Source of the DNA: Ruminococcus sp.
Lineage (GTDB): Bacteria > Bacillota > Clostridia > Oscillospirales > Acutalibacteraceae
Length of the DNA stretch: 64,000 nucleotides
Direction: 5' to 3'
Assembly (NCBI GenBank): GCA_017411835.1
Contig: JAFQPG010000003.1
Coordinates: 1 to 64,000, forward strand
Shown: positions 1-64,000 of the stretch, one piece after another
Position numbering within the stretch: position 1 is the stretch's first letter
How the letters are laid out: every line of letters begins with the position of its first letter
Translations under genes and position numbers: made by a program
Notes under the pieces: generated by a model
Told to the model about the DNA's origin: nothing
Database searches by the model: none
What the model saw: only the letters and a program-made list of their open reading frames with translations

Positions 1-1615
1 TATCGACGTTGAGTCATTTGCTAAGATGTACCTGATTCACGAGCTTGCAATCAACCTTGACTCTTGTGCAACATCTTACTATATCCACAACGAGTATATT
101 AACGGCAAGAGCGTTCTCTTTGCCGGTCCTACATGGGACTTTGACTGGGCACTCGGTGCATATGCAGGTAATACAAAGTGGATCTACAATGGCTCATCTG
201 TTACAACAAGCGCTAATATGTCTGATCCTAAGCAGATGTTTGCTAAGAACAAAGCTATCCAGACTGACGCCTCCGCTTCTAACGGCGTAACATGGGAAAC
301 AAACTACAACCTGCAGGCAAAGCTTGCTCACAACGACGCGTTCTGGACAGAATGTCAGCGTATTTATACTAACGAAATGGTAGATTTACTCTACAAGTAC
401 ACTAAAGATAGTTACGACAATGCGAATGATACCGGTGTCATCGTTGACGAGTGGTTGCCTAAGTTTGAGTCTTCTATGGATATGAACAACGCACGTTGGG
501 GCGTATATACAAAGAACGACGACTGGGGCACAAAGGTTACTACTGACTACGTAAAGGGCAGTGGTATTACATCTACTTCAAACTTCAAGATTGGTAATAC
601 AGGTACTTCCGGTTCTGCATCTAAGTGCTACGCAAACACAGTTTACTACTTAAACGACTGGATTAAGGTTCGTAAGGACTATATGTCAGGTACTGGTGAT
701 CTCTATAACGCAGACCTTCTCGAAACATACGAGATTTCAGATGTTGACTTTGAAGGTGTTCTCAACGATGAAAATGGTGAGCTTACTGTTACACCATCAG
801 CTACTGTTACATTTAACGGTGAAGCCGTTTCTACAGACAACTATTTCTACACAGTTTACTTAGACGGTGAAGCTGTTACAGAACCTATTCCATTTTCTAC
901 AGAATCAACTACTATCAACCTTGTTGAGGGCAAATACAATACAGTTTATGTATTAGTTACTGTAAAAGACTCTAATGAAAATGCACCATCTGACGAGCAG
1001 ACATTCCCTTATAAGCTTCCTGACGCTTCAGTAACTGTTTACTTCAAGTCATCATCATCTTACCGCTACGTTCCATCAGTAGAGGTTAATGGTGTGACAA
1101 CAGCTATGGAAAAAACCGGTTCTGCTATTTCTAAGAACGCAACACAGACACAGCAGTACTTCTGGTACAAAGCTACTCTTACTGCACAGTCTGATACAAC
1201 ACTTTCATTTGTGTTTACTAACAGCTATATGATGCGTGCAAGTGCATCAATCACTGTTACTGACGGTGCTACTTACTACTTCGGTTGTAACAACTTAAAC
1301 AACGGCACAACTGCTGTTGATATTACAAGCTTGGATGAAAACATCCGTAACTTCGTTAAGTCTGCTACAAACATGCTTGTTAACGACCCTGAGGCTGCTG
1401 GCGTTGCTACAACATCACTCGACGGTACTATCTACAAGATGGGCGATACAGACGGCGATGACACATTGTCAGTAATGGACGCTACTCGTATCCAGCTTGC
1501 TCTTGCAGAAAAGACCGAGCTTAACAAGACCGGAAAAGCGCTTGCTGACTACGACCTTGACGGCGACGCATCAATTATGGACGCTTCATGCATCCAGACT
1601 TATTTAGTTCAATAA
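1..1615 (+). CDS. CotH-family protein with C-terminal dockerin (5' end cut by window)
   Basis: The reading frame is open from the first bases (frame of base 2), so the gene begins upstream. The first ~230 visible residues resemble CotH kinase-fold proteins (for example the GPTWDFDWALG stretch), a family found in spore coats and also in clostridial cellulosome-like systems. Next come an Ig-like segment, a beta-rich segment of about 95 residues that could be a carbohydrate-binding module, and a C-terminal dockerin with two calcium loops (DTDGDDTLSVMD and DYDLDGDASIMD). The dockerin implies an extracellular protein plugged into a cohesin scaffold. Kinase activity is inferred from family only; the catalytic residues upstream are not visible. 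No clear terminator follows. CotH-dockerin identity is confident, substrate unknown. Confidence 0.85.
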   Translation, partial: IDVESFAKMYLIHELAINLDSCATSYYIHNEYINGKSVLFAGPTWDFDWALGAYAGNTKWIYNGSSVTTSANMSDPKQMFAKNKAIQTDASASNGVTWETNYNLQAKLAHNDAFWTECQRIYTNEMVDLLYKYTKDSYDNANDTGVIVDEWLPKFESSMDMNNARWGVYTKNDDWGTKVTTDYVKGSGITSTSNFKIGNTGTSGSASKCYANTVYYLNDWIKVRKDYMSGTGDLYNADLLETYEISDVDFEGVLNDENGELTVTPSATVTFNGEAVSTDNYFYTVYLDGEAVTEPIPFSTESTTINLVEGKYNTVYVLVTVKDSNENAPSDEQTFPYKLPDASVTVYFKSSSSYRYVPSVEVNGVTTAMEKTGSAISKNATQTQQYFWYKATLTAQSDTTLSFVFTNSYMMRASASITVTDGATYYFGCNNLNNGTTAVDITSLDENIRNFVKSATNMLVNDPEAAGVATTSLDGTIYKMGDTDGDDTLSVMDATRIQLALAEKTELNKTGKALADYDLDGDASIMDASCIQTYLVQ

Positions 1616-1740
1616 ATAAGAGCTGAACCACCGTAGCCTTCATATTGTAGGGGACGGCGTCCTCGACGTCCCTAAATAAATTTGAAAAAGATGCGAGGTA
1701 GGGTAAAGGCGTGACAATAAGCGCTGAACCACCGTCGCCT
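1616..1740. repeat. Direct repeat pair, 24 bp, about 100 bp apart
   Basis: ATAAGNGCTGAACCACCGTNGCCT occurs at 1616-1639 and again at 1717-1740, differing at two bases. The first copy begins right after the CotH-dockerin stop codon. This lies within the 388-base gene-free gap 1616-2003, which otherwise holds a small inverted repeat, an alternating purine-pyrimidine tract, a palindrome and leader hairpins listed separately. I see no credible ORF in the gap. Confidence 0.7.
1651..1672. repeat. GC-rich inverted repeat in the intergenic gap
   Basis: GGGACG at 1651-1656 pairs with CGTCCC at 1667-1672; the middle can also pair in alternative registers (GGACG/CGTCC). There is no T tract, so it is not a standard terminator. 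Its composition differs from the surrounding AT-rich DNA, as REP-like intergenic elements do. Confidence 0.5.
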
Positions 1741-1773
1741 CGACAATAAAAACACTAAAAACTATATATCCCT

Positions 1774-1801
1774 CGCGTGCGTGCGTGCGCGTGCGCACGC
1801 G
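1774..1801. other. 28-bp perfectly alternating purine-pyrimidine tract (potential Z-DNA)
   Basis: Every base from 1774 to 1801 alternates pyrimidine and purine, almost all CG and TG/CA steps, the classic sequence class for left-handed DNA. A second alternating run, mostly TA steps, follows at 1803-1816. Both sit about 200 bases before the start of the giant secreted-protein gene. The tract is seen directly; any function is inference. Confidence 0.6.
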
Positions 1802-1818
1802 GGTACATATATATACTA

Positions 1819-1836
1819 TTTGTACATCTGTACAAA
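1819..1836. promoter_or_regulatory. Perfect 8-bp inverted repeat, possible operator
   Basis: TTTGTACA at 1819-1826 and TGTACAAA at 1829-1836 are exact reverse complements with a 2-base centre. It lies in the upstream region of the giant secreted-protein gene. The compact symmetric form suits a dimeric regulator, but no cognate protein can be named. Confidence 0.4.
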
Positions 1837-1917
1837 ACAAATTTTGCTGTAGACAGAAACCAATTATGGAAAACAACAGCAAATTCATATATATTGCCTC
1901 TTTCTAAAAAAAGGGGA

Positions 1918-1951
1918 ACCGCCGCAAGGTGGTATGGAGATTTTAAATCTC
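1918..1951 (+). promoter_or_regulatory. Two adjacent leader hairpins before the giant secreted-protein gene
   Basis: ACCGCC (1918-1923) and GGTGGT (1928-1933) close a GCAA tetraloop; GAGATTT (1937-1943) and AAATCTC (1945-1951) form a second stem. Neither has a T tract. They lie 50-90 bases before the start codon and could stabilise the transcript or act as a leader. I recognise no riboswitch class here. Confidence 0.35.
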
Positions 1952-2003
1952 TTAATAATTTTGAAAATTCGATTCATAACAAATTTCAAAAGGAGGAATT
2001 CCT

Positions 2004-5000
2004 ATGAAAACAATTTCAAAGCGTTTTCTCAAAGGTAGCTTAGCCGTACTGCTCGCCGTAGTAATGCTCTTCGGTAGCTGTATCTCCGGCTTTGCCGCAG
2101 TTGTAGATAACGCTGACACCTCTGCTAATGTTGATGTTGCTGAAACAAGCGCAAATTTTAGTAAATTTAATGTTATTTTTGATAACACTAATTCAAAGTG
2201 GTCCGATGTTTACTTTTTTGTTGGTCACGGTTCTTATTCACAACCATACAAAATGACTAAAATTAGTAATACAGGTAACCTTTACGCGCTTACTGATTTT
2301 AGTTGGGGCAATGCAACTCAATTTTGCTTTGCTACTGGCCTATCAGGCTGGGGCGGTGAAAATTCTTCTGTTTCTAATCGAACTAATTGGTGCACTAACT
2401 CAAGTGTTATTAATATGAGCGGTGACTATTCGGGCTTTTTCTATGCTAGAGCAGCAAGTGGTAGTGATGGCGCAACTACTACCTGTACTTACACTAGTAG
2501 TGGTTACAGTTATTTTAACTCAACACAAACTGCTAAAATCTACTCTACTCCTTATGGTAGCAGTACATATACTGAGGATACTTCAGCCGGCTCTGTAGCT
2601 TATAGTACTTACATGCTTAATAGTAATTCAGGTACTACTTCTTCTACTGGTACTAATTCAGCTACTGCAGCTAAAACAGCGACTGTTAAAATGACTGCAA
2701 CAGCTAGTTCAGGATACACTTTTAAAGGCTGGACTACAACAAAAGGTGGTGCTCCAACAGTAACTACAAATCCTTATTCTTATACTTGTACTGGTGCAAC
2801 CACATATTACGCATGCTTTGAGAAAGCTCCTACCTACACAGCTACATTTGAAGACTGGGACGGAACAAATCTCAAAACTGAGTCTAATTTAGCTTCTGGT
2901 GCTACACCAACTCCACCAACAAATCCTACTCGTGAGGGCTACACCTTTACTGGTTGGGATCCTACAGTTGGTCCTATCAATGCTAACACTACATACACAG
3001 CACAGTATTCTATTAATAGCTATACTGCTACATTTGAGGACTGGGATGGTACACCATTAAAAACTCAGACACTTGACTATGGTTCTACTCCAACTGCTCC
3101 TGCTAACCCTAGCCGTACAGGTTATACCTTTACTGGTTGGTCTCCTACAGTTTCTGCTATCACAGCTAATACTACCTACACAGCTCAGTATTCTATCAAT
3201 AGCTACACTCTTAATGTAGATGAGGAAGGTGCTACAGGTACTATAAAGCTTGACGGCGCAACTGTAAATTCAAAAACAGTTAACTACAATACTCCTGTTG
3301 CTATCACTGTTACACCTCCAGAAGGACACAAGATTTCTTCCATCGGCGGTGGCGGTCTTAACGTTGGCATGCAGGCTGACGGCGCTTCTTGGACCGGTTC
3401 AGTTAACGTAACTGAAAATACTACTATCACAGTTGCTTATGCAGTTTCCGGTTCATGCACTCCTGTATTTACACACGGTACTGCTGATGCTAACTTAGCT
3501 CTCGGCGCTACATATGATAACCCGGCTGAAGGTAATAGTTTTTGTAAAGGCAATAAAGATTGTTCTTATAAATCAAATAATGAAGAAGTTGCTACTGTTG
3601 ATGCAAACGGTGTTGTAACAGCGCACAAGGCTGGCGAAGCAACAATCACAGCTACTTGTGACTGTGACGCAACTGCTTCTTATAAGGTGATTGTTCACAA
3701 CCCTACATTTACAGTAGGTGGTATGAACCTTGACGTTTATGGCAATGGCGCTCAAGATACTGCTGCTCCTACTATCACTGCTTATGCTCCTGCATCAGGC
3801 GTATCATATAGCTATTCAACTTCTGCTACTGGTATCACAGTAGGGGAAACAAACGGCGTTGTTAACGCTTATGTACCTGATACATATACAGTTAACGTTG
3901 CTCTCAAGTACAACGGTGCACAGGTTGCTACTACTTCATTTAACGTATCGGTTGCTACACCTGCTTTTTCTATTAACCCTACGGCTGTAACTCTTATTAA
4001 AGGCCAGACTATGGAAGAGCCTTTTGTTACATCAGCTGACGGTAACCCTACTGTAACTTTCAGATCAAATGATACAGCTAGCGTTACTGTAGCAGGCGGT
4101 AAAGCAACTGGTGTGAAAGCCGGCCTTCCAGTTGCAGTATTTGCTGATTTCGAGTATAACAATAAATATATACCACATGCATCTGCAAACGTAACAGTTG
4201 TTGAGCCTGTTATCGAGGCTAGCGAAAATTCAGTTGATCTCGAATTCGGTGATGGTTCTACTAACGCAAGCACAACCGTTACTCTTACTACCAACGCTAG
4301 CGACAGCGAAGTAACTCCAAAAGCTGTAGAAGTAGAATCTGCTGACACTAATGTTGCTACTGCTACACTTAGTGGCGATACAATCACTATCACAGCTACA
4401 GGTGTTGGTTCAACAACAATCACAGCTAAGTTCTACGACGCTGAAGTTGAAATCGATGTAAATGTTACTAAATACGACCCGAATGTTACAATCTATGTAA
4501 CAGATACTCAGGATTGGGGAAAGATGAACATCTACTTCTGGGATGGTAATGCTTCATCTACTCACGCTTCTATGATTTACATTGGTCGTAATGAACAAAA
4601 CCAACGCGTATTCGCTTACAAATTTGATAAAACTAAGCTCCCTGGTAAAATTATCTTTAAACAGGGTACAGGATCAGATGACTGGACAAATCAGTCAGAT
4701 GACCAGACGTTTGATATTTCTACCAATAACGCTTGGTATATTGCATCCTGTAGCAACAACAGGTCTACAGTAGGCAGATGGAACTGTCCGATAACACTTC
4801 CTACAGTTTCAGTAAATGACGTTTCTTTAGGTATTGGTGACACAGATACTGTTGAAGCTACTGCAACTGGTGCAGACTCATACTCTTGGTCTATCGATAA
4901 ATCAAATATCGCTACAGTATCAAACTCTACAACAGATACTGCTACTGTAACTGGTGCAGGCGCAGGCGATGCAACTCTCACAGTTAGAGCATTTATCCCT

Positions 5001-8000
5001 AAGCCAACAGGTTGGAATAGCATTGCATATGACCAGTCAACTGCTTATCCATACATTTCTTCAGCTGCTGAAGCTACGGTATCAGTTTCTGATGTTCTTT
5101 ACACAGTTAATGCTACTGTTCAGACTTCAGTTGACGGCACAAATTATGATGAAAATAACACAGCCGGTGGTTCTGTTACTGTAAACGGTAAAGACGGTGT
5201 TGATACAGAGGTTAGCCACGGCAAAACTGCAACACTTGTTGCTACCGCTAACGATGGTTATCGCTTTGTAGGTTGGTATAAAAATGGTGGTCAAGTTGGA
5301 ACTGCAACTGCTATGACAACTGTAGCGATCACCGCTGACACAACATATCAGGCTAGATTTGTAAAAACTTACAAAGTATCTTTTGTTAAAGATGATACTA
5401 TCGAAAGCATTACATGTAACGAAGTTAATAGAACAGAATCTTTCGATACAACTGTTGATGCAAATGCTACAATTAACTTCAGCGTAACACCTGCACAAGG
5501 CAACATATTCAGCCACTATGTAATCTCCGGTATTAATGGTCCTATCTACGATAGCTCTTATTCAATAACTGTTGATTCAGATGTTACTATCACACCTGTT
5601 ACAGTTCCTGCTTACACAGCTTCTGCTCAGGCTTATACAAACAAGGTTGATAGCACAATAGGCGGTACAGCTACTGTAAACGGTGCTAATTCTGTTGAAC
5701 TTGTAAATGGCGCTACTGCTACATTTGTTGCAACAGCAAACCCTAACTACTACTTTGCTGGTTGGTACAGAGATTCTGAATTTACTAACCTTGTTTCAAC
5801 AGACGCTACTTACAGCGAAAATATGACATCAGACGGCATAGCACTTCATGCTCTCTTTGTTAAGAATTTCTATCTTGCAAATCATAGTACAAAAGAACAT
5901 TTAGTTACATTTACATACGATATCGCTACAGATACTTACACATCTACAGATACTGATTTTGTAAATGGATTCTATGTTATTTCAGACGATAACGAAGATA
6001 TTGTAGCACCTGATGTAGTAGTGTCAAAAGATAACTTTACAGGTATTACAAGTATCGCTGGTCATTATGCAACAACAGGTTATTATTTAAATGTTGATAC
6101 TGAAAACTATGATAGTACAAAACCTGTTACTTACAAACTTGAGCCTAGCTCACCTGCTGGTACTTACAAGCTCATCATCGAGCTAACAGAGGCTACTAAG
6201 TACGACGTTTACTTCAGAGATCAGGAAACTGATACTTTGGTTGATTCAAAGGCAGAACGCTCTACTGTTACTATTCCTGTATATTCTCCAGTAGATGGTC
6301 AGTACCTCGCTTCTGCTACTGCTACTCCTGCTACTGACCTTACAATCGGCGACAACGAAATCACTTTCGTTATGCCAAGTGAGGATATCTACATCACACC
6401 TACATTCCTCGATTACAGATATATCAGCTTTACTGATGAAACAGGTCTTACAATCGAGAACTTCAAAGAGGCTTACAAGCAGGGTGAAGAGGTTAATATT
6501 ACAGTTGAACCTGCATCAGAACAGGTAACTATCTCTGACTTTAAATTTAATGACGGTGATTTAACTGCTACTGAAAACGCAGACGGTTCTTGGTCTATCA
6601 CAGGTAGAATGCCTGAAGACAAGGATATCGAAATCACACCTATAGTAGAAGCTAAGTTCGCTGTTAATTCACAGCAGGTTTCTATTGGTAACTACGGCAC
6701 AGGTGTTACAGTATTTGGTACTGTTACTATGACAGACGAAAACGGCGACACTCTCAATGAGGGTGCTTACGTTGAAGCTGGTACTTCTGTAACTTACACA
6801 GTAACTAACGTTTCTTCTAACTACACATTCGTTGGTTTCTATTCAGACTATAGTTGCGACCAGGCTATCAAGGTTGGTTCTGATTCAACTTCTGTCACAG
6901 TTAACGCTGATACTATAGTTTACGCACTCTTTGCTCGTAAACAGTGGATGACATTTGACCACGAACAAACAGGTTCTAGTTATGTTAAAGAGCTTGTATA
7001 TGACCCATCAATCAAAGCATATACACTCACAACAACTCTTACAGATCAAAACTCTTCTGCTACAGCTATCAACATTGGTGCTTGGTTCAGAGTTACAAAC
7101 AACACTTCTAAGTGGTCTACTGCTGAAGGTTACCACAGTTTTAATGCTTCAAAGTTTGCTGTAAACTTCAATGGTCATGGTTACGGCGCTACAATCGATT
7201 GGGCTGGAAATAACTCTAACGCTTGGAAACTTTCAACAAGCGCTGCATCAGGTCAGAGTATCAAGTTCATCTTGACACCAGACGGCAACGAGTCTATCGA
7301 CTTCTCTGCTATGACTACTAAGGAAGGTGCTACAATCTACCTCTCATCTGGTGCATTGACACTTCCTGGCACATATTCTGCTGAATCGGTATTCACAACT
7401 ACAGGCATTACTGTTTCAGAATCCGACACATTGAATAATATGGAATCATACAAGAAAGCAGATATTGCACAGGCTCAGATGATCGAGTTCAAGACAACTC
7501 TTTCCGGTGATTCTGCTGCTAACTACTATATTGATTCATTTATAGTTTACGACATTCTTGATAGAACATACACAATCGTTACTCCAAACACACTTGGTAA
7601 CAACTCATACTCCGGTACAGTATATGTAGATTCAGATTGCTACATTGTTCCTATCTACTTCCATACTGATGAGTATCTTGCAGCTAACAATATGAAGGCT
7701 GTAGACGTTTACTTTGACGCTACTGCTATTGCTGACACAAACTGGGGTCCATTCGTTTCTGCTTACGCTTGGGGTTCAAATAATGCTTTATACGCTGGTT
7801 CATGGCCGGGTCAGCTTATGATCCCTACTGAAGACGGTTCTTCATTCTATACACAGCTCGAAATTCCTGATACATCAGTAGAAGGTTATACTTCTGTTCC
7901 ACAGGGTCTCCAGTTTATGAACTATTTGTTCTCCGGAGATAATGGTCCTCTTACAGTTCCTTCTAAATTTGCTGCTAACTTTGGTATTACATTAAATCCT

Positions 8001-10397
8001 ATCCAGACATACGACTATCGTGAACCTATCACACTTATCGAAGAAGGTTACGATGTAATCACCTTCGTTGCTAAAACTTCTGAAGACGGTTACCACGGTG
8101 ATAGAGGCGCTGGTCAGTCTGTTACTAAGACTGTTACAAATGAAACAAACGCCAAGACAGCAGGTTATGTTTTCGAACCTCTTGTTAGCCGTGACGGCGT
8201 AACTCCAATGGACTTAACAGGTCAGTCAATCGAAGGTGCTGTATCTAATACTCCTGAGTATTATGTAATTGCAAAGGGTGATATTCTTTACGACCCAACT
8301 AGCTATACATACGCTGGTGATACAAACTTTGATGCTGACTGGGCAGTTGACTGGTACATCTTTAATAGTGAAGGCACTTATTTAACACACACACTTTCAA
8401 CAGCTATGTGGCATTATGCTGATGGCGAAAACGATACAACTTCTGAACTCGAAGATGCACTCGGCCTTGCTGATGGCGTGCTCGACGGAAAACTCGTTTA
8501 CATCTCTTACGAAGCACCTAACAACGCAAACCACCAGCTCTCTTACGACGGTCAGTGGTATGCAAATATTCTTGACGATGACGTTTACGCTGATGTTATG
8601 GTTGGTTTAGTTGATGGTGACAACAACTTTGTAATCGACACAGTTGACCCAACAAACGACGCTGACTACGGTGAAGGCTGGCTCGTTGCTCAGGAAGAGC
8701 GTGAGGGCTACACAGTAGGCGAGAAGTATGCAAGTCTTCCAATTTCTCTTGATCTTGGTGCAGTTTCCCTTACTGCTGCTACTAAGGAAGGTTACCTCTT
8801 TGTTGGTTGGTACACAGAATCTAACGGTAAATACACTAAGATTTCTGACGCTTATGACTATGAGACTTACATCAATATGAACGGAACATATTATGCTATG
8901 TTTAGAGAAATTGGTGAGGGTCAAGTTGTTATCAACCACTTAAAGTACGATAACCCTACAGATACTGTTATCCCATCACACGGCGGTATGGCTACAATGA
9001 CTGTTGAGGTTAGGGATAGTGCCGGTAATGTATTGAGTTCAGGTACTCCATCAACCGATATTTCTACAGCTGTATTCTCAGCTACAGAGAAACAGACTTA
9101 TACAATTACTATTACTACAACACCTCTTATGAACGGTGAGTTCTTCGCTTGGTACACCGATTCATTTGATGATGCAGGTAATAATACATTCGAAGAAATC
9201 GGTACAAATGGTTCGGATGTCGGTTCAACCGAAACGGTTACATTTACATACGACTTCACATTCGAAAAGGATTCACCAACTGTTATCAACCTTTACTCTG
9301 ACGTAACTCGCGTTACTAATAAGGCTGACTTCTACTACAGATATCTCAACCGTTTTGGTGAGTGGCGTACATATACAGTAAGAGATATCGAGCTTTCTGA
9401 CGATGAATGTCTCGGTTATGCTGGTAATGAAGGCCAAGCTTACTATCCAACATATCTTACAAAGTATACATACGACGACGGTTCAAATTCTTACGGTAAG
9501 ACACCTGTATCCGGTAAGACTGTAATTAACACAGAAAACAAGATTCAGCAGTACGCTCCTAACGCTGATGTAACTGAAGTATTTGACGGTACTGTAAGCT
9601 GGAGTGTTGAATCTGCAACTATCACACCTGGTAAGTCTATAATTACTATTGTTGCTGATCAGGGTAATCCAGATTACGTAATCACTTATACAATTGATGG
9701 AAAGACAGATAAAACATCAGGTAAATACAACACTCTTGCTAATATCGAAGCTCCTGCTACAAATGCTGCAGGTGACAAATTCTTATACTGGGTAGAAATT
9801 GAAGAGAATGGTGAAGAGGTTATCCTCACATATCTCCAGAACTACCGCTACCGTATTGTTGAGAATAAGACTATCAAGGCTGTTTACGGTACACAAGAAG
9901 TTGCTAAGTGGACACCATCTATCAACTCTGTAACTTATACTCGTGAGTACTCTGATACAAGCGACTATATCTACACCGACTACTTGATTGCTTATAACAG
10001 CAGTGAGGAATTAGAGCTTAATAACCTTGATGGTGTTGAATACGGTCTTATCCTTGCTCGTGATCCTAGTGTTGCTTTTGATGGTAATGGTGATCCAACA
10101 TTCCCAACATTCAGCGAGGCTGACTTTAAGAATGTAGCACAGGGTGGTAATAATGCACAGCTTAATGGTCTTAACTACTATTATTACAACCTGTCTGATA
10201 TCAAGACTACAAACCTTAACCGTCTTGACTACTACCTAAGTTACAATAATAATTACACCAACAGTAAGGGTGTTAAGTATTGCCAGTATTGCTTCACAGC
10301 AGTTGCTTACATTATCGTAGACGGTACTGTTTACCTCAGTGCTCCTGAGTATGTAAACTTCTATGATCTTGCTAACGAAGCAGTTAGAACTAACTAA
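2004..10397 (+). CDS. Giant secreted multi-domain surface protein (2797 aa) with InlB repeats, Big2 domains and starch-binding-like modules
   Basis: Start ATG 2004 follows AGGAGG at 1991-1996. A signal peptide is clear (lysines, then a hydrophobic stretch ending near residue 32, SGFAA). Residues ~50-165 are a beta-rich module with many Trp/Tyr/Phe. Residues ~277-400 hold two near-identical Listeria-Bacteroides (InlB B) repeats with GYTFTGW cores. Several Big2-like Ig domains follow at ~480-820. Residues ~825-935 (TQDWGKMNIYFWDGNAS) and ~1895-2040 (YAGSWPGQLM) resemble CBM25/26-type starch-binding modules. Further beta repeats with VGWY/AGWY motifs run towards the C-terminus. No LPXTG, dockerin, SLH or membrane anchor is seen at the end, so attachment is unexplained. 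No catalytic domain is recognised; adhesion to starch or host surface is inferred. Confidence 0.85.
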   Translation: MKTISKRFLKGSLAVLLAVVMLFGSCISGFAAVVDNADTSANVDVAETSANFSKFNVIFDNTNSKWSDVYFFVGHGSYSQPYKMTKISNTGNLYALTDFSWGNATQFCFATGLSGWGGENSSVSNRTNWCTNSSVINMSGDYSGFFYARAASGSDGATTTCTYTSSGYSYFNSTQTAKIYSTPYGSSTYTEDTSAGSVAYSTYMLNSNSGTTSSTGTNSATAAKTATVKMTATASSGYTFKGWTTTKGGAPTVTTNPYSYTCTGATTYYACFEKAPTYTATFEDWDGTNLKTESNLASGATPTPPTNPTREGYTFTGWDPTVGPINANTTYTAQYSINSYTATFEDWDGTPLKTQTLDYGSTPTAPANPSRTGYTFTGWSPTVSAITANTTYTAQYSINSYTLNVDEEGATGTIKLDGATVNSKTVNYNTPVAITVTPPEGHKISSIGGGGLNVGMQADGASWTGSVNVTENTTITVAYAVSGSCTPVFTHGTADANLALGATYDNPAEGNSFCKGNKDCSYKSNNEEVATVDANGVVTAHKAGEATITATCDCDATASYKVIVHNPTFTVGGMNLDVYGNGAQDTAAPTITAYAPASGVSYSYSTSATGITVGETNGVVNAYVPDTYTVNVALKYNGAQVATTSFNVSVATPAFSINPTAVTLIKGQTMEEPFVTSADGNPTVTFRSNDTASVTVAGGKATGVKAGLPVAVFADFEYNNKYIPHASANVTVVEPVIEASENSVDLEFGDGSTNASTTVTLTTNASDSEVTPKAVEVESADTNVATATLSGDTITITATGVGSTTITAKFYDAEVEIDVNVTKYDPNVTIYVTDTQDWGKMNIYFWDGNASSTHASMIYIGRNEQNQRVFAYKFDKTKLPGKIIFKQGTGSDDWTNQSDDQTFDISTNNAWYIASCSNNRSTVGRWNCPITLPTVSVNDVSLGIGDTDTVEATATGADSYSWSIDKSNIATVSNSTTDTATVTGAGAGDATLTVRAFIPKPTGWNSIAYDQSTAYPYISSAAEATVSVSDVLYTVNATVQTSVDGTNYDENNTAGGSVTVNGKDGVDTEVSHGKTATLVATANDGYRFVGWYKNGGQVGTATAMTTVAITADTTYQARFVKTYKVSFVKDDTIESITCNEVNRTESFDTTVDANATINFSVTPAQGNIFSHYVISGINGPIYDSSYSITVDSDVTITPVTVPAYTASAQAYTNKVDSTIGGTATVNGANSVELVNGATATFVATANPNYYFAGWYRDSEFTNLVSTDATYSENMTSDGIALHALFVKNFYLANHSTKEHLVTFTYDIATDTYTSTDTDFVNGFYVISDDNEDIVAPDVVVSKDNFTGITSIAGHYATTGYYLNVDTENYDSTKPVTYKLEPSSPAGTYKLIIELTEATKYDVYFRDQETDTLVDSKAERSTVTIPVYSPVDGQYLASATATPATDLTIGDNEITFVMPSEDIYITPTFLDYRYISFTDETGLTIENFKEAYKQGEEVNITVEPASEQVTISDFKFNDGDLTATENADGSWSITGRMPEDKDIEITPIVEAKFAVNSQQVSIGNYGTGVTVFGTVTMTDENGDTLNEGAYVEAGTSVTYTVTNVSSNYTFVGFYSDYSCDQAIKVGSDSTSVTVNADTIVYALFARKQWMTFDHEQTGSSYVKELVYDPSIKAYTLTTTLTDQNSSATAINIGAWFRVTNNTSKWSTAEGYHSFNASKFAVNFNGHGYGATIDWAGNNSNAWKLSTSAASGQSIKFILTPDGNESIDFSAMTTKEGATIYLSSGALTLPGTYSAESVFTTTGITVSESDTLNNMESYKKADIAQAQMIEFKTTLSGDSAANYYIDSFIVYDILDRTYTIVTPNTLGNNSYSGTVYVDSDCYIVPIYFHTDEYLAANNMKAVDVYFDATAIADTNWGPFVSAYAWGSNNALYAGSWPGQLMIPTEDGSSFYTQLEIPDTSVEGYTSVPQGLQFMNYLFSGDNGPLTVPSKFAANFGITLNPIQTYDYREPITLIEEGYDVITFVAKTSEDGYHGDRGAGQSVTKTVTNETNAKTAGYVFEPLVSRDGVTPMDLTGQSIEGAVSNTPEYYVIAKGDILYDPTSYTYAGDTNFDADWAVDWYIFNSEGTYLTHTLSTAMWHYADGENDTTSELEDALGLADGVLDGKLVYISYEAPNNANHQLSYDGQWYANILDDDVYADVMVGLVDGDNNFVIDTVDPTNDADYGEGWLVAQEEREGYTVGEKYASLPISLDLGAVSLTAATKEGYLFVGWYTESNGKYTKISDAYDYETYINMNGTYYAMFREIGEGQVVINHLKYDNPTDTVIPSHGGMATMTVEVRDSAGNVLSSGTPSTDISTAVFSATEKQTYTITITTTPLMNGEFFAWYTDSFDDAGNNTFEEIGTNGSDVGSTETVTFTYDFTFEKDSPTVINLYSDVTRVTNKADFYYRYLNRFGEWRTYTVRDIELSDDECLGYAGNEGQAYYPTYLTKYTYDDGSNSYGKTPVSGKTVINTENKIQQYAPNADVTEVFDGTVSWSVESATITPGKSIITIVADQGNPDYVITYTIDGKTDKTSGKYNTLANIEAPATNAAGDKFLYWVEIEENGEEVILTYLQNYRYRIVENKTIKAVYGTQEVAKWTPSINSVTYTREYSDTSDYIYTDYLIAYNSSEELELNNLDGVEYGLILARDPSVAFDGNGDPTFPTFSEADFKNVAQGGNNAQLNGLNYYYYNLSDIKTTNLNRLDYYLSYNNNYTNSKGVKYCQYCFTAVAYIIVDGTVYLSAPEYVNFYDLANEAVRTN

Positions 10398-10414
10398 TTT
10401 GGGAGGGAAATGCA

Positions 10415-10555
10415 ATGAAGAAATTTTATACTGAGCCGGAAATCGAGCTCGTAAATATCACGCTTATTGCTGATGTTCTCGGCCCAAGCACTTATGACCC
10501 TACTGAGGAATCTGTTCCTGTTGTTGGTACAGAATTCGTAGATCCATTTGAATAA
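10415..10555 (+). CDS. 46-residue acidic peptide, candidate RiPP-like precursor or small regulator
   Basis: ATG 10415 has an excellent ribosome site (GGGAGG, 10401-10406) and lies 17 bases after the giant gene, so the two are probably co-transcribed. The peptide starts MKKFYTEPEIELVNI, continues with an ADVLG segment, and ends in an acidic tail rich in Thr, Ser, Tyr, Asp and Glu (ending FVDPFE). It has no signal peptide, transmembrane segment or cysteine. The Lys/Tyr-x-x-Pro-x-x-Glu opening resembles leaders of many short uncharacterised gut Firmicute peptides that I recall near PqqD-type proteins. A PqqD-like gene lies 1.1 kb downstream, which supports but does not prove a precursor role. 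Confidence 0.65.
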   Translation: MKKFYTEPEIELVNITLIADVLGPSTYDPTEESVPVVGTEFVDPFE

Positions 10556-10562
10556 TTAACAA

Positions 10563-10588
10563 CCCCCACGGTGGAGACACCGTGGGGG
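10563..10588 (+). promoter_or_regulatory. 11-bp perfect stem with GAGA loop between peptide and LRR-dockerin genes
   Basis: CCCCCACGGTG (10563-10573) and CACCGTGGGGG (10578-10588) close a GAGA tetraloop just after the peptide stop. No T tract follows, so it is more likely an RNA stability or processing element, or a weak attenuator, than an intrinsic terminator. Confidence 0.6.
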
Positions 10589-10613
10589 ACAGACTACCAA
10601 AAGGTGATTATTT

Positions 10614-11531
10614 ATGAAAATTACTAACAGAATTATTTCAATGATACTTTGTATCTTGATTATATCTGCTACAGCTTGCCTTGCGGTTAGCGCAAAAACT
10701 GTATTCCCTGTCGGTGACTGGGTATACGAAAAGATTAATAATAACACAGAATTTGAGATTGATTTATATACCGGTACGGATACTTCTGTTTCAACGGTTT
10801 ATTACCACAACAGCATTCCGATTACATCAATCGGTACACATGCTTTTCTGGACAATACAACCATGACAAGCATAACATTAAGCCCAATGGTACATAGCAT
10901 TCAGTCACAGGCATTTTTAAATGTTGCCCAGCTGGAAACTGTTACCTTCAAAGGTGACATCAAGTTAATTGGTTCCTATGCTTTTGCAGGATGTAAATCT
11001 CTTAAGAACATCGCCTTAGAAGAAACACAGATAACATCTGTTGCTTTTTCTTCTTTTATGAACTGCGATGCTCTTACTGAGGTTACCTTGCCTGATACAG
11101 TAACTGAAATCGGCTCTGAAGCTTTTGCATATTGTGACTCACTTTCAAAAATCACAATTCCTGCATCAGTTACTACTATTGACGAAGATGCTTTCTATAA
11201 TACTGCAAACGTAGTTATTTACTGCTATACTGATTCAGCGGCTCACGCCTTTGCGCAAGCAAACGAAATCGAGTTCGTTTTACTTGATCAAGAGGTTGAA
11301 ACCTATGTTTGTGGCGACGCTGATAACGACGGCGAAGTTTCTGTAATGGATGCTTCCGCTATCCAGCTTGTTTTAGCAAGCAAGAAGACAGACGAGGATG
11401 GTAGATTATCCATCCGCGGTGATGTTGATGGCGATGGTGAATTATCAGTTATGGACGCTACAGCAATTCAGCTGTTTATAGCAGAGAAATTGACTATTGA
11501 AACACAAATAGGAAATATACTAGAGTATTAA
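10614..11531 (+). CDS. Secreted BspA-type leucine-rich-repeat protein with C-terminal dockerin
   Basis: Signal peptide at residues 1-27 (ends CLAVSA). Residues ~60-215 carry five or so LRR_5 (BspA-like) repeats with the pattern IGSxAFxxCxSLxxIxLPxxVTxI. Residues ~238-295 form a dockerin with two calcium loops (DADNDGEVSVMD and DVDGDGELSVMD). The start follows AAAGGTG (10599-10605). BspA-type LRRs bind proteins or surfaces, so the protein would be a non-catalytic part docked onto a scaffold. It lies between the 46-residue peptide and the PqqD operon, and a strong terminator closes its transcript. Confidence 0.88.
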   Translation: MKITNRIISMILCILIISATACLAVSAKTVFPVGDWVYEKINNNTEFEIDLYTGTDTSVSTVYYHNSIPITSIGTHAFLDNTTMTSITLSPMVHSIQSQAFLNVAQLETVTFKGDIKLIGSYAFAGCKSLKNIALEETQITSVAFSSFMNCDALTEVTLPDTVTEIGSEAFAYCDSLSKITIPASVTTIDEDAFYNTANVVIYCYTDSAAHAFAQANEIEFVLLDQEVETYVCGDADNDGEVSVMDASAIQLVLASKKTDEDGRLSIRGDVDGDGELSVMDATAIQLFIAEKLTIETQIGNILEY

Positions 11532-11550
11532 TTTTGTTATGAATCTTTTT

Positions 11551-11576
11551 GAGCTCCCTTTTTGGGAGCTCTTTTT
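11551..11576 (+). terminator. Intrinsic terminator after LRR-dockerin gene
   Basis: GAGCTCCC (11551-11558), TTTTT loop, GGGAGCTC (11564-11571), then TTTTT. Confidence 0.9.
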
Positions 11577-11612
11577 GTTTAGTTTTATGATGTTATTCTG
11601 TTTATAAATTCC

Positions 11613-11641
11613 TTGCAATATAGTGAAATTTACTATATAAT
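11613..11641 (+). promoter_or_regulatory. Sigma-70-type promoter of the PqqD operon
   Basis: TTGCAA at 11613-11618, 17-base spacer, consensus TATAAT at 11636-11641. The -10 lies only 20 bases from the start codon, giving a short leader. It makes the PqqD trio a separate transcript from the genes upstream. Confidence 0.75.
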
Positions 11642-11660
11642 TATTTAGTAGGTGATATAT

Positions 11661-11924
11661 ATGAAGATAAAATCCGGCTTTGTTTTAAAGGAAATTGCTG
11701 GCAGCCATCTTGTCGTTCCGCTTGGCTCGCAAGTAGTCGATTTTGGTGCGATTATCAAGCTGTCTGAAACAGGTGCTTTTTTGTGGTCGATGCTTGAACA
11801 GGAAAGCAGTTATGAACAGCTTGTTTGTGCTTTAACTTCTGAATATGATGTCGATAAAGCGAAAGCACAAAAAGATGTTGACAGCTTTATTAATAAGTTA
11901 AAGGAAGCAGATTTGCTTGAATAA
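11661..11924 (+). CDS. PqqD-like peptide-recognition (RRE) protein
   Basis: 87 residues from ATG 11661, preceded by AGGTG; an in-frame GTG at 11652 lies too close to the promoter and its ribosome site. The protein fits the PqqD family: an N-terminal beta sheet (GSHLVVPLG), a middle helix (LSETGAFLWSML), and helices containing YDVDKAKAQKDVDSFINKL. In PQQ and many RiPP pathways PqqD-type domains bind the leader of a precursor peptide and present it to a modifying enzyme. Here the usual radical SAM partner is absent from the window. It overlaps the next gene by 8 bases, indicating translational coupling. Family confident; target peptide unknown, the 46-residue peptide at 10415 being the obvious candidate. 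Confidence 0.85.
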   Translation: MKIKSGFVLKEIAGSHLVVPLGSQVVDFGAIIKLSETGAFLWSMLEQESSYEQLVCALTSEYDVDKAKAQKDVDSFINKLKEADLLE

Positions 11925-12363
11925 TTTAATCTCAAAGGAAGTTTTTTTACCCGTTTTAGAACAAACTCTAAATAGCGGTAAAGACTTTGTTTTTACGCCG
12001 ACAGGCACGAGTATGAAGCCGATGCTAAACGGCACGACCGACAAGGTTACTCTTGCAAAAAAGCCTGAAACTCTTTTTAAGTACGATGTCGTGTTTTTTA
12101 AAAGAGCAAAGGATGGCGCGCTGATTTTACATCGCATCGTTAAGGCTGAAAACGGTAGCTTTGTGCTTAGCGGAGATAACCAGTACTACTATGACTTTGA
12201 TGTCAAATACGATGATATTTTCGCTGTTGTAAAGTCTTTCACTCATAACTCGAAAAATATTTGCGTTGATGACTTTTCCTACAAGCTTTATAGCAGAATA
12301 ATTCTTTTTAAGAAAAAAGCACGAATTTTTATCTCAAAAATTTATCACAAAATTTTTAAATAA
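11917..12363 (+). CDS. S24/S26-family (SipW-like) serine peptidase
   Basis: Start is TTG 11917, eight bases before the PqqD stop, with AAGGAAG at 11901-11907. No ATG is available before the catalytic motif. The nucleophile box is GTSMKPML (Ser at residue ~32). The second catalytic position reads LHRIVK: His stands where bacterial type I signal peptidases have Lys, as in SipW and ER-type enzymes. The terminal SGDN box is present. There is no N-terminal membrane helix, unlike normal signal peptidases; the C-terminus is basic and amphipathic. Placed after PqqD, it is a candidate leader-removing protease for a small peptide. Fold and active site are visible, substrate inferred. Confidence 0.82.
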   Translation: MNNLISKEVFLPVLEQTLNSGKDFVFTPTGTSMKPMLNGTTDKVTLAKKPETLFKYDVVFFKRAKDGALILHRIVKAENGSFVLSGDNQYYYDFDVKYDDIFAVVKSFTHNSKNICVDDFSYKLYSRIILFKKKARIFISKIYHKIFK

Positions 12364-12384
12364 ATTACCCACAGAGGCGTTATT

Positions 12385-13059
12385 ATGGGACAATATAGAA
12401 TTGCTGAATTGAATCTTGAAATTTTGACAAATTCAAAAACGTTATTAAAGCATTTAAAGCCATACGAGACATCGTTTGAATATAAGCCTAACCTTACTTT
12501 AAGTATTTCTGATGATATGCTCTTGCAATTTATGGAGGAGTATGAGGGCTTTACTGCTGATGTTATCGAGTGCATCTACCTGTCAACGGAATTTATGCGT
12601 GCGCTTTTTGATTTTAATGGCATTTCAGTATTTTCTACTGCTGTTGAATACGACGGCAGTGCGGTTTTGTTTGCAGCACCTTTTTCTGAAGAAAATGTAG
12701 CCGATAAATTACCCGATGATAAGGTGCTGGCGGTTGATTACCCAGCAATCAGACTTATTTCTGATACGTTTTATGCTTATGGCACGCCTTTTGGAATGAT
12801 GGGTGACAAAGCAAAGGATGTAAAGCTTCCTATAAAAAGTATCGTTTATGTTGATAATGAGCGATTTGACTCTCTAAAAACTCTTGATACAAAGGATATG
12901 GTTTCGTGCTTTGTGCGTTCAGTTATGATGAGTATCAAAAGCGAACGCACTAAACATTCTCTCTTTATGCTTGAAAAGATGATGCGTAAAGTTAAGTTCT
13001 ACGGAGTAGGCGATTTGTCTGATGTAGATTTCATTTTGGAAAAGGTAACTGAAGAATAA
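12385..13059 (+). CDS. HprK/PEP-carboxykinase-like protein with missing P-loop
   Basis: 224 residues, 21 bases after the peptidase gene. Residues ~91-135 align with the core of HprK-like proteins that accompany PqqD genes: a hydrophobic strand (SAVLFAAP), then the loop, then DYPAIR and FYAYGTPFG. In active relatives the AP is followed by SGTGKST; here it is FSEENVA, with no Gly-Lys-Ser. ATP binding by the usual loop therefore looks lost. The reading frame is intact with normal codon use, so this is not an obvious pseudogene. Possible roles: a scaffold for PqqD and the peptidase, or a decayed enzyme. Assignment rests on motif context and neighbours. Confidence 0.65.
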   Translation: MGQYRIAELNLEILTNSKTLLKHLKPYETSFEYKPNLTLSISDDMLLQFMEEYEGFTADVIECIYLSTEFMRALFDFNGISVFSTAVEYDGSAVLFAAPFSEENVADKLPDDKVLAVDYPAIRLISDTFYAYGTPFGMMGDKAKDVKLPIKSIVYVDNERFDSLKTLDTKDMVSCFVRSVMMSIKSERTKHSLFMLEKMMRKVKFYGVGDLSDVDFILEKVTEE

Positions 13060-13079
13060 TATTTTTTACATATAAAAAA

Positions 13080-13105
13080 GCCGACGGTGTTGTCCGTCGG
13101 CTTTT
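13080..13105. terminator. Bidirectional terminator between HprK-like gene and rex
   Basis: GCCGACGG (13080-13087) and CCGTCGGC (13094-13101) with TTTT after and AAAAAA before, serving convergent transcripts. Confidence 0.9.
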
Positions 13106-13124
13106 ACTTTTTAATTTAAGGTTA

Positions 13125-13757
13125 TTAGTCTTTTTGTTCGTTTATTCTATAGCAAAGAGTCATTAAGCTGTCGCCTAAATGCACGTTTTCTACAACAACA
13201 TCTTTGTAGTCATTCTTTATATCATAGTGGCTGAAATTCCAGAAGTTTTTGATACCAAGAGCATATAGCTTATCGATAAGTGGTTTTACTGAATTTCTAG
13301 GCAGACATAAAAATGCAGCATCAATATGGTTGTTGTTTACGTAATTTTCAATTTCATCGTCGGACATAATTGTGATGCCTCTTAGCATTGTTCCGACTAC
13401 ATCATCACTTTTGTCAAAAATAGCAGACAACTCAAAGCCCTGTTGCTGGAAATTCATATGTGTAGCAACCGCACGACCAAGATTACCCGCGCCGAGCAAA
13501 ATAGCTTTAAAGCCTTGGTTAATTCCGAGAATCTTGCCGATTTCTTCCTTAAGCGCGGTGACAGGATAGCCGTAGCCCTGCTGACCGAAACCACCAAAGC
13601 AGTTTAAGTCCTGTCTAATCTGAGAAGCAGTAGAACGCATAATGGTAGCCAGTTGATTTGATGAAATTCGCTCAACGCCCTGACTTTCAAGTTCGGTTAA
13701 GAATCTGTGGTATCTTGGCAGTCTGCGAATAACAGGCATAGAAATTTGTTTAGACAT
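13125..13757 (-). CDS. rex: Redox-sensing transcriptional repressor Rex
   Basis: 210 residues, normal for the family. Residues ~1-80 are the winged-helix DNA-binding domain (SSNQLATIMRSTASQIRQDL, FGQQGYGY). The Rossmann domain carries GAGNLGRA near residue 90. Rex binds operators when NADH/NAD+ is low and releases them when NADH rises, usually derepressing fermentation genes. Here it is the last gene of an acn-icd-rex operon, 28 bases after icd, so it is co-expressed with the oxidative TCA branch. No convincing Rex operator was found upstream of acn. Confidence 0.96.
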   Translation of the reverse strand: MSKQISMPVIRRLPRYHRFLTELESQGVERISSNQLATIMRSTASQIRQDLNCFGGFGQQGYGYPVTALKEEIGKILGINQGFKAILLGAGNLGRAVATHMNFQQQGFELSAIFDKSDDVVGTMLRGITIMSDDEIENYVNNNHIDAAFLCLPRNSVKPLIDKLYALGIKNFWNFSHYDIKNDYKDVVVENVHLGDSLMTLCYRINEQKD

Positions 13758-13785
13758 AATAACCCTCCGATAGAAGAAAGTTTAA

Positions 13786-14997
13786 TTATAATAATTCTTG
13801 AAGTTTAACGTTAACAGCTTTCAAGAAATCTTCTGTATTTACCTTTGTTTTATTTTCTAAAGTTGAAAGCAGATAAAGGTCACCTGTCATAATACCGCTT
13901 TCAATAGTGTTGATAGTTGCTTTTTCGAGCTTATCAGCGAAATCACAGAGGGCAGGGGTGTTGTCAAGCTCGCCACGCTTTCTTAAAGCGCCTGTCCACG
14001 CAAAGAGAGTTGCAACAGAGTTTGTGGAAGTTTCTTCACCCTTTAAGTGCTTATAGTAGTGACGCTGAACAGTTCCGTGAGCAGCCTCATATTCGTAGAT
14101 GCCTTGAGGAGAAACAAGTACGCTTGTCATCATTGCAAGTGAGCCGTAAGCGGTAGCAATCATATCGCTCATAACATCGCCGTCATAGTTTTTGCAAGCC
14201 CAGATATATCCGCCATTTGAACGGATAACACGAGCAACAGCGTCATCGATAAGGGTGTAGAAGTATTCGATGCCTGCAGCTTCAAATTTTTCTTTGTACT
14301 CGTTTTCGTAAATCTCTGCAAAAATGTCCTTAAAGGTATGGTCGTATTTTTTAGAGATTGTATCTTTGGTAGCAAACCATAAATCGAGCTTCTGGTCTAG
14401 CGCATAGTTCATACAAGCTCTTGCAAAAGAGGAGATAGAAGACTCAAGATTATGCATACCCTGAATAATACCATCGCTGTTTTTAAAGTCAAAGATAAGC
14501 TCGCGTGATTCGTTGCCGTTTTCATCAGTCACGCAAAGTTCAGCTTTTGAACCCTTTTTTACAATCATTTCAGAGTTCTTGTAAACGTCGCCGTAAGCGT
14601 GTCTTGCGATGCAGATAGGCTTAGTCCAGGTTGGAATGTACGGAGTAATACCTTTTACAAGGATAGGAGCTCTGAAAACAGTACCGTCTAAGATTGCTCT
14701 GATAGTGCCGTTTGGAGATTTCCACATCTCCTTTAAATTGTACTCTGTCATTCGTGCAGCATTTGGAGTAATAGTAGCGCATTTAACAGCAACGCCGTAT
14801 TTCTTGGTAGCTTCTGCACTGTCAACAGTTACTTGGTCGTTTGTCTCGTTTCTGTATTCAAGACCTAAATCGTAGTACTCTGTTTTTAAATCGATATATG
14901 GAAGTAAAAGAATGTCTTTAATCATCTTCCATATAATTCTTGTCATTTCGTCGCCGTCCATTTCGACAAGCGGAGTAATCATTTTAATTTTATCCAT
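13786..14997 (-). CDS. icd: NADP-dependent isocitrate dehydrogenase (eukaryote-like type)
   Basis: 403 residues. Decarboxylates isocitrate to 2-oxoglutarate. The N-terminus [16 protein letters not shown], substrate motif KSPNGTIR, and metal-binding stretch [17 protein letters not shown] with later [14 protein letters not shown] mark the homodimeric IDH class shared with eukaryotic cytosolic/mitochondrial enzymes rather than the E. coli Icd class. It lies 36 bases after acn and 28 before rex, in one operon. No citrate synthase is in the window, so citrate must come from elsewhere. The likely purpose in a fermenter is 2-oxoglutarate/glutamate and NADPH supply. Confidence 0.95.
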
Positions 14998-15033
14998 TTA
15001 TGTATCGTCCTTTCACAAAATTCTATAAAAGAA

Positions 15034-16965
15034 TTAACCATTTATTTTAGTGTAGTTAAGCAAACCACCGCAAATCGCAATATCCTTTTGACGTTGAGAT
15101 AGCTCACATTTAGCTTTTATTGTTTCACCAGTTGTTTTGTTAACAAGTGTAACTGTATCACCTGATAGAATTTCGTTCTTAACATTTGGAAGCTCAAGTT
15201 CGTCAAACAGAGAAATTTTATCGTAGTCACTCTCGTTAATGAATTCAAGTGGTAAGATACCTGCATTGATAAGATTAGCTCTGTGAATTCTTGCAAAGCT
15301 CTTAACAAGTACTGCCTTAACGCCTAAGTAAAGTGGAGCAAGAGCGGCGTGCTCACGAGAAGAACCCTGACCATAGTTTGCACCACCAACGATGATAGAA
15401 CTGCCTAAGGTCTTTGCACGCTCAGGGAACTGTGTATCGCATACAGTAAAGCAATGCTGTGAAATAGCAGGAATGTTTGAACGAAGTGGTAAAATCTTCG
15501 CACCAGCAGGCATAATATGGTCGGTTGTGATGTTGTCCTCGACCTTAAGTGAGCAAGCAGCATTAATTTTATCCTCCATAGGGAAGGAAGTAGGGAACTC
15601 TTTGATGTTAGGACCACGAAGAACGCTGATAGAGTCCATTTCTTCAACGCTTGCAGGTTCAATAATCATATTGTCGTTGATAAGGAACTTTTCAGGCATT
15701 TCAACCTTGTATCCCTCGCCTAAGGTAGTAGGGTCTGTGAATACACCTGTAAGTGCAGATGCTGCAGCAGTCTCAGGAGAAACAAGGAAAATCTGACCAT
15801 CTTTAGTACCACTTCTACCTAAGAAGTTACGGTTGAATGTTCTAAGCGAAATACCCGCGCTGTTTGGTGACTGACCCATACCGATACAAGGACCGCATGC
15901 AGATTCAAGAATTCTTGCACCCGCAGCAATCATATCAGCTAAAGCACCGTTTTCGCTGAGCATAGTAAGCACCTGCTTGCTACCCGGAGCGATAGAAAGA
16001 GATACGTCAGGGTGAATAGTCTTGCCCTTTAAAATGTGAGCAACAGTCATCATATCAGCATAGCTTGAGTTAGTGCAAGAGCCGATGCAAACCTGATCGA
16101 TTTTCTGTCCAGCAAGCTCGCTGATAGCCTTGATATTGTCAGGTGAGTGAGGACAAGCAGCAAGCGGTTCGAGCTCGTCAAGATTAATAACAATGTGCTC
16201 GTCATATACTGCGTCGTCGTCAGCCTTGAGCTCGATGTAATCTTCTTCACGACCCTGTGCCTTTAAAAACTCTCTAGTAGTTTCGTCACTTGGGAAGATA
16301 GAAGTAGTAGCGCCGAGCTCAGCGCCCATATTTGTGATAGTAGCACGCTGAGGAACAGAAAGTGTCTTGACACCTTCGCCTGCGTATTCAATAATTTTAC
16401 CTACGCCACCCTTAACGCTCATAATTTCCAAAACTTTAAGGATAATATCTTTAGCAGAAACCCAAGGCTTTAATTCGCCTGTGAGCTCAACCTTAACGAT
16501 ATTTGGCATAGTGATGTAGTACGCGCCACCGCCCATAGCAACAGCAACGTCAAGACCGCCTGCACCTATTGACAGCATACCGATACCGCCACCGGTTGGT
16601 GTATGGCTGTCAGAACCGATAAGGGTTTTACCCGGCTTTGAAAATCTCTCTAAATGCACCTGATGGCAAATGCCGTTACCGGGACGAGAAAAGTAGATGC
16701 CGTGCTTTTTGCACACAGTTTGGATAAATCTGTGGTCGTCAGCATTCTCAAAACCTGTCTGTAATGTGTTGTGGTCAATATATGCAACACTTCTTTCAGT
16801 CTTAACTCTAGGCACGCCCATTGCCTCGAATTCGAGGTATGCCATAGTACCTGTAGCGTCCTGTGTAAGTGTCTGGTCAATCTTAAGACCAATGTCAGTT
16901 CCTTTAATCATTTCGCCACTGACAATGTGTTCTTTAATGATTTTTTCAGCGATAGAATATCCCAT
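15034..16965 (-). CDS. acn: Aconitate hydratase
   Basis: 643 residues, the shorter aconitase form similar to mitochondrial/AcnA-like enzymes seen in anaerobic Firmicutes. The 4Fe-4S ligands appear in CIGSCTNSS (Cys before TNSS) and ACGPCIGMG (two Cys). IGSDSHTPTGGGIG and the swivelling-domain motif YGQGSSREHAAL are intact. It interconverts citrate and isocitrate, feeding the icd product downstream. First gene of acn-icd-rex. The ATG at 16965 has a GGAGG-type site just upstream on the minus strand. Confidence 0.95.
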   Translation of the reverse strand: MGYSIAEKIIKEHIVSGEMIKGTDIGLKIDQTLTQDATGTMAYLEFEAMGVPRVKTERSVAYIDHNTLQTGFENADDHRFIQTVCKKHGIYFSRPGNGICHQVHLERFSKPGKTLIGSDSHTPTGGGIGMLSIGAGGLDVAVAMGGGAYYITMPNIVKVELTGELKPWVSAKDIILKVLEIMSVKGGVGKIIEYAGEGVKTLSVPQRATITNMGAELGATTSIFPSDETTREFLKAQGREEDYIELKADDDAVYDEHIVINLDELEPLAACPHSPDNIKAISELAGQKIDQVCIGSCTNSSYADMMTVAHILKGKTIHPDVSLSIAPGSKQVLTMLSENGALADMIAAGARILESACGPCIGMGQSPNSAGISLRTFNRNFLGRSGTKDGQIFLVSPETAAASALTGVFTDPTTLGEGYKVEMPEKFLINDNMIIEPASVEEMDSISVLRGPNIKEFPTSFPMEDKINAACSLKVEDNITTDHIMPAGAKILPLRSNIPAISQHCFTVCDTQFPERAKTLGSSIIVGGANYGQGSSREHAALAPLYLGVKAVLVKSFARIHRANLINAGILPLEFINESDYDKISLFDELELPNVKNEILSGDTVTLVNKTTGETIKAKCELSQRQKDIAICGGLLNYTKING

Positions 16966-17015
16966 ATTTTTACCTCCATTTGCGTTTTATAGGATTTTGA
17001 AAAAATATATATACC

Positions 17016-17021
17016 ATTATA
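17016..17021 (-). promoter_or_regulatory. Extended -10 promoter of acn-icd-rex
   Basis: On the minus strand TGGTATAAT, an extended -10, lies ~50 bases before acn. The -35 is weak, as is common with an extended -10. Confidence 0.55.
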
Positions 17022-17114
17022 CCAAAATTCGTTTATAAAGTAAAGCAAATAATGAATACACAGACAGCCTGTTTTTCAGTAAATTTTTACATAGTAATTA
17101 CCTGCAAAAAGTGG

Positions 17115-17120
17115 TATAAT
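17115..17120 (+). promoter_or_regulatory. Extended -10 promoter of typA
   Basis: TGGTATAAT with TATAAT at 17115-17120, about 37 bases before the chosen typA start. It shows that an upstream in-frame TTG (17127) is too close to the transcription start to be used. Confidence 0.55.
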
Positions 17121-17156
17121 TTCTAATTGTCGAATAAGATAAGATTGGGAGATATT

Positions 17157-18977
17157 ATGCAAAACAGAGAAGATATCCGAAATATAGCAATTATTGCTCA
17201 CGTAGACCATGGTAAAACAACTCTGGTAGATCAGCTTTTAAAGCAAAGCGGAATTTTCAGAGTCAATGAATCTGTTGCAGAGCGAGTAATGGACTCTAAT
17301 GATTTAGAGCGTGAGCGTGGAATTACAATACTTTCTAAAAACACCGCCGTTATGTATAACGATGTAAAAATCAATATTGTTGACACCCCTGGTCACGCTG
17401 ATTTTGGTGGCGAGGTTGAGCGTATATTGACTATGGTTGACGGTGTGCTTTTGCTTGTTGATGCGTTTGAGGGTTGTATGCCACAAACTCGTTTTGTACT
17501 TAAAAAGGCGCTTGGACTCCACAAAAAGCCTCTTGTAGTAGTTAACAAAATCGACCGCGATGGCGCTCGTCCTGAAGAAGTAGTCGACGAAGTGCTCGAC
17601 CTTTTTATTGAGCTTGGCGCTGACGATGACCAGCTTGAGTTCCCTGTTGTTTACGCATCGGGCAGAGACGGTGTTGCGTCTTTAGACCCATACGAAATGG
17701 GCACAGATATGCAGCCTTTATTTGAAAAAATCGTTACCGAAATTCCTGCTCCACAGGGCGATGTTGACGGTGATTTACAGATACTTATCTCCAACATTGA
17801 CTACGACGATTATGTCGGTCGAATCGGTGTCGGCAGGGTTGAACGCGGACAGGTAAAGGTAGGTCAGCAGGCTGTGCTTTGCCGTCGTGACGGAGAAACA
17901 CAGAAGGTAAAGATTTCTAAGCTTTATCAGTTTGAGGGCTTAAGACGAGTTGAAACAGAAACTGCAAAAATGGGCGACCTTGTATGCATCAGCGGTATCA
18001 GTGACTTAAATATCGGCGAAACTATTTGTAGCGTTGATGAGATTGACCCGCTTCCGTTTGTCAAGATTGATGAGCCTACGGTTTCTATGAACTTTATTGT
18101 AAACAACAGTCCGTTTGCAGGTAGAGAGGGCAAGTACGTGACATCTCGTAACCTGCGTGACAGACTTTTCAAAGAGGTTGAAACCAACGTCGCTATGCGT
18201 GTTGAAGAAACTGACTCTGCTGATACATTCAAAGTATCGGGTAGAGGCGAGCTCCACCTGTCTATCTTGATTGAAACTATGCGTCGAGAGGGTTACGAGT
18301 TCCAGATTTCTCGACCACAGGTTATTACTAAGCACATAGACGGTGTGCTTTGCGAGCCTATCGAGTACCTGATGATTGAAGTGCCTGATGCTTATGTCGG
18401 CGCTGTTATGGAAAAACTTGGTTCCAGAAAAGCCGAGCTTATCAATATGGGGACAAGAGAAAGTGGCATTACTCATATCGAATTCAGAATTCCGTCACGT
18501 GGACTTATGGGCTACCGTCCGGAGTTTCTTACCGATACTAACGGCAACGGTATTATGAACCACGTGTTCGACTCATACGAGCCGTTTAAAGGCGAAATTA
18601 TTACACGGCATCAGGGTTCACTTATCGCTTTCGAAACAGGCGAAACCGTAACCTATGGCTTATTTGCGGCACAAGAGCGTGGTCGACTTTTTGTTGGTCC
18701 GGGTGTGCCTGTATATGAGGGTATGATTGTCGGTGCTTGTCCAAAGGCAGAAGACATCACCGTAAATGTCTGCAAGAAAAAGCATATCACAAACACTCGT
18801 GCTTCAGGCTCTGATGACGCTTTAAAGCTTACACCGCCGTCTGTTTTATCACTTGAGCAGTGTATCGAGTTTATCGCCGACGACGAGCTTGTTGAGGTTA
18901 CCCCTGAAAACATTCGTATGCGTAAGCAGATTTTATCCAAAGAATTAAGAATGAAGAAGCAGTTTAAAAAGAATTAA
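17157..18977 (+). CDS. typA: Ribosome-associated GTPase TypA/BipA
   Basis: 606 residues from ATG 17157, preceded by GGGAG. Translation-factor GTPase with G1 AHVDHGKTT, G2 RERGITI, G3 DTPGHADFGGE and G4 NKIDR, followed by EF-G-like domain II, domain III/V and the TypA-specific C-terminal domain (FETGETVTYGLFAAQERG). TypA binds the 70S ribosome and supports 50S assembly and stress adaptation. It is divergent from the acn operon and is followed by an exonuclease gene after 25 bases. Confidence 0.97.
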   Translation: MQNREDIRNIAIIAHVDHGKTTLVDQLLKQSGIFRVNESVAERVMDSNDLERERGITILSKNTAVMYNDVKINIVDTPGHADFGGEVERILTMVDGVLLLVDAFEGCMPQTRFVLKKALGLHKKPLVVVNKIDRDGARPEEVVDEVLDLFIELGADDDQLEFPVVYASGRDGVASLDPYEMGTDMQPLFEKIVTEIPAPQGDVDGDLQILISNIDYDDYVGRIGVGRVERGQVKVGQQAVLCRRDGETQKVKISKLYQFEGLRRVETETAKMGDLVCISGISDLNIGETICSVDEIDPLPFVKIDEPTVSMNFIVNNSPFAGREGKYVTSRNLRDRLFKEVETNVAMRVEETDSADTFKVSGRGELHLSILIETMRREGYEFQISRPQVITKHIDGVLCEPIEYLMIEVPDAYVGAVMEKLGSRKAELINMGTRESGITHIEFRIPSRGLMGYRPEFLTDTNGNGIMNHVFDSYEPFKGEIITRHQGSLIAFETGETVTYGLFAAQERGRLFVGPGVPVYEGMIVGACPKAEDITVNVCKKKHITNTRASGSDDALKLTPPSVLSLEQCIEFIADDELVEVTPENIRMRKQILSKELRMKKQFKKN

Positions 18978-18978
18978 T

Positions 18979-18991
18979 TTCTAAATTAGAA
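18979..18991. repeat. Palindrome TTCTAAATTAGAA directly after typA
   Basis: TTCTAA-A-TTAGAA starts one base after the typA stop. The identical 13-mer occurs at 50804-50816, within one base of the ruvA stop. Confidence 0.5.
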
Positions 18992-19002
18992 TTATAATAA
19001 CT

Positions 19003-19914
19003 ATGAATTTTGTAATATTAGACCTTGAATGGAACGGTGCTTACAGCAAAAAGGCAAAAAAATTTGTCAACGAAATTATCGAATTCGGTGCTGTAAAAAC
19101 GGACGAACAATTAAATATTCTTGACAGCTTTTCGATGCTTGTAACTCCGCAGATTGGTAAAAAGCTTAACCACAGAGTTGCAGAGCTTACCCATATAACA
19201 AACGAAGAGCTTTTAGACTCTAACAACACCTTTACACACGTGCTGTCTAAGTTTAAAAAATTTCTCTCGGACAGCGTTTTGCTTACCTGGGGTACGTCGG
19301 ATGTGTTAACTTTGATGGAAAACTGCAGGTATTATCTAGGCGATGAAAAGCTCCCGTTTTTGAGCAGATACTGTAATTTGCAGTCGTATTGCGAGCATAT
19401 GCTTGACCACCACGACAAATCTCGCCAGATGGGACTTTCTACCTGTGCAGAGCTTTTGGGGTTGTCTGACGAAGGACTTGAGCTACATAGAGCGTTTGAC
19501 GATGCTTTGTTTAGCTTGCAGTGTTTTAAAAAGCTTTATGACAACGAAAAGTTCTGTAACTATATTGAGCTTGCAAATGATGAATTTTATCGCAAAATCA
19601 CCTTTAAAAATACTATTATCTATGATGCTAAAAATCCGCTCATTGATAAAAAAGAGTTTTACATCTGCTGTGATAAATGCGGTAAAAAGGCTTGGCGTAA
19701 AAATAAATGGGTGATGAAAAACCGCTCTTTTAGAGCACAGTTTCGCTGTAATAAATGCAGGCGAGATTTTGAGGGCAGGATTACATTTCGCTTGAAATAC
19801 GACGGCGTGCATATTGACCGCAGAGTAGTTGAAAAAGAAAAGGTCGAAAAGCCTTCGAAAAAGAAATGCATTTTAAATATGTTACCGACAAATAATTCTA
19901 AAACAGAAAAATAA
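19003..19914 (+). CDS. DEDDh 3'-5' exonuclease with C-terminal zinc ribbon
   Basis: 303 residues. Exonuclease motifs are all present: DLEWN near residue 7 (Asp and Glu), GTSD near residue 97 (Asp), and LHRAFDDALFS near 164 (His...Asp). Residues ~222-258 add a four-cysteine zinc ribbon (CDKC ... CNKC) and the protein ends in a basic tail, both consistent with nucleic-acid binding. The catalytic domain resembles the RNase T/DnaQ/KapD group. The fusion to a zinc ribbon sets it apart from proofreading subunits. The substrate (DNA or RNA) cannot be told from sequence. Probably co-transcribed with typA. Confidence 0.85.
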   Translation: MNFVILDLEWNGAYSKKAKKFVNEIIEFGAVKTDEQLNILDSFSMLVTPQIGKKLNHRVAELTHITNEELLDSNNTFTHVLSKFKKFLSDSVLLTWGTSDVLTLMENCRYYLGDEKLPFLSRYCNLQSYCEHMLDHHDKSRQMGLSTCAELLGLSDEGLELHRAFDDALFSLQCFKKLYDNEKFCNYIELANDEFYRKITFKNTIIYDAKNPLIDKKEFYICCDKCGKKAWRKNKWVMKNRSFRAQFRCNKCRRDFEGRITFRLKYDGVHIDRRVVEKEKVEKPSKKKCILNMLPTNNSKTEK

Positions 19915-19927
19915 TTTCAATTAATCA

Positions 19928-19962
19928 GTGCGTACAGAATCTACTTCTATACGCACTTTTTT
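19928..19962 (+). terminator. Intrinsic terminator after exonuclease
   Basis: GTGCGTA (19928-19934) and TACGCAC (19950-19956), followed by TTTTTT. Confidence 0.85.
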
Positions 19963-20120
19963 CTATACCTTTTTACAATTTTCAAAAGTAATCTACTTTT
20001 TATATTTAATTTTGATTAATATTATTTTATCCTAATTTGTCGCTTGTTGTATATCTTAGTGTGATATTGTCAGCATTTTATGAACTCACTGTAAAAATCG
20101 AACAAATATTCGAAAAACTA

Positions 20121-20149
20121 TTGAAACCGGTAGAAAAATCTGCTAAAAT
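20121..20149 (+). promoter_or_regulatory. Strong promoter of the sigma-like gene pair
   Basis: TTGAAA (20121-20126), 17-base spacer, TAAAAT (20144-20149) preceded by TGC, giving an extended -10. Confidence 0.75.
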
Positions 20150-20226
20150 GTTAATTGAAGTCAAGCCCCAACTTCAACGAATAAAGCCCCGAATTAATTT
20201 TAGAAATGCTGGAAAGGACGAAGAAT

Positions 20227-20442
20227 ATGGATTATATAAAATGGTCGCAGGAATATGTAAATGAAGCACGAAAAATCTTGCGTATAATTGATCGAAAAAA
20301 GGCGCTTTTAAAGCGGTCTACTCCTGACGAGCGACACGTTATCAATGCTCAGATAATTAAACTGCGAAACATTTATTACGACAATATGCTTACAGCAAAG
20401 CATCTAAGACAGCGTGCAAAGGAGCTTTTAGATGCGGCATAG
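20227..20442 (+). CDS. Small helical protein of unknown function preceding a sigma-like gene
   Basis: 71 residues from ATG 20227 (MDYIKWSQEY...), with GGAAAGGACG upstream. The protein is almost wholly helical and basic, with heptad-like spacing (REARKIL..., KLRNIYYDNMLTAKHLRQRAKELL), suggesting a coiled coil. No family recognised. It overlaps the following sigma-like gene by 11 bases, so the two are translated together and may act together. Confidence 0.65.
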   Translation: MDYIKWSQEYVNEARKILRIIDRKKALLKRSTPDERHVINAQIIKLRNIYYDNMLTAKHLRQRAKELLDAA

Positions 20443-20722
20443 TTTGGTCAACCTTGACGGAAAAAACCGCGACCTTATTGCGTATAGCAACTTTTCAGAT
20501 TTAAGCACCAACAAAGGTGATATCGACAAAATGAAGCAGATTTTGCGTAGCGCTATAATAAACGAACTCACAATCCGTCAGCGAGAATGTATCACTATGT
20601 ATTACTATGAAAAGAAAAAAATGAAAACAATAGCAAAGGAACTGTCGCTATCTGTTCCGACTGTGAGTAAGCATATTAAGGTCGCAGAACAAAAACTAAA
20701 AAACATTGCAAATTACTACTAG
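20432..20722 (+). CDS. Sigma-70 region-4-like helix-turn-helix protein
   Basis: 96 residues. Residues ~45-95 match sigma region 4: LTIRQRECITMYYYEKKKMKTIAKELSLS..., with the recognition helix VPTVSKHIKVAEQKLK. Region 2, which binds core polymerase and melts DNA, is absent, so it cannot be a complete sigma factor. Such short proteins often act as transcription activators or sigma-like co-factors, as in phage or competence-type systems. Coupled to a 71-residue coiled-coil partner, which might supply the missing function. Terminator follows. Confidence 0.78.
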   Translation: MRHSLVNLDGKNRDLIAYSNFSDLSTNKGDIDKMKQILRSAIINELTIRQRECITMYYYEKKKMKTIAKELSLSVPTVSKHIKVAEQKLKNIANYY

Positions 20723-20738
20723 GAATAATAAAATGAAA

Positions 20739-20766
20739 GCACCTGAAAATAATCAGGTGCTTTTTT
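20739..20766 (+). terminator. Intrinsic terminator after sigma-like gene
   Basis: GCACCTG (20739-20745) and CAGGTGC (20754-20760), then TTTTTT. Confidence 0.9.
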
Positions 20767-20775
20767 GATTTTTTA

Positions 20776-20801
20776 TGAACCTATGAGCAAGCTCATTCGT
20801 A
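20776..20801 (+). promoter_or_regulatory. Likely ECF-type autoregulatory promoter
   Basis: TGAACC (20776-20781), 16-base spacer, CGTA (20798-20801) matches the ECF sigma pattern known from Bacillus SigW/SigX (TGAAAC-N16-CGTA). The spacer holds a perfect palindrome ATGAGC-AA-GCTCAT (20783-20796). It lies just upstream of an ECF sigma gene, as expected for self-recognition. A TATAAT also occurs at 20804-20809 but lacks a fitting -35. Confidence 0.55.
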
Positions 20802-20831
20802 TATATAATGACGGTGAAAGTGAGGTGCAAC

Positions 20832-21335
20832 GTGAAAAAACAATTCGAAAAATACATATCCGATTATGGTGTAAGTCTGACAAAGCTGTGCTTATCTCTG
20901 ACAAACAACCAAAACGACGCAAAAGATTTGTATCAGGCAACGTGGGAGAAAGCGATGAGAAAATACAAGCGTTACGATAAAAGCAAACCGTTTGATAAAT
21001 GGCTTTATACAATTTGTGTAAATACTTATCGCGACGAGCTTAGACGCTTTGATAAGAAAAATGTGCTCGATTTTAAAAGCGACGAGGAAAAAGAACGTTT
21101 TTTATCATCAATTCCTTATGAAGAAGTTGACCACGATGAGTATATCGCGTTGTATGATGCGATGAAAATTCTTAGTGCTGATCTTAAAGAGGTATTAGTG
21201 CTGTTTTATTTTAAAGATTATTCTGTAAAAGAATTATCCGAGATTTTATCCATACCCGAAGGCACCATTAAATCACGCTTAAACCGTGCGAGAAACAAAT
21301 TACGAAAGGAGCTTGACTGCAATGACACAAAATGA
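20832..21335 (+). CDS. ECF-family RNA polymerase sigma factor
   Basis: 167 residues from GTG 20832 with GAGGTG upstream; an in-frame ATG at 20808 lies at the transcription start and lacks a site. Region 2 (NDAKDLYQATWEKAMRKYKRYD, FDKWLYTICVNTYRDELRR) and region 4 (FYFKDYSVKELSEILSIPEGTIKSRLNRARNKLRKEL) are both present, the standard two-domain ECF layout. The gene overlaps a single-pass membrane protein by 14 bases, the usual arrangement with an anti-sigma factor. Upstream lies a promoter of ECF form, suggesting positive autoregulation. The signal is unknown. Confidence 0.93.
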   Translation: MKKQFEKYISDYGVSLTKLCLSLTNNQNDAKDLYQATWEKAMRKYKRYDKSKPFDKWLYTICVNTYRDELRRFDKKNVLDFKSDEEKERFLSSIPYEEVDHDEYIALYDAMKILSADLKEVLVLFYFKDYSVKELSEILSIPEGTIKSRLNRARNKLRKELDCNDTK

Positions 21336-22050
21336 AAAATTTGACAAAATGCTTAGAAATTACTGCAATCGTGACGTTGAAGCATTTGAATTTAAAAGCA
21401 AAAAGAATACCGTAAAGTTCACCTCTTTAGTTGCCGCCTGCTTAGTTTTTGTTATACTTTTGTCTATCCTGATTGTTCCTGAGCTTTATCCGCAAAATGA
21501 GTTTACGCTTACTGCGAGCGCAGCTAGTGAGAGCGAGCTTAAATACTTTACTGAAAAAGAGCTTAATTACTTTACTGTAGGCAGTAAAGAGATAATCCCT
21601 GAGGGTGTAAGCTTTAAAATAAGCGGAGAAAATATCAAAGAAATCTACGCTTATTCAGAAAAAGAATATCTCGCGCTTGCCATTTCTTCGTGGCCAAGAG
21701 AATACAATATTGTTGACATAAATTTTAGAGATAAGGGCGAGAGTAAAATAGTTGATATGCCGACTTTGCTTATTGTACCTTTTGAAAAAGATTCAAACGA
21801 TGAACTTACAATAGTAAGAAAAAGCAACAAGTATGTTTCACATTTAAAGGTGATAGATGAGCTTCAAACAGAAGGCGAAAAGGATATCACCATCACCAGT
21901 ATCCCGATAGACGAAAATCGTAAATTTATTTACAAAGACTATTCTGAAAAGTACAACGATAGAATAATCATTGAGATAACCTACTTTGACGGTACAAAAG
22001 AAACAAAAAGCAAAGAGGTTACCTACAAAGACGGAAAAATCGTCTTCTAA
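21322..22050 (+). CDS. Single-pass membrane protein, probable anti-sigma factor
   Basis: 242 residues from ATG 21322. Residues 1-30 are cytoplasmic and charged, ~33-52 form a membrane helix (SLVAACLVFVILLSILIVP), and the rest is an extracellular, beta-rich, Lys/Glu-rich domain. The cytoplasmic part is short and lacks a zinc-binding HxxxCxxC motif, so it is not a ZAS-type anti-sigma. Position, overlap with the ECF sigma gene and topology make it the likely membrane-bound regulator, with the outer domain sensing the envelope signal. The role is inferred from context. Confidence 0.7.
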   Translation: MTQNEKFDKMLRNYCNRDVEAFEFKSKKNTVKFTSLVAACLVFVILLSILIVPELYPQNEFTLTASAASESELKYFTEKELNYFTVGSKEIIPEGVSFKISGENIKEIYAYSEKEYLALAISSWPREYNIVDINFRDKGESKIVDMPTLLIVPFEKDSNDELTIVRKSNKYVSHLKVIDELQTEGEKDITITSIPIDENRKFIYKDYSEKYNDRIIIEITYFDGTKETKSKEVTYKDGKIVF

Positions 22051-22097
22051 ATATTCTAGTGTTTACTCCACAAAAGTGATTATATACCTAAAGTAAA

Positions 22098-22130
22098 ACG
22101 ACCTTCTATTTTAGAAGGTCGTTTGCTTTT
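22098..22130 (+). terminator. Intrinsic terminator after anti-sigma gene
   Basis: ACGACCTTCTA (22098-22108), TTT loop, TAGAAGGTCGT (22112-22122), then TTGCTTTT. Confidence 0.88.
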
Positions 22131-22140
22131 ATATATTATG

Positions 22141-22350
22141 TTAAATTATAAAATCATCAGCCGAAAATTTTTGCAGGTTCTTTTGCCTTTTAGGTTCACG
22201 CATAATAGGGTTGTATAAAAACTTCTTGCACTTACCTTTTTTAAGCACCCTGTTTACTGTGCAGAACTGATGGTCGTTAACTATTTTTGAGTGTGAGCAG
22301 TAGTCACACGAAACCTCGATGTTATTGCCGAAAAGCTTTACCTTACGCAT
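22141..22350 (-). CDS. Small cysteine-rich protein, probably zinc-binding, function unknown
   Basis: 69 residues. A CDYC pair, then Cys at FCTV and GKCKKF, gives four cysteines in a compact 28-residue module, consistent with one zinc site. The C-terminal half is basic (REPKRQKNLQKF). The start ATG has GGAGG on the minus strand. It is monocistronic between the anti-sigma terminator and the pgeF promoter. No named family recognised; nucleic-acid binding would be a guess. Confidence 0.7.
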   Translation of the reverse strand: MRKVKLFGNNIEVSCDYCSHSKIVNDHQFCTVNRVLKKGKCKKFLYNPIMREPKRQKNLQKFSADDFII

Positions 22351-22402
22351 AACTCCTCCAAAAATTTAAGTATATATGTATTCTATCACAAATAGATTTG
22401 TC

Positions 22403-22431
22403 TTGCAAGCGTATGATAAGTATAGTATAAT
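22403..22431 (+). promoter_or_regulatory. Promoter of pgeF
   Basis: TTGCAA (22403-22408), 17-base spacer, TATAAT (22426-22431). Confidence 0.75.
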
Positions 22432-22453
22432 CAGCATTGTTTGAGGTGATTTT

Positions 22454-23278
22454 GTGACTATTAATTCTAAAACTATGACATTAAGAGAAAACGCAGGAGT
22501 GCATTTTTTAACCTACAATAAATTATCTGAAATTGATTTTATCAACCACGCTTTTTCTACCCGCTTAGGCGGTGTATCAAAGGGCATTTTCGATAGTATG
22601 AACCTGTCTTTTGAGCATGACGACTTTGATACGGTTACTGAAAACTACAAACGCTTTTGCAAAGGTGCAGACTTTAATTTTGATACCTTGGTTGCCTCTT
22701 CTCAGGACCACCACAGCTTTGTTCGTGTGTGCACTAAAAACGAGTGTGGTATCGGAATTACAAGACCTAAGGATATCAAAAGTGTTGACGCTTTGGTTAC
22801 TAATGAAAAAGGCGTTACTTTAGTCACATATTATGCTGACTGCACACCGCTATTTTTTGTTGATACAAAGAAAAAAGCAATCGGTCTTGCACACGCAGGC
22901 TGGCGAGGCACTGTGCAAAAAATTGGGGCAGAGGTTATAAAAACTATGACTGAAAATTATGGAACCGACCCTGCTGATTTAGTTTGCGCAATCGGTCCTG
23001 CGATTTCTGTTTGCTGTTACGAGGTTGATAAGAGCTGTGCTGATAATTTTTATGCACTAAAACTTGATGACTCCAAATTCGTTTTCCCTAAATCAGGTGG
23101 CAAATTTATGGTCGACCTGCTTGAAGCAAACCGTCAAATTTTACTCTCTTGTGGCGTTAAAAAAGAAAATATCACAGTATCCGATTTGTGCACCCGTTGC
23201 AACAGCGATTTGCTGTGGAGTCATCGTGCAACTGCTGGCAAACGCGGCACTATGTCTGCGTTTATGGCTTTAAAGTAG
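22454..23278 (+). CDS. pgeF: PgeF/YfiH family protein (laccase-domain purine nucleoside phosphorylase-like)
   Basis: 274 residues from GTG 22454, preceded by GAGGTG. Family motifs are clear: FSTRLGGVS, YADCTPLFF (metal Cys), HAGWRGT (metal His) and the IGPAI...CCYEV stretch. Proteins of this family were long called polyphenol oxidases; characterised members act on purine nucleosides, and in E. coli the protein corrects wrongly incorporated L-Ser in peptidoglycan precursors. It is followed after 7 bases by an MBL-fold gene, so the two form an operon. Confidence 0.9.
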   Translation: MTINSKTMTLRENAGVHFLTYNKLSEIDFINHAFSTRLGGVSKGIFDSMNLSFEHDDFDTVTENYKRFCKGADFNFDTLVASSQDHHSFVRVCTKNECGIGITRPKDIKSVDALVTNEKGVTLVTYYADCTPLFFVDTKKKAIGLAHAGWRGTVQKIGAEVIKTMTENYGTDPADLVCAIGPAISVCCYEVDKSCADNFYALKLDDSKFVFPKSGGKFMVDLLEANRQILLSCGVKKENITVSDLCTRCNSDLLWSHRATAGKRGTMSAFMALK

Positions 23279-23285
23279 GTGCAGT

Positions 23286-24059
23286 ATGGAGATAACCGCT
23301 TTAGTAGAAAACACGTCTGCAGACGAGCAAATCGGCGCACAGCACGGACTTTCATTTTTTATTCAGGCTTGCGGACATAACATACTGTTTGATATGGGTC
23401 AAGACGACCTGTTTTATAAAAACGCTCAAAAGCTCAATATTGATTTAGCTGATGTCGACATCGCTGTTTTGTCCCATGGCCACTATGACCACGGCGGTGG
23501 GCTTAGTACCTTTTTAGAGATTAATAAAAAAGCAAAGGTTTATTTGAGTCGCTACGCGTTTGAGCCTTATTACAACGGCGAAAAATATATCGGTCTTGAT
23601 GTGACGCTTAAAGATAACGACCGACTCGTTTTTGTTGATGATTATTTAGAGCTTGATAAAGGTCTGACGCTTTACTCGTGTAATGATAAAGAAAGAGATT
23701 TCGATTTAGGTTCATTCGGCTTGTCAGTTAAAAAAGACTCTGTCCTTTATCCCGATACCTTTTTACATGAGCAGTATTTAAAAATTGACGAATATGGCTC
23801 AAGCGTGCTTTTTAGCGGTTGCTCACACAAGGGAATACTGAATATTGCCACTTGGTTTGATGTGGGCACGATTATCGGAGGTTTTCATTTTTCTAAGCTT
23901 TCGCTTGATGAAACCTTGAAATCTTACGCTGATATTTTAAAAAGCTTTGAGACAAAGTTTATTACCTGCCATTGTACGGGAGAAAAGCAGTATGAGTTTT
24001 TAACAAAACATATGGATAACCTTTCTTATATCAAAGCATCAGAGCATATTTCAATTTAA
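23286..24059 (+). CDS. MBL-fold metal-dependent hydrolase
   Basis: 257 residues. The zinc motif SHGHYDHGGG near residue 60 is intact, with further ligands in FSGCSHKG and a terminal FITCHCTG. The overall form resembles the group annotated as 7,8-dihydropterin-6-methyl-4-(beta-D-ribofuranosyl)aminobenzene-5'-phosphate synthase-like proteins, whose true substrate in bacteria is unknown. It shares a transcript with pgeF, and a bidirectional terminator follows. Hydrolase class confident, reaction not. Confidence 0.88.
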   Translation: MEITALVENTSADEQIGAQHGLSFFIQACGHNILFDMGQDDLFYKNAQKLNIDLADVDIAVLSHGHYDHGGGLSTFLEINKKAKVYLSRYAFEPYYNGEKYIGLDVTLKDNDRLVFVDDYLELDKGLTLYSCNDKERDFDLGSFGLSVKKDSVLYPDTFLHEQYLKIDEYGSSVLFSGCSHKGILNIATWFDVGTIIGGFHFSKLSLDETLKSYADILKSFETKFITCHCTGEKQYEFLTKHMDNLSYIKASEHISI

Positions 24060-24072
24060 AGTTAAAACAAAA

Positions 24073-24099
24073 CCCCGCTATATTTAGCGGGGCTTTTTT
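24073..24099. terminator. Bidirectional terminator between MBL gene and RluA-type gene
   Basis: CCCCGCTA (24073-24080), TATT loop, TAGCGGGG (24085-24092), C, TTTTTT; an A-rich run precedes it for the convergent transcript. Confidence 0.88.
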
Positions 24100-25063
24100 A
24101 TATATTGATTAAGTTATCTTTTGCAAACCATACGTCACTTAAAGCAAAAATTTTGCCGTTTAGATATTGCAGATCTTTTGCGTCTTTTGTAAAATCAAAA
24201 GCTAGTTTGTACGAGCACAAAAGCTGATGATTTTGGTGAAATCTGCGATTTAGTGCTTTATCTCCGTATTTTTCGTCGCCAAGTAGCGGATGCCCGATAA
24301 ACGCCATATGAGCTCTTATCTGGTGGGTTCTGCCTGTGAGCAGCTCAACCTCGCACAGCGACAAATCACGCTCTTTATCGTAACTGATTAAGGTGTATTT
24401 AGTGATGATTTCTTTTGAGTTTTTTGTCTCATTTTTGCTGACCTTAACCGTGTTTTTGCTTTCGTTTTTAGTAAGAAAGCCTTTGAGCGTATCGTTTTTC
24501 TTTTTCGGTTTACCTTTGATTACACAAAGATAAAATTTTCTGATTTCTCTTGTTCTTATTTTCTCGTTTATTATTCTGAGTGCTTGTGCATTTTTAGCGC
24601 CGATAATAATACCTCCTGTGTTTCTATCGATGCGGTTGCAAAGAGCAGGGGAAAAGGCTTTATCAGTTTCGGGATTGTATTCGCCCTTTTCAAAAAGGTA
24701 TCTTTGCACTCTGTGTACCATACAGTCAGCGTCGTATTTTTTATCCTGATGCACAATTACACCGGGCTTTTTATCAATCAGCAGGATGTTTTCATCCTCA
24801 TATATGAGCTCGAGTTTTTTCGATGCCTTCATAAATTCGTATTCAGTTTTATTTTCAGTAAAAAACTCGTCTTTAATATAAAGCGTAAGCACATCGCCCT
24901 CGTGCAAAAACACATCAGGTGTTGTCTTTTTGCCGTTTAGCTTAATGTATTTTGTGCGTATGTACTTGTGCATTAATGACTTTGGCATAGTTTTAAAGCG
25001 TTTTAGTAAAAACTTGTCAAGTCGTTGCTGCGAGTCGTTTTTCATTATTGTTATAGTGCGCAT
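24098..25063 (-). CDS. RluA-family 23S rRNA pseudouridine synthase
   Basis: 321 residues. An S4 RNA-binding domain occupies residues ~12-75 (SQQRLDKFLLKRF...). The catalytic domain follows, with active-site Asp in NRIDRNTGG near residue 143 and the family signature GRTHQIRAHMAFIGHPLLGD. Length and S4 domain fit the RluC/RluD group, which modify 23S rRNA. Which uridine is modified cannot be told from sequence. Monocistronic. Confidence 0.92.
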   Translation of the reverse strand: MRTITIMKNDSQQRLDKFLLKRFKTMPKSLMHKYIRTKYIKLNGKKTTPDVFLHEGDVLTLYIKDEFFTENKTEYEFMKASKKLELIYEDENILLIDKKPGVIVHQDKKYDADCMVHRVQRYLFEKGEYNPETDKAFSPALCNRIDRNTGGIIIGAKNAQALRIINEKIRTREIRKFYLCVIKGKPKKKNDTLKGFLTKNESKNTVKVSKNETKNSKEIITKYTLISYDKERDLSLCEVELLTGRTHQIRAHMAFIGHPLLGDEKYGDKALNRRFHQNHQLLCSYKLAFDFTKDAKDLQYLNGKIFALSDVWFAKDNLINI

Positions 25064-25162
25064 ATAATCACCTGCTTAATTATACCACATCTTTTGTATT
25101 TTACAATAAACTTTCTGTAACAATAAAAACTGCCGTGTATAATATAGTAGTGGGTGATGATT

Positions 25163-25303
25163 ATGAGGTGCGCTCGCGAAAAAATCAGCTGTGCCGTAGC
25201 TTTCGGTGCAGGAATACTTATCTCGTGCCTACTGCCTCACAAGTGGGTGCTTTTTATATCAGCGCTCGTTGTCATCGCAGTATGCTATAGTTGTAGGAGG
25301 TAA
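25163..25303 (+). CDS. 46-residue single-helix membrane miniprotein
   Basis: ATG 25163 to TAA 25303. The sequence is short and basic at the start (MRCAREK), then has a hydrophobic stretch long enough to cross the membrane (AVAFGAGILISCLLP, WVLFISALVVIAV) and ends YSCRR. A TATAAT at about 25136-25141 lies just upstream. Its stop overlaps the ribosome site of a second tiny gene three bases downstream. No family recognised. Support is the clean frame, promoter-like box and coupling to the next gene. Confidence 0.5.
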   Translation: MRCAREKISCAVAFGAGILISCLLPHKWVLFISALVVIAVCYSCRR

Positions 25304-25305
25304 CT

Positions 25306-25395
25306 ATGAAAGTTGTACTTATCGAAAAGCCAAAGTTTTTATCATTTATACTTAGAAAAATTTACGGTATAAAAAAGATACCACAGCAACAGTAA
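25306..25395 (+). CDS. 29-residue basic miniprotein
   Basis: ATG 25306 with a consensus AGGAGG at 25295-25300 that overlaps the end of the previous tiny gene. The product is MKVVLIEKPKFLSFILRKI followed by a basic tail ending PQQQ: an amphipathic, membrane-active-looking helix. A strong terminator follows after 14 bases, so the two miniproteins form a complete small transcription unit. I recall similar very short KPKFL-type ORFs in clostridial genomes but know no function. Confidence 0.5.
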   Translation: MKVVLIEKPKFLSFILRKIYGIKKIPQQQ

Positions 25396-25409
25396 GTTAA
25401 AAAGAAAAA

Positions 25410-25433
25410 GGCCGCTAGCTTTAGCGGCCTTTT
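25410..25433 (+). terminator. Intrinsic terminator after the miniprotein pair
   Basis: GGCCGCTA (25410-25417), GCTT loop, TAGCGGCC (25422-25429), TTTT. A second stem AACCGCT/AGCGGTT follows at 25443-25461, next to the convergent lysM gene. Confidence 0.85.
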
Positions 25434-25465
25434 ATTTTATGTAACCGCTAAAAAAGCGGTTTTAT

Positions 25466-25780
25466 TTATATATAAAGAGTTATACGCTGACCCGGATAAA
25501 TTGCATTTGGGTCGTCGAGATTATTGATTGCCATAAGAGCGCCCAGCTCAATGCCGTATCTGTTTGCGATTGCAAAGAGCGTGTCGCCCGGTCTGACAAA
25601 GTAAACCTGTGGTGGAGTGACCTCCTTTACAGGAATTCGAAGTCTTTGACCCGGATATATAGTGTACGGGTAAACAATGCCGTTGTATCTAGCAATGTCG
25701 ACAGCAGTTGTGCCGTATAATTGCGCGATTGCAAAGAGCGTGTTACCTGGTCTGACGGTATAGATGATAGGTTGTTCCAT
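25466..25780 (-). CDS. Double LysM-domain protein
   Basis: 104 residues from the ATG at 25780, which has AAAGGAGG on the minus strand; an upstream ATG (25816) lacks one. It consists of two LysM modules, residues ~6-50 and ~57-102, each with the YTVRPGNTLFAIA / YFVRPGDTLFAIA opening and a YPGQR end. LysM binds peptidoglycan or chitin-like sugar chains. There is no signal peptide, so it is either exported by another route or acts in spores, where such LysM-only proteins (SafA/YaaH-like) are known. Location is not settled. Confidence 0.9.
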   Translation of the reverse strand: MEQPIIYTVRPGNTLFAIAQLYGTTAVDIARYNGIVYPYTIYPGQRLRIPVKEVTPPQVYFVRPGDTLFAIANRYGIELGALMAINNLDDPNAIYPGQRITLYI

Positions 25781-25882
25781 AGTTATCCTCCTTTCCTTTA
25801 GTAACATATTATGCAAATTAACACAATATGAAAATGAATATTTTTCCTGTAGCGGTAAAACCTTTAAGTAGGAGGAATGTTT

Positions 25883-27139
25883 ATGAATACAAAAATAAAG
25901 AAAATATTAGCACGAGAGATTATTGATTCGCGAGGAAATCCGACTGTAGAAGCACAGGTGGTCACCGAAACAAACGTGTCTGCTATAGCGTCTGTTCCGT
26001 CGGGTGCATCAACAGGTGAGTTCGAGGCTGTTGAACTGCGTGATAACGGGGAAAGGTATTTAGGCAAGGGTGTAACAAAGGCGGTAAAAAACATCACCGA
26101 TATAATCAGCCCTGCACTTGAGGGTGTATCTGTGCTGTCACAGCTTAAAATTGATAATCTGATGTGTGAGCTTGACTCAACAGATAATAAAGCAAATCTC
26201 GGTGCAAATGCAATACTTGCAGTATCCCTTGCATGCGCCAAAACCGCAGCAAAGCTTTTACAAATTCCGCTTTACAGATATATCGGCGGAGTAAACGCTC
26301 ACACCCTGCCCGTACCAATGATGAATATACTAAATGGCGGTGCCCACGCATCAAACAATGTCGATATTCAGGAGTTTATGATTATGCCTGTTTCGGCACC
26401 AAATTTCAGAGAAGGTATGCGACAGTGCTGCGAAATTTATCATACTTTAGGTTCAATTTTAAAAAGCGAGGGGAAATCAACCGCTGTAGGTGATGAGGGC
26501 GGTTTTGCACCTGATTTAGAAAGCGACGAGCAAGCGATTGAGTATATACTAAAAGCGGTAGAAAAAGCAGGTTATACAACAGACGATATCAAAATTTCAC
26601 TGGATATCGCTTCATCTGAATGGTACAGCGACGGCTTTTACTGTATGCCAAAGAAAAATATACGAATGAATACAGATGATATGATTTCCTATATTGAACA
26701 GCTTTGCGTATCATATCCGATTATATCTGTCGAGGACGGTTTGTCTGAGCATGATTTTTCAGGCTTTGCAAAGCTGACCCAAAGACTTGGTTCAAAAATC
26801 CAACTTGTTGGCGACGATTTGTTTGTCACAAATACAGAGCGTTTGCGACAGGGGATAAAGATGCACGCCGCTAATTCTATTTTAGTAAAGGTAAATCAGA
26901 TTGGTACTTTGTCGCAGTCGCTTGATGCTGTGCAGTGTGCACATCGCGCTTCATATACCTCAGTTATCTCACACCGTAGCGGAGAAACAGAGGACACCAC
27001 CATTGCGGATATTGCGGTAGCGTTAAACGCAGGACAGATTAAAACAGGTGCTCCTTGCAGAAGCGACAGAGTCGCAAAATACAACCGATTAATCAGAATT
27101 GAAGAGGAACTTAAATCTACAGCCGACTATGGTTTTTAA
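25883..27139 (+). CDS. eno: Enolase
   Basis: 418 residues from ATG 25883 (AGGAGG at 25870-25875; the ATG at 25877 is only one base from this site). Converts 2-phosphoglycerate to phosphoenolpyruvate. Diagnostic motifs: [34 protein letters not shown] (metal ligand), [10 protein letters not shown], the KVNQIGTL lysine region and SHRSGETED. Slightly short and divergent compared with the usual ~430 residues but all catalytic residues are present. Stands alone with its own terminator, next to the pullulanase pair. Confidence 0.96.
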
Positions 27140-27169
27140 TCTTTAAAAAGCAAATCAATTATTACAAAA

Positions 27170-27201
27170 AATTAACCGTCATTATGGCGGTTAATTTCTT
27201 T
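27170..27201 (+). terminator. Intrinsic terminator after enolase
   Basis: AATTAACCG (27170-27178) and CGGTTAATT (27188-27196), then CTTTT. Confidence 0.75.
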
Positions 27202-27275
27202 TGTAGAATTAAAGTGATACTGAAAATATGGTAATATATTATTGTATATAATTGCGTAAATTGGAGGCAAATGTT

Positions 27276-30245
27276 TTGAAGCTTAAACGTATTTTGGCAG
27301 GAGTACTTATTATGATGATTATTCCATCTTTTGCTATGTTTGGTGCTTATGCAACGGACCAGACCCAAGACCCTACTCAAAGCGCTACCGAAGAAACAAA
27401 AAGCGCTAAGAAAGAAAAACCTACCGAGCTTGTTGTCAGCAGGGAAAACGTTGGAATGGAAAAGTATCTTCGTTATCTTGAAAACAGAACTTACAAGGGA
27501 AACCTTGGTGCAACATATACCAAGAAAGAAACTACATTTAAGCTTTGGTCACCTGCAGCACAGGACGTAAAGGTTTGTATTTATACTACCGGTACTGACG
27601 GAGAAGACGGTGCACAAATGCTTTCTAAAACAAGTATGAAGCTTGTTGAAGAATACGGCACATGGGTGCTTCACCTAAAGGGTGATTACAAAAACAAGTA
27701 CTATACATATTTGGTGACTGTAAACGGCATTACCAACGAGGTTGTTGACCCGTATGCTAAGGCTGTTGGTGCAAACGGCGACAGAGGTATGGTAGTTGAT
27801 TTGAATTCTACTAACCCAAAGGGCTGGAATAAAGATAAATTTAATCGTGTTAATAACCCTACTGACGCTATTATCTGGGAAGTAAACGTTCGTGATTTTT
27901 CAGCATCTGAAACTAGCGGTGTTTCTGAAAAACATCGCGGTAAGTTTTTAGCGTTTACTCAAGAGGGCACAGTAGTCGATTCTGTCGAGGGTGCTTTGCC
28001 TACTTGTATTGATTATTTAAAAGAGCTCGGCGTTAACTATGTGCAGATTAACCCGTTCTACGATTTTGCATCTATCGACGAAACCGATGCGGTTAACCCG
28101 CAGTACAACTGGGGATATGACCCTAAAAACTACAATGTTCCTGAGGGCTCTTATTCTTCAAATCCGTATGACGGTAATGTACGAATTAAAGAATGTAAGC
28201 AAATGATTCAGGCTCTGCATAATGCAGGCATCGGCGTTATTATGGACGTTGTGTATAATCACACATACGCATCTGTTGATTCTTGGTTTAATATGATAGT
28301 TCCTGATTATTATTATCGTATGGATGATAATGGTAACTGGTCAAACGGTTCCGGATGTGGCAATGATACAGCATCAGAGCGTACTATGTTTAGAGAGTTT
28401 ATGAAAAACTCTGTCGTTTACTGGGCAGATGAGTACCATATCGATGGTTTTAGATTTGATTTGATGGGACTGCACGATGTGGATACAATGAACTATATCC
28501 GCAAAAGTCTTGATAAATTACCAAATGGTAAGAAAATCATTATGTACGGCGAAGCGTGGGATTTAGAAACCGCCTGCGCAAGCAATGTGAATTTAGCAAC
28601 CCAGAACAACCTGTCTTTGTTATCTGACAGAATCGGTGCATTTAACGATACCTTTAGAGATGGATTAAAGGGCAACGTGTTCGACTCAAAGGATCAGGGC
28701 TTTATCCAAAGCGGCTCAAATCGCTCAAAGGTTAAAGCAGGCATCGAGGGTATGGCGACTGCCGGCACTTGGGGTGTATCACCTAATCAGTGTATAAATT
28801 ACGCTTCTTGCCACGATAACCTTTCACTTTACGATAAACTCGTTGCTTCTGTTTATCCTGACGAGGGTGGCTTTAGAAAGCGTAGGGAAGACCTCGTGCA
28901 GATGAACAAGCTTTCTGCAGCGATTACTCTTACCTCTCAGGGCGTACCGTTTATGATGGCAGGTGAGGAAATGGGCCGTTCAAAAGACGGCGACGAAAAC
29001 TCTTACAAATCACCTGTTGAGGTCAATCAGATTGACTATAATGATTTAAACAAATATGCTGATTTAAATGAGTACTATAAAGGACTTATTGATATCCGCA
29101 AGACCGTAGACGTGCTTAGAGATGCTACCGGTGAGGTTGCAAAGTCTATTTCATATTTTGACGGACTTGACGACGGTGTAATTGCTTACAGCATTGCAGG
29201 TAGCGGTAATACAAAAACATTTATCGCGGTTTTTAACGGCAGTAACAGTAAATCTACCGTAAAGCTTCCGTCAAAGTTAAATGACTCTTATGTAGTTATT
29301 GCAAACGATAAGGATGCAGGTATTAAAAATCTTGCGGTTATTTCTGACGGCAAGGTTACTGCGAAAGCTCATTCAAGCGTTTTGCTTGTTGATAAAGAAA
29401 GCTTTGATAAGTTTAAAAATCAGGACACCTCCTGTCGAGTGATTGTTAAGTATTTCGATACTAAATCTGATGCTGTTGTATATGAGCAAATATTAAAGGG
29501 TGAAAAAGGCGACTCTTACTTAGTTGAATACCCTAACCACCTGCTTTACAGATACGATGTAACAAGTGTTTCAGGCTCAAAAACAGGTGAGTTTGAAAAG
29601 GGCACAGCAGAGGTTACTATTAACTGCAAGCCATATTCTGGAGATTATTCGTCAATCACTATTCATTTTGTAAATGAGAATGACGAGGATATCGCAAACT
29701 CAATAGTTATGTCAAACCGTGTCGGACAAAGGTACACAACACCTAAGATTGCAGGAGTTTCTGGTTACCGACTCGACCTTGAAAATCTTCCTGAAAACGG
29801 TGCAGGTAAATACACAAAGGAAGATTTGACAATAACATATAGGTACAACTCTATCGAGGATCCAGCACTGCAGGAAGATATAGACCTTGATGACCTTAAT
29901 TCCCAGTCGGTGTGCGTTGCTAATATTATTTATATGGATAGCAAAGGCGAAATTCTCGATAAAAAGACTTATGCAGGCGACAAGGATACTGAAATAGTTG
30001 TTGAGTATCTCGACATACCGGGTTACGAGTATATTTCAGATACTGCTGATGGTGCAGTATTCGACTCTGTCGAAACAAATATCGTTGTAAATTACGAAAA
30101 GATATCCGATGGTTTAAATATTGCTGTTATAGCGGGCTCTGCTTTATTGCTTGGTCTGGTTATTTTAGCTCTTGCTCTTATCTTTAAAAAACGTAAGCCT
30201 ATCGTTGATGGAGACGACATCGTCAACGATTTATATATTGAGTAA
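27276..30245 (+). CDS. pulA: Type I pullulanase, membrane-anchored (GH13 with CBM48 and MucBP-like repeats)
   Basis: 989 residues from TTG 27276, eight bases after GGAGG; an ATG at 27271 is out of frame and stops at once. Signal peptide at residues 1-27. Residues ~55-150 are CBM48-like, then the GH13 catalytic barrel. The type I pullulanase signature YNWGYDP is present, with nucleophile Asp in GFRFDLMG (~391), acid/base Glu in MYGEAWD (~421) and CHDN (~510). Three MucBP-like segments (residues ~710-945) lead to a membrane helix (~950-972, AVIAGSALLLGLVILALALIF) and a short cytoplasmic tail, with no LPXTG or dockerin. It hydrolyses alpha-1,6 branches of starch at the cell surface. Possibly one of the R. 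bromii amylosome-associated pullulanases. Confidence 0.92.
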   Translation: MKLKRILAGVLIMMIIPSFAMFGAYATDQTQDPTQSATEETKSAKKEKPTELVVSRENVGMEKYLRYLENRTYKGNLGATYTKKETTFKLWSPAAQDVKVCIYTTGTDGEDGAQMLSKTSMKLVEEYGTWVLHLKGDYKNKYYTYLVTVNGITNEVVDPYAKAVGANGDRGMVVDLNSTNPKGWNKDKFNRVNNPTDAIIWEVNVRDFSASETSGVSEKHRGKFLAFTQEGTVVDSVEGALPTCIDYLKELGVNYVQINPFYDFASIDETDAVNPQYNWGYDPKNYNVPEGSYSSNPYDGNVRIKECKQMIQALHNAGIGVIMDVVYNHTYASVDSWFNMIVPDYYYRMDDNGNWSNGSGCGNDTASERTMFREFMKNSVVYWADEYHIDGFRFDLMGLHDVDTMNYIRKSLDKLPNGKKIIMYGEAWDLETACASNVNLATQNNLSLLSDRIGAFNDTFRDGLKGNVFDSKDQGFIQSGSNRSKVKAGIEGMATAGTWGVSPNQCINYASCHDNLSLYDKLVASVYPDEGGFRKRREDLVQMNKLSAAITLTSQGVPFMMAGEEMGRSKDGDENSYKSPVEVNQIDYNDLNKYADLNEYYKGLIDIRKTVDVLRDATGEVAKSISYFDGLDDGVIAYSIAGSGNTKTFIAVFNGSNSKSTVKLPSKLNDSYVVIANDKDAGIKNLAVISDGKVTAKAHSSVLLVDKESFDKFKNQDTSCRVIVKYFDTKSDAVVYEQILKGEKGDSYLVEYPNHLLYRYDVTSVSGSKTGEFEKGTAEVTINCKPYSGDYSSITIHFVNENDEDIANSIVMSNRVGQRYTTPKIAGVSGYRLDLENLPENGAGKYTKEDLTITYRYNSIEDPALQEDIDLDDLNSQSVCVANIIYMDSKGEILDKKTYAGDKDTEIVVEYLDIPGYEYISDTADGAVFDSVETNIVVNYEKISDGLNIAVIAGSALLLGLVILALALIFKKRKPIVDGDDIVNDLYIE

Positions 30246-30262
30246 AATTATGAGGTGACAAA

Positions 30263-33200
30263 ATGAAAAAACTCAACAAAATTTTATCTATCATCCTCGC
30301 TTTAGTTATGCTATCAAGCGTTTGTATGGTAGGTGTATTCGCAGAAGAAACAACCGACACAACAGTTACAAACGAGTATTCGGCTGCTGCTATGGCTCTT
30401 GACGACGAGTTTGCGTATGCAGGTACTCTCGGTGCTATCTACACAAAAGAAAGCACACAATTTAAGGTTTGGGCACCAACCGCTTCACAGGTAGTTTTGA
30501 ATCTGTATACTACCGGCTCTGACGAAGAAGAGGGCGCACATGACCTTGGTAACTACGAAATGGAAAAGCTTATTGAAGGTGATAAGTTTACAGGTGTATG
30601 GACTACTACAGTAAAGGGCGACCTTTTAAACGTTTACTATACATATTCTGTAACATCACCTGACAGAATTGTTAACGGCGAGGTTACTACAAGAGAAACA
30701 CAGGACGTTTATTCATACGCTATCGGTGTAAACTCTGCTCGTTCAATGGTTGTTGACTTAGACTCTACAGACCCTCAGGGCTGGGCAAACGATAAGCACG
30801 TCTTTGTCGAAAATCAGTCAGACGCTGTTATTTGGGAGCTCCAGGTTAAAGACTTCTCATTCAGCCCTTCATCTGGCGTATCAGAAGCAAACCGTGGTAA
30901 GTACCTTGCGTTTACCGAAAAGGGTACAACCGTAAACGGCGAAGGAAAGATTTCTACCTGTATTGATTATTTAAAGAATCTTGGCGTTACACACGTTCAG
31001 ATTAACCCGTTCTACGACTTCGGTTCTGTTGACGAAACAGGCGACGATTCTCAGTACAACTGGGGTTATGACCCTATGAACTACGGCGTTCCTGAAGGCT
31101 CTTTCTCTTCAAATCCTTATGACGGTAATGTCAGAATCAACGAATGTAAACAGATGATTCAGGCTCTGCACGAGGCTGGCATCGGCGTTATTATGGACGT
31201 TGTTTATAACCATACTTACAGAACTGATTCCTGCTTTAACCGCACAGTTCCTGAGTATTATTACAGAATGAACGCTGACGGTACATATTCTAACCAGTCA
31301 GGCTGTAGTAACGATACTGCATCTGAGCGTTATATGTATCGTAGATATATGATGGATATGCTTCAGTACTGGGTTGATGAATACCACGTTGACGGCTATC
31401 GTTTCGACCTTATGGGTATTCACGATGTTGAGACTATGAACCTTATCCGCGATATGCTTGACGAAACTGACGAACGTATTATTATGTACGGCGAGGGTTG
31501 GGCTGGTAATACAACAATGGATAAAGAATCTTGTACAGGCGCAGAGGTTATTCCTTGTACACAGCGTAATGCAGGTGTAACTTCTGACCGTATTGGTTTC
31601 TTTAACGACCAGATTCGTGACTCATTAAAGGGCGGCGTTTTTGACGGCCCTACTGCTGCCGGCTTCCTTTCAGGCGCAATCTTACTTGCTCCTGGTATAT
31701 CTTACGGTATCAAGGCTAACACCTTTGGTAAAGGCTGTACTTGGGATGCTTTATCACCTGAGCAATGCGTAACATACGCTTCTTGCCACGATAACAATAC
31801 TTTATATGACAAGCTCGTTGGTGCAAACCACGGTATCTCTGCTGATTACAGAGCTCGTTACAGCGACGTTATCGCCCAGAATAAGCTTTCATCAGCTATC
31901 ACACTTTCCTCACAGGGTATCAACCTTCTCTTAGCAGGTGAGGAAATGGGTCGTTCAAAGGACGGCGACGAAAACTCATATTCAAGCTCTCCAACACTCA
32001 ATATGATTGATTGGAACTTACTTGAAACAAATGCTGACCTCGTATCCTACTACAAGGGTATGATGGAAATTCGAAATACTTTCTCTCCATTTACTGCATC
32101 AGTAAGTGATACAAACGACGATACATATAACTATATGTTCTCTACATCAATGGCTAACGCAAACAAAGCGATTGTTTACACCGTTGAAAATAAAAAAGAG
32201 GGCGAATGGAACAAGGTTGCTGTTATCTTAAACGGTTCTAAACAGGAAGCTAAAGTTGAAATTAAGAAAACAGTTGACAAGAGTCTCTCAGACGATACCC
32301 AGTGGGTTATTATCGCAAACGATAAGTCTGCAGGTATTAAGAAGCTCGGTGAGGTTACAGGCTTGAAATTTACAGTTCCTGCATCATCAGCTATCATTGC
32401 TGTTGAAAAGTCAACCTACGAAGCTTGCGCTATTGAGTCTGAGTTCTCAAAGGTTACTATCAACCACGTGGATAATTCAACAGGCGATATTATTGCATCT
32501 AATGTAATTATCGGTAAGCCGGGCGAAAAATACATTGCTACTGAAGATAAGTCTATCTCTATCAAATACGTAATCGAGAGCATCGACGGCGATGTGAACG
32601 GCGTATTCACAGAGGAAGACAAGGTCGTTTCTTACAACTACGATTTATTTGTTCCTGATTCATTAAAGAACGAAAACGGTGATATCGACGGCGACGGCGA
32701 AGTTACAATTTTGGAAGCAACTGCTATACAGCTTCACTGTGCACAGAAAAAGCTTCTTACTGATGAACAACTCAAGCACGCTGATTATGACTATGATGGA
32801 GAAGTTAGCATTCTCGACGCAACTTTAGTGCAGTTCTTTGTTGCTAAAAAGCCTGTAGGTGTTTACACGCTTACAGTCAAGTATGTTGATGAAGAGGGCG
32901 AGGAGTTCTCACCTGCTTATGTAAAAGAGTACAAGCTCGGTGATGAGTACACAACTACCGCTAAAGACAGCGTGTTCCATACATTAAAGAAAATTCCGCA
33001 TAACGCAAGCGGTGTTATCACCGGTAATGTTACCGTTGTTTACGAGTACAGCTATGTAGTTGACAATATTACAGTACACGTTAAACACGACGGCGAGCTT
33101 GAATGGACACCATTCCTTTGGCTGTGGGCTACAAGTCCTGACGGCGGTAAGTCTGAAGACATTTACGACGCTTGGCCTGGTAATCCAATGCCAAATGCTG

Positions 33201-33412
33201 ACGAAAACGGCTGGTACACAACATCGTTCGATGTACCTCACAACTACAATTACAACCTTATTGTAAATAACGGTGGCGGTATCCAGACTGACGACTATAC
33301 TGAGCTTAATGCTCCTGAAATCTGGGTTGTTATCAACGACGAAGCTGCTATCAAAAACGGCAAATGGATTTCCATTTTCGACGATGCAAACCTCACAAAT
33401 AAAATCGCATAA
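30263..33412 (+). CDS. pulA: Type I pullulanase with internal dockerin and C-terminal starch-binding domain
   Basis: 1049 residues, 17 bases after the membrane-bound paralogue. Signal peptide ends near residue 27 (GVFAEE). The CBM48-like and GH13 domains parallel the neighbour: YNWGYDP, nucleophile GYRFDLMG (~378), acid/base MYGEGWA (~408), CHDN (~509). Residues ~806-866 are a dockerin with loops DIDGDGEVTILE and DYDYDGEVSILD. After it come a MucBP-like segment (~870-930) and a CBM25/26-like module (~935-1045) with DAWPGNPM and NLIVNNGGG. Having the dockerin internal rather than terminal is unusual. The enzyme should debranch starch while docked on an amylosome scaffold. Confidence 0.93.
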   Translation: MKKLNKILSIILALVMLSSVCMVGVFAEETTDTTVTNEYSAAAMALDDEFAYAGTLGAIYTKESTQFKVWAPTASQVVLNLYTTGSDEEEGAHDLGNYEMEKLIEGDKFTGVWTTTVKGDLLNVYYTYSVTSPDRIVNGEVTTRETQDVYSYAIGVNSARSMVVDLDSTDPQGWANDKHVFVENQSDAVIWELQVKDFSFSPSSGVSEANRGKYLAFTEKGTTVNGEGKISTCIDYLKNLGVTHVQINPFYDFGSVDETGDDSQYNWGYDPMNYGVPEGSFSSNPYDGNVRINECKQMIQALHEAGIGVIMDVVYNHTYRTDSCFNRTVPEYYYRMNADGTYSNQSGCSNDTASERYMYRRYMMDMLQYWVDEYHVDGYRFDLMGIHDVETMNLIRDMLDETDERIIMYGEGWAGNTTMDKESCTGAEVIPCTQRNAGVTSDRIGFFNDQIRDSLKGGVFDGPTAAGFLSGAILLAPGISYGIKANTFGKGCTWDALSPEQCVTYASCHDNNTLYDKLVGANHGISADYRARYSDVIAQNKLSSAITLSSQGINLLLAGEEMGRSKDGDENSYSSSPTLNMIDWNLLETNADLVSYYKGMMEIRNTFSPFTASVSDTNDDTYNYMFSTSMANANKAIVYTVENKKEGEWNKVAVILNGSKQEAKVEIKKTVDKSLSDDTQWVIIANDKSAGIKKLGEVTGLKFTVPASSAIIAVEKSTYEACAIESEFSKVTINHVDNSTGDIIASNVIIGKPGEKYIATEDKSISIKYVIESIDGDVNGVFTEEDKVVSYNYDLFVPDSLKNENGDIDGDGEVTILEATAIQLHCAQKKLLTDEQLKHADYDYDGEVSILDATLVQFFVAKKPVGVYTLTVKYVDEEGEEFSPAYVKEYKLGDEYTTTAKDSVFHTLKKIPHNASGVITGNVTVVYEYSYVVDNITVHVKHDGELEWTPFLWLWATSPDGGKSEDIYDAWPGNPMPNADENGWYTTSFDVPHNYNYNLIVNNGGGIQTDDYTELNAPEIWVVINDEAAIKNGKWISIFDDANLTNKIA

Positions 33413-33428
33413 ATTCACATAACAAAAA

Positions 33429-33456
33429 CCACCGAAGTTTCCTTCGGTGGTTTTAT
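33429..33456. terminator. Bidirectional terminator between pullulanase pair and folT
   Basis: CCACCGAAG (33429-33437) and CTTCGGTGG (33442-33450), TTTT after and AAAA before. Confidence 0.9.
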
Positions 33457-33457
33457 T

Positions 33458-34018
33458 TTATCTTATTTTATTTAGCATCGGCATTTTAGTTAAAGCCTTT
33501 AAAATAAAGAAGCTTAGCAAAACTTCGATTATTGCAAATATGACTAGTATAATAGCTCTGTAGGTTAAAAGCTCGATGTAAGGAATGCCCATCATAAGGT
33601 GTAAAACGAGCGTATTAAGCGGTAATCTGCAAAGCAGTAAAACACTTACAAAGGCTAAAATCGTCCGACCTACGCTGATTTCGTGCTCGTACAGCACTAT
33701 TCCGAAAATAAAGCCTTCAAGTATATAGCAGACAGTGATTCCCGGCATAATCGAAAACGCCGTCGGGTTGTTTAAAATGATTGAAAGAATATCCCCAAGT
33801 CCTGAAACAATGGCCGCACATACAGGTCCATATAGGTATGCGACAATCACAATCGGCAAAAAGCTAAAACCGATTTTTACAAACGGTGCAAAGCTCAGCG
33901 TAAAGTTTGAAAACATACCAAGCACAATTCGTATCGCGAGCATCATCGAGCAAACGCACAACGGCGCAATCTTGCTCAGATTTGTTGACGATTTTTTGAT
34001 TGAATTAAAAAAAGACAT
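33458..34018 (-). CDS. folT: ECF transporter S component for folate
   Basis: 186 residues with about six membrane helices. The N-terminal region AIRIVLGMFSNFTLSFAPFVKIGFSFLPI and the GLGDILS stretch match folate-type S components of group II ECF transporters. A THF riboswitch precedes the gene, strongly supporting folate as the substrate. It would bind the shared EcfA1-EcfA2-EcfT module encoded at 54-56.7 kb. The start codon lies six bases after a GGGAGG ribosome site buried in the riboswitch hairpin. Confidence 0.92.
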   Translation of the reverse strand: MSFFNSIKKSSTNLSKIAPLCVCSMMLAIRIVLGMFSNFTLSFAPFVKIGFSFLPIVIVAYLYGPVCAAIVSGLGDILSIILNNPTAFSIMPGITVCYILEGFIFGIVLYEHEISVGRTILAFVSVLLLCRLPLNTLVLHLMMGIPYIELLTYRAIILVIFAIIEVLLSFFILKALTKMPMLNKIR

Positions 34019-34023
34019 AAAAA

Positions 34024-34054
34024 ACCTCCCTATCTCGTTATCACATAGGGAGGT
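34024..34054 (-). promoter_or_regulatory. Expression-platform hairpin of the THF riboswitch
   Basis: On the minus strand ACCTCCCTAT pairs with ATAGGGAGGT, followed by TTTTTT and then the folT ATG. The 3' arm contains the GGGAGG ribosome site and the T run makes it terminator-like, so the same stem could block both translation and elongation. Confidence 0.75.
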
Positions 34055-34059
34055 AATAT

Positions 34060-34160
34060 CCGAATGTAACAGCGGGATGCAAAGTCCGCACCGCAGGTTT
34101 CCCTTTCGTTTTCACAGCAACTCCCCGTCTGCAAAACACTTAACGCACGAACTTTTACTC
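34060..34160 (-). ncRNA. Tetrahydrofolate (THF) riboswitch
   Basis: Minus-strand RNA contains the conserved GCGTTAAGTGT block, then CGGGGAGTTGCTGTGAAAACGAAAG, and the 3' block TGCGGTGC...TTTGCATCCCGCT, in the order of known folT-type THF riboswitches. It lies between a good promoter and folT. Confidence 0.85.
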
Positions 34161-34172
34161 TGTATTTTCTTT

Positions 34173-34200
34173 AGTATATCATATTTTGTAGTATTGTCAA
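34173..34200 (-). promoter_or_regulatory. Promoter of folT
   Basis: On the minus strand TTGACA (34200-34195), 16-base spacer, TATACT (34178-34173). The -35 overlaps the end of ribU. Confidence 0.8.
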
Positions 34201-34787
34201 TTTTTCGGGTGAATAACCCTTGAAAGTGGTTTGTAGATAATTCCTGTGACAGCTGATACGAGCACACCCTTTATCAGATTAAAAGGTGCGACGCAGAATA
34301 TGCAGAATGTAAGCGTATCTGTAATAAACGGCACGATATCCATACCCATCTGAATAATCTGCTTAAGTGGCATAATCTGTGAGTATATCGGTATCATCAC
34401 ATAAGCGTTGATGAAAACCCCGAGTACAGCCATCGAAAGTGTACCTATTGCCATAGAAATAATTGCTTGCTTCTTCGTTTTCTTATATTTGTAAATTATT
34501 GAAGCAGGAATTACAAACGAGCAACCGATTAAGAAGTTTGCGATTTCTCCGACTCCACCAGTAGAAGAGCCGTTTAGCAAGAAGTTTACTAGCACCTTAA
34601 CCGCCTCGATTGTAATTGCTGCAACAGGTCCCATAGAAAAAGCCCCTATTAAAGCAGGAATTTCTGAAAAGTCAAGCTTATAAAAAGGTGGAGCAATAAA
34701 AGGAATAGGAAATTCAATCAGCATCAGCACCGCAGCTATGCTTGAAAGCATTGCAGTAACCACGAGCTTTCTTGTTTTTGTCATCAT
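34197..34787 (-). CDS. ribU: ECF transporter S component for riboflavin
   Basis: 196 residues from the ATG at 34787 (AGGTGA upstream); an in-frame ATG further up lies inside the leader terminator. Motifs of RibU are clear: IEFPIPFIAPPFYKLDFSEIPALIGAFSMGP, GEIANFLIG and the helix-rich remainder. An FMN riboswitch in the leader supports riboflavin uptake. Like FolT, it would use the EcfA1-A2-T energising unit encoded elsewhere in the window. Confidence 0.94.
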   Translation of the reverse strand: MMTKTRKLVVTAMLSSIAAVLMLIEFPIPFIAPPFYKLDFSEIPALIGAFSMGPVAAITIEAVKVLVNFLLNGSSTGGVGEIANFLIGCSFVIPASIIYKYKKTKKQAIISMAIGTLSMAVLGVFINAYVMIPIYSQIMPLKQIIQMGMDIVPFITDTLTFCIFCVAPFNLIKGVLVSAVTGIIYKPLSRVIHPKN

Positions 34788-34800
34788 AATATCACCTAAA

Positions 34801-34834
34801 AATAAAAAATTCCCCGATGCAAATACATCGGGGA
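34801..34834 (-). terminator. Riboswitch-controlled terminator in ribU leader
   Basis: On the minus strand TCCCCGATG (34819-34811 complement) pairs with CATCGGGGA, followed by ATTTTTTATTTTT, between the FMN aptamer and the ribU ribosome site. Confidence 0.85.
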
Positions 34835-34867
34835 TAAAATTATACATAGAAACATACTATATACATC

Positions 34868-34970
34868 TTCTTTCATCCGGACTATACCGTCGGTTTCGGA
34901 ATTTCACCGAATCAGCTTTCGCTCGTGGACTATACCACCGGTGGGGAATCACACCCCGCCCCGAAGATAT
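34868..34970 (-). ncRNA. FMN riboswitch (RFN element)
   Basis: Minus strand: ATCTTCGGGGCGGGGTG, ATTCCCCACCGG, GGTATAGTCC, GAGC, CTGATTCGGTGAAATTCCGA and CCGACGGTATAGTCCGGATG in the canonical RFN order, closing with AGAAGAT. Every conserved block is present. Confidence 0.97.
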
Positions 34971-34974
34971 CTAA

Positions 34975-35003
34975 ATTATATACTTAATATAAAGCTAAGT
35001 CAA
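34975..35003 (-). promoter_or_regulatory. Promoter of ribU
   Basis: On the minus strand TTGACT (35003-34998), 17-base spacer, TATAAT (34980-34975), just upstream of the FMN aptamer. Confidence 0.85.
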
Positions 35004-35006
35004 CTG

Positions 35007-35852
35007 TTATATACAAGGCTTATCTAAATCAAGCTCTACAAGGTCGTGATGAGGCACACGCTTTTCTTTAGGTGGTAGCTCCATATAGTCACCAAAAGCG
35101 ATAGAAAGGTACTCGTCATAGCCCTGCATAACCGGAAGTAGCATCCCCTCAAATTCAAGATAAGCTTCCTTTGCAAAAGCCTCTTGAGGATACTTCTTTT
35201 TCATATAATATGGGCCTGCATACAGCTCTGTGCTATATTCGTGTGTTTCAAAGTCATATTTTTTAAGCTGCTTTTCAGCAAACTTCCATATTTTGGTTCT
35301 TGCTTTGCGACTTTTTATGATACCTAACATAAGCTTGCTTATTAATTTAACAGCACCGCCGTGCTTTTCCGGCACAAATTCAGAAATAAACAGCGAGTAA
35401 ATGAGTGTCCACATATACTGCACATATCTGGAAAATTTTGAGTCAGGACAGCCGTCAATAGGGAAGATGTCGGTGACAATACCGTGAGGCACGTCGATGT
35501 CCTTTTGATTTTCTTTCACCATTGTAGCGGAGGTGTCAACCATAGTTGCAAAAATATTACCGGTAAAGATTTCACCCTCGTCAGTTTTGAGCATCAAAAA
35601 TCGGTCAGAATGCACCTGCTCTTTCCAAAGTTTGAGCATTCTTTCCCAGTCAGGTCGTGGCATAATAATGTCTATGTCGTCGTCCCAAGGAATAAAGCCT
35701 TTGTGTCTCATTGCACCGATAACGCACCCGCCAAGCAGATACCATCTCAGTTCATTTTTTTCGCAGAAATCTTTAAAAAACAAAAGAGACTCAAGCTCTT
35801 TTAATTGAAGCTTCCTTAAAGTTTCATTGTCGATTTTAATAATTTCAGCCAT
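35007..35852 (-). CDS. LicD-family phosphotransferase
   Basis: 281 residues. The nucleotidyltransferase-like core carries LLGGCVIGAMRHKGFIPWDDDIDI, the LicD signature with the metal-binding Asp cluster. LicD proteins transfer phosphocholine or other phospho-groups onto surface polysaccharides or teichoic acids. It is the last gene of a minus-strand run (yfhO, M20 peptidase, membrane protein, glycosyltransferase, licD) and lies 8 bases after the glycosyltransferase, supporting a role in decorating a surface glycan. Transferred group unknown. Confidence 0.9.
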   Translation of the reverse strand: MAEIIKIDNETLRKLQLKELESLLFFKDFCEKNELRWYLLGGCVIGAMRHKGFIPWDDDIDIIMPRPDWERMLKLWKEQVHSDRFLMLKTDEGEIFTGNIFATMVDTSATMVKENQKDIDVPHGIVTDIFPIDGCPDSKFSRYVQYMWTLIYSLFISEFVPEKHGGAVKLISKLMLGIIKSRKARTKIWKFAEKQLKKYDFETHEYSTELYAGPYYMKKKYPQEAFAKEAYLEFEGMLLPVMQGYDEYLSIAFGDYMELPPKEKRVPHHDLVELDLDKPCI

Positions 35853-35860
35853 AGTTCACC

Positions 35861-36970
35861 TTAGTTTAGAAAATCGTCATTTTTTATAGTGTTTTTGCTG
35901 ATAGCTTTTTTAACCATTTCTATACGTTCATTTGAACTGTTATCAAGTTTCTTTTTCCAAAACGGCATTTTTACTAATCCTACTAAAGTTCCTATACCGT
36001 AAGAAATATGTAAGATAGGGAAGATAAGCGGAAGCAATAAAAATAGCCAGTTTGGCTTTTTAAGTACAAGACAGCCTACGGTGTTTACGATATTAAACAT
36101 AGTATACATCGCCATAATAACAGCAAACAGAGTAGGGTTAGCAAACAATATCCAAAGCAAAATGCTAAACAGCACAGCCATTACAAACACAAACGGGATA
36201 AAGTGAAAATAGTTAAGACATTTGTAGCAAACGCCTGTTGTAAGTCCAATCCAGTAGCCGTTTCCGTATTTTTGTTTAATCATCTTTTTTAGCGAATTTC
36301 TTGTGTGTTGGAAAGATATGATTTCAGGACAGCAACAGAATTTGTAACCCGCCATTCTCATTCTATAGTGGAGCTCGTTATCTTCTGTTCTACCTAAATC
36401 TTCGTTAAAACCGCCGACTTTTTCAAAAACCTCACGCTTATATGCCGCGTGGAAAAGACTGTCGAGATAAATTTTCTGACCCGGTGCTCGTCTGTAGTCA
36501 GCAACCGACGAACCAAAAAGCGACTCTTCAGCAGCAAGCAAAGTGAATTTCCAAGGTGTCATTCCGTCGGTTGTGTTAGGTCTGCCACCGCCGACGATAT
36601 CCTCGCCCTCGTTAATGTTGAAAACGTTTTTTGCGACAAAATGTCTCGGTATTTTTGAGTGAGCATCAACCCTGATTATAATGTCGCCTGTCGCGTGCAG
36701 TAACGCTTCGTTCCACGCAGTTGCCTGATTTTTATTTGTAGAGTCTACAAGCTTTACTGACTCAAAACCATAGTCAGTATTTGCAAACTCCTCCATCATT
36801 GCTTTTGTATTATCTGTTGAAGCGTTGTCAACAAGTATGATTTCGATTTTATCATGCGGATAGCTCTGCTCTGAAAAATCTCTAAAAAGACCGTTTAATA
36901 CAGTTTCTTCGTTATATGCGATTGTACATAAAGAAACTCGAAGCTCTTCGTTAGTGCTAAAATAATTCAT
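35861..36970 (-). CDS. Family 2 glycosyltransferase, membrane-associated
   Basis: 369 residues. The GT-A domain shows the opening VSLCTIAYNEE, the VDNASTDNT motif, the metal-binding DXH form (VDAHSKI) and an EDNELHYRM acidic motif. Two or three membrane helices lie at ~255-325 (FIPFVFVMAVLFSILLWILF and beyond). This pattern fits polysaccharide-building glycosyltransferases. It overlaps the preceding membrane-protein gene by 14 bases and precedes licD. Sugar donor and acceptor unknown. Confidence 0.9.
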   Translation of the reverse strand: MNYFSTNEELRVSLCTIAYNEETVLNGLFRDFSEQSYPHDKIEIILVDNASTDNTKAMMEEFANTDYGFESVKLVDSTNKNQATAWNEALLHATGDIIIRVDAHSKIPRHFVAKNVFNINEGEDIVGGGRPNTTDGMTPWKFTLLAAEESLFGSSVADYRRAPGQKIYLDSLFHAAYKREVFEKVGGFNEDLGRTEDNELHYRMRMAGYKFCCCPEIISFQHTRNSLKKMIKQKYGNGYWIGLTTGVCYKCLNYFHFIPFVFVMAVLFSILLWILFANPTLFAVIMAMYTMFNIVNTVGCLVLKKPNWLFLLLPLIFPILHISYGIGTLVGLVKMPFWKKKLDNSSNERIEMVKKAISKNTIKNDDFLN

Positions 36971-37736
36971 TTTCTAATCCATTCCTTGAAACTTCATATA
37001 GCCATTTACCTGATATACACATAGCCTGTGAAATATACGGTATTGTGTAAAGTAGCGGCAAAACAGTGATGCTTAGCAATATCCATGGGGTAAAAGATAA
37101 CCCAAGCTTTATAACTTGTTTTGATTTGCCAAACATTAAATTGTCTGATGTTTCAAAATAATATTTTAGTTTCTGTTGTTGGTTTTTGCAAAACAGCTTT
37201 AAACTCAAAAAATATTTGATTGAGTATATAAGCAAACCGACTGTTGATAAAACAGTAAGTACAACTAAGGTGATGTTAAAAACCGTCTCATTCATTGAGT
37301 TGTCAAATAAGTAAGTTTTTATAGCTATAAATGCAAATACAGGCAAAAAGCATAAAACAGCAGGAATAATCATACGCAGGATGTAAGAAAAAATAAAAGC
37401 GATAGATTTAAAGTAAGTCTTAAAATCTTTAAAAAAGTAAATAACATCGCTTATATCGTATTCGCCATTCTCGCCGTAAAGCATTTTAATATATCCCATA
37501 ACACAGGGAGAAAGCAAAATAAAAACAATAATTGCTACAGACCTGCAAGAAACCTTTATTATAAAGTCAAATGCCGGGTTGTCAAAGGCGTTTAGCAGTA
37601 TTGTTTCAGAGTAAGAAAAGCCTTCAAAAAGCATAAAAAATATTGCAAGCACCGCAAGCGAGTAAAGCGCCTTGCTCCACCCGTAGCTCTTTAGCTTTTG
37701 ACGCGCTTGGTATCTGATAGTTTTTTCAGCGGACAT
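36957..37736 (-). CDS. Multi-pass membrane protein, unknown function
   Basis: 259 residues with about five to six hydrophobic helices (for example ALYSLAVLAIFFMLFEGF, SVAIIVFILLSPCVMGYIKML, MIIPAVLCFLPVFAFIAI). The N-terminus IRYQARQKLKSYGWSKAL resembles DUF975-type membrane proteins, but the match is weak. It overlaps the downstream glycosyltransferase by 14 bases and follows the M20 peptidase after 11 bases, so it belongs to the envelope operon. A role in export or glycan assembly is only suggested by neighbours. Confidence 0.7.
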   Translation of the reverse strand: MSAEKTIRYQARQKLKSYGWSKALYSLAVLAIFFMLFEGFSYSETILLNAFDNPAFDFIIKVSCRSVAIIVFILLSPCVMGYIKMLYGENGEYDISDVIYFFKDFKTYFKSIAFIFSYILRMIIPAVLCFLPVFAFIAIKTYLFDNSMNETVFNITLVVLTVLSTVGLLIYSIKYFLSLKLFCKNQQQKLKYYFETSDNLMFGKSKQVIKLGLSFTPWILLSITVLPLLYTIPYISQAMCISGKWLYEVSRNGLENELF

Positions 37737-37747
37737 AAAATCTTCCT

Positions 37748-39106
37748 TTACTGTGCTGTGTACATTCTATACATAGCTTCAAGACAAATTTGAGCGTGCT
37801 TAAAGAACTTTTCAACACTTAAGCATTCGTTTGCGTTGTGGATGTTTGATTCTTCACCCTTGAAAACAGGACCAAAAGCAACGCCTTTTCCACCGAGTAC
37901 TCGTGCGTATGTACCACCGCCTGTTGAGTACAGGTCAGGTTTTTCGCCCATAATTTCTTCGTAAGAGCTTGATAAAAGCTTGATAAGCTCACAATCTTCG
38001 TCCATATTCAAAGGAGCTGTATGATTAAGCACCTTAACTTCAAGGCCTTCATTAGCGGCAGCCTTTTTAACAAGTGCAAGAATGTTTTCACCATTCATAG
38101 TTACAGGGTATCTGATGTCGATAGTGCAGGTTGCATATCCCTCGTCAATATGTACTGTGCCAACACTTAGGGTTAAAGGTCCTGAAAGAGAATCTCTTGT
38201 TTTAATTCCCATCTTAACACCGGAGTTGTCAAGACCGATGCAAGACTCAATAAACGAGCATACGCTTCCAAGGGATGGGAGAGAGAAGTTAGAGGTTAAC
38301 AAATCTATAAGAGCAACAGCGGCGTTGAGACCCTTGTGTGGTTCGCACGCATGCGCTGCTGTACCGCGACTAAGTACCATCATACCGTCTATTGTGTAGT
38401 AAAATTCAAAGTTGCCTTTTTTTGCATCAGCAAGTCTTAGTAGCTGATGATCTTCTGTTTCTGAGCAGTCAAGCAACGCGTACGCGGTGTCAGGTACCGC
38501 GTTTACTGCTTTGCCTGAATGTAGCTGTGTAAGCGTTGTGCCGTCGTGAGTCTTAGCGTATAGCTCAAGCTGTAAAATACCTTTCTCACATCTGCAGATT
38601 CCGTAGTTACTGTCAGGAGTAAAGGACATATCAGGGATAGGCTCATTTTTAAAATAAACTTCCATATCCTGCATACCTGTTTCTTCACACGTGCCGTAAA
38701 TTGCACGTATAGTGTTTTTGCCGACAACTGAGCTTTCTTTTAAAGCTCTTAAGCAGTAAAGATTAATAAGTGCAGCACCCTTGTCGTCAGCAATACCTCT
38801 GCCGTACATATAGCCGTCACCAACAGAAAGCTCAAACGGGAGAGAGTTCCAGTTATTGCCCTCAGGTACTACATCAAGATGTGAGAGCACGCCACAAAGC
38901 TTACCGCCTTGTCCAAGCTCAGCGTGACCTGCAAGGCCGTCATACGATTTTGTTGTAAGCCCAAAGCTTTCAGCTTTTTTCATCATCCATTCAAGCGCAG
39001 GAGTACACTGGTCCTGATAGCCTGAAACCGACTGAATAGCAATAAGCTCTGCGAGATCAGCAATTATATCTTCTTTGTACTGTAATATTTTTTCGCCAAA
39101 ACTCAT
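37748..39106 (-). CDS. M20-family (PepV/Sapep-type) dipeptidase
   Basis: 452 residues from the ATG at 39106 with CGGAGG on the minus strand; a longer reading from 39151 lacks a site. Zinc-peptidase motifs: LSHLDVVPEGNNW (His and Asp), GRGIADDKGA (bridging Asp), ATCEET-like YGTCEETG (general base and metal Glu), and a C-terminal GPVFKGEESNIHNANE (His). The length and inserted lid domain fit PepV-like dipeptidases. It would degrade imported dipeptides. It lies within the envelope gene run without obvious functional link. Confidence 0.9.
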   Translation of the reverse strand: MSFGEKILQYKEDIIADLAELIAIQSVSGYQDQCTPALEWMMKKAESFGLTTKSYDGLAGHAELGQGGKLCGVLSHLDVVPEGNNWNSLPFELSVGDGYMYGRGIADDKGAALINLYCLRALKESSVVGKNTIRAIYGTCEETGMQDMEVYFKNEPIPDMSFTPDSNYGICRCEKGILQLELYAKTHDGTTLTQLHSGKAVNAVPDTAYALLDCSETEDHQLLRLADAKKGNFEFYYTIDGMMVLSRGTAAHACEPHKGLNAAVALIDLLTSNFSLPSLGSVCSFIESCIGLDNSGVKMGIKTRDSLSGPLTLSVGTVHIDEGYATCTIDIRYPVTMNGENILALVKKAAANEGLEVKVLNHTAPLNMDEDCELIKLLSSSYEEIMGEKPDLYSTGGGTYARVLGGKGVAFGPVFKGEESNIHNANECLSVEKFFKHAQICLEAMYRMYTAQ

Positions 39107-39155
39107 ATTAACCTCCGATATTAGTAAAAAGTCATAGACTTTAATAATCAATTAA

Positions 39156-41642
39156 TTAAGACTTCTTTATTTTATAAAGTCGTCTGTATTTCTTTTTGCA
39201 TTTAAACCCTTTTGTTATTACCATATAAACCGCAAAGACTAAAAAGCTAAAACAAGTGATGATTGTGCCCGCTTTAAGTCCCGGGGTTGTGTAAACAAAT
39301 TCGACTTGAGATGTTTTATGGCCGTCGACCTTTACCGCCATAAAGCCGATGTTTGCTTTCTCAATTTTTGCAGGCTTGCCATTTACATAAGCGCTAAAGC
39401 CTTCGTCATACGGTACGCTAAAGAAAAGCAGATTGTCGTCACCGTTGTTTGTAACGGTAGCTTTAAAGCCGTCTTTAGTATAGTAAAAGCTGTCGCAAGC
39501 TGTTTTCTTGCGATTTTCACAGTCATCATAGTAATCTTGCTGTGAGTATTCAAATCCCATAGTGATGCTGTCAAAGTCATCGTATTTAGGATAGGCTTGA
39601 TTTTGAAGCTTGTCTTCGCTGTAGTTGGAGTTAAGCCCCATATACATTCCGTCAACATAACCTGTGATGTCGCTGTACTCTTTCATCTGCTGTTGGCTAA
39701 GTACCATCGCTTTCATAAGAGCAAGATGCTTGACTCCGTTTGACAGATTTTTAAATTCCTCTTCGCAGATAAACTGGTCATACATAAATCCCATCGGAAC
39801 ATAATGCTCGTTTTCATAAACGTCATAGCCGTTTTGGGTGTCAATGTATTTAAAGCCCTGCATTTTCATCACGCCAGTAACAACGTCGACAAAATCTGCA
39901 CCGTCATCGCGGGCATCAAATAAATATTTTACTGAAAGAAGACCCCTTACACCGTAGTACTCAGGCTCCGGGCGAGATGCAACATCTCTGACTGAACCAA
40001 TGGTGTTGTAAAAATCCATTGTAGAAGCCGGAACAATAGAGTGGAAGCCCTGAATGTTAGGAATCTGCCAGTACATACCGATGTTGTCCATAGTATAGTA
40101 AAAGTCAGAACGAACATCTTTTACATCTTCAAGTGTTATATCCTCGCCAAAATTAAGTGCATACTTAATGGTAAATTCGTCGCTGTGGTCGGTTTCACTT
40201 TTTCCAAGAAACAGTAAATATTCGCTGTATCCGACAATAACAACGCACAAGGCGATTGATATAAGTCTTAAAAACAGCTCCTTTTTATGTCTTGTGTACT
40301 TGACTATGAAGAATAAAGCGGTTAAGGAAATAAGCGAAATTGCAACGTATATCCAAAAGCGTAGCGGATATTCTTCAAGTCCGAAGCTATAGAAGGTAAC
40401 ATCACCGACGTCGTACTTTTCTTTAATCATAAATCCGATTGACAAAGCAATCGCTAAAGTAAGTCCGTAGGTCCATTTAAACGGACGAGTTGCATCATGG
40501 CTTCTGATGTTTTCTAAAGATATGATGGTGCAAAGTATCATCATCAAAGTAAGCATAAAGAACCATCGCGCGTAGTATCCTTCGTTAAACGCTTGAAAAG
40601 CTGCATTTAAAATCGGGATGCCTGCCATAATAAACAAAACGATAATCATTCGTTTTAGCCACGACTTTTGATATGACTGCAAATATCCTATAACAAAGGT
40701 CATAGAAAACAACGGTAGCCATACTGCGATTGAAGCCCAGTTAGAGTAAGAGTCCGGTGCAAAATTTGCTCCTGCTGGAATATCAGGAGGGAAGAACATA
40801 CTCTCAAAGATGTGCATATATCTTTGTGGTACATCATACAAAAGTGCATCGTATCCTGTGAGTATTTCACTTACTCTGCTGTTGTTTATAATCGCATAAA
40901 GCGACGGAACTAGCACTGCACACGCCATACAAACGCCGAGTATGCACTCAAATGCCATGAGCAAGAAATACTTTAATTCAAATTTGTAGGCTTTAGAAAT
41001 CAACTTAACAAAGTAGTAGATAATTACAAACACTACCATAGAAAAGAAAAAGTAGTAGTTTATAAAGCAGGATGCAAATACCGCTAAGCAAAGCACACCT
41101 TTTCTTTTTGTGTACATAAATTCGTCCACCGCAGAAAGCAGTAGCGGAAATACAATGATAGCCTCGTGAAAGTGGAAAAAGAAAATATTATAAATCGAGT
41201 ATGACGAAAAGGCGTAAAGTAAACCGCCGATAACAGCGTAGCGTTTATCGTATACATATCGTCTAAGATAAATGTACGCAGTCATACTGCAAAGTCCAAG
41301 CTTTAAAATAAGCAACGGCCCCATTAAGTACGGTACAACGTGAGTAGGAAACGGGAGAGTAGCTAAAAAGAACGGACTTGATAGCAGGTAGAAGGTGTAG
41401 CTACCAACAAAGTTTGCGCCTAAGTCCGTAATATGACTCCAGCTTGTATTTCCCGAGCGTATTGCATCGTGAGCAAGCGTGTAAAACGGGATTTGCTGAA
41501 CGTTAAAATCGCCGTAATAAAGGAAATACCCTTTTGACGCAACAATCAAAGGAACAACAATGAGCACAGCAAGTGTTAAACCGTAAAGAAAAGCACGCAA
41601 TGTGTAATTTTTCTTGTTTTGCACAGCGTTTTTCAGTGTCAC
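39156..41642 (-). CDS. YfhO-family large membrane protein
   Basis: 828 residues, start GTG 41642 with AGGAG ten bases upstream. About 12-13 helices fill residues 1-450 and a further helix closes the C-terminus, with an extracellular domain in between (~450-790). YFLYYGDFNVQQIPFY and the LRRYVYDKRYAVIGGLLYAFSSY stretch are typical of YfhO, a GT-C-like family that glycosylates lipoteichoic acid in Bacillus and Listeria. The first gene of the minus-strand envelope run. Glycosyl transfer is inferred from family and neighbours. Confidence 0.88.
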   Translation of the reverse strand: MTLKNAVQNKKNYTLRAFLYGLTLAVLIVVPLIVASKGYFLYYGDFNVQQIPFYTLAHDAIRSGNTSWSHITDLGANFVGSYTFYLLSSPFFLATLPFPTHVVPYLMGPLLILKLGLCSMTAYIYLRRYVYDKRYAVIGGLLYAFSSYSIYNIFFFHFHEAIIVFPLLLSAVDEFMYTKRKGVLCLAVFASCFINYYFFFSMVVFVIIYYFVKLISKAYKFELKYFLLMAFECILGVCMACAVLVPSLYAIINNSRVSEILTGYDALLYDVPQRYMHIFESMFFPPDIPAGANFAPDSYSNWASIAVWLPLFSMTFVIGYLQSYQKSWLKRMIIVLFIMAGIPILNAAFQAFNEGYYARWFFMLTLMMILCTIISLENIRSHDATRPFKWTYGLTLAIALSIGFMIKEKYDVGDVTFYSFGLEEYPLRFWIYVAISLISLTALFFIVKYTRHKKELFLRLISIALCVVIVGYSEYLLFLGKSETDHSDEFTIKYALNFGEDITLEDVKDVRSDFYYTMDNIGMYWQIPNIQGFHSIVPASTMDFYNTIGSVRDVASRPEPEYYGVRGLLSVKYLFDARDDGADFVDVVTGVMKMQGFKYIDTQNGYDVYENEHYVPMGFMYDQFICEEEFKNLSNGVKHLALMKAMVLSQQQMKEYSDITGYVDGMYMGLNSNYSEDKLQNQAYPKYDDFDSITMGFEYSQQDYYDDCENRKKTACDSFYYTKDGFKATVTNNGDDNLLFFSVPYDEGFSAYVNGKPAKIEKANIGFMAVKVDGHKTSQVEFVYTTPGLKAGTIITCFSFLVFAVYMVITKGFKCKKKYRRLYKIKKS

Positions 41643-41715
41643 CTTGCTATTTCTCCTTGCTCTAAAAATTAGGACTTTAAAAATGATTTCCTTTTGTGTA
41701 TAATATAACCAGTAT

Positions 41716-41721
41716 AGTATA
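41716..41721 (-). promoter_or_regulatory. Extended -10 promoter of the yfhO operon
   Basis: On the minus strand TGGTATACT about 75 bases before the yfhO start. The -35 is poor. Confidence 0.4.
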
Positions 41722-41794
41722 CCACATTTATTTTAAAAATGCACTATTTTTTTAAATTTATATGTATTTTATTATAATAAGATAGGAGAACGTT

Positions 41795-42376
41795 ATGAAT
41801 AGCCACTTTTTTGCATTGATGTCCAGAATGAAATATATCAACCGATGGGGACTTATGAATAACACAAAAACCGAGAATATATGTGAGCACAGCTTAATGG
41901 TTTCTATGCTTTCTCACGCACTCGTAACTATTTCTAATAAGCGTTTTGGTACCTGTCTTAACGCTGAACACGCCGCAATGCTCGGTGTTTATCACGATGC
42001 GTCTGAAATCATTACTGGTGATATGCCTACCCCTATTAAATACTTTAACCCTGAAATAAGCGATGCGTATAAACAGGTCGAGCGTGTTGCTGAAAAAAAG
42101 CTTGTGTCATATCTGCCTGATGATTTGCAGGATGAGTTTGCTCCCCTTTTGACGATTTCTGAAAACGATGGGGAGTATATCCCGTTTGTAAAAGCTGCTG
42201 ACAAGCTTTCTGCGTTAATTAAATGTATCGAGGAAGAAAAAATAGGCAACAGCGAATTTTCAAAAGCAAAGGCTTCAATTTTTAAAAACCTTGAGGATAT
42301 GCAGCTTCCTTATGTTGATGCTTTTATAAGCGAGTTTTTGCCGTCTTTCTATCTTACTTTAGACGAGCAAGATTAA
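41795..42376 (+). CDS. yfbR: YfbR-like 5'-deoxynucleotidase (HD domain)
   Basis: 193 residues. The HD-domain metal ligands are visible in EHSLMVSML (His), YHDASEIITGDMPTPIKYF (His-Asp plus the YfbR-specific TGDMPTP) and a later KAADKLSALIKC (Asp). YfbR removes the 5' phosphate from deoxyribonucleoside monophosphates and helps balance dNTP pools. Start ATG 41795 follows TAGGAG. Divergent from yfhO and closed by its own terminator. Confidence 0.93.
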   Translation: MNSHFFALMSRMKYINRWGLMNNTKTENICEHSLMVSMLSHALVTISNKRFGTCLNAEHAAMLGVYHDASEIITGDMPTPIKYFNPEISDAYKQVERVAEKKLVSYLPDDLQDEFAPLLTISENDGEYIPFVKAADKLSALIKCIEEEKIGNSEFSKAKASIFKNLEDMQLPYVDAFISEFLPSFYLTLDEQD

Positions 42377-42414
42377 TAGTAAATAAGTACAATATATATG
42401 CCGAAATTTGTCTT

Positions 42415-42440
42415 AATTCACTACAAGTTGTGAATTTTTA
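42415..42440 (+). terminator. Intrinsic terminator after yfbR
   Basis: AATTCAC (42415-42421) and GTGAATT (42430-42436), followed by TTTA. Confidence 0.6.
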
Positions 42441-42554
42441 TTGAATTTTGGCGTATTTTCTTATATGGAAAATAAATTATAATTATTGATGTATAATAAA
42501 CTTGTTTTATTATGTGCATCTGTATGCTTATGTGCAGGCGGAAAGGCGGTATGT

Positions 42555-43694
42555 ATGGCAAAACAAGAAAATGATTTTGTTGATATTAATTCCTCAAGCC
42601 AAGTTAATAAGGTTTATAAAAAGAAAAATCGTAAGGGCAGAGTAACCCGCACGGTTGTATTGATTTTATCTATAATTATGCTTATATTTGGTACCGGTAT
42701 GGTTTACTACTACTCGGTGCTTGATAGTATGAATTTCGAAGAAATCGAGCCAAAACCTACAGTTACTCAAAACGAAGGGGAAGACTCTAACACCGTAAAG
42801 ACTGATTCTCTTATCGGTAACTCCTACGTGCTTAATATCCTGCTTTTCGGTCAGGATGCCCACGGTAGCGGTCCTGAAGACTACGGTCGTAGTGATACAA
42901 TTATTTTGTTGTCACTTGATAACCTTCATAAGAAAATCAAACTCACATCTTTTCAGCGTGATACTTATGTTACCGTTCCGGGCTACGGCGACGGAAAGCT
43001 TAATTCCGCATTCAGTCTGGGTGGTGTTCCGCTTTCTGTAGAGATGATTGAAGCAAACTTCGGCATCAAGGTTGATAAGTACGCTTGTGTTGATTTTAAC
43101 TCATTTAGAAAGATTATTGACGTCTTGGGTGGCGTTGATATTGAGCTTTCTATCGAAGAAATTGAATATATCAATGCTCAGATTGATGTTAACAACCAGC
43201 TTGGAAAAACCGAGTTTTTAGAGATTGATTATACGCAGGAAACACAGCTCGTGCATCTTGACGGCTATCAGGCTTTGTGGTACGCAAGAAATCGTGGCGC
43301 TGACTCACTTGGCGGTGTGCCTGGATACAGCTTCTCCGGTGATGACTGGGATAGAACTCAGCGTCAGCGTAAGCTTTTAGAAACAATTATGTTAAGTTTT
43401 AAGGAAGAGGCTACTCTTACTGATATTGTTGAAATTGTTAACGAAATCGGTCCGCTTATCACTACAAACCTCAAGAAAAACGACATTACTTTCCTTGTAT
43501 CAAACAGTATGACCTATCTTGATTACGATATGGAAGAGATGTCACTTCCTACAGAAGGTAACTGGGAATATAGCAAAACCTACGATTTGCAGTCAGTTAT
43601 TTTGATTAACGACTGGGATCAGGTCAGATATGACCTCGCATCTTTTGTTTACGAAGATTTAGTGACAGGTTCTACAACCTCTACAACACCTTAA
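42555..43694 (+). CDS. LytR-CpsA-Psr (LCP) family cell-wall glycopolymer ligase
   Basis: 379 residues from ATG 42555; a longer in-frame reading begins at TTG 42486, but its added 23 residues are Cys-rich and lie at the likely promoter. After a basic cytoplasmic part, a membrane helix at ~37-57 (VVLILSIIMLIFGTGMVYYY) precedes the extracellular LCP domain: SDTIILLSLD, FQRDTYVTVPGYGDGKLNSAF and LHLDGYQALWYARNR. LCP enzymes transfer lipid-linked teichoic acid or capsule onto peptidoglycan, which fits the envelope genes nearby. Start not certain. Confidence 0.93.
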   Translation: MAKQENDFVDINSSSQVNKVYKKKNRKGRVTRTVVLILSIIMLIFGTGMVYYYSVLDSMNFEEIEPKPTVTQNEGEDSNTVKTDSLIGNSYVLNILLFGQDAHGSGPEDYGRSDTIILLSLDNLHKKIKLTSFQRDTYVTVPGYGDGKLNSAFSLGGVPLSVEMIEANFGIKVDKYACVDFNSFRKIIDVLGGVDIELSIEEIEYINAQIDVNNQLGKTEFLEIDYTQETQLVHLDGYQALWYARNRGADSLGGVPGYSFSGDDWDRTQRQRKLLETIMLSFKEEATLTDIVEIVNEIGPLITTNLKKNDITFLVSNSMTYLDYDMEEMSLPTEGNWEYSKTYDLQSVILINDWDQVRYDLASFVYEDLVTGSTTSTTP

Positions 43695-43707
43695 ATGTAA
43701 AAACAAA

Positions 43708-43737
43708 ACCGCTGTGATTATCACAGCGGTTTATTTT
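43708..43737. terminator. Bidirectional terminator between LCP gene and GH13 gene
   Basis: ACCGCTGTGA (43708-43717), TTA loop, TCACAGCGGT (43721-43730), TTATTTTTT after; AAAACAAAA before. Confidence 0.9.
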
Positions 43738-45372
43738 TTAGTCGATTTTTGTAAATCGTCTTATTTTTTTGCCGTCTCGGGTAATGATTTCTTTGAACAT
43801 TTCGTATGGTCTGACCCAAGTTTCTTTGTCGCCGTACAGCGCTTTGTAAATAACAACCTTTTGCGTAGTTTCGCTGTCTTTTGCAAAGCCGATAACCTCG
43901 TATTCATTACCTTTGAAATGTCTGTATTTTCCAAGCGTTATTTCTTCTTCTAAAAGCTCTTCAGTATGGACTGTTTTCTCCTTGATTTTATTGATTACAA
44001 CATCAGCTTTTTTGTCAAAATCAATTTTAAAACTGCCGTCGTTTGCAACTAAAATCATAGAAGATTTTGGGGAAATATCAATTTCAATATATCCGTTACA
44101 GTTGTAAGTCTTATTATCATTTAAAACATCGGTTAAAACACCGTTAAACCCAGTATTAAAGCCAATTCTACGAACTTCACTGCTTTGATTTAATAAGATA
44201 AAAACAGTCTGATTTTCGCTTTTCATCGAGTAGCACAAATGCTCAAGCTGAATGACTTCGTTTTTATATGAGCCGTACTTTAATGCATCAAGTGAATGCT
44301 TGATTTTTGACAACTTTTTGATGTGGTCTAAAAGCTCGATATTCGGGTTGTCAATCTCGCCTAAATTTATGCAAGGGCGTAAATCGTAATCGCTTCTTTG
44401 TGTTCTTGTTCCGTGTATTCCAAATTCACTGCCGTAGTATATAGACGGAGCACCCGGCATCGTAAACATCAGAGTATATGCATTTTTAAGCAAGCTTTCG
44501 TCGTTTAAATTACTTGCGATTCTATTTACATCGTGGTTGTCTACAAAGTTGTAAAGGAAAAGGTTTTTGTATATTCCGTATTGACCGAATTCTCTGTCTA
44601 AAGAGTGAGCAAATTCAAAGTAGTTTCTGTCGTTGTGGCAAGAATAAAGGGCTTTGTAAACCTCGTAGTTTGTGACTGAATCGAGAGTTTGCTCATTTGC
44701 CCAGCGGTTGTAGTCGCCGTTTGTGATTTCGCCGTAAAGCCAAAAATCTTCTTTTCTTTGCTTACAGGTCTGCCTAAGCTTTTTGAAAAACCCAAGGTCG
44801 ACACAGTCAGCCGCATCAAGTCGCAGCCCATCGATATCAAACTCGTCTATCCAAAATTTCACTGCATCGAGCAGATGATTGCATACGACATCGTTTTGCA
44901 AATTAAGCTTAACTAAATCGTAGTGGCCTGCCCAACCCTCATAGGAGAAGTTATCGCCCTTTGGACTTTGTCTGTCGAAACGAATGTTGTGAAACCAGTT
45001 GCAGTATATCGATGACATACCGTTTTGCTGAATGTCTTTAAATGCGAAAAAATCTCTACCGACGTGGTTAAAAACGCCGTCAAGCAAAACTCTGATGCCG
45101 TTTTGATGCAGGGCGTCGCATATTTTTTTAAATGATTCGTTGTCACCCAAACGACAATCGATTTTATAGTAATCGATTGTATCGTAGCCGTGTCTTGAGC
45201 TTTCAAAAACAGGGTTGAACACAATAGCGTTAACACCCAATTCCTTAAAATGCTCAATCCATTCGTAGATTTTGTCTAATCTGTAGGTAAGAACTCCATC
45301 GTTATTTCTTGGAGCCCCGCAAAATCCGAGCGGATAAATATTGTAAAAAACCGCTTCATTAATCCAATTCAT
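43738..45372 (-). CDS. Intracellular alpha-amylase-family (GH13) enzyme fused to DUF1653
   Basis: 544 residues from the ATG at 45372 (AAGGTGA upstream). No signal peptide. The GH13 barrel starts at residue ~1 with FYNIYPLGFCGAP; nucleophile Asp is in DGLRLDAAD (~195), acid/base Glu in WLYGEI (~220) and the third Asp in NFVDNHDVNRI (~290). Residues ~478-544 are a DUF1653-type domain (LGKYRHFKGNEYEVIGFAKDSE..., YKALYGD, WVRPYEMF), normally a separate small protein. It most resembles cytosolic maltogenic or neopullulanase-like enzymes without the N-terminal CBM34. Likely degrades imported maltodextrins. The fusion partner's role is unknown. Confidence 0.88.
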   Translation of the reverse strand: MNWINEAVFYNIYPLGFCGAPRNNDGVLTYRLDKIYEWIEHFKELGVNAIVFNPVFESSRHGYDTIDYYKIDCRLGDNESFKKICDALHQNGIRVLLDGVFNHVGRDFFAFKDIQQNGMSSIYCNWFHNIRFDRQSPKGDNFSYEGWAGHYDLVKLNLQNDVVCNHLLDAVKFWIDEFDIDGLRLDAADCVDLGFFKKLRQTCKQRKEDFWLYGEITNGDYNRWANEQTLDSVTNYEVYKALYSCHNDRNYFEFAHSLDREFGQYGIYKNLFLYNFVDNHDVNRIASNLNDESLLKNAYTLMFTMPGAPSIYYGSEFGIHGTRTQRSDYDLRPCINLGEIDNPNIELLDHIKKLSKIKHSLDALKYGSYKNEVIQLEHLCYSMKSENQTVFILLNQSSEVRRIGFNTGFNGVLTDVLNDNKTYNCNGYIEIDISPKSSMILVANDGSFKIDFDKKADVVINKIKEKTVHTEELLEEEITLGKYRHFKGNEYEVIGFAKDSETTQKVVIYKALYGDKETWVRPYEMFKEIITRDGKKIRRFTKID

Positions 45373-45499
45373 AAATATCACCTTCAATGTATGCGATTAT
45401 ACCATATCAAAGGGTATAAGGTCAAATTATACTATTGAAAATTAAGTGTTTATGTGCTAAAATACTTTCTATCCTATTTATTTGAAAAGAGGGACTTAA

Positions 45500-45961
45500 A
45501 TGTCATACGGTAGGGATAAAAAAGCAATTACTGAATCAAAAAAATCTAAAACTTTGCGTATTACGCTTGCTGTTTTATATTTTATTCAAGTGGTTTTGAC
45601 TACCTTCCCATTTATGTGGGGAGTAAGTGAAAAAGGCGAGCTCAAGCAGTTGACTGCTTTTGAGGTTGCTGTTCAGCCTGGTGGATATGATGGGGCGCAG
45701 GATATCAAGCTTGCTATTATTTTTGCTGTTTTGGTGCTTTTTCCGGCAGTTTGCTTTTTCTTTTGCATACTTAATAAAACTTTGGTAAAGGACTTTTTGA
45801 GTATTGTTTGTGCTCTTACTTGTGCAGGTATCATTACATTTGGCATTGGTGGCTTGATTGCAATGGGCGGAGTCGTTGCGCTTTTGCTTTATATTCTGAT
45901 TTTATTTTTAAGCACAATGAGTCTTTTATCCTCTGTTGCTGTGCAAAATACGGAAGAATGA
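45500..45961 (+). CDS. Four-helix membrane protein, unknown function
   Basis: 153 residues, ATG 45500 with AGAGGGA upstream. Four hydrophobic segments at ~22-42, ~72-92, ~98-120 and ~123-145 (for example IIFAVLVLFPAVCFFFCIL, GGVVALLLYILILFL); the N-terminus is basic and cytoplasmic. No family recognised. Monocistronic between a divergent GH13 gene and its own terminator. Confidence 0.7.
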   Translation: MSYGRDKKAITESKKSKTLRITLAVLYFIQVVLTTFPFMWGVSEKGELKQLTAFEVAVQPGGYDGAQDIKLAIIFAVLVLFPAVCFFFCILNKTLVKDFLSIVCALTCAGIITFGIGGLIAMGGVVALLLYILILFLSTMSLLSSVAVQNTEE

Positions 45962-45965
45962 TTTT

Positions 45966-45990
45966 AAGCACCGCTTTGCGGTGCTTTTTT
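45966..45990 (+). terminator. Intrinsic terminator after four-helix membrane protein
   Basis: AAGCACCGC (45966-45974), TTT loop, GCGGTGCTT (45978-45986), followed by T residues. Confidence 0.9.
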
Positions 45991-46033
45991 CATATATTAC
46001 TAATTAAAATCATATTTTAAAACTGGTGATAAT

Positions 46034-46396
46034 ATGAAAAAATCTTCTATAATTTTAGCGTTTATTTTTGCTTGTTTTGTTATGCTTTTTACGTTTTGTG
46101 GTTGTAGCAGAAATGTCGTAAACTGCGCTGATGAGCTCGTATTAAATTCTTATTACAAAGAGCTTGACAACGGCAACAATATTTCGCTTAGCTTTAACGG
46201 CGATGAAGCGACGCTGAAACTTGAACTGATTGATGGCAGCAGCCAAAAAATTTCAGGTTTTTGCGAATTGTCAAACAGCGATTTTATTATCTACGATAAA
46301 GAAACTTTAATGCCGTATGCATTTTCTTATGTCGTGCATTTTGACGGTGTTGACATTGTTTACGACTCTAATACTGTATCTTTATACAAAGTGTAA
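46034..46396 (+). CDS. Small lipoprotein, unknown function
   Basis: 120 residues. A signal peptide (MKKSSIILAFIFACFVMLF) ends in the lipobox-like TFCGC, so the Cys near residue 25 would be lipid-modified. The mature ~95-residue part is a small beta-rich domain (ISLSFNGDEATLKLELIDGSSQ). No family recognised. It precedes the pflB promoter region and is probably monocistronic. Confidence 0.72.
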   Translation: MKKSSIILAFIFACFVMLFTFCGCSRNVVNCADELVLNSYYKELDNGNNISLSFNGDEATLKLELIDGSSQKISGFCELSNSDFIIYDKETLMPYAFSYVVHFDGVDIVYDSNTVSLYKV

Positions 46397-46425
46397 AAAA
46401 CCACTATATTTTGTGTATTTATTTG

Positions 46426-46454
46426 TTGACACAACAGATATCTTGTAGTATTAT
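46426..46454 (+). promoter_or_regulatory. Promoter of pflB-pflA
   Basis: Consensus TTGACA (46426-46431), 17-base spacer, TATTAT (46449-46454). A short inverted repeat TGTTG-ACA-CAACA (46424-46436) covers the -35. Confidence 0.8.
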
Positions 46455-46462
46455 AATACTAC
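46445..46462. promoter_or_regulatory. Perfect 18-bp palindrome over the pfl -10, likely operator
   Basis: GTAGTATTATAATACTAC reads the same on both strands and covers the -10 box, as expected for a repressor that blocks polymerase. The regulator is not identified. Confidence 0.6.
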
Positions 46463-46465
46463 ACA

Positions 46466-46545
46466 CTTGTGCGACTGACGGATTATGCGGGTCACCGCAA
46501 GGAAGCATAGGTGCATTTTAGCCGACCGTCTGGGCAGTTCGCTTA
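46466..46545 (+). ncRNA. ZTP riboswitch (pfl motif)
   Basis: The leader contains GCGACTGACGGA, then GCGGGTCACCGCAAGGAAGC, and the 3' block GCCGACCGTCTGGGCAG, in the order of the pfl/ZTP motif. The 3' GGGCA can pair with TGTCC (46557-46561) just before TTTTTT (46563-46568), a plausible terminator competing with the pseudoknot. ZTP riboswitches sense a signal of low 10-formyl-THF; PflB makes formate, its one-carbon source. Confidence 0.85.
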
Positions 46546-46601
46546 TTAAAGTGGATTGTCCGTTTTTTGTATATGGACAACCCCGAAAAGGAGGAGTTAC
46601 T

Positions 46602-48830
46602 ATGAAGCACGAAAATTGGGATGGATTTAAAATCGGAAAATGGTGTGATGAAATCAACGTGCGTGATTTTATTCAGGAAAACTATACTGAATATGTCGGA
46701 GACGATAGCTTTTTAGCAAGCGCTACGCCACGCACTAAGGATATGATGGACAAGCTCAACGGACTTTTTGCGCTTGAGCGTCAATACGGCGGTGTACTTG
46801 ATATTGATACCGATACCGTTTCTTCACTAACAAGCTATTCACCGGGATATATCGATAAAGATAACGAGCTTATCGTTGGTATGCAGACTAACCGACCATT
46901 AAAACGTGGTGTAAACCCGTTTGGTGGTATCCGTATGGCTCGACAGGCTTGTCAGGCTTACGGCTACGAGCTTAGTCAGAAGATTGAGGACGAATTTAGA
47001 TATCGTACTACACACAACGATGGCGTTTTCAGAGCATATACCGACGAAATGCGTGCTGCACGTAAGTGCCACGTAATTACCGGTTTACCGGATGCATATG
47101 GTCGAGGCAGAATTATCGGCGACTACAGAAGAGTTGCGCTTTATGGTGCTGATAAGCTGATTGAAGAAAAGAAAAAGGACAAAGCAAAACTCGTTAAAAA
47201 CTTGGATGCTGACCAGATTCGTCTGTATGAAGAGCTTTATAAGCAGATTTCTTTCTTGAACTTTATGAAAGAAATGGCTGTTATGTACGGCTATGATATT
47301 TCACAGCCTGCTAAAAATGCAAGAGAAGCTATCCAGTGGACATATTTTGCATATCTTGCTGCTATCAAAGAGCAAAACGGTGCTGCTATGTCGTTAGGTC
47401 GCGTTAGCACATTCTTTGATATTTATATCGAGCGTGATATTAACAACGGCATTTTGACAGAAGAGCAGGCGCAGGAGCTTATCGACGACTTTGTTATGAA
47501 GCTTCGAATTGCCCGTCATCTTCGTACCCCTGAATACAACGAGCTTTTTGGTGGCGACCCTATGTGGATTACCGAGGCGCTCGGTGGTATGGGTGAAGAC
47601 GGCAGAACTTTAGTGTCTAAGAGCTCTTACCGTATGCTCAATACTTTATATACATTAGGTTCTTCTCCTGAGCCTAACCTTACTGTGCTTTGGTCAAACG
47701 CATTGCCTGAAAACTTCAAGCGCTTCTGCGCGAAGGTTTCTTCCGATACTGATTCTATCCAGTACGAAAACGACGATGTTATGCGTCCTATTTACGGTGA
47801 CGACTACGCGATTGCTTGCTGTGTTTCTGCGATGAAGGTAGGTAAGCAGATGCAGTTCTTCGGCGCAAGATGTAATTTACCTAAGCTTTTACTCATCGCT
47901 TTAAACGGCGGTTATGATACTACAAGTGGTATGCATATCGGCCCGCAGATGCCTGTTATTGAGGGACAAAAGCTTGATTATTATCAGGTTATGGAGCGAC
48001 TCGATATTTATATAAAATGGCTTTCTAAGCTGTATGTAAATACAATGAATGTCATCCACTATATGCACGATAAGTACGCTTACGAGAAAATCCAGATGGC
48101 ATTACACGATACTTCTGTTGAACGTTTTATGGCGTTTGGTGTTGCAGGACTTTCTGTTATCGCTGACTCGTTAAGTGCAATTAAATATGCACAGGTTTTC
48201 CCGATTACCGACGAAAACGGCTATATCGTCGAGTTTTCTACTATCGGCGATTTTCCTAAGTATGGCAATGATGACGACAGGGTAGACCTTATCGCAAAGG
48301 AAATGGCACACAAGGTTATCACAGAGCTTAGAAAAACCCCTGCTTATAGAGATGCTATCCATACTCTTTCTGTGCTTACTATCACTTCAAATGTTATGTA
48401 CGGCAAGCATACAGGTGCTACACCAGACGGCAGAGAAGCAGGTACTCCGTTTGCTCCCGGTGCTAACCCGATGCACAATCGAGAAGAAAACGGTGCGCTT
48501 GCATCTTTAAACTCTGTTGCTAAAATCAGCTACGACGACTGTCGTGATGGTATTTCAAATACATTTTCCATTACTCCTGAAGCACTCGGTAAAACTGACG
48601 ACGAACGTATCACTAACCTTGTTTCTGTTCTTGACGGTTACTTTGCAAAGGGTGCTCACCACATCAACGTAAATGTATTAAACAGAGAAACCTTGATAGA
48701 AGCGTATAATGACCCTGAAGCTTATCCAAACCTCACTATTAGAGTATCCGGCTATGCAGTTAACTTCCATAAGCTCTCAAAGGAGCAACAGCGTGAGGTT
48801 ATCAGCCGTACTTTCCACGAGGCTATATGA
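46602..48830 (+). CDS. pflB: Formate C-acetyltransferase (pyruvate formate-lyase)
   Basis: 742 residues from ATG 46602, preceded by AAGGAGGAG; the frame extends upstream only through the riboswitch. A glycyl-radical enzyme: the adjacent catalytic cysteines are in [10 protein letters not shown] (~406-411) and the radical Gly in RVSGYAVNF (~717). It cleaves pyruvate with CoA to acetyl-CoA and formate in the cytoplasm and is oxygen-sensitive, in line with an obligate anaerobe. It overlaps pflA by four bases (ATGA). Control appears double: a palindromic operator over the -10 and a ZTP riboswitch. Confidence 0.97.
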
Positions 48831-49546
48831 GTAACCTAAAGGGCAGAGTCCATTCTATCCAAAGCTTAGGCACTGTCGATGGACCGGGTGTGCGCTTTGT
48901 GGTGTTTATGCAAGGCTGTAATTTAAGATGTAAATGCTGTCATAATCCTGATACGTGGGAGCTTTTAGGCGGCGTTGACTACTCGCCAATTGAGCTCGTT
49001 GAAAAAGCTATGCGCTACAAAGAATATTTCGGTCAAAATGGTGGCATCACCTTTTCAGGTGGTGAGCCGATTTTGCAAGCTGAATTTGTCAAAGAAGTTT
49101 TTGCCTTGTGCCACCAAAATGGTATCAACACCTGCCTTGATACGTCAGGTAGCTTTTTAAATGATGATGTTAAAGCTTTACTTGCACATACGGACAGAGT
49201 GTTGCTTGATATCAAGTACACGACTGACGATTTGTATAAAGAAAACGTCGGATGTTCACTTTTACCTGTTTTAGATTTTTTGAAGTACTTGGACGAGCAG
49301 GGGATAAAGACGACCTTGCGACAGGTGGTTATCCCTACAAAAAGCGATGATATCGAGAATATTTTTCGACTGAAAGAGCTTGCTAAAAAGCATAAATGTG
49401 TCGATAAAATCGAGCTTTTACCATTTCGAAAAATCTGTCAGGTCAAGTACGACGAGCTTAAAATTGAATTTCCTTTTGGCGGTATTTCTGAGCCTTCAAA
49501 AGACAAGATGGACACTTTGAAATCTTACATAGAAGAATATCTGTAA
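48827..49546 (+). CDS. pflA: Pyruvate formate-lyase activating enzyme (radical SAM)
   Basis: 239 residues. The radical SAM cysteine motif is [13 protein letters not shown] near residue 27, with GGVTFSGGEP-like [13 protein letters not shown] binding SAM. It reduces SAM to generate the glycyl radical on PflB, its overlapping neighbour. Length is normal and all key residues are visible. Terminator follows. Confidence 0.97.
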
Positions 49547-49572
49547 AACCCGATTTTTAAGCGGTTTTTCCA

Positions 49573-49607
49573 CAGCGGACTTTATTTTAAAAGTTCGCTG
49601 TTTTTTT
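49573..49607 (+). terminator. Intrinsic terminator after pflA
   Basis: CAGCGGACTTT (49573-49583) pairs with AAAGTTCGCTG (one G-T pair), ending at 49600, followed by seven T. Confidence 0.88.
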
Positions 49608-49618
49608 ATTCCTTTTTA

Positions 49619-49647
49619 TTGCTATTATAAAGCTATTATGTTATAAT
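49619..49647 (+). promoter_or_regulatory. Promoter of the ruvCAB run
   Basis: TTGCTA (49619-49624), 17-base spacer, TATAAT (49642-49647). Confidence 0.75.
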
Positions 49648-49697
49648 AATACTTAATTATGGGAAAGTACGAGTTTTTTGAGAAAGGAGTGTGCAAA

Positions 49698-50210
49698 ATG
49701 GTAGTGTTAGGCATCGATCCCGGATACGCGATTGTCGGCTGGGGAGTTATTGAATATAACGGTAACACATATATGCCTAAGGCTTTTGGTTCTATTACCA
49801 CCGATGCTCACACCGACTTCAATTTACGACTTGAACAAATATATAACGATACGCTTGAAATTTTAAAGAAATTCAAGCCCGATGCTTTGTCTATTGAAAA
49901 ACTGTTTTTTACGACAAATGTCACTACCGCTATTTTAGTTGCACAGGCTAGGGGAGTGATACTCCTCGCGGCACAGCAGTGCTCGGTAAAGGTTTTCGAA
50001 TACACACCGTTGCAGGTTAAAGTTGCCGTCACCGGTTACGGCAAGGCGAAAAAACCACAGGTTATGGAAATGACGAGAAGACTTCTCCATTTAAAAGAAG
50101 TCCCGAAGCCTGACGATACCGCAGACGCTTTAGCGATTGCGATTACCCACACCCACGCGGCGGGTACGACTCTTAGGCAAAATATGTTAAACGGAGGAAT
50201 TAAGCTATGA
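49698..50210 (+). CDS. ruvC: Holliday-junction resolvase RuvC
   Basis: 170 residues from ATG 49698 with AAAGGAG upstream; an earlier in-frame ATG (49659) lies next to the promoter. The four acidic residues are visible in GIDPG (Asp 7), SIEKLFF (Glu) and PDDTADALAIAITH (two Asp). RuvC cuts Holliday junctions moved by RuvAB during recombination repair. It overlaps ruvA by four bases. Confidence 0.96.
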   Translation: MVVLGIDPGYAIVGWGVIEYNGNTYMPKAFGSITTDAHTDFNLRLEQIYNDTLEILKKFKPDALSIEKLFFTTNVTTAILVAQARGVILLAAQQCSVKVFEYTPLQVKVAVTGYGKAKKPQVMEMTRRLLHLKEVPKPDDTADALAIAITHTHAAGTTLRQNMLNGGIKL

Positions 50211-50803
50211 TTTATTCAGTTAAAGGCACACTTATTCATACAGAATCAGGCTTTGCGGTCGTTGAATGTAACGGCATCGGCTATAAAGTCCAGACCACTT
50301 TAAATACCTTAAAACAGCTTAAATTAAATAGCGTTGTAACTCTCTACACCCATATGAATGTCAGAGAGGACGCAGTCGAGCTTTTTGGTTTTTATAGTAA
50401 AGGCGAGCTTTCCGCGTTTAAACTATTGATTTCTATTTCAGGTGTCGGACCTAAGGTTGCTCTTGCGATTTTGTCTGAGCTTACTTTCGAGCAGATTGCT
50501 ATGTCTGTTTCTGCAAGCGATTATAAAACCTTGACCAGAGCATCTGGTGTAGGCCCTAAGCTTGCTCAGCGTATTGTGCTTGAGCTTAAAGATAAAATCA
50601 AAGGCTTTGCTACATCTGACGATGGCGACGGTATCGTTAGTAAAGGCTCTGTAATTGCTGATACAGGCAATATCTCTAAGGCTGTCGGTGCTTTAGCGGT
50701 ACTCGGCTACAGCGCTGCTGATGTCACCCCGATTTTATCCCGACTTGACCCGTCGCTTACTGTTGAACAGCTTATTTCAGCAACTCTTAAACAAATGGGA
50801 TAA
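50207..50803 (+). CDS. ruvA: Holliday-junction DNA helicase subunit RuvA
   Basis: 198 residues. Domain I is an OB fold (MIYSVKGTLIHTESGFAVVECNGIGYKV); domain II has two helix-hairpin-helix motifs (ISGVGPKVALAIL and ASGVGPKLAQRIV); domain III at ~150-198 contacts RuvB. RuvA binds the four-way junction and loads RuvB. Middle gene of ruvCAB, overlapping ruvC. Confidence 0.97.
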   Translation: MIYSVKGTLIHTESGFAVVECNGIGYKVQTTLNTLKQLKLNSVVTLYTHMNVREDAVELFGFYSKGELSAFKLLISISGVGPKVALAILSELTFEQIAMSVSASDYKTLTRASGVGPKLAQRIVLELKDKIKGFATSDDGDGIVSKGSVIADTGNISKAVGALAVLGYSAADVTPILSRLDPSLTVEQLISATLKQMG

Positions 50804-50816
50804 TTCTAAATTAGAA
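50804..50816. repeat. Second copy of palindrome TTCTAAATTAGAA, after ruvA
   Basis: Identical to 18979-18991 and in the same place, immediately after a stop codon. Confidence 0.5.
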
Positions 50817-50846
50817 ATATACTTTCGACTGAAAGGATAATATACT

Positions 50847-51908
50847 ATGGAATACAACGATTTTGAAATGGATTTTGAAGATCGCTTGGTAGATACTTCT
50901 GAAATACCTCAGGACGCTATCGAGGGCGATAATCCGCTTAGACCGAAAACGCTTGAAGAATATGTCGGTCAGGATAAAGCAAAGGAAAATTTAAAAATCT
51001 TTATCGAAGCCGCAAAAAAGCGTAAAGAATCGCTTGACCACGTACTGCTTTACGGGCCACCGGGACTTGGTAAAACAACGCTTGCGGGCATTATAGCAAA
51101 CGAGATGGGCGTCAACATCCGCATCACCTCAGGTCCTGCGATTGAAAAGCCTGGTGATTTGGCGGCATTGCTAACTAATTTAAATCCGGGCGATGTGCTT
51201 TTTATCGACGAGATACATCGACTCTCCCGTTCAGTCGAAGAGATTTTGTACCCGTCTATGGAAGATTTTGCGATTGATATTATTACGGGAAAAGGTCAGA
51301 TGGCGGCATCGTATCACCTGCCTTTGCCACACTTCACTCTTGTTGGTGCGACTACTCGTGCAGGTCAGCTTACAGCACCGCTTCGAGACCGTTTTGGTGT
51401 TGTTTTAAGACTTGAGATGTACACACCGCATGAGCTTGCAGATATCATTAAGCGTAGTGCTTCAATTTTAGGCATCGCGATTGACGACGACGGCGCGCTT
51501 GAGCTTGCTTCTCGTAGCCGAGGTACTCCTCGTATAGCAAACAGACTTTTGAAGCGTGTCCGCGATTTCTCGGAAGTTATTTCAAACGGCGTTATCACAT
51601 GTGAGGTTGCTCAAACAGCACTTGATAAGCTCGAGATTGATGAACTCGGTCTTGACCAGAATGACCGCAGAATGCTTGATGCGATGATTAAGTACTACAA
51701 CGGCGGTCCTGTCGGACTCGAAACCTTAGCCGCGGCAATCGGTGAAGAAGCGGTTACTATCGAGGATGTTTACGAACCGTATTTAATGCAGATTGGCTTT
51801 TTAAGCCGAACCCCTCGTGGCAGATGCGTAACCGCAGCGGCGTATGAGCATCTTGGCTACGCAGTTCCATCTAACACCGTACAAGCCCAGGGTAGCTTGT
51901 TTGAATAA
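50847..51908 (+). CDS. ruvB: Holliday-junction DNA helicase RuvB
   Basis: 353 residues. AAA+ motor: Walker [12 protein letters not shown], Walker [11 protein letters not shown], sensor 1 [18 protein letters not shown], sensor 2 [16 protein letters not shown], and a C-terminal winged helix ending RTPRGR. Drives branch migration with RuvA. Same operon, 43 bases after ruvA. Confidence 0.98.
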
Positions 51909-51941
51909 AAATAAAAAATTATTTAGTATAGGAGAATAACT

Positions 51942-53291
51942 ATGGGTAGATTATTTGGTACAGACGGCGCTAGAGGCGTCGCAAATACAGAACTTACATG
52001 TGAACTTGCAATGAATATCGGTAAAGCGGCGGCTATGGTGCTTACAAGCAAAGAGGTTGAGCATCCTACCGTTCTTATCGGTAAGGATACACGTGTGTCA
52101 GGCGATATGCTCGAGGGCGCACTTATTGCAGGTCTTTGCTCTGTTGGTGCAAATGTTAAGCTTTTAGGCGTTGTTCCTACTCCTGCTGTAGCTTACCTTA
52201 TCGGTAAGTATAAGGCTGATGCAGGTATTATGATTTCTGCATCTCACAACCCTTACGAGTTTAACGGTATTAAGCTTTTCAGTAGCGAGGGCTACAAGCT
52301 TCCTGATGATTTAGAAGAGCAGATTGAAAGTATTGTTTTAGATAATTCCGAGCCTTACGCAAAACCAAAGGACGGTGCATTAGGAACTGTTGAAACACTC
52401 GATTGTGCGGCTGACGACTATATCGACCACGTTGTTTCAACAATTGATTACGATTTGCAGGGTATGGAGATTGCGCTTGATTGCTCAAACGGTTCTTCTT
52501 CACGTACTGCAGAAAAGCTTTTCACAAAGCTCGGTGCAAAGGTTCATATGCTGTTTGATAAACCTGACGGCATCAACATCAACGCTGATTGCGGTTCAAC
52601 ACATATGGAAAAGCTTATGGCTTACGTAAAAGAGCATAAGCTCGATGCTGGTCTTGCTTTTGACGGCGATGCTGACAGATGTCTTGCTGTTGACGATAAA
52701 GGTGAACTCGTAGACGGCGACTATATTATTGCTATCTGCGCGGCTGATTTAAAGAGTCAGGGCAAATTAAAGAAAAATGCCGTTGTCGGTACTGTTATGA
52801 CAAATATGGGCTTTAATAAGTTCTGCGAAGCAAATGGTATGCAATTTATTTCAACTGCTGTTGGCGACAGATACGTTCTCGAAGCTATGCTTAGAGAAGG
52901 CTACAACATCGGCGGTGAGCAAAGCGGTCATGTTATTTATCTTGATTACGCAACTACAGGCGATGGTCAGCTTACAGGTGCACATCTTTTAAGCCTTATT
53001 AACCGTCGTCAGGCACGCCTTTCTTCAATCGCAACTTTGATGGAGCGTTACCCACAGGTGCTTATAAATGTTAAAATTACAAACGAGGGTAAGGTTTATT
53101 TCTATACAGATAAAGAATTAAAAGCGGCAATCAATCGTGCATCAGAAACCTTAGGAGATCGCGGTCGTGTGCTTGTTCGTGTTTCCGGTACAGAGCCATT
53201 GGTTCGTGTAATGCTCGAAGGAGAAAACTACGACGAGATTGATGCACTTGCAAAAGAGCTTGCAAACGTTGTTAAGGAGAGACTTGGTTAA
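51942..53291 (+). CDS. glmM: Phosphoglucosamine mutase
   Basis: 449 residues. Active serine in MISASHNPYEFNGIK (~101), metal loop DGDADRC (~244), sugar-binding GGEQSGH and the phosphate loop RVSGTEPLVRVM near the end. Starts MGRLFGTDGARGVAN, typical of GlmM. It converts glucosamine-6-P to glucosamine-1-P for UDP-GlcNAc and peptidoglycan. Its stop overlaps the next gene's ATG (TAATG). Confidence 0.97.
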   Translation: MGRLFGTDGARGVANTELTCELAMNIGKAAAMVLTSKEVEHPTVLIGKDTRVSGDMLEGALIAGLCSVGANVKLLGVVPTPAVAYLIGKYKADAGIMISASHNPYEFNGIKLFSSEGYKLPDDLEEQIESIVLDNSEPYAKPKDGALGTVETLDCAADDYIDHVVSTIDYDLQGMEIALDCSNGSSSRTAEKLFTKLGAKVHMLFDKPDGININADCGSTHMEKLMAYVKEHKLDAGLAFDGDADRCLAVDDKGELVDGDYIIAICAADLKSQGKLKKNAVVGTVMTNMGFNKFCEANGMQFISTAVGDRYVLEAMLREGYNIGGEQSGHVIYLDYATTGDGQLTGAHLLSLINRRQARLSSIATLMERYPQVLINVKITNEGKVYFYTDKELKAAINRASETLGDRGRVLVRVSGTEPLVRVMLEGENYDEIDALAKELANVVKERLG

Positions 53292-54151
53292 TGCGTATAT
53301 CCTCAAACTGGGTTGATTATGAGCTAATTGATACCTCCTGCGGTGAGCGCTTGGAGCGTTGGGGAGATATCATACTCATCCGTCCTGACCCACAAATTAT
53401 TTGGAATACAAAACGCGAAAACCCTTTGTGGAAGCAGGCACATGCTAAATACCACCGTTCAAATTCAGGCGGTGGACAATGGCAGGTGTTTAAAAAGCTT
53501 CCACAGCAGTGGTCATTAAAATACGGAGATTTAGTCTTTAATGTCAAGCCTATGGGCTTTAAGCATACTGGCATTTTTCCCGAGCAGGCTACTAACTGGG
53601 ACTTTGCATCAGACATTATTAAAAACGCTGACCGTCAGCTTAATGTGCTCAACCTTTTTGGCTATACAGGTTGTGCGACTCTTGCTTGCTTAAATGCAGG
53701 CGCAAAGGTTTGCCACGTTGACGCGTCAAAAGGTATGGTGCAGTGGGCAAAGGAAAATGCTGTTTCCTCGAATCTTTCTGACAGACCTGTCAGGTGGCTT
53801 GTTGACGATTGTATGAAGTTTGTCGCTCGAGAACAGCGTAGGGGCAATAAATATGACGGCATTATTATGGACCCGCCTTCTTATGGTCGTGGACCGGGGG
53901 GCGAGGTTTGGAAACTTGAAGAGCAGCTTTATTCTTTTTTGGAATTATGCTCAACCATACTTTCCGACGATGCACGCTTCTTTATATTAAATTCATATAC
54001 TACAGGTTTACCTCCGTCAGTTATGGAGTATATGCTTTCTACAATTATTGTTAAAAAATTCGGTGGCTCGGTTTCTTCTTCTGAAATCGGCTTACCTGTT
54101 ACTGATTCAGGTTTAGTATTACCTTGTGGTAGTACTGCTATCTGGAAATAA
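53291..54151 (+). CDS. Class I SAM-dependent methyltransferase, RlmI-like
   Basis: 286 residues. SAM motif I is NLFGYTGCATLACLNAGA (~118), motif II VDAS, and motif IV MDPPSYGRG (~192). The fold and DPPSY motif match the PF10672 group related to RlmI/RlmK, which methylate 23S rRNA, but the N-terminal PUA domain of RlmI is replaced by a short region (~1-85). A one-base overlap with glmM points to co-expression. Exact substrate unknown. Confidence 0.85.
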   Translation: MRISSNWVDYELIDTSCGERLERWGDIILIRPDPQIIWNTKRENPLWKQAHAKYHRSNSGGGQWQVFKKLPQQWSLKYGDLVFNVKPMGFKHTGIFPEQATNWDFASDIIKNADRQLNVLNLFGYTGCATLACLNAGAKVCHVDASKGMVQWAKENAVSSNLSDRPVRWLVDDCMKFVAREQRRGNKYDGIIMDPPSYGRGPGGEVWKLEEQLYSFLELCSTILSDDARFFILNSYTTGLPPSVMEYMLSTIIVKKFGGSVSSSEIGLPVTDSGLVLPCGSTAIWK

Positions 54152-54166
54152 TAAAACGGAGTAAAT

Positions 54167-55024
54167 ATGGAATTTATCACAGCACAGAATTTAGTTTTCA
54201 GATATATTGATGAAGACGACGAACAACTGAATATAAATCAGGCGAAAAAGGTGCTTGATGATGTTTCCTTTACTGTAAAAAAAGGCGAGTTTGTTGCGCT
54301 TTTAGGTCACAACGGTTGCGGTAAATCGACCGTTGCTAAGCACTTAAACGCTATGCTTTTGCCTACAGGCGGTAAGGTGTATATCGACTCTATTGATACT
54401 TCAAACGAAACTGAAGATTTTGAAGTTCGTAGAAAAGTTGGCTTAGTTTTGCAAAACCCTGACAACCAGCTTGTCGCAAGCATTGTTGAAGAAGATGTCG
54501 CCTTTGGACCTGAAAATCTCGGTATAGAACCAAAAGAGATTAGAAAAAGAGTTGACAACGCTTTAAAAGCTGTTGATATGTACGACTATAAAAACCAGCC
54601 TCCGCATAAGCTGTCAGGTGGTCAGAAACAGCGCGTTGCTATTGCGGGTATTATCGCAATGGAGCCTTCTTGTATTGTTCTTGACGAGCCTACCGCTATG
54701 CTCGACCCAAAGGGCAGAGAAGAGGTTATCCGTACTATCAAAAAGCTGAATAGAGAGCAAGGCATCACTATCGTACTGATTACTCATTATATGGAAGAAG
54801 CGATTGATGCCGACAAAGTTATTGTTATGGATGACGGCAAGGTTCTTACCCAAGGCACGCCGAAAGAGGTTTTTTCGCAAGTTGAGCTTTTAAAACGCCA
54901 CCGACTTGATGTTCCTCAGGTAACCGAGCTTTGCTATTTGCTTCGCTCCTGTGGCGTTGAAATCGACACTCTATGTCTTCATACCGATGAGTGTATAGAA
55001 AAGCTTGTGGAGGTGCTGAAATGA
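54167..55024 (+). CDS. ecfA1: ECF transporter ATPase A1
   Basis: 285 residues. ABC ATPase with Walker [17 protein letters not shown]-loop [11 protein letters not shown], signature LSGGQKQR and Walker [17 protein letters not shown] after the Q-loop is typical of CbiO/EcfA ATPases. Pairs with EcfA2 to power vitamin uptake through EcfT and S components such as FolT and RibU. Operon order ecfA1-ecfA2-ecfT-truA is as in Bacillus. Confidence 0.95.
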
Positions 55025-55884
55025 GTACCATCATAGTAGAAAATCTGTCCTGCACCTACGGTATCAAAACCCCTTTTGAACGCAAGGCTGTAAAGGACGT
55101 TTCCTTTGAAATACAAAGCGGAGATTTTATCGGTTTAATCGGACATACAGGCTCGGGTAAATCTACACTCGTCCAGATGTTAAACGGACTTATTAAGCCG
55201 ACATCGGGAAAAGTTTTTATCGACGGTACTGATATATGGGCAAACCCTAAAGAAATCCGCAAATTCCGATTTAAAGTTGGTCTTGTTTTTCAGTATCCTG
55301 AGTATCAGCTTTTTGAAGAAACTGTAGAAAAGGATATCGCTTTTGGACCATCGAATATGGGACTTAGTGAACAAGAGATAAAAGAGCGAGTTTTATACGC
55401 CGCAAAGTTTGTAGGCTTGTCCTACGATTTGCTTAAAAAATCACCTTTTGATTTGTCGGGTGGTGAAAAGCGTCGTGCGGCAATCGCGGGAGTTATTGCG
55501 ATGGATCCTGATGTGCTCATTCTTGATGAGCCGACCGCAGGTCTTGACCCTGTAGGACGTAATGTTTTGCTGTCGCAAATATCACAGTACCAAAAAACTC
55601 GTAAAAACACCGTGATTTTAGTTTCACATTCTATGGAGGATGTAGCTCGTGTAACTAATAAAGTTTTGGTTATGAATAAAGGCGAGCTTGCTATGTTTGA
55701 TAAAACTGAAAAAGTTTTTGCACGCTCAGATGAGCTTACTAATATCGGACTTCGCATTCCTCAAGTTACTAGAGTAACTGATGCTTTGCGAAAACACGGC
55801 ATTAATCTGCCAAGCGGCATTTTGACTGTAGATAAAGCAGTTTACGAAATTACCGAACTCCTTAAAAAGGAGGGCAGACTGTAA
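55021..55884 (+). CDS. ecfA2: ECF transporter ATPase A2
   Basis: 287 residues from ATG 55021, overlapping ecfA1 by four bases. Walker [17 protein letters not shown]-loop [11 protein letters not shown], signature LSGGEKRR and Walker [13 protein letters not shown]. The YPEYQLFE motif distinguishes EcfA2 from EcfA1. Forms the heterodimer with EcfA1. Confidence 0.95.
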
Positions 55885-56696
55885 TGAGAGATATAGCATT
55901 TGGCCAGTACTATCCATCTAACAGCATACTTCATCGTTTAGATCCAAGAGGCAAAATCTTGATGCTTATTGTTTTTTTGGTGCTTGTATTTTGCACTAAT
56001 AACTATTACTCTCTTGCTGTAGTTATTTTTGCAGTAGTAGCGGTTGTTTTACTGTCAAAGGTTCCTGTTAGACTCTACTTTAAGAGCCTTAAAATGATTT
56101 TATTTATTGTGCTCATTACCTCGTTTCTAAATCTTTTTTACGGAACAGGTGAGCCGATATTTGAATTTTGGGTGTTTAAAATCACCCTTGCCGGTATAAA
56201 TAACGCGGTGTTTGTGTCGGTTCGTATTTTCTGCTTGATTCTTATCAGCTCTACGCTTACCTTCACTACATCGCCGACTGACTTGACAGACGCGCTTGAG
56301 CGACTGATGAAGCCATTAACTATTTTCCACGTCAAGGTTCACGAAATCGCAATGATGATGACAATCGCTCTTAGATTTGTACCACTTTTGCTTGAAGAAA
56401 CCGACAAGATTATGTCTGCTCAAAAAGCTCGTGGTGCTGATATGGAGTCGGGAAATCTTGTTCATCGTATTAAGGCACTTGTGCCTGTTTTGATACCGCT
56501 TTTTGTGTCTGCATTTCGTCGTGCTTACGAGCTTGCTGTTGCGATGGAATGTCGCTGTTATCAAGGAGGAGAGGGCAGAACCCGTATGAAAACTCTCCAC
56601 CTTCATAAGAGAGATTATGTAAGCGTAGCTATTATTATTTTAATTATTTCTGGAGTTGTATTATGCAATGTATTTCTACCGCAGGTAGTAAGGTGA
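55884..56696 (+). CDS. ecfT: ECF transporter transmembrane subunit T
   Basis: 270 residues. Starts FGQYYPSNSILHRLDPRGKI, the usual EcfT opening, followed by four to five helices and the coupling helices with AQKARGADMESG (Ala-Arg-Gly motif) and a second AMECRCY-type motif (MECRCYQGGEGR). These two motifs seat into the ATPases. It links EcfA1A2 to the S components. Overlaps ecfA2 by one base and truA by four. Confidence 0.95.
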   Translation: MRDIAFGQYYPSNSILHRLDPRGKILMLIVFLVLVFCTNNYYSLAVVIFAVVAVVLLSKVPVRLYFKSLKMILFIVLITSFLNLFYGTGEPIFEFWVFKITLAGINNAVFVSVRIFCLILISSTLTFTTSPTDLTDALERLMKPLTIFHVKVHEIAMMMTIALRFVPLLLEETDKIMSAQKARGADMESGNLVHRIKALVPVLIPLFVSAFRRAYELAVAMECRCYQGGEGRTRMKTLHLHKRDYVSVAIIILIISGVVLCNVFLPQVVR

Positions 56697-57430
56697 GAAA
56701 CCTTAAAATCACAATTTCATACGACGGTAAAGAATTGCATGGTTGGCAGATTCAAAAAAATGCTGTAACCGTACAACAACATTTTCAAGAAGCAGTTTGT
56801 CAGGTGCTCGGATACACTCCCGATATCAAGGGCTGTAGCCGAACCGATACGGGTGTGCACGCTAATATGTACGTTATCTCTATGAAAACAGAGCACAAGA
56901 TAACCTGCGTGCGACTAAAAGCCGCACTCAATCGTTATCTCCCTTTAAGTATCGTAGTAAACGATGTCTGCGAGGTCGACGATGAGTTTCACGCGCGCTA
57001 CAGCACAAAGGGCAAACGCTACGTGTATAAGATACTAAATACCGAAGTCAGAGACCCATTTTGCGAGGGCTACGCACTTCATTACAGATATCCGATTGAT
57101 GAAAAGATGCTTGATAAAGCGGCTAAAGCCTATATCGGCACTCACGATTTCACCTCATTTTGTACGCTTGATAAACGTCAAATGGGTGATTTTACCCGTA
57201 CTGTTGAAAGCTTTGATGTTTACAGAGATGGTAAGTTTGTTTATATGAGTGTGCAGGCTGACGGCTTTTTATACAATATGGTCAGGATTATGGTCGGTAC
57301 TCTACTTAAAATTCAGCAGGGAAAGCTTGCAAAAGACTCTATCCCTGATATCATAAATCAAAAAAATCGCAAATGCGCAGGGCCTACTGCTCCTGCTTGC
57401 GGACTTTATTTAGACGAAGTTATTTATTAA
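56693..57430 (+). CDS. truA: tRNA pseudouridine(38-40) synthase TruA
   Basis: 245 residues from GTG 56693, which forms a GTGA overlap with ecfT and gives the family N-terminus MRNLKITISYDG. An in-frame ATG at 56663 with GGAG would add ten residues and cannot be excluded. Catalytic Asp is in GCSRTDTGVHA (~50). Also RYVYKI and YNMVRIMVGTL. Modifies uridines 38-40 of tRNA anticodon arms. Conserved place behind ecfT. Confidence 0.95.
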   Translation: MRNLKITISYDGKELHGWQIQKNAVTVQQHFQEAVCQVLGYTPDIKGCSRTDTGVHANMYVISMKTEHKITCVRLKAALNRYLPLSIVVNDVCEVDDEFHARYSTKGKRYVYKILNTEVRDPFCEGYALHYRYPIDEKMLDKAAKAYIGTHDFTSFCTLDKRQMGDFTRTVESFDVYRDGKFVYMSVQADGFLYNMVRIMVGTLLKIQQGKLAKDSIPDIINQKNRKCAGPTAPACGLYLDEVIY

Positions 57431-57445
57431 TTTTAAGGTGTTTTT

Positions 57446-59065
57446 ATGAAACAAAAAGGTAAACGCTTTTATACAAACGACGATAAAAAGAATATAAAAG
57501 GCAAACGCTTTGCTGCCTCTTTTTCAGAGTCACAAAATGATTTTGAAAATGAAGAAGCCGAGTTTGATGTGGACGAGCCGATTAATGATGAAAGTGATGA
57601 TATAGTTTATGATGTAGCAGAAAAAGAGCAAGTTTCTGACGAAAGTTCTCAAGAAAAACCTAAGATTAACGACGCTCAAACACCTCATACTCTAACTTTA
57701 CGCGAAAAGCGTAAGCAGGTAAAGCAGGATAAAAAGCTACGAGAAAAACAGGCAAAACTTGAAAAACCTGCAAAAGAGCTCAAAACTACTAAAGTCAAAG
57801 ACAAAAAGTCTGTTGAACCAAAACCTAAGCGTAGAATAAGCACAAAGCGCGAGGTTTTATCATACGAAGATATGCCGCTTGATGACAGCGCTCGTAGCAG
57901 TTTTAATAAAATTTCTAATAGCATTAAGAATAACAGAAAGAAGATAGTTCTTTCCTTTATTATTCTTTGCGTTTTGGTGTTAGCTGTTGTATGTGTCGCT
58001 AACCGCGATCGTCTTACTTTTTCTAATTTTAAAAACTTTATTGAATACGGAATATTGAATAAGGATAAGGAAGAGCAGTTTCCGATAAGTACAGATGGCG
58101 ATGTTATTAATAACGGTAACTTTAATCGTATCGGCAATAATATTGTTTATGCTTCAGATACCAGGTTTGTTACTCTTAATAACTACGGAAGAACAATCTA
58201 CAGCTACCAGCAGACATTTTCAAGTCCGGTGTTGACGCTTGCGTGTGATTGTGATTTATCTCTTGTGTATGATTTAGGTGGTAAGGAGTTTGCTATCAAC
58301 ACTCTTGACAGCACCATTTATACAGGCGAAGCACAGGACAACATTTTGGTTGCAGACATTTCTAAATCAGGTGTTTATGCACTGGTTACTGCTAAGGATG
58401 GCTATTTATCAAAGCTGTATGTTTATAGCAAAGACAATAAGCAGATTTTTGCCTATTCCTTTGCTGATTATTACATCACCTCTGTTTCTCTTAATTCAAA
58501 AGGAACAACGGCTGTGTTAAGCGGTATTTCTGCCCACGACGGTAGCCAGTTAAGCTCTATTTATCTGCTTGATTTTACAAAAGAAGAACCGTTGTTTTTT
58601 GAAGAAATACAGGACAACGTTGTTTATTATGTAGACCATCTAAATGATAACTACTCTTGCTTTATCGGTGAAAACGCCGTGTACACATTAAACGCCAGAA
58701 CAAGAGAGCTGAAAACCACAAACTATGATGGCAAAACTCTAACAGCCTTTGATATAAACCCTGATACAAACACCTTTGCTTTGTCGCTATCACGCAGTGG
58801 TGACGGCAGAATGTGTGATATTTATAATTTCACAACAACAGGTGTTATGAAGCACGCTATTTCTACCGATTTGATGATTACATCACTTAGTACTTATAAA
58901 AACCGAGTAGCGGCTTTAAGCGGTGATTCTATTCATCTTTTCTCTAAAGACGGAACCGCTCTGTCAGAGAAAAAAGCAGGACTGGACCCACACGCTATTG
59001 TTTTATACACTCCATCAGATGCTTGCATTTTAGGCGTTAATGAAATCAGGAGGCTTGACCTTTAA
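57446..59065 (+). CDS. Membrane-anchored beta-propeller-like protein (DUF5711-like)
   Basis: 539 residues. Residues 1-165 are cytoplasmic, very charged and low-complexity (acidic, then a Lys/Arg coiled-coil stretch with REKRKQVKQDKKLREKQAKLEK). A membrane helix lies at ~169-188 (KIVLSFIILCVLVLAVVCVA). The extracellular remainder has repeated strands such as IVYASDTRFVTLNNYGRTIYSY and ISKSGVYALVTAKDG, the pattern of DUF5711-type propellers. Function unknown; next to a CvpA-like gene with a one-base overlap, a recurring pairing in Clostridia as far as I recall. Confidence 0.78.
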   Translation: MKQKGKRFYTNDDKKNIKGKRFAASFSESQNDFENEEAEFDVDEPINDESDDIVYDVAEKEQVSDESSQEKPKINDAQTPHTLTLREKRKQVKQDKKLREKQAKLEKPAKELKTTKVKDKKSVEPKPKRRISTKREVLSYEDMPLDDSARSSFNKISNSIKNNRKKIVLSFIILCVLVLAVVCVANRDRLTFSNFKNFIEYGILNKDKEEQFPISTDGDVINNGNFNRIGNNIVYASDTRFVTLNNYGRTIYSYQQTFSSPVLTLACDCDLSLVYDLGGKEFAINTLDSTIYTGEAQDNILVADISKSGVYALVTAKDGYLSKLYVYSKDNKQIFAYSFADYYITSVSLNSKGTTAVLSGISAHDGSQLSSIYLLDFTKEEPLFFEEIQDNVVYYVDHLNDNYSCFIGENAVYTLNARTRELKTTNYDGKTLTAFDINPDTNTFALSLSRSGDGRMCDIYNFTTTGVMKHAISTDLMITSLSTYKNRVAALSGDSIHLFSKDGTALSEKKAGLDPHAIVLYTPSDACILGVNEIRRLDL

Positions 59066-59748
59066 TGATTTATGATATTATCGTCATTTTGATAATTTTA
59101 ATATCAGTTGTTGTAGGCTATAAGGTAGGTGCGGCAAAAACTCTTTTATCACTTATAGGCTCTATAGCAACATTTATGCTTGCGGTTTTTTTAGGCGATT
59201 ATCTGTCAAACCTTATTTATGACAATTTTATAAGTCAGTCTATTATCAGCAGCGTTACTGAAAGCTTATCTGTTAATGGCTCAACGATTTCAGCTAATAC
59301 ATTACCTTTGTTTGTTAGGTTTGCATTTGGGCTTACAAATACCGATTTAGAAAGCCTTTTAAGTAATGCAGTCAATGCCTTTCCTGAAACGGTAGCGACT
59401 TCGGTTGAATCAGCATTAAAGCCTGTAGTCATTTCGGTGTTATCCTTTTTGTTTACGTCAATACTTTTTATAGTTGTGTATTTTCTATTTAGAGTATTAT
59501 TGCTTAAAGTACTGCTTAGAATATTCAAATTGCCGATTATTAAAGGCTTGAATTCTATTTTAGGTGTGCTGTGTGCGCTGATTAATTCAGTATTATTAAT
59601 CAGCTTTTTGGCATTTCTATTAAAGCTTATTATGCCATATCTTAATAATGTGCCGTATATTTTTTCTGAGTCAATTATTTACAATTCATACATATTTTAT
59701 CATTTTTATAGTGGTAATATATTTAGTACAATTTTATCTGTTTTTTAA
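59065..59748 (+). CDS. CvpA-family membrane protein
   Basis: 227 residues with four or five helices. The N-terminus MIYDIIVILIILISVVVGYKVGAAKTLLSLIG is typical of CvpA/colicin V production proteins, and a loop with SLSVNGSTISANTLPLF follows. Known members affect biofilm, envelope integrity or colicin secretion, with no defined reaction. Translationally coupled to the propeller-like gene before it (ATG overlaps its stop). Confidence 0.85.
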   Translation: MIYDIIVILIILISVVVGYKVGAAKTLLSLIGSIATFMLAVFLGDYLSNLIYDNFISQSIISSVTESLSVNGSTISANTLPLFVRFAFGLTNTDLESLLSNAVNAFPETVATSVESALKPVVISVLSFLFTSILFIVVYFLFRVLLLKVLLRIFKLPIIKGLNSILGVLCALINSVLLISFLAFLLKLIMPYLNNVPYIFSESIIYNSYIFYHFYSGNIFSTILSVF

Positions 59749-59762
59749 GGATTTGAAATTAA

Positions 59763-60434
59763 ATGTCGTCAAAAAATAATGTAAAAGAAAATAAATTGGA
59801 AAATTCAGGGAATTCGAGTTTAAGCAACAAAGCGCTTACAATTCCTAATTTGATTTGCCTTATCAGAATACTTTTGATTACACCTTTTGTCGTATTCTTT
59901 CTTGATAAAGAATATGTGAGAGCGGCTGTTGTTATTGTAATTTCGGGCATTTCCGATTGTCTTGATGGATTTATAGCACGTAGATTTAATCAGGAATCTG
60001 AGCTCGGAAAAATTCTTGACCCGCTTGCAGATAAGCTTACCTTACTTGCGGTTGGTGTGTGCTTAGTTGTTATTGAGCCGTATTTTCTGCCGATTGTAAT
60101 TATACTTGTCGCAAAAGATTTACTGATGCTTATCGGTAGCTCACGAGTTGTCAAAAAGGGCATTATAGTACCAAAATCTAAATGGTACGGTAAAATCGGT
60201 ACAGTTATGTTTTATGTAACGGTAACATTTATCGTATTTTTTGAAATGATGAAAAATGCAGAAAATCCGCTTATATACATTGATGAAAAAACCGGTATGA
60301 TTATTTCTATGATTATGCTGAGCCTTACAGCGGCTATGATGATTTTCGCTTTAATTATGTATACCTTTACGTATAGGGATATTATGCGTAAAATGGAGTC
60401 TACACAAGAGCAAAGCGCTACTATTACTGAGTAA
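59763..60434 (+). CDS. pgsA: CDP-diacylglycerol-glycerol-3-phosphate 3-phosphatidyltransferase
   Basis: 223 residues. The CDP-alcohol phosphotransferase motif DGFIARRFNQESELGKILD followed by PLADK is complete (D-G-x2-A-R-x8-G-x3-D-x3-D). Four to six helices. It makes phosphatidylglycerol phosphate, the first step to phosphatidylglycerol and cardiolipin. A polar 25-residue N-terminal extension precedes the usual start, TIPNLICLIRILLI. Confidence 0.93.
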   Translation: MSSKNNVKENKLENSGNSSLSNKALTIPNLICLIRILLITPFVVFFLDKEYVRAAVVIVISGISDCLDGFIARRFNQESELGKILDPLADKLTLLAVGVCLVVIEPYFLPIVIILVAKDLLMLIGSSRVVKKGIIVPKSKWYGKIGTVMFYVTVTFIVFFEMMKNAENPLIYIDEKTGMIISMIMLSLTAAMMIFALIMYTFTYRDIMRKMESTQEQSATITE

Positions 60435-60475
60435 ATTTTCGTTTCTACGATTTATATACAACAAAGGAGATTTAT

Positions 60476-62812
60476 ATGATTTGTTCAAGATGTGGCAAAC
60501 GACCTGCGGTTGTGTTTGTATCAACAAATAACGCCGATACACAGCCAAAGGGATATTGCCTTTTATGTGCAAAAGAGTTAGGCATCAAGCCTGTTGAGGA
60601 CTTAATGCAGAAGATGGGTATGTCTACTGACGACCTAGAAACTGTGCAGGAGCAGATGGACTCGATTATGGATAATATGTCCGACCCAACCGACCTCAAC
60701 GAATTAGCCCAAACCTTAGGCGTTTCAGATATGTCCGAGATGGTCGAGCAGATGTCGCTTGACGATGTTGACGCTGATGGTGATTTTTCTCCGGGTGGTG
60801 CACCAAGCTTTCCAAATATCTTTAATATGTTTAATCAGAACTCTAATGCTAAAAATGGAGAAAAGCAGGACAAAAATTCTAAAAAAGAAAAAAACTCAAA
60901 AAAGCGCAAGCACTTATCCCTTTATTGCTACGACCTTACCAAAAAAGCCCGCGAAGGCAACACCGACCGAGTTATCGGCAGAGATAAGGAAATCGAGCGT
61001 GTTATTCAGATTTTATCCCGCCGTACAAAAAACAATCCTTGTTTAATCGGCGAGCCTGGTGTCGGTAAAACAGCAATCGCAGAGGGCTTAGCTTTAAGAA
61101 TAGCACAGGGCGATGTTCCACAGCGTTTAAAAAATAAAGAAATTCAGCTTCTTGATTTGACAGCGCTTATAGCAGGTACGCAGTTCAGAGGACAGTTTGA
61201 AAGCCGTATAAAAGGTCTTACGCAGGAAGTTAAAGATGCTGGCAACATTATTTTATTTATCGACGAGGTTCATAATCTTGTTGGTACAGGAGATGCCGAG
61301 GGTACTATGAATGCCGCTAACATCTTAAAGCCTGCGCTCTCTCGTGGAGAAATTCAGGTTATCGGTGCTACTACCTTCAACGAGTATCGTAAATATATCG
61401 AAAAAGACAGCGCTTTAGAGCGTCGTTTTCAGCCTGTAAAGGTAGGCGAGCCTAGTATTGCTGAGTCTATCGAGATTTTAGCAGGTGTTAAAGATTACTA
61501 CGAAAAACATCATCAGGTTATCGTTAATGATGATATTGTCCGCAAAGCGGTTGTTTTCAGCGAGCGCTATATCACAGACCGCTTTTTACCTGATAAGGCA
61601 ATCGACCTTTTAGACGAATCTTGTGCGTGTGCGGCACTTCGAAATAAAGAGCTCGAAACCTACCATCGCTTAAATGACGAGAAAGCAAAGCTTAACTTAA
61701 AGAAGGACGAAATCTCTTCTGCTGACGAAATTGATTACGAAGCACTCGCGACTGTATCAAGCGAGCTTGCAAAGGTTGACGATAAGCTTTCTGTTATCGA
61801 CCAGAGCGCTCTTGTAGCGACGGTTAGCGAAGAAGATTTAGCAAAGGTTATTGAGCTTTGGACCGGTATTCCTTCAACCAGAATCAGAGAGAACGAGCTT
61901 TTAAAGCTTGCTGATTTTGACGTTAAGTTAAAAGAAAAGATTATTGGACAGGATGAGGCGGTTGATGCTTTGTCAAAAGCGATTAAACGCAGCAGAGTGC
62001 AGATTTCTCCGCGTCGCCGTCCTGCATCTTTTATCTTTGTCGGACCTACCGGCGTCGGTAAAACTGAGCTCGTAAAGGTGCTGTCAAAAGAGCTTTTCGA
62101 TACTCCAGAAACATTAATCAGACTTGATATGTCCGAGTTTATGGAAAAGCACTCTGTTTCTAAAATTATCGGCTCACCTCCGGGATATGTCGGCTACGAC
62201 GAAGCAGGTCAGGTGACCGAAAAAGTACGCAGAAGACCATATTCTGTTCTGCTTTTCGACGAAATTGAAAAGGCGCATCCTGATGTTTTAAACATCCTTT
62301 TGCAGATACTAGACGAAGGCAAGCTCACCGATGCACATGGCAGAGCGGTTGATTTTTCAAATACCGTTATCGTTATGACATCAAATGCTGGCTCTGATAA
62401 GCGTGAGAACGCTTTAGGCTTTGCAAAGAGCGAGGAAGACGCCGAACGTGAAAAGGTTATGAAAGCTTTGTCTGAGTTTTTACGACCTGAGTTTATTGCT
62501 CGTGTTGACGAGATTATTGTTTTCAGACCTTTGAATAAAGACAACTTTGTCAAGATTGCGCATCTTATGTTATCTGAATATATAGAAACTCTTTTGGAAA
62601 AAGGTATTGAATTCAGATTTGACGATAAAGCGTGCGAGTATTTAGCTAATAAGTCTTGCAACGGTAAGAGCGGTGCTCGTGATTTACGCAATCTTATACG
62701 TAAAGAGGTTGAGGACAAAATTACAACCGAGCTTATTTTAGCTGGCGAGGGCGCTTTGTCAGGAATTGCAATCAGCGCAAATGATAATGAATTAATAGTT
62801 CAGTCTATATAA
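60476..62812 (+). CDS. ClpE-like ATPase subunit with N-terminal zinc finger
   Basis: 778 residues, ATG 60476 after AAGGAG. The N-terminus has a four-cysteine zinc finger (CSRC at residues 3-6, CLLC at ~28-31) in place of the usual Clp N domain, as in ClpE. A linker of ~120 acidic/lysine-rich residues follows, then AAA-1 ([13 protein letters not shown]), a short middle coil (~395-450) and AAA-2 ([14 protein letters not shown]). An LGF sequence ([10 protein letters not shown]) fits the ClpP-docking loop. It unfolds proteins for ClpP or refolds aggregates in stress. No CtsR or McsAB genes adjoin. Confidence 0.9.
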
Positions 62813-62817
62813 AAAAA

Positions 62818-62840
62818 GCGGTCAAATGACCGCTTTTTTA
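62818..62840 (+). terminator. Intrinsic terminator after ClpE-like gene
   Basis: GCGGTC and GACCGC around an AAAT loop, flanked by A residues before and seven T after. Confidence 0.88.
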
Positions 62841-62888
62841 TTTTTTCTACCGCTTGCAAAATAAAACTAACCGAATACCTTTATTTTA

Positions 62889-62917
62889 TTGAAAACGCCC
62901 TTGATTTTCTTTATTAT
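62889..62917 (+). promoter_or_regulatory. Promoter of the LytTR-DUF3021-ABC operon
   Basis: TTGAAA (62889-62894), 17-base spacer, TATTAT (62912-62917). Confidence 0.7.
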
Positions 62918-62940
62918 ATAGTCGTAAGGAGGGAACAGCA

Positions 62941-63375
62941 TTGAAATTCATACTTAATATAGATAAATCAAAAGACGAAGAAGTAATCGTCAATGCTCAC
63001 GAAAAAACAAAGCTTGTTGAAGAAATCGAAAAGCTTGTACTTAACGACACCTTCGAGCTTATCGGTTATGACAGCGACAAGACGTCTGTACTTCTTGATT
63101 TTCAAGATGTTCAGTGTTTTGTGGTTAATGATGGTAAAGTTTACGCTTATACCGATAATAGCAAATATTATGTAAAATATCGCATTTATCAATTACAGGA
63201 GAAACTGCCGTCAAACTTTATCAAGGTAAATCAGTCGTGTATTGGTAATATTAAAAAGATTTCGCGCTTTGACGCATCGCTTGCTGGTTCACTAATAATT
63301 AAGTTTAAATGTGGCTACAAAGATTGTGTGTCACGCAGACAGCTAAAAGAATTCAAAGAAAGGTTTGGTTTATAA
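62941..63375 (+). CDS. LytTR-type DNA-binding regulator
   Basis: 144 residues from TTG 62941 with AAGGAGGG upstream. Residues ~48-144 form a LytTR domain (VYAYTDNSKYYVKYRIYQLQEKL, FIKVNQSCIGNIKKI, SRRQLKEFKERFG); the first ~45 residues contain ILNIDKSKDEEVIVNAHEK but no receiver domain. Regulators of this type with a DUF3021 partner often control the ABC transporter in the same operon, as here. Confidence 0.9.
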   Translation: MKFILNIDKSKDEEVIVNAHEKTKLVEEIEKLVLNDTFELIGYDSDKTSVLLDFQDVQCFVVNDGKVYAYTDNSKYYVKYRIYQLQEKLPSNFIKVNQSCIGNIKKISRFDASLAGSLIIKFKCGYKDCVSRRQLKEFKERFGL

Positions 63376-63794
63376 TGAATAAGTATTTTAAAGAATTTTT
63401 ACGTCGTGGCCTTATGTTTTCAGGCTTCGGTCCGATTATTTTGGGTATTGTTTATTTGTGCGTTTCATATAGCGTAGAAGATTTTTCATTGTCTGCAAGG
63501 GAAATTTTGCTTGCAATTATATCTACATATCTGCTGGCTTTTGTTCAAGCAGGTGCATCTGTTTTTAATCAGATAGAGCATTGGGTTTTGCCTAAATCGA
63601 TGTTCTTACATTTCAGCTTTATTTATGTAGCTTATGTTGTGTGCTATCTTATCAATTCGTGGATACCGTTTGAGCTTATGGTGATTGCTATATTTACTGC
63701 TGTTTTTGTTGTGATTTACTTTGCGGTTTGGCTGATAGTTTTCTTATCTATAAAAATAACTAGCAAAAAGCTAAACACAAAATTTTTTGCATAA
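63375..63794 (+). CDS. DUF3021-family membrane protein
   Basis: 139 residues from ATG 63375, overlapping the LytTR stop by one base. Four helices (GPIILGIVYLCVSYS, LLAIISTYLLAFVQAG, MFLHFSFIYVAYVVCYLI, VIAIFTAVFVVIYFAVWLIVFL) fit DUF3021. Such proteins pair with LytTR regulators and may hold them inactive at the membrane. Followed after 13 bases by an ABC ATPase gene. Confidence 0.88.
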   Translation: MNKYFKEFLRRGLMFSGFGPIILGIVYLCVSYSVEDFSLSAREILLAIISTYLLAFVQAGASVFNQIEHWVLPKSMFLHFSFIYVAYVVCYLINSWIPFELMVIAIFTAVFVVIYFAVWLIVFLSIKITSKKLNTKFFA

Positions 63795-63807
63795 GAGGAA
63801 TATTCAA

Positions 63808-64000
63808 TGGACGCGATAAAAATAGTATCACTTACAAAAAAATATAAAGATACTAAAGCTGTTGATAATTTAAGTCTTAATATAAAAGAGGGCGAACTTT
63901 TATCATTGCTCGGTGTAAACGGTGCTGGAAAAACAACAACTATAAAAATGCTTTCCTGCCTTACAAAACCGACTTCAGGCGATGCCTTTTTGTGTGGTAA
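63808..64000 (+). CDS. ABC transporter ATP-binding protein (3' end beyond window)
   Basis: Starts at ATG 63808 with AAGAGG upstream and is still open at the window end (64 residues seen). Walker A reads GVNGAGKTTTIKML; the opening KIVSLTKKYKDTKAVDNLSLNI and TKPTSGDAFLCG are typical of drug/lantibiotic-type or Na+-exporter ABC ATPases. The third gene of the LytTR operon. Confidence 0.88.

What the first reader, a model, noticed from the sequence alone, without database searches (positions are those of the whole stretch)
10415..13059. Peptide plus PqqD, SipW-like peptidase and dead HprK: a RiPP-like system without a modifying enzyme
A 46-residue acidic peptide with a strong ribosome site lies 1.1 kb before a tight operon of a PqqD-like leader-binding protein, a soluble Ser-His S24/S26 peptidase and an HprK-like protein. 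These are the parts expected to recognise and cut a precursor peptide, yet no radical SAM, YcaO, lanthipeptide or lasso enzyme is seen and the only kinase-like member lacks its P-loop. The set sits inside a block of secreted and dockerin proteins. It could be a peptide-tagging, peptide-signal or surface-display pathway not yet described. Linking peptide and trio is inference.
Basis: partly seen in the sequence, partly recalled or inferred. Interest (0 to 1): 0.8.

Follow-up and report, generated by a model that had tools for sequence, protein, structure and literature searches.

The report
Leader-guided companion peptide of surface proteins
A gut bacterium carries a short peptide gene, right behind a giant secreted protein, whose conserved front half looks like an address label read by nearby processing proteins; label and reader occur together across many related bacteria, pointing to a peptide-processing system whose product and purpose are unknown.

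Summary
The window holds a 46-aa peptide gene (10415-10555), a PqqD (11661-11924), an S24/S26-type protease (11917-12363) and an HprK-like protein without P-loop (12385-13059). The own genome has one PqqD and one such peptide gene.

The guessed link is real at the genome level. A model of the peptide's first 27 residues hits 40 of 200 family genomes, and all 40 carry PqqD (98 of 200 do). Outside the family 52 of 56 hit genomes carry PqqD against 111 of 382. Conversely, 58 of 98 PqqD genomes have no hit.

The leader is Y-x-x-P (published motif of lasso-type leader-binding proteins), then DV[IL][TA]xS, a plausible signal-peptidase site. More than half of these peptide genes stand directly behind a secreted-protein gene; 50 of 69 are not within 8 kb of PqqD, so PqqD probably acts in trans. 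Several relatives add ABC exporter, nucleotidyltransferase, P-loop HprK and some a radical SAM.

Best reading: an RRE-guided peptide maturation system, reduced here, whose peptides accompany large surface proteins. No lasso B2 peptidase was found in this genome. The dead HprK is a conserved pseudokinase. Product chemistry and purpose are unknown. New variant of a known kind.

The parts
2004..10397 (+). 2797-aa secreted repeat protein (List_Bact/InlB-type repeats, Big_2, CBM26-like) directly upstream of the peptide
   Evidence: a long ORF ends at the same place before the peptide in L004, L005, L006, L010, L049, L052 (cut by the contig or locus end except in L049)
10401..10407 (+). strong ribosome-binding site of the peptide gene (GGGAGGG)
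10415..10555 (+). 46-aa precursor-like peptide: leader about residues 1-25 (YxxP, DVLGPS), acidic tail
10563..10588 (+). strong GC hairpin right behind the peptide stop, -25.5 kcal/mol, z -5.7; similar hairpin read by eye in L005 (4319-4345) and L006 (4892-4915)
   Evidence: (folded in the window only)
10614..11531 (+). secreted LRR_5 protein with dockerin-like repeats
   Evidence: kept in L004, L005, L006, L010
11551..11571 (+). terminator-like stem-loop with T run, between the dockerin protein and the trio
11613..11641 (+). promoter-like site TTGCAA-17-TATAAT before the trio (consensus match only; the region has no excess of such matches)
11661..11924 (+). PqqD-type leader-binding protein (RRE); its profile matches four solved chains, best TbiB1, then a lasso PqqD chaperone (9x90) and TfuB1
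11917..12363 (+). soluble S24/S26-type serine protease, Ser32-His72-Asp87
12385..13059 (+). HprK-like protein without P-loop (conserved pseudokinase)
13076..13105 (.). terminator-like hairpin closing the trio

Best explanation
A leader-guided peptide maturation system. The peptide's front half (MKKxYxxPExE...F...DV[IL][TA]xS) is a leader: Y-x-x-P is bound by PqqD (inferred from the published motif and the lasso B1 relatives), and the soluble signal-peptidase-like enzyme cuts behind the conserved small-x-Ser (inferred), freeing an acidic, hypervariable tail of about 20 residues. In relatives a P-loop HprK kinase and, in several cassettes, an NTP_transf_5 protein and an ABC exporter would modify and export it; in the window's lineage the HprK partner has lost its ATP site but is kept under selection, so it probably serves as a scaffold or recognition subunit, and no exporter lies at the window locus. 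The peptide gene is the direct 3' companion of a large secreted-protein gene, so the product most likely acts together with that protein at the cell surface (inferred). PqqD probably acts in trans on scattered peptide genes in many relatives. Shown: conserved leader, co-occurrence with PqqD, position behind secreted proteins, P-loop loss with conservation. Inferred: binding, cleavage, modification, export, role.
For: Leader model A5: 69 places in 40 of 200 family genomes (E<=0.01), all 40 PqqD-positive (98 of 200); 31 genera, all within the 69 PqqD genera of 135, P about 1e-11; 28 genera without three seed genera, P about 1e-10. Outside the family 52 of 56 against 111 of 382. 19 of 69 places within 8 kb of PqqD, all same strand and upstream. 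Of 66 places with a known upstream neighbour, 32 follow a complete secreted protein of 350 aa or more on the same strand within 250 bp, 5 a shorter secreted one, 11 an ORF cut by the contig end; controls for the first class 5 of 76 small and 25 of 354 larger genes. Leader conservation Y/F5 71 of 71, P8 67 of 71, S24 55 of the 60 with a letter there (partly circular, the model chose them). PqqD profile finds TbiB1 and TfuB1. YxxP is a published recognition motif of lasso RREs (PMC12710340, section 7). Two PqqD-HprK fusion proteins, L125 and L131; 61 of 62 HprK-hit genomes carry PqqD. Peptides with this leader stand in radical-SAM cassettes L105, L111, L113, and weaker matches in L127, L140, L015.
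Against: 58 of 98 PqqD genomes have no peptide hit at E<=0.01, and 7 of 13 loci show no hit among ORFs of 25-130 aa, among them L007, L008, L009, L011, L012 of the same pseudokinase clade; four of these five (L007, L008, L011, L012) have an ABC-exporter-like gene behind the trio instead (by resemblance). S24 is missing between PqqD and HprK in L004 and L049. 4 of 58 class-level peptide genomes have no PqqD hit at E<=1e-6, three of them (G455, G483, G500) with peptide E below 1e-4. 8 of 66 places have an upstream neighbour on the other strand. No binding, cleavage or product was shown; terminator and promoter-like site separate peptide and trio in the window. Signal peptides were called by a crude home-made rule.
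Confidence: 0.6

Rival explanations
1. The peptide is an ordinary RiPP precursor whose modifying enzyme (radical SAM or another) is encoded elsewhere in the genome and acts in trans.
For: Relatives with the same leader type stand next to radical SAM genes (L105, L111, L113, L127, L140, L015); 50 of 69 peptides are not within 8 kb of PqqD, so trans action looks normal here.
Against: Of the 66 peptides examined 7 have Cys; in four it lies inside the leader (residues 14-19), and only the three radical-SAM-linked ones (G132, G063, G080) have Cys at or behind the leader end, four each. The window's peptide has no Cys. The own genome was not searched for radical SAM genes.
Confidence: 0.14
2. The window locus is a decaying remnant of a RiPP system that has lost kinase activity, exporter and modifying enzyme.
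For: No ABC exporter or nucleotidyltransferase beside the trio, unlike L052 (Pfam) and, by resemblance, L007 and L013; the four full-length own ABC matches to the L007 exporter are only 24-28% identical; P-loop gone.
Against: dN/dS 0.11-0.12 for the HprK-like gene in the 3 of 4 pairs where it could be computed (dS near saturation) and 0.11-0.20 for PqqD in 4 pairs; identity 68-70% and 63-72%. The pseudokinase is 221-224 aa long in 11 of 11 loci of the clade.
Confidence: 0.1
3. The trio serves assembly of the large surface proteins themselves, the S24 protein working as a SipA-like chaperone or dedicated processing enzyme, and the peptide is an assembly factor rather than a product.
For: Peptides sit behind secreted proteins; Foldseek lists SipA, a signal-peptidase homologue essential for pilus polymerisation, fifth (PMC4049620, seen as title and abstract start in the listing).
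Against: Ser, His and Asp are all conserved and no transmembrane anchor is seen, so it should act inside the cell; PqqD and the exporters of relatives argue for a peptide substrate.
Confidence: 0.1
4. The window peptide and trio are neighbours by accident and the trio handles another peptide.
For: A terminator-like and a promoter-like site separate them; trio loci without visible peptide exist.
Against: The single PqqD and the single leader-pattern match of the genome lie 1.1 kb apart; same order in L004, L005, L006, L010; genome-level association.
Confidence: 0.05

Closest known systems
Lasso peptide clusters of Firmicutes with HprK and nucleotidyltransferase (paeninodin, pseudomycoidin)
   Same: Discrete PqqD-type B1 protein, YxxP leader, HprK homologue; nucleotidyltransferase and ABC exporter in several relatives of the window system (PMC8498205 passages)
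   Different: No B2 peptidase (PF13471) in the own genome; in the family 26 of 200 genomes match at E<=0.001, 3 over the cut-off, one strongly (G173), and none of the 26 is among the 40 peptide genomes. An S24/S26 protease instead. The paeninodin kinase target is a C-terminal Ser; 5 of 66 peptides end in Ser. Lasso cyclase not searched genome-wide.
Radical SAM RiPP systems with PqqD and HprK-like partner (SynChlorMet cassette, HPr-rel-A system, as named in NCBIfam)
   Same: The own second HprK matches ScmC at 31 bits; radical SAM proteins of relatives match ScmE/ScmF and other maturases
   Different: Far below the curated cut-offs: own second HprK 31.2 against 125 (ScmC) and 16.1 against 200 (HprK_rel_A); window PqqD 13.3 against 35 (PqqD_rel_X). 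The window has no radical SAM at the locus.
Orphan discrete-lasso-type RREs noted in RRE-Finder
   Same: PqqD-like proteins best fitted by the discrete lasso model but without lasso peptidase and cyclase; only about 4,000 of almost 8,000 had them in that paper (PMC7470986 section 8)
   Different: That section names no peptide family, S24 protease, HprK or surface-protein link for the rest; it mentions about 300 with radical SAM enzymes.
Signal peptidases SipW / SEC11 / SipA
   Same: Ser-His-type S26 core and similar fold
   Different: No membrane anchor seen; NCBIfam sigpep_I_arch 25.7 bits against 51.85, SipW 13.6 against 190

Membership tests
RRE / PqqD-type leader-binding protein | PF05402 above gathering score | tested here: met
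   68.1 bits against 23.4
RRE / PqqD-type leader-binding protein | cognate peptide with a YxxP recognition motif | tested here: inconclusive
   Motif present and co-occurring; binding not testable here
Lasso peptide biosynthesis | lasso_PqqD_Bac NF033536 over cut-off | tested here: not met
   42.4 bits against 80
Lasso peptide biosynthesis | B2 transglutaminase-like leader peptidase (PF13471) | tested here: not met
   No match in G000 (99.2% complete)
Lasso peptide biosynthesis | lasso cyclase (asparagine synthetase-like C protein) | not tested
   No genome-wide search was made; none noticed among the genes around the trio
Lasso peptide biosynthesis | core with Gly1 and Asp/Glu at 7-9 behind the leader end | tested here: inconclusive
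   10 of 66 peptides with a crude parse; the window's GPSTYDPTE would give Glu9 if cut before its Gly (by eye), not at the small-x-Ser site
Radical SAM RiPP (sacti-/ranthipeptide) | radical SAM maturase next to the precursor | tested here: not met
   None recognised at the window locus; present in relatives L105, L111, L113, L127, L015 (NCBIfam) and by resemblance L140
HPr kinase/phosphorylase | Walker A P-loop | tested here: not met
   Absent in 11 of 11 loci of the window clade, present in the 30 other loci examined (41 in all)
HPr kinase/phosphorylase | HprK/PEPCK fold | tested here: inconclusive
   Foldseek lists PEPCK and HprK/P first, E 2.5e-4 to 1e-3, but TM-scores 0.2-0.55; its profile finds P-loop relatives
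S26 signal peptidase | catalytic Ser-His(-Asp) | tested here: met
   Ser32, His72, Asp87 invariant in 11 sequences; catalytic roles assigned from recall of SEC11
S26 signal peptidase | family model over cut-off and membrane anchor | tested here: not met
   Pfam S24 22.3 against 23.3; sigpep_I_arch 25.7 against 51.85; anchor judged by eye
SynChlorMet / HPr-rel-A systems | component models over cut-off | tested here: not met

The most novel reading that the evidence does not exclude
A general companion-peptide system of Clostridia: many large surface proteins are each encoded together with a short leader-bearing peptide, and one central PqqD/S26/HprK set, acting in trans, matures these peptides so that the freed tails are displayed on, attached to, or control the assembly of their partner surface proteins. 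This would be a RiPP-type leader machinery that serves surface-protein biology rather than a natural product, with a lineage in which a pseudokinase replaces the kinase.
Probability: 0.25. Interest if true: 0.85.

Novelty: new variant of a known kind. Interest (0 to 1): 0.64.

Why it matters
RRE-Finder left about half of almost 8,000 lasso-like leader-binding proteins without lasso partners. This work gives such proteins in Clostridia a candidate substrate family with a defined leader, a candidate leader protease, and an unexpected genomic partner (large secreted proteins). The role of these orphans then becomes directly testable with two purified proteins and a synthetic peptide. A conserved pseudokinase in the lasso-type kinase family would also be a good probe of what that kinase does besides phosphorylation.

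Tried and rejected
Lasso peptide: rejected for the window (no PF13471 in the genome; PqqD below the lasso cut-off; 10 of 66 cores fit a crude lasso pattern), with the caveat that the cyclase was not searched genome-wide. C-terminal domain shared by the upstream giant proteins: tested by clustering, hhalign and two regular expressions; no homology between four clusters; the two motifs, chosen after looking, hit 12 of 42 upstream proteins and 4 of 100 other secreted proteins: suggestive only, not used. Description in print: the searches (open library only) listed no paper that I could recognise as describing this peptide-PqqD-S24-HprK set. Read: section 8 and passages of PMC7470986, section 7 and passages of PMC12710340, passages of PMC7533575, PMC10352776, PMC12257519 (its 'S24' are figure numbers) and PMC8498205; PMC5067487 was opened but the searched terms were not found (89); the rest as listings. 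SynChlorMet is absent from the library; what I say of it is the NCBIfam name only. Names of flanking genes (Rex, isocitrate dehydrogenase, aconitase) are recalled from the sequence, from no call, and so are exporter, nucleotidyltransferase, SCIFF and chain-length-regulator labels of loci not scanned. The first pattern search was mistyped (one N short) and was repeated correctly. Distances of class-level peptide-PqqD pairs were picked by eye from capped tables and are not exhaustive: of 21 pairs on one contig (two of them from the family) 17 lie within 8 kb, all same strand, 13 with PqqD downstream and 4 upstream.

Limits of the counts: of 69 leader places one (G087:C34:121) was not fetched, two are at contig edges, two carry an early in-frame stop (G018:C24, G014:C98:5433) and stay in the 66; five of the 40 family genomes supplied seeds of model A5, and other seeds (L004-L015) come from GTDB genomes that may be near relatives of G genomes; hypergeometric values ignore phylogeny, which the genus-level count only softens. 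Model A6 for the class scan was built only from family genomes. Leader conservation counts (71 = 66 hits of 30 aa or more + 5 loci) come from model-selected sequences. L009, L011, L014 and L016 are cut close to the trio, and a Y-S-K-P stretch inside a longer ORF of L016 was outside the size limit. P-loop status was not read for loci L088-L123.
Full report
What is in the window. The peptide ORF 10415-10555 (46 aa, acidic) has a GGGAGGG ribosome site and starts 17 nt behind the stop of a 2797-aa secreted repeat protein. It is followed by a strong hairpin (10563-10588, -25.5 kcal/mol, z -5.7). A similar hairpin stands at the same place in L005, with one base pair changed on both sides, and in L006, with another loop (read by eye). 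Then come a secreted LRR/dockerin protein, a terminator-like stem-loop, a promoter-like site (consensus match only) and the trio PqqD, S24 and HprK-like. The trio therefore probably has its own transcript.

The parts. PqqD is a clear PF05402 member (68.1 bits) whose profile finds the lasso B1 proteins TbiB1 and TfuB1 among solved structures, but it is below the lasso cut-off of NCBIfam (42.4 against 80). The S24 protein keeps Ser32, His72 and Asp87 in the 11 aligned sequences; its model is confident (pLDDT 92) and its best matches, at E 0.001 and weaker, are SEC11, SpsB, LexA and SipA. The HprK-like protein has no family match over a cut-off; its model resembles PEPCK and HprK with low TM-scores. 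It belongs to a clade that has lost the P-loop in 11 of 11 loci, whereas the 30 other HprK-like loci examined keep it. It is not decaying: dN/dS 0.11-0.12 in the 3 of 4 pairs where it could be computed, with dS near saturation, like PqqD. The own genome has a second relative with P-loop at C1:76284 and an NTP_transf_5 protein at C5:91255, both away from the trio.

Is the peptide tied to PqqD? In the own genome there is one PqqD and one match of the pattern MKKx[YF]xxPxxE, written as DNA. Four of 13 loci found with PqqD in GTDB genomes keep the order giant ORF, peptide, dockerin protein, PqqD, (S24), HprK-like (L004, L005, L006, L010); two distant ones, L013 and L015, also have a peptide; the other seven show none among ORFs of 25-130 aa, some of them on short contigs. 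A profile of 12 leaders (A5) was run on 200 family genomes: 69 places in 40 genomes at E<=0.01, and all 40 genomes are among the 98 with PqqD at E<=1e-6. By genus it is 31 of 31 within 69 of 135 (28 without three seed genera; P about 1e-10). A profile of 34 family leaders (A6) on 391 class genomes gave 58 genomes, 54 with PqqD; outside the family 52 of 56 against 111 of 382. HprK-like hits are in 31 of the 40 peptide genomes against 62 of 200, and 61 of 62 HprK genomes have PqqD. The reverse does not hold: 58 of 98 PqqD genomes have no peptide at this threshold.

Anatomy of the peptide family. In 71 sequences (66 hits and 5 loci) position 5 is Y or F in 71, position 8 P in 67; then comes a DV[IL] stretch and a Ser at position 24 in 55 of the 60 that have a letter there; tails average 24 residues and charge -5 (partly circular because the model selected them). 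Y-x-x-P is a published recognition motif of lasso RREs (PMC12710340, section 7). T/A/G at -3 and S at -1 fit the small-residue rule of signal peptidases (recalled), so I infer that the S24 protein cuts there; the window has G-P-S at this place. The tails rarely fit a crude lasso pattern (10 of 66) and rarely end in Ser (5 of 66).

Where the peptides sit. Of 66 places with a known upstream neighbour 56 have it on the same strand within 250 bp; 32 of these neighbours are complete secreted proteins of 350 aa or more, often 12-20 bp away, 5 are shorter secreted ones, 11 are ORFs cut by the contig end and 8 look non-secreted; 8 places have a neighbour on the other strand and 2 a gap of 250 bp or more. 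Controls in the same loci for the first class are 5 of 76 small and 25 of 354 larger genes. Signal peptides were called by a crude rule. 19 of 69 places are within 8 kb of PqqD, all same strand and upstream of it; the other 50 are further away or on other contigs, with up to eight places in one genome (G073), so the set must act in trans if it acts on them. Cassettes of relatives show fuller sets: peptide-HprK-PqqD-S24-ABC (L056, L057), giant protein-peptide-HprK-PqqD-S24-nucleotidyltransferase-like (L086), peptide-two secreted proteins-PqqD-S24-ABC-NTP_transf_5 (L052; Pfam), and forms with radical SAM (L105, L111, L113, L127, L140, L015); among the 66 peptides only the three of L105, L111 and L113 have Cys at or behind the leader end. 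Labels other than those are by resemblance. PqqD and HprK are fused in one protein in L125 and L131. Within the pseudokinase clade, loci with peptide (window, L004-L006, L010, L049) have no exporter gene behind the trio, while L007, L008, L011 and L012 have an exporter-like gene and no visible peptide.

Mechanism. The best-supported reading is leader capture by PqqD, cleavage by the soluble S26-type protease and, in relatives, phosphorylation, nucleotidyl or glycosyl transfer and ABC export by parts known from lasso clusters (paeninodin kinase, pseudomycoidin nucleotidyltransferase: PMC8498205 passages). In the window lineage the kinase is a conserved pseudokinase and no exporter lies at the locus (the four full-length own ABC matches are 24-28% identical to the exporter of L007). 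The product's partner is probably the giant secreted protein in front of the peptide. Leader, association, position and P-loop loss are shown; binding, cleavage, modification, export and role are inferred.

Known or new. It works like an RRE-dependent RiPP system but is not a lasso system by the tests made here (no B2 peptidase; PqqD below cut-off; cyclase not searched genome-wide) and not a SynChlorMet or HPr-rel-A member (below cut-offs). RRE-Finder reports that only about 4,000 of almost 8,000 discrete-lasso-type RREs have lasso peptidase and cyclase (PMC7470986 section 8); this system is a plausible home for part of the rest. My paper searches listed no description of it that I recognised in the open library held here. 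I file it as a new variant of a known kind. The main weakness is that nothing biochemical is shown and that many PqqD sets have no visible peptide.

Noticed in passing
window 10563-10588; L005 4319-4345; L006 4892-4915: A strong GC hairpin right behind the peptide stop codon recurs in two relatives, in L005 with one base pair changed on both sides; it may protect or end the giant-protein/peptide transcript.
   Followed up: partly
L125 6494-7621 (-) and L131 6558-7688 (-): Proteins of about 375 aa that match both the HprK-like and the PqqD model, next to a radical-SAM-like gene and a 63-aa peptide ending in KPCCLD: a natural PqqD-HprK fusion.
   Followed up: no
L054 4436-8784: A SCIFF-like Cys-rich peptide and radical-SAM-like gene (names recalled) directly precede a nucleotidyltransferase-like gene, a P-loop HprK, PqqD and S24.
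   Followed up: no
L004 4877-4914 and L049 about 9605-9614: The S24 gene is missing between PqqD and the HprK-like gene in two close relatives of the window locus.
   Followed up: partly
L007, L008, L011, L012 against window, L004, L005, L006, L010: In the pseudokinase clade an exporter-like gene behind the trio and a visible leader peptide exclude each other.
   Followed up: partly
class genomes G412, G216, G215: 21, 17 and 13 leader-type peptide matches against 2, 2 and 1 PqqD matches; good candidates for studying the system in trans.
   Followed up: no
L127, L140, L015, L013, L056: Genes that look like polysaccharide chain-length regulators (recalled) recur near the ABC/PqqD cassettes, hinting at an exopolysaccharide link.
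   Followed up: no
L087 474-764 and L076 6098-6428: Two different leader-type peptides in tandem before one HprK gene.
   Followed up: no
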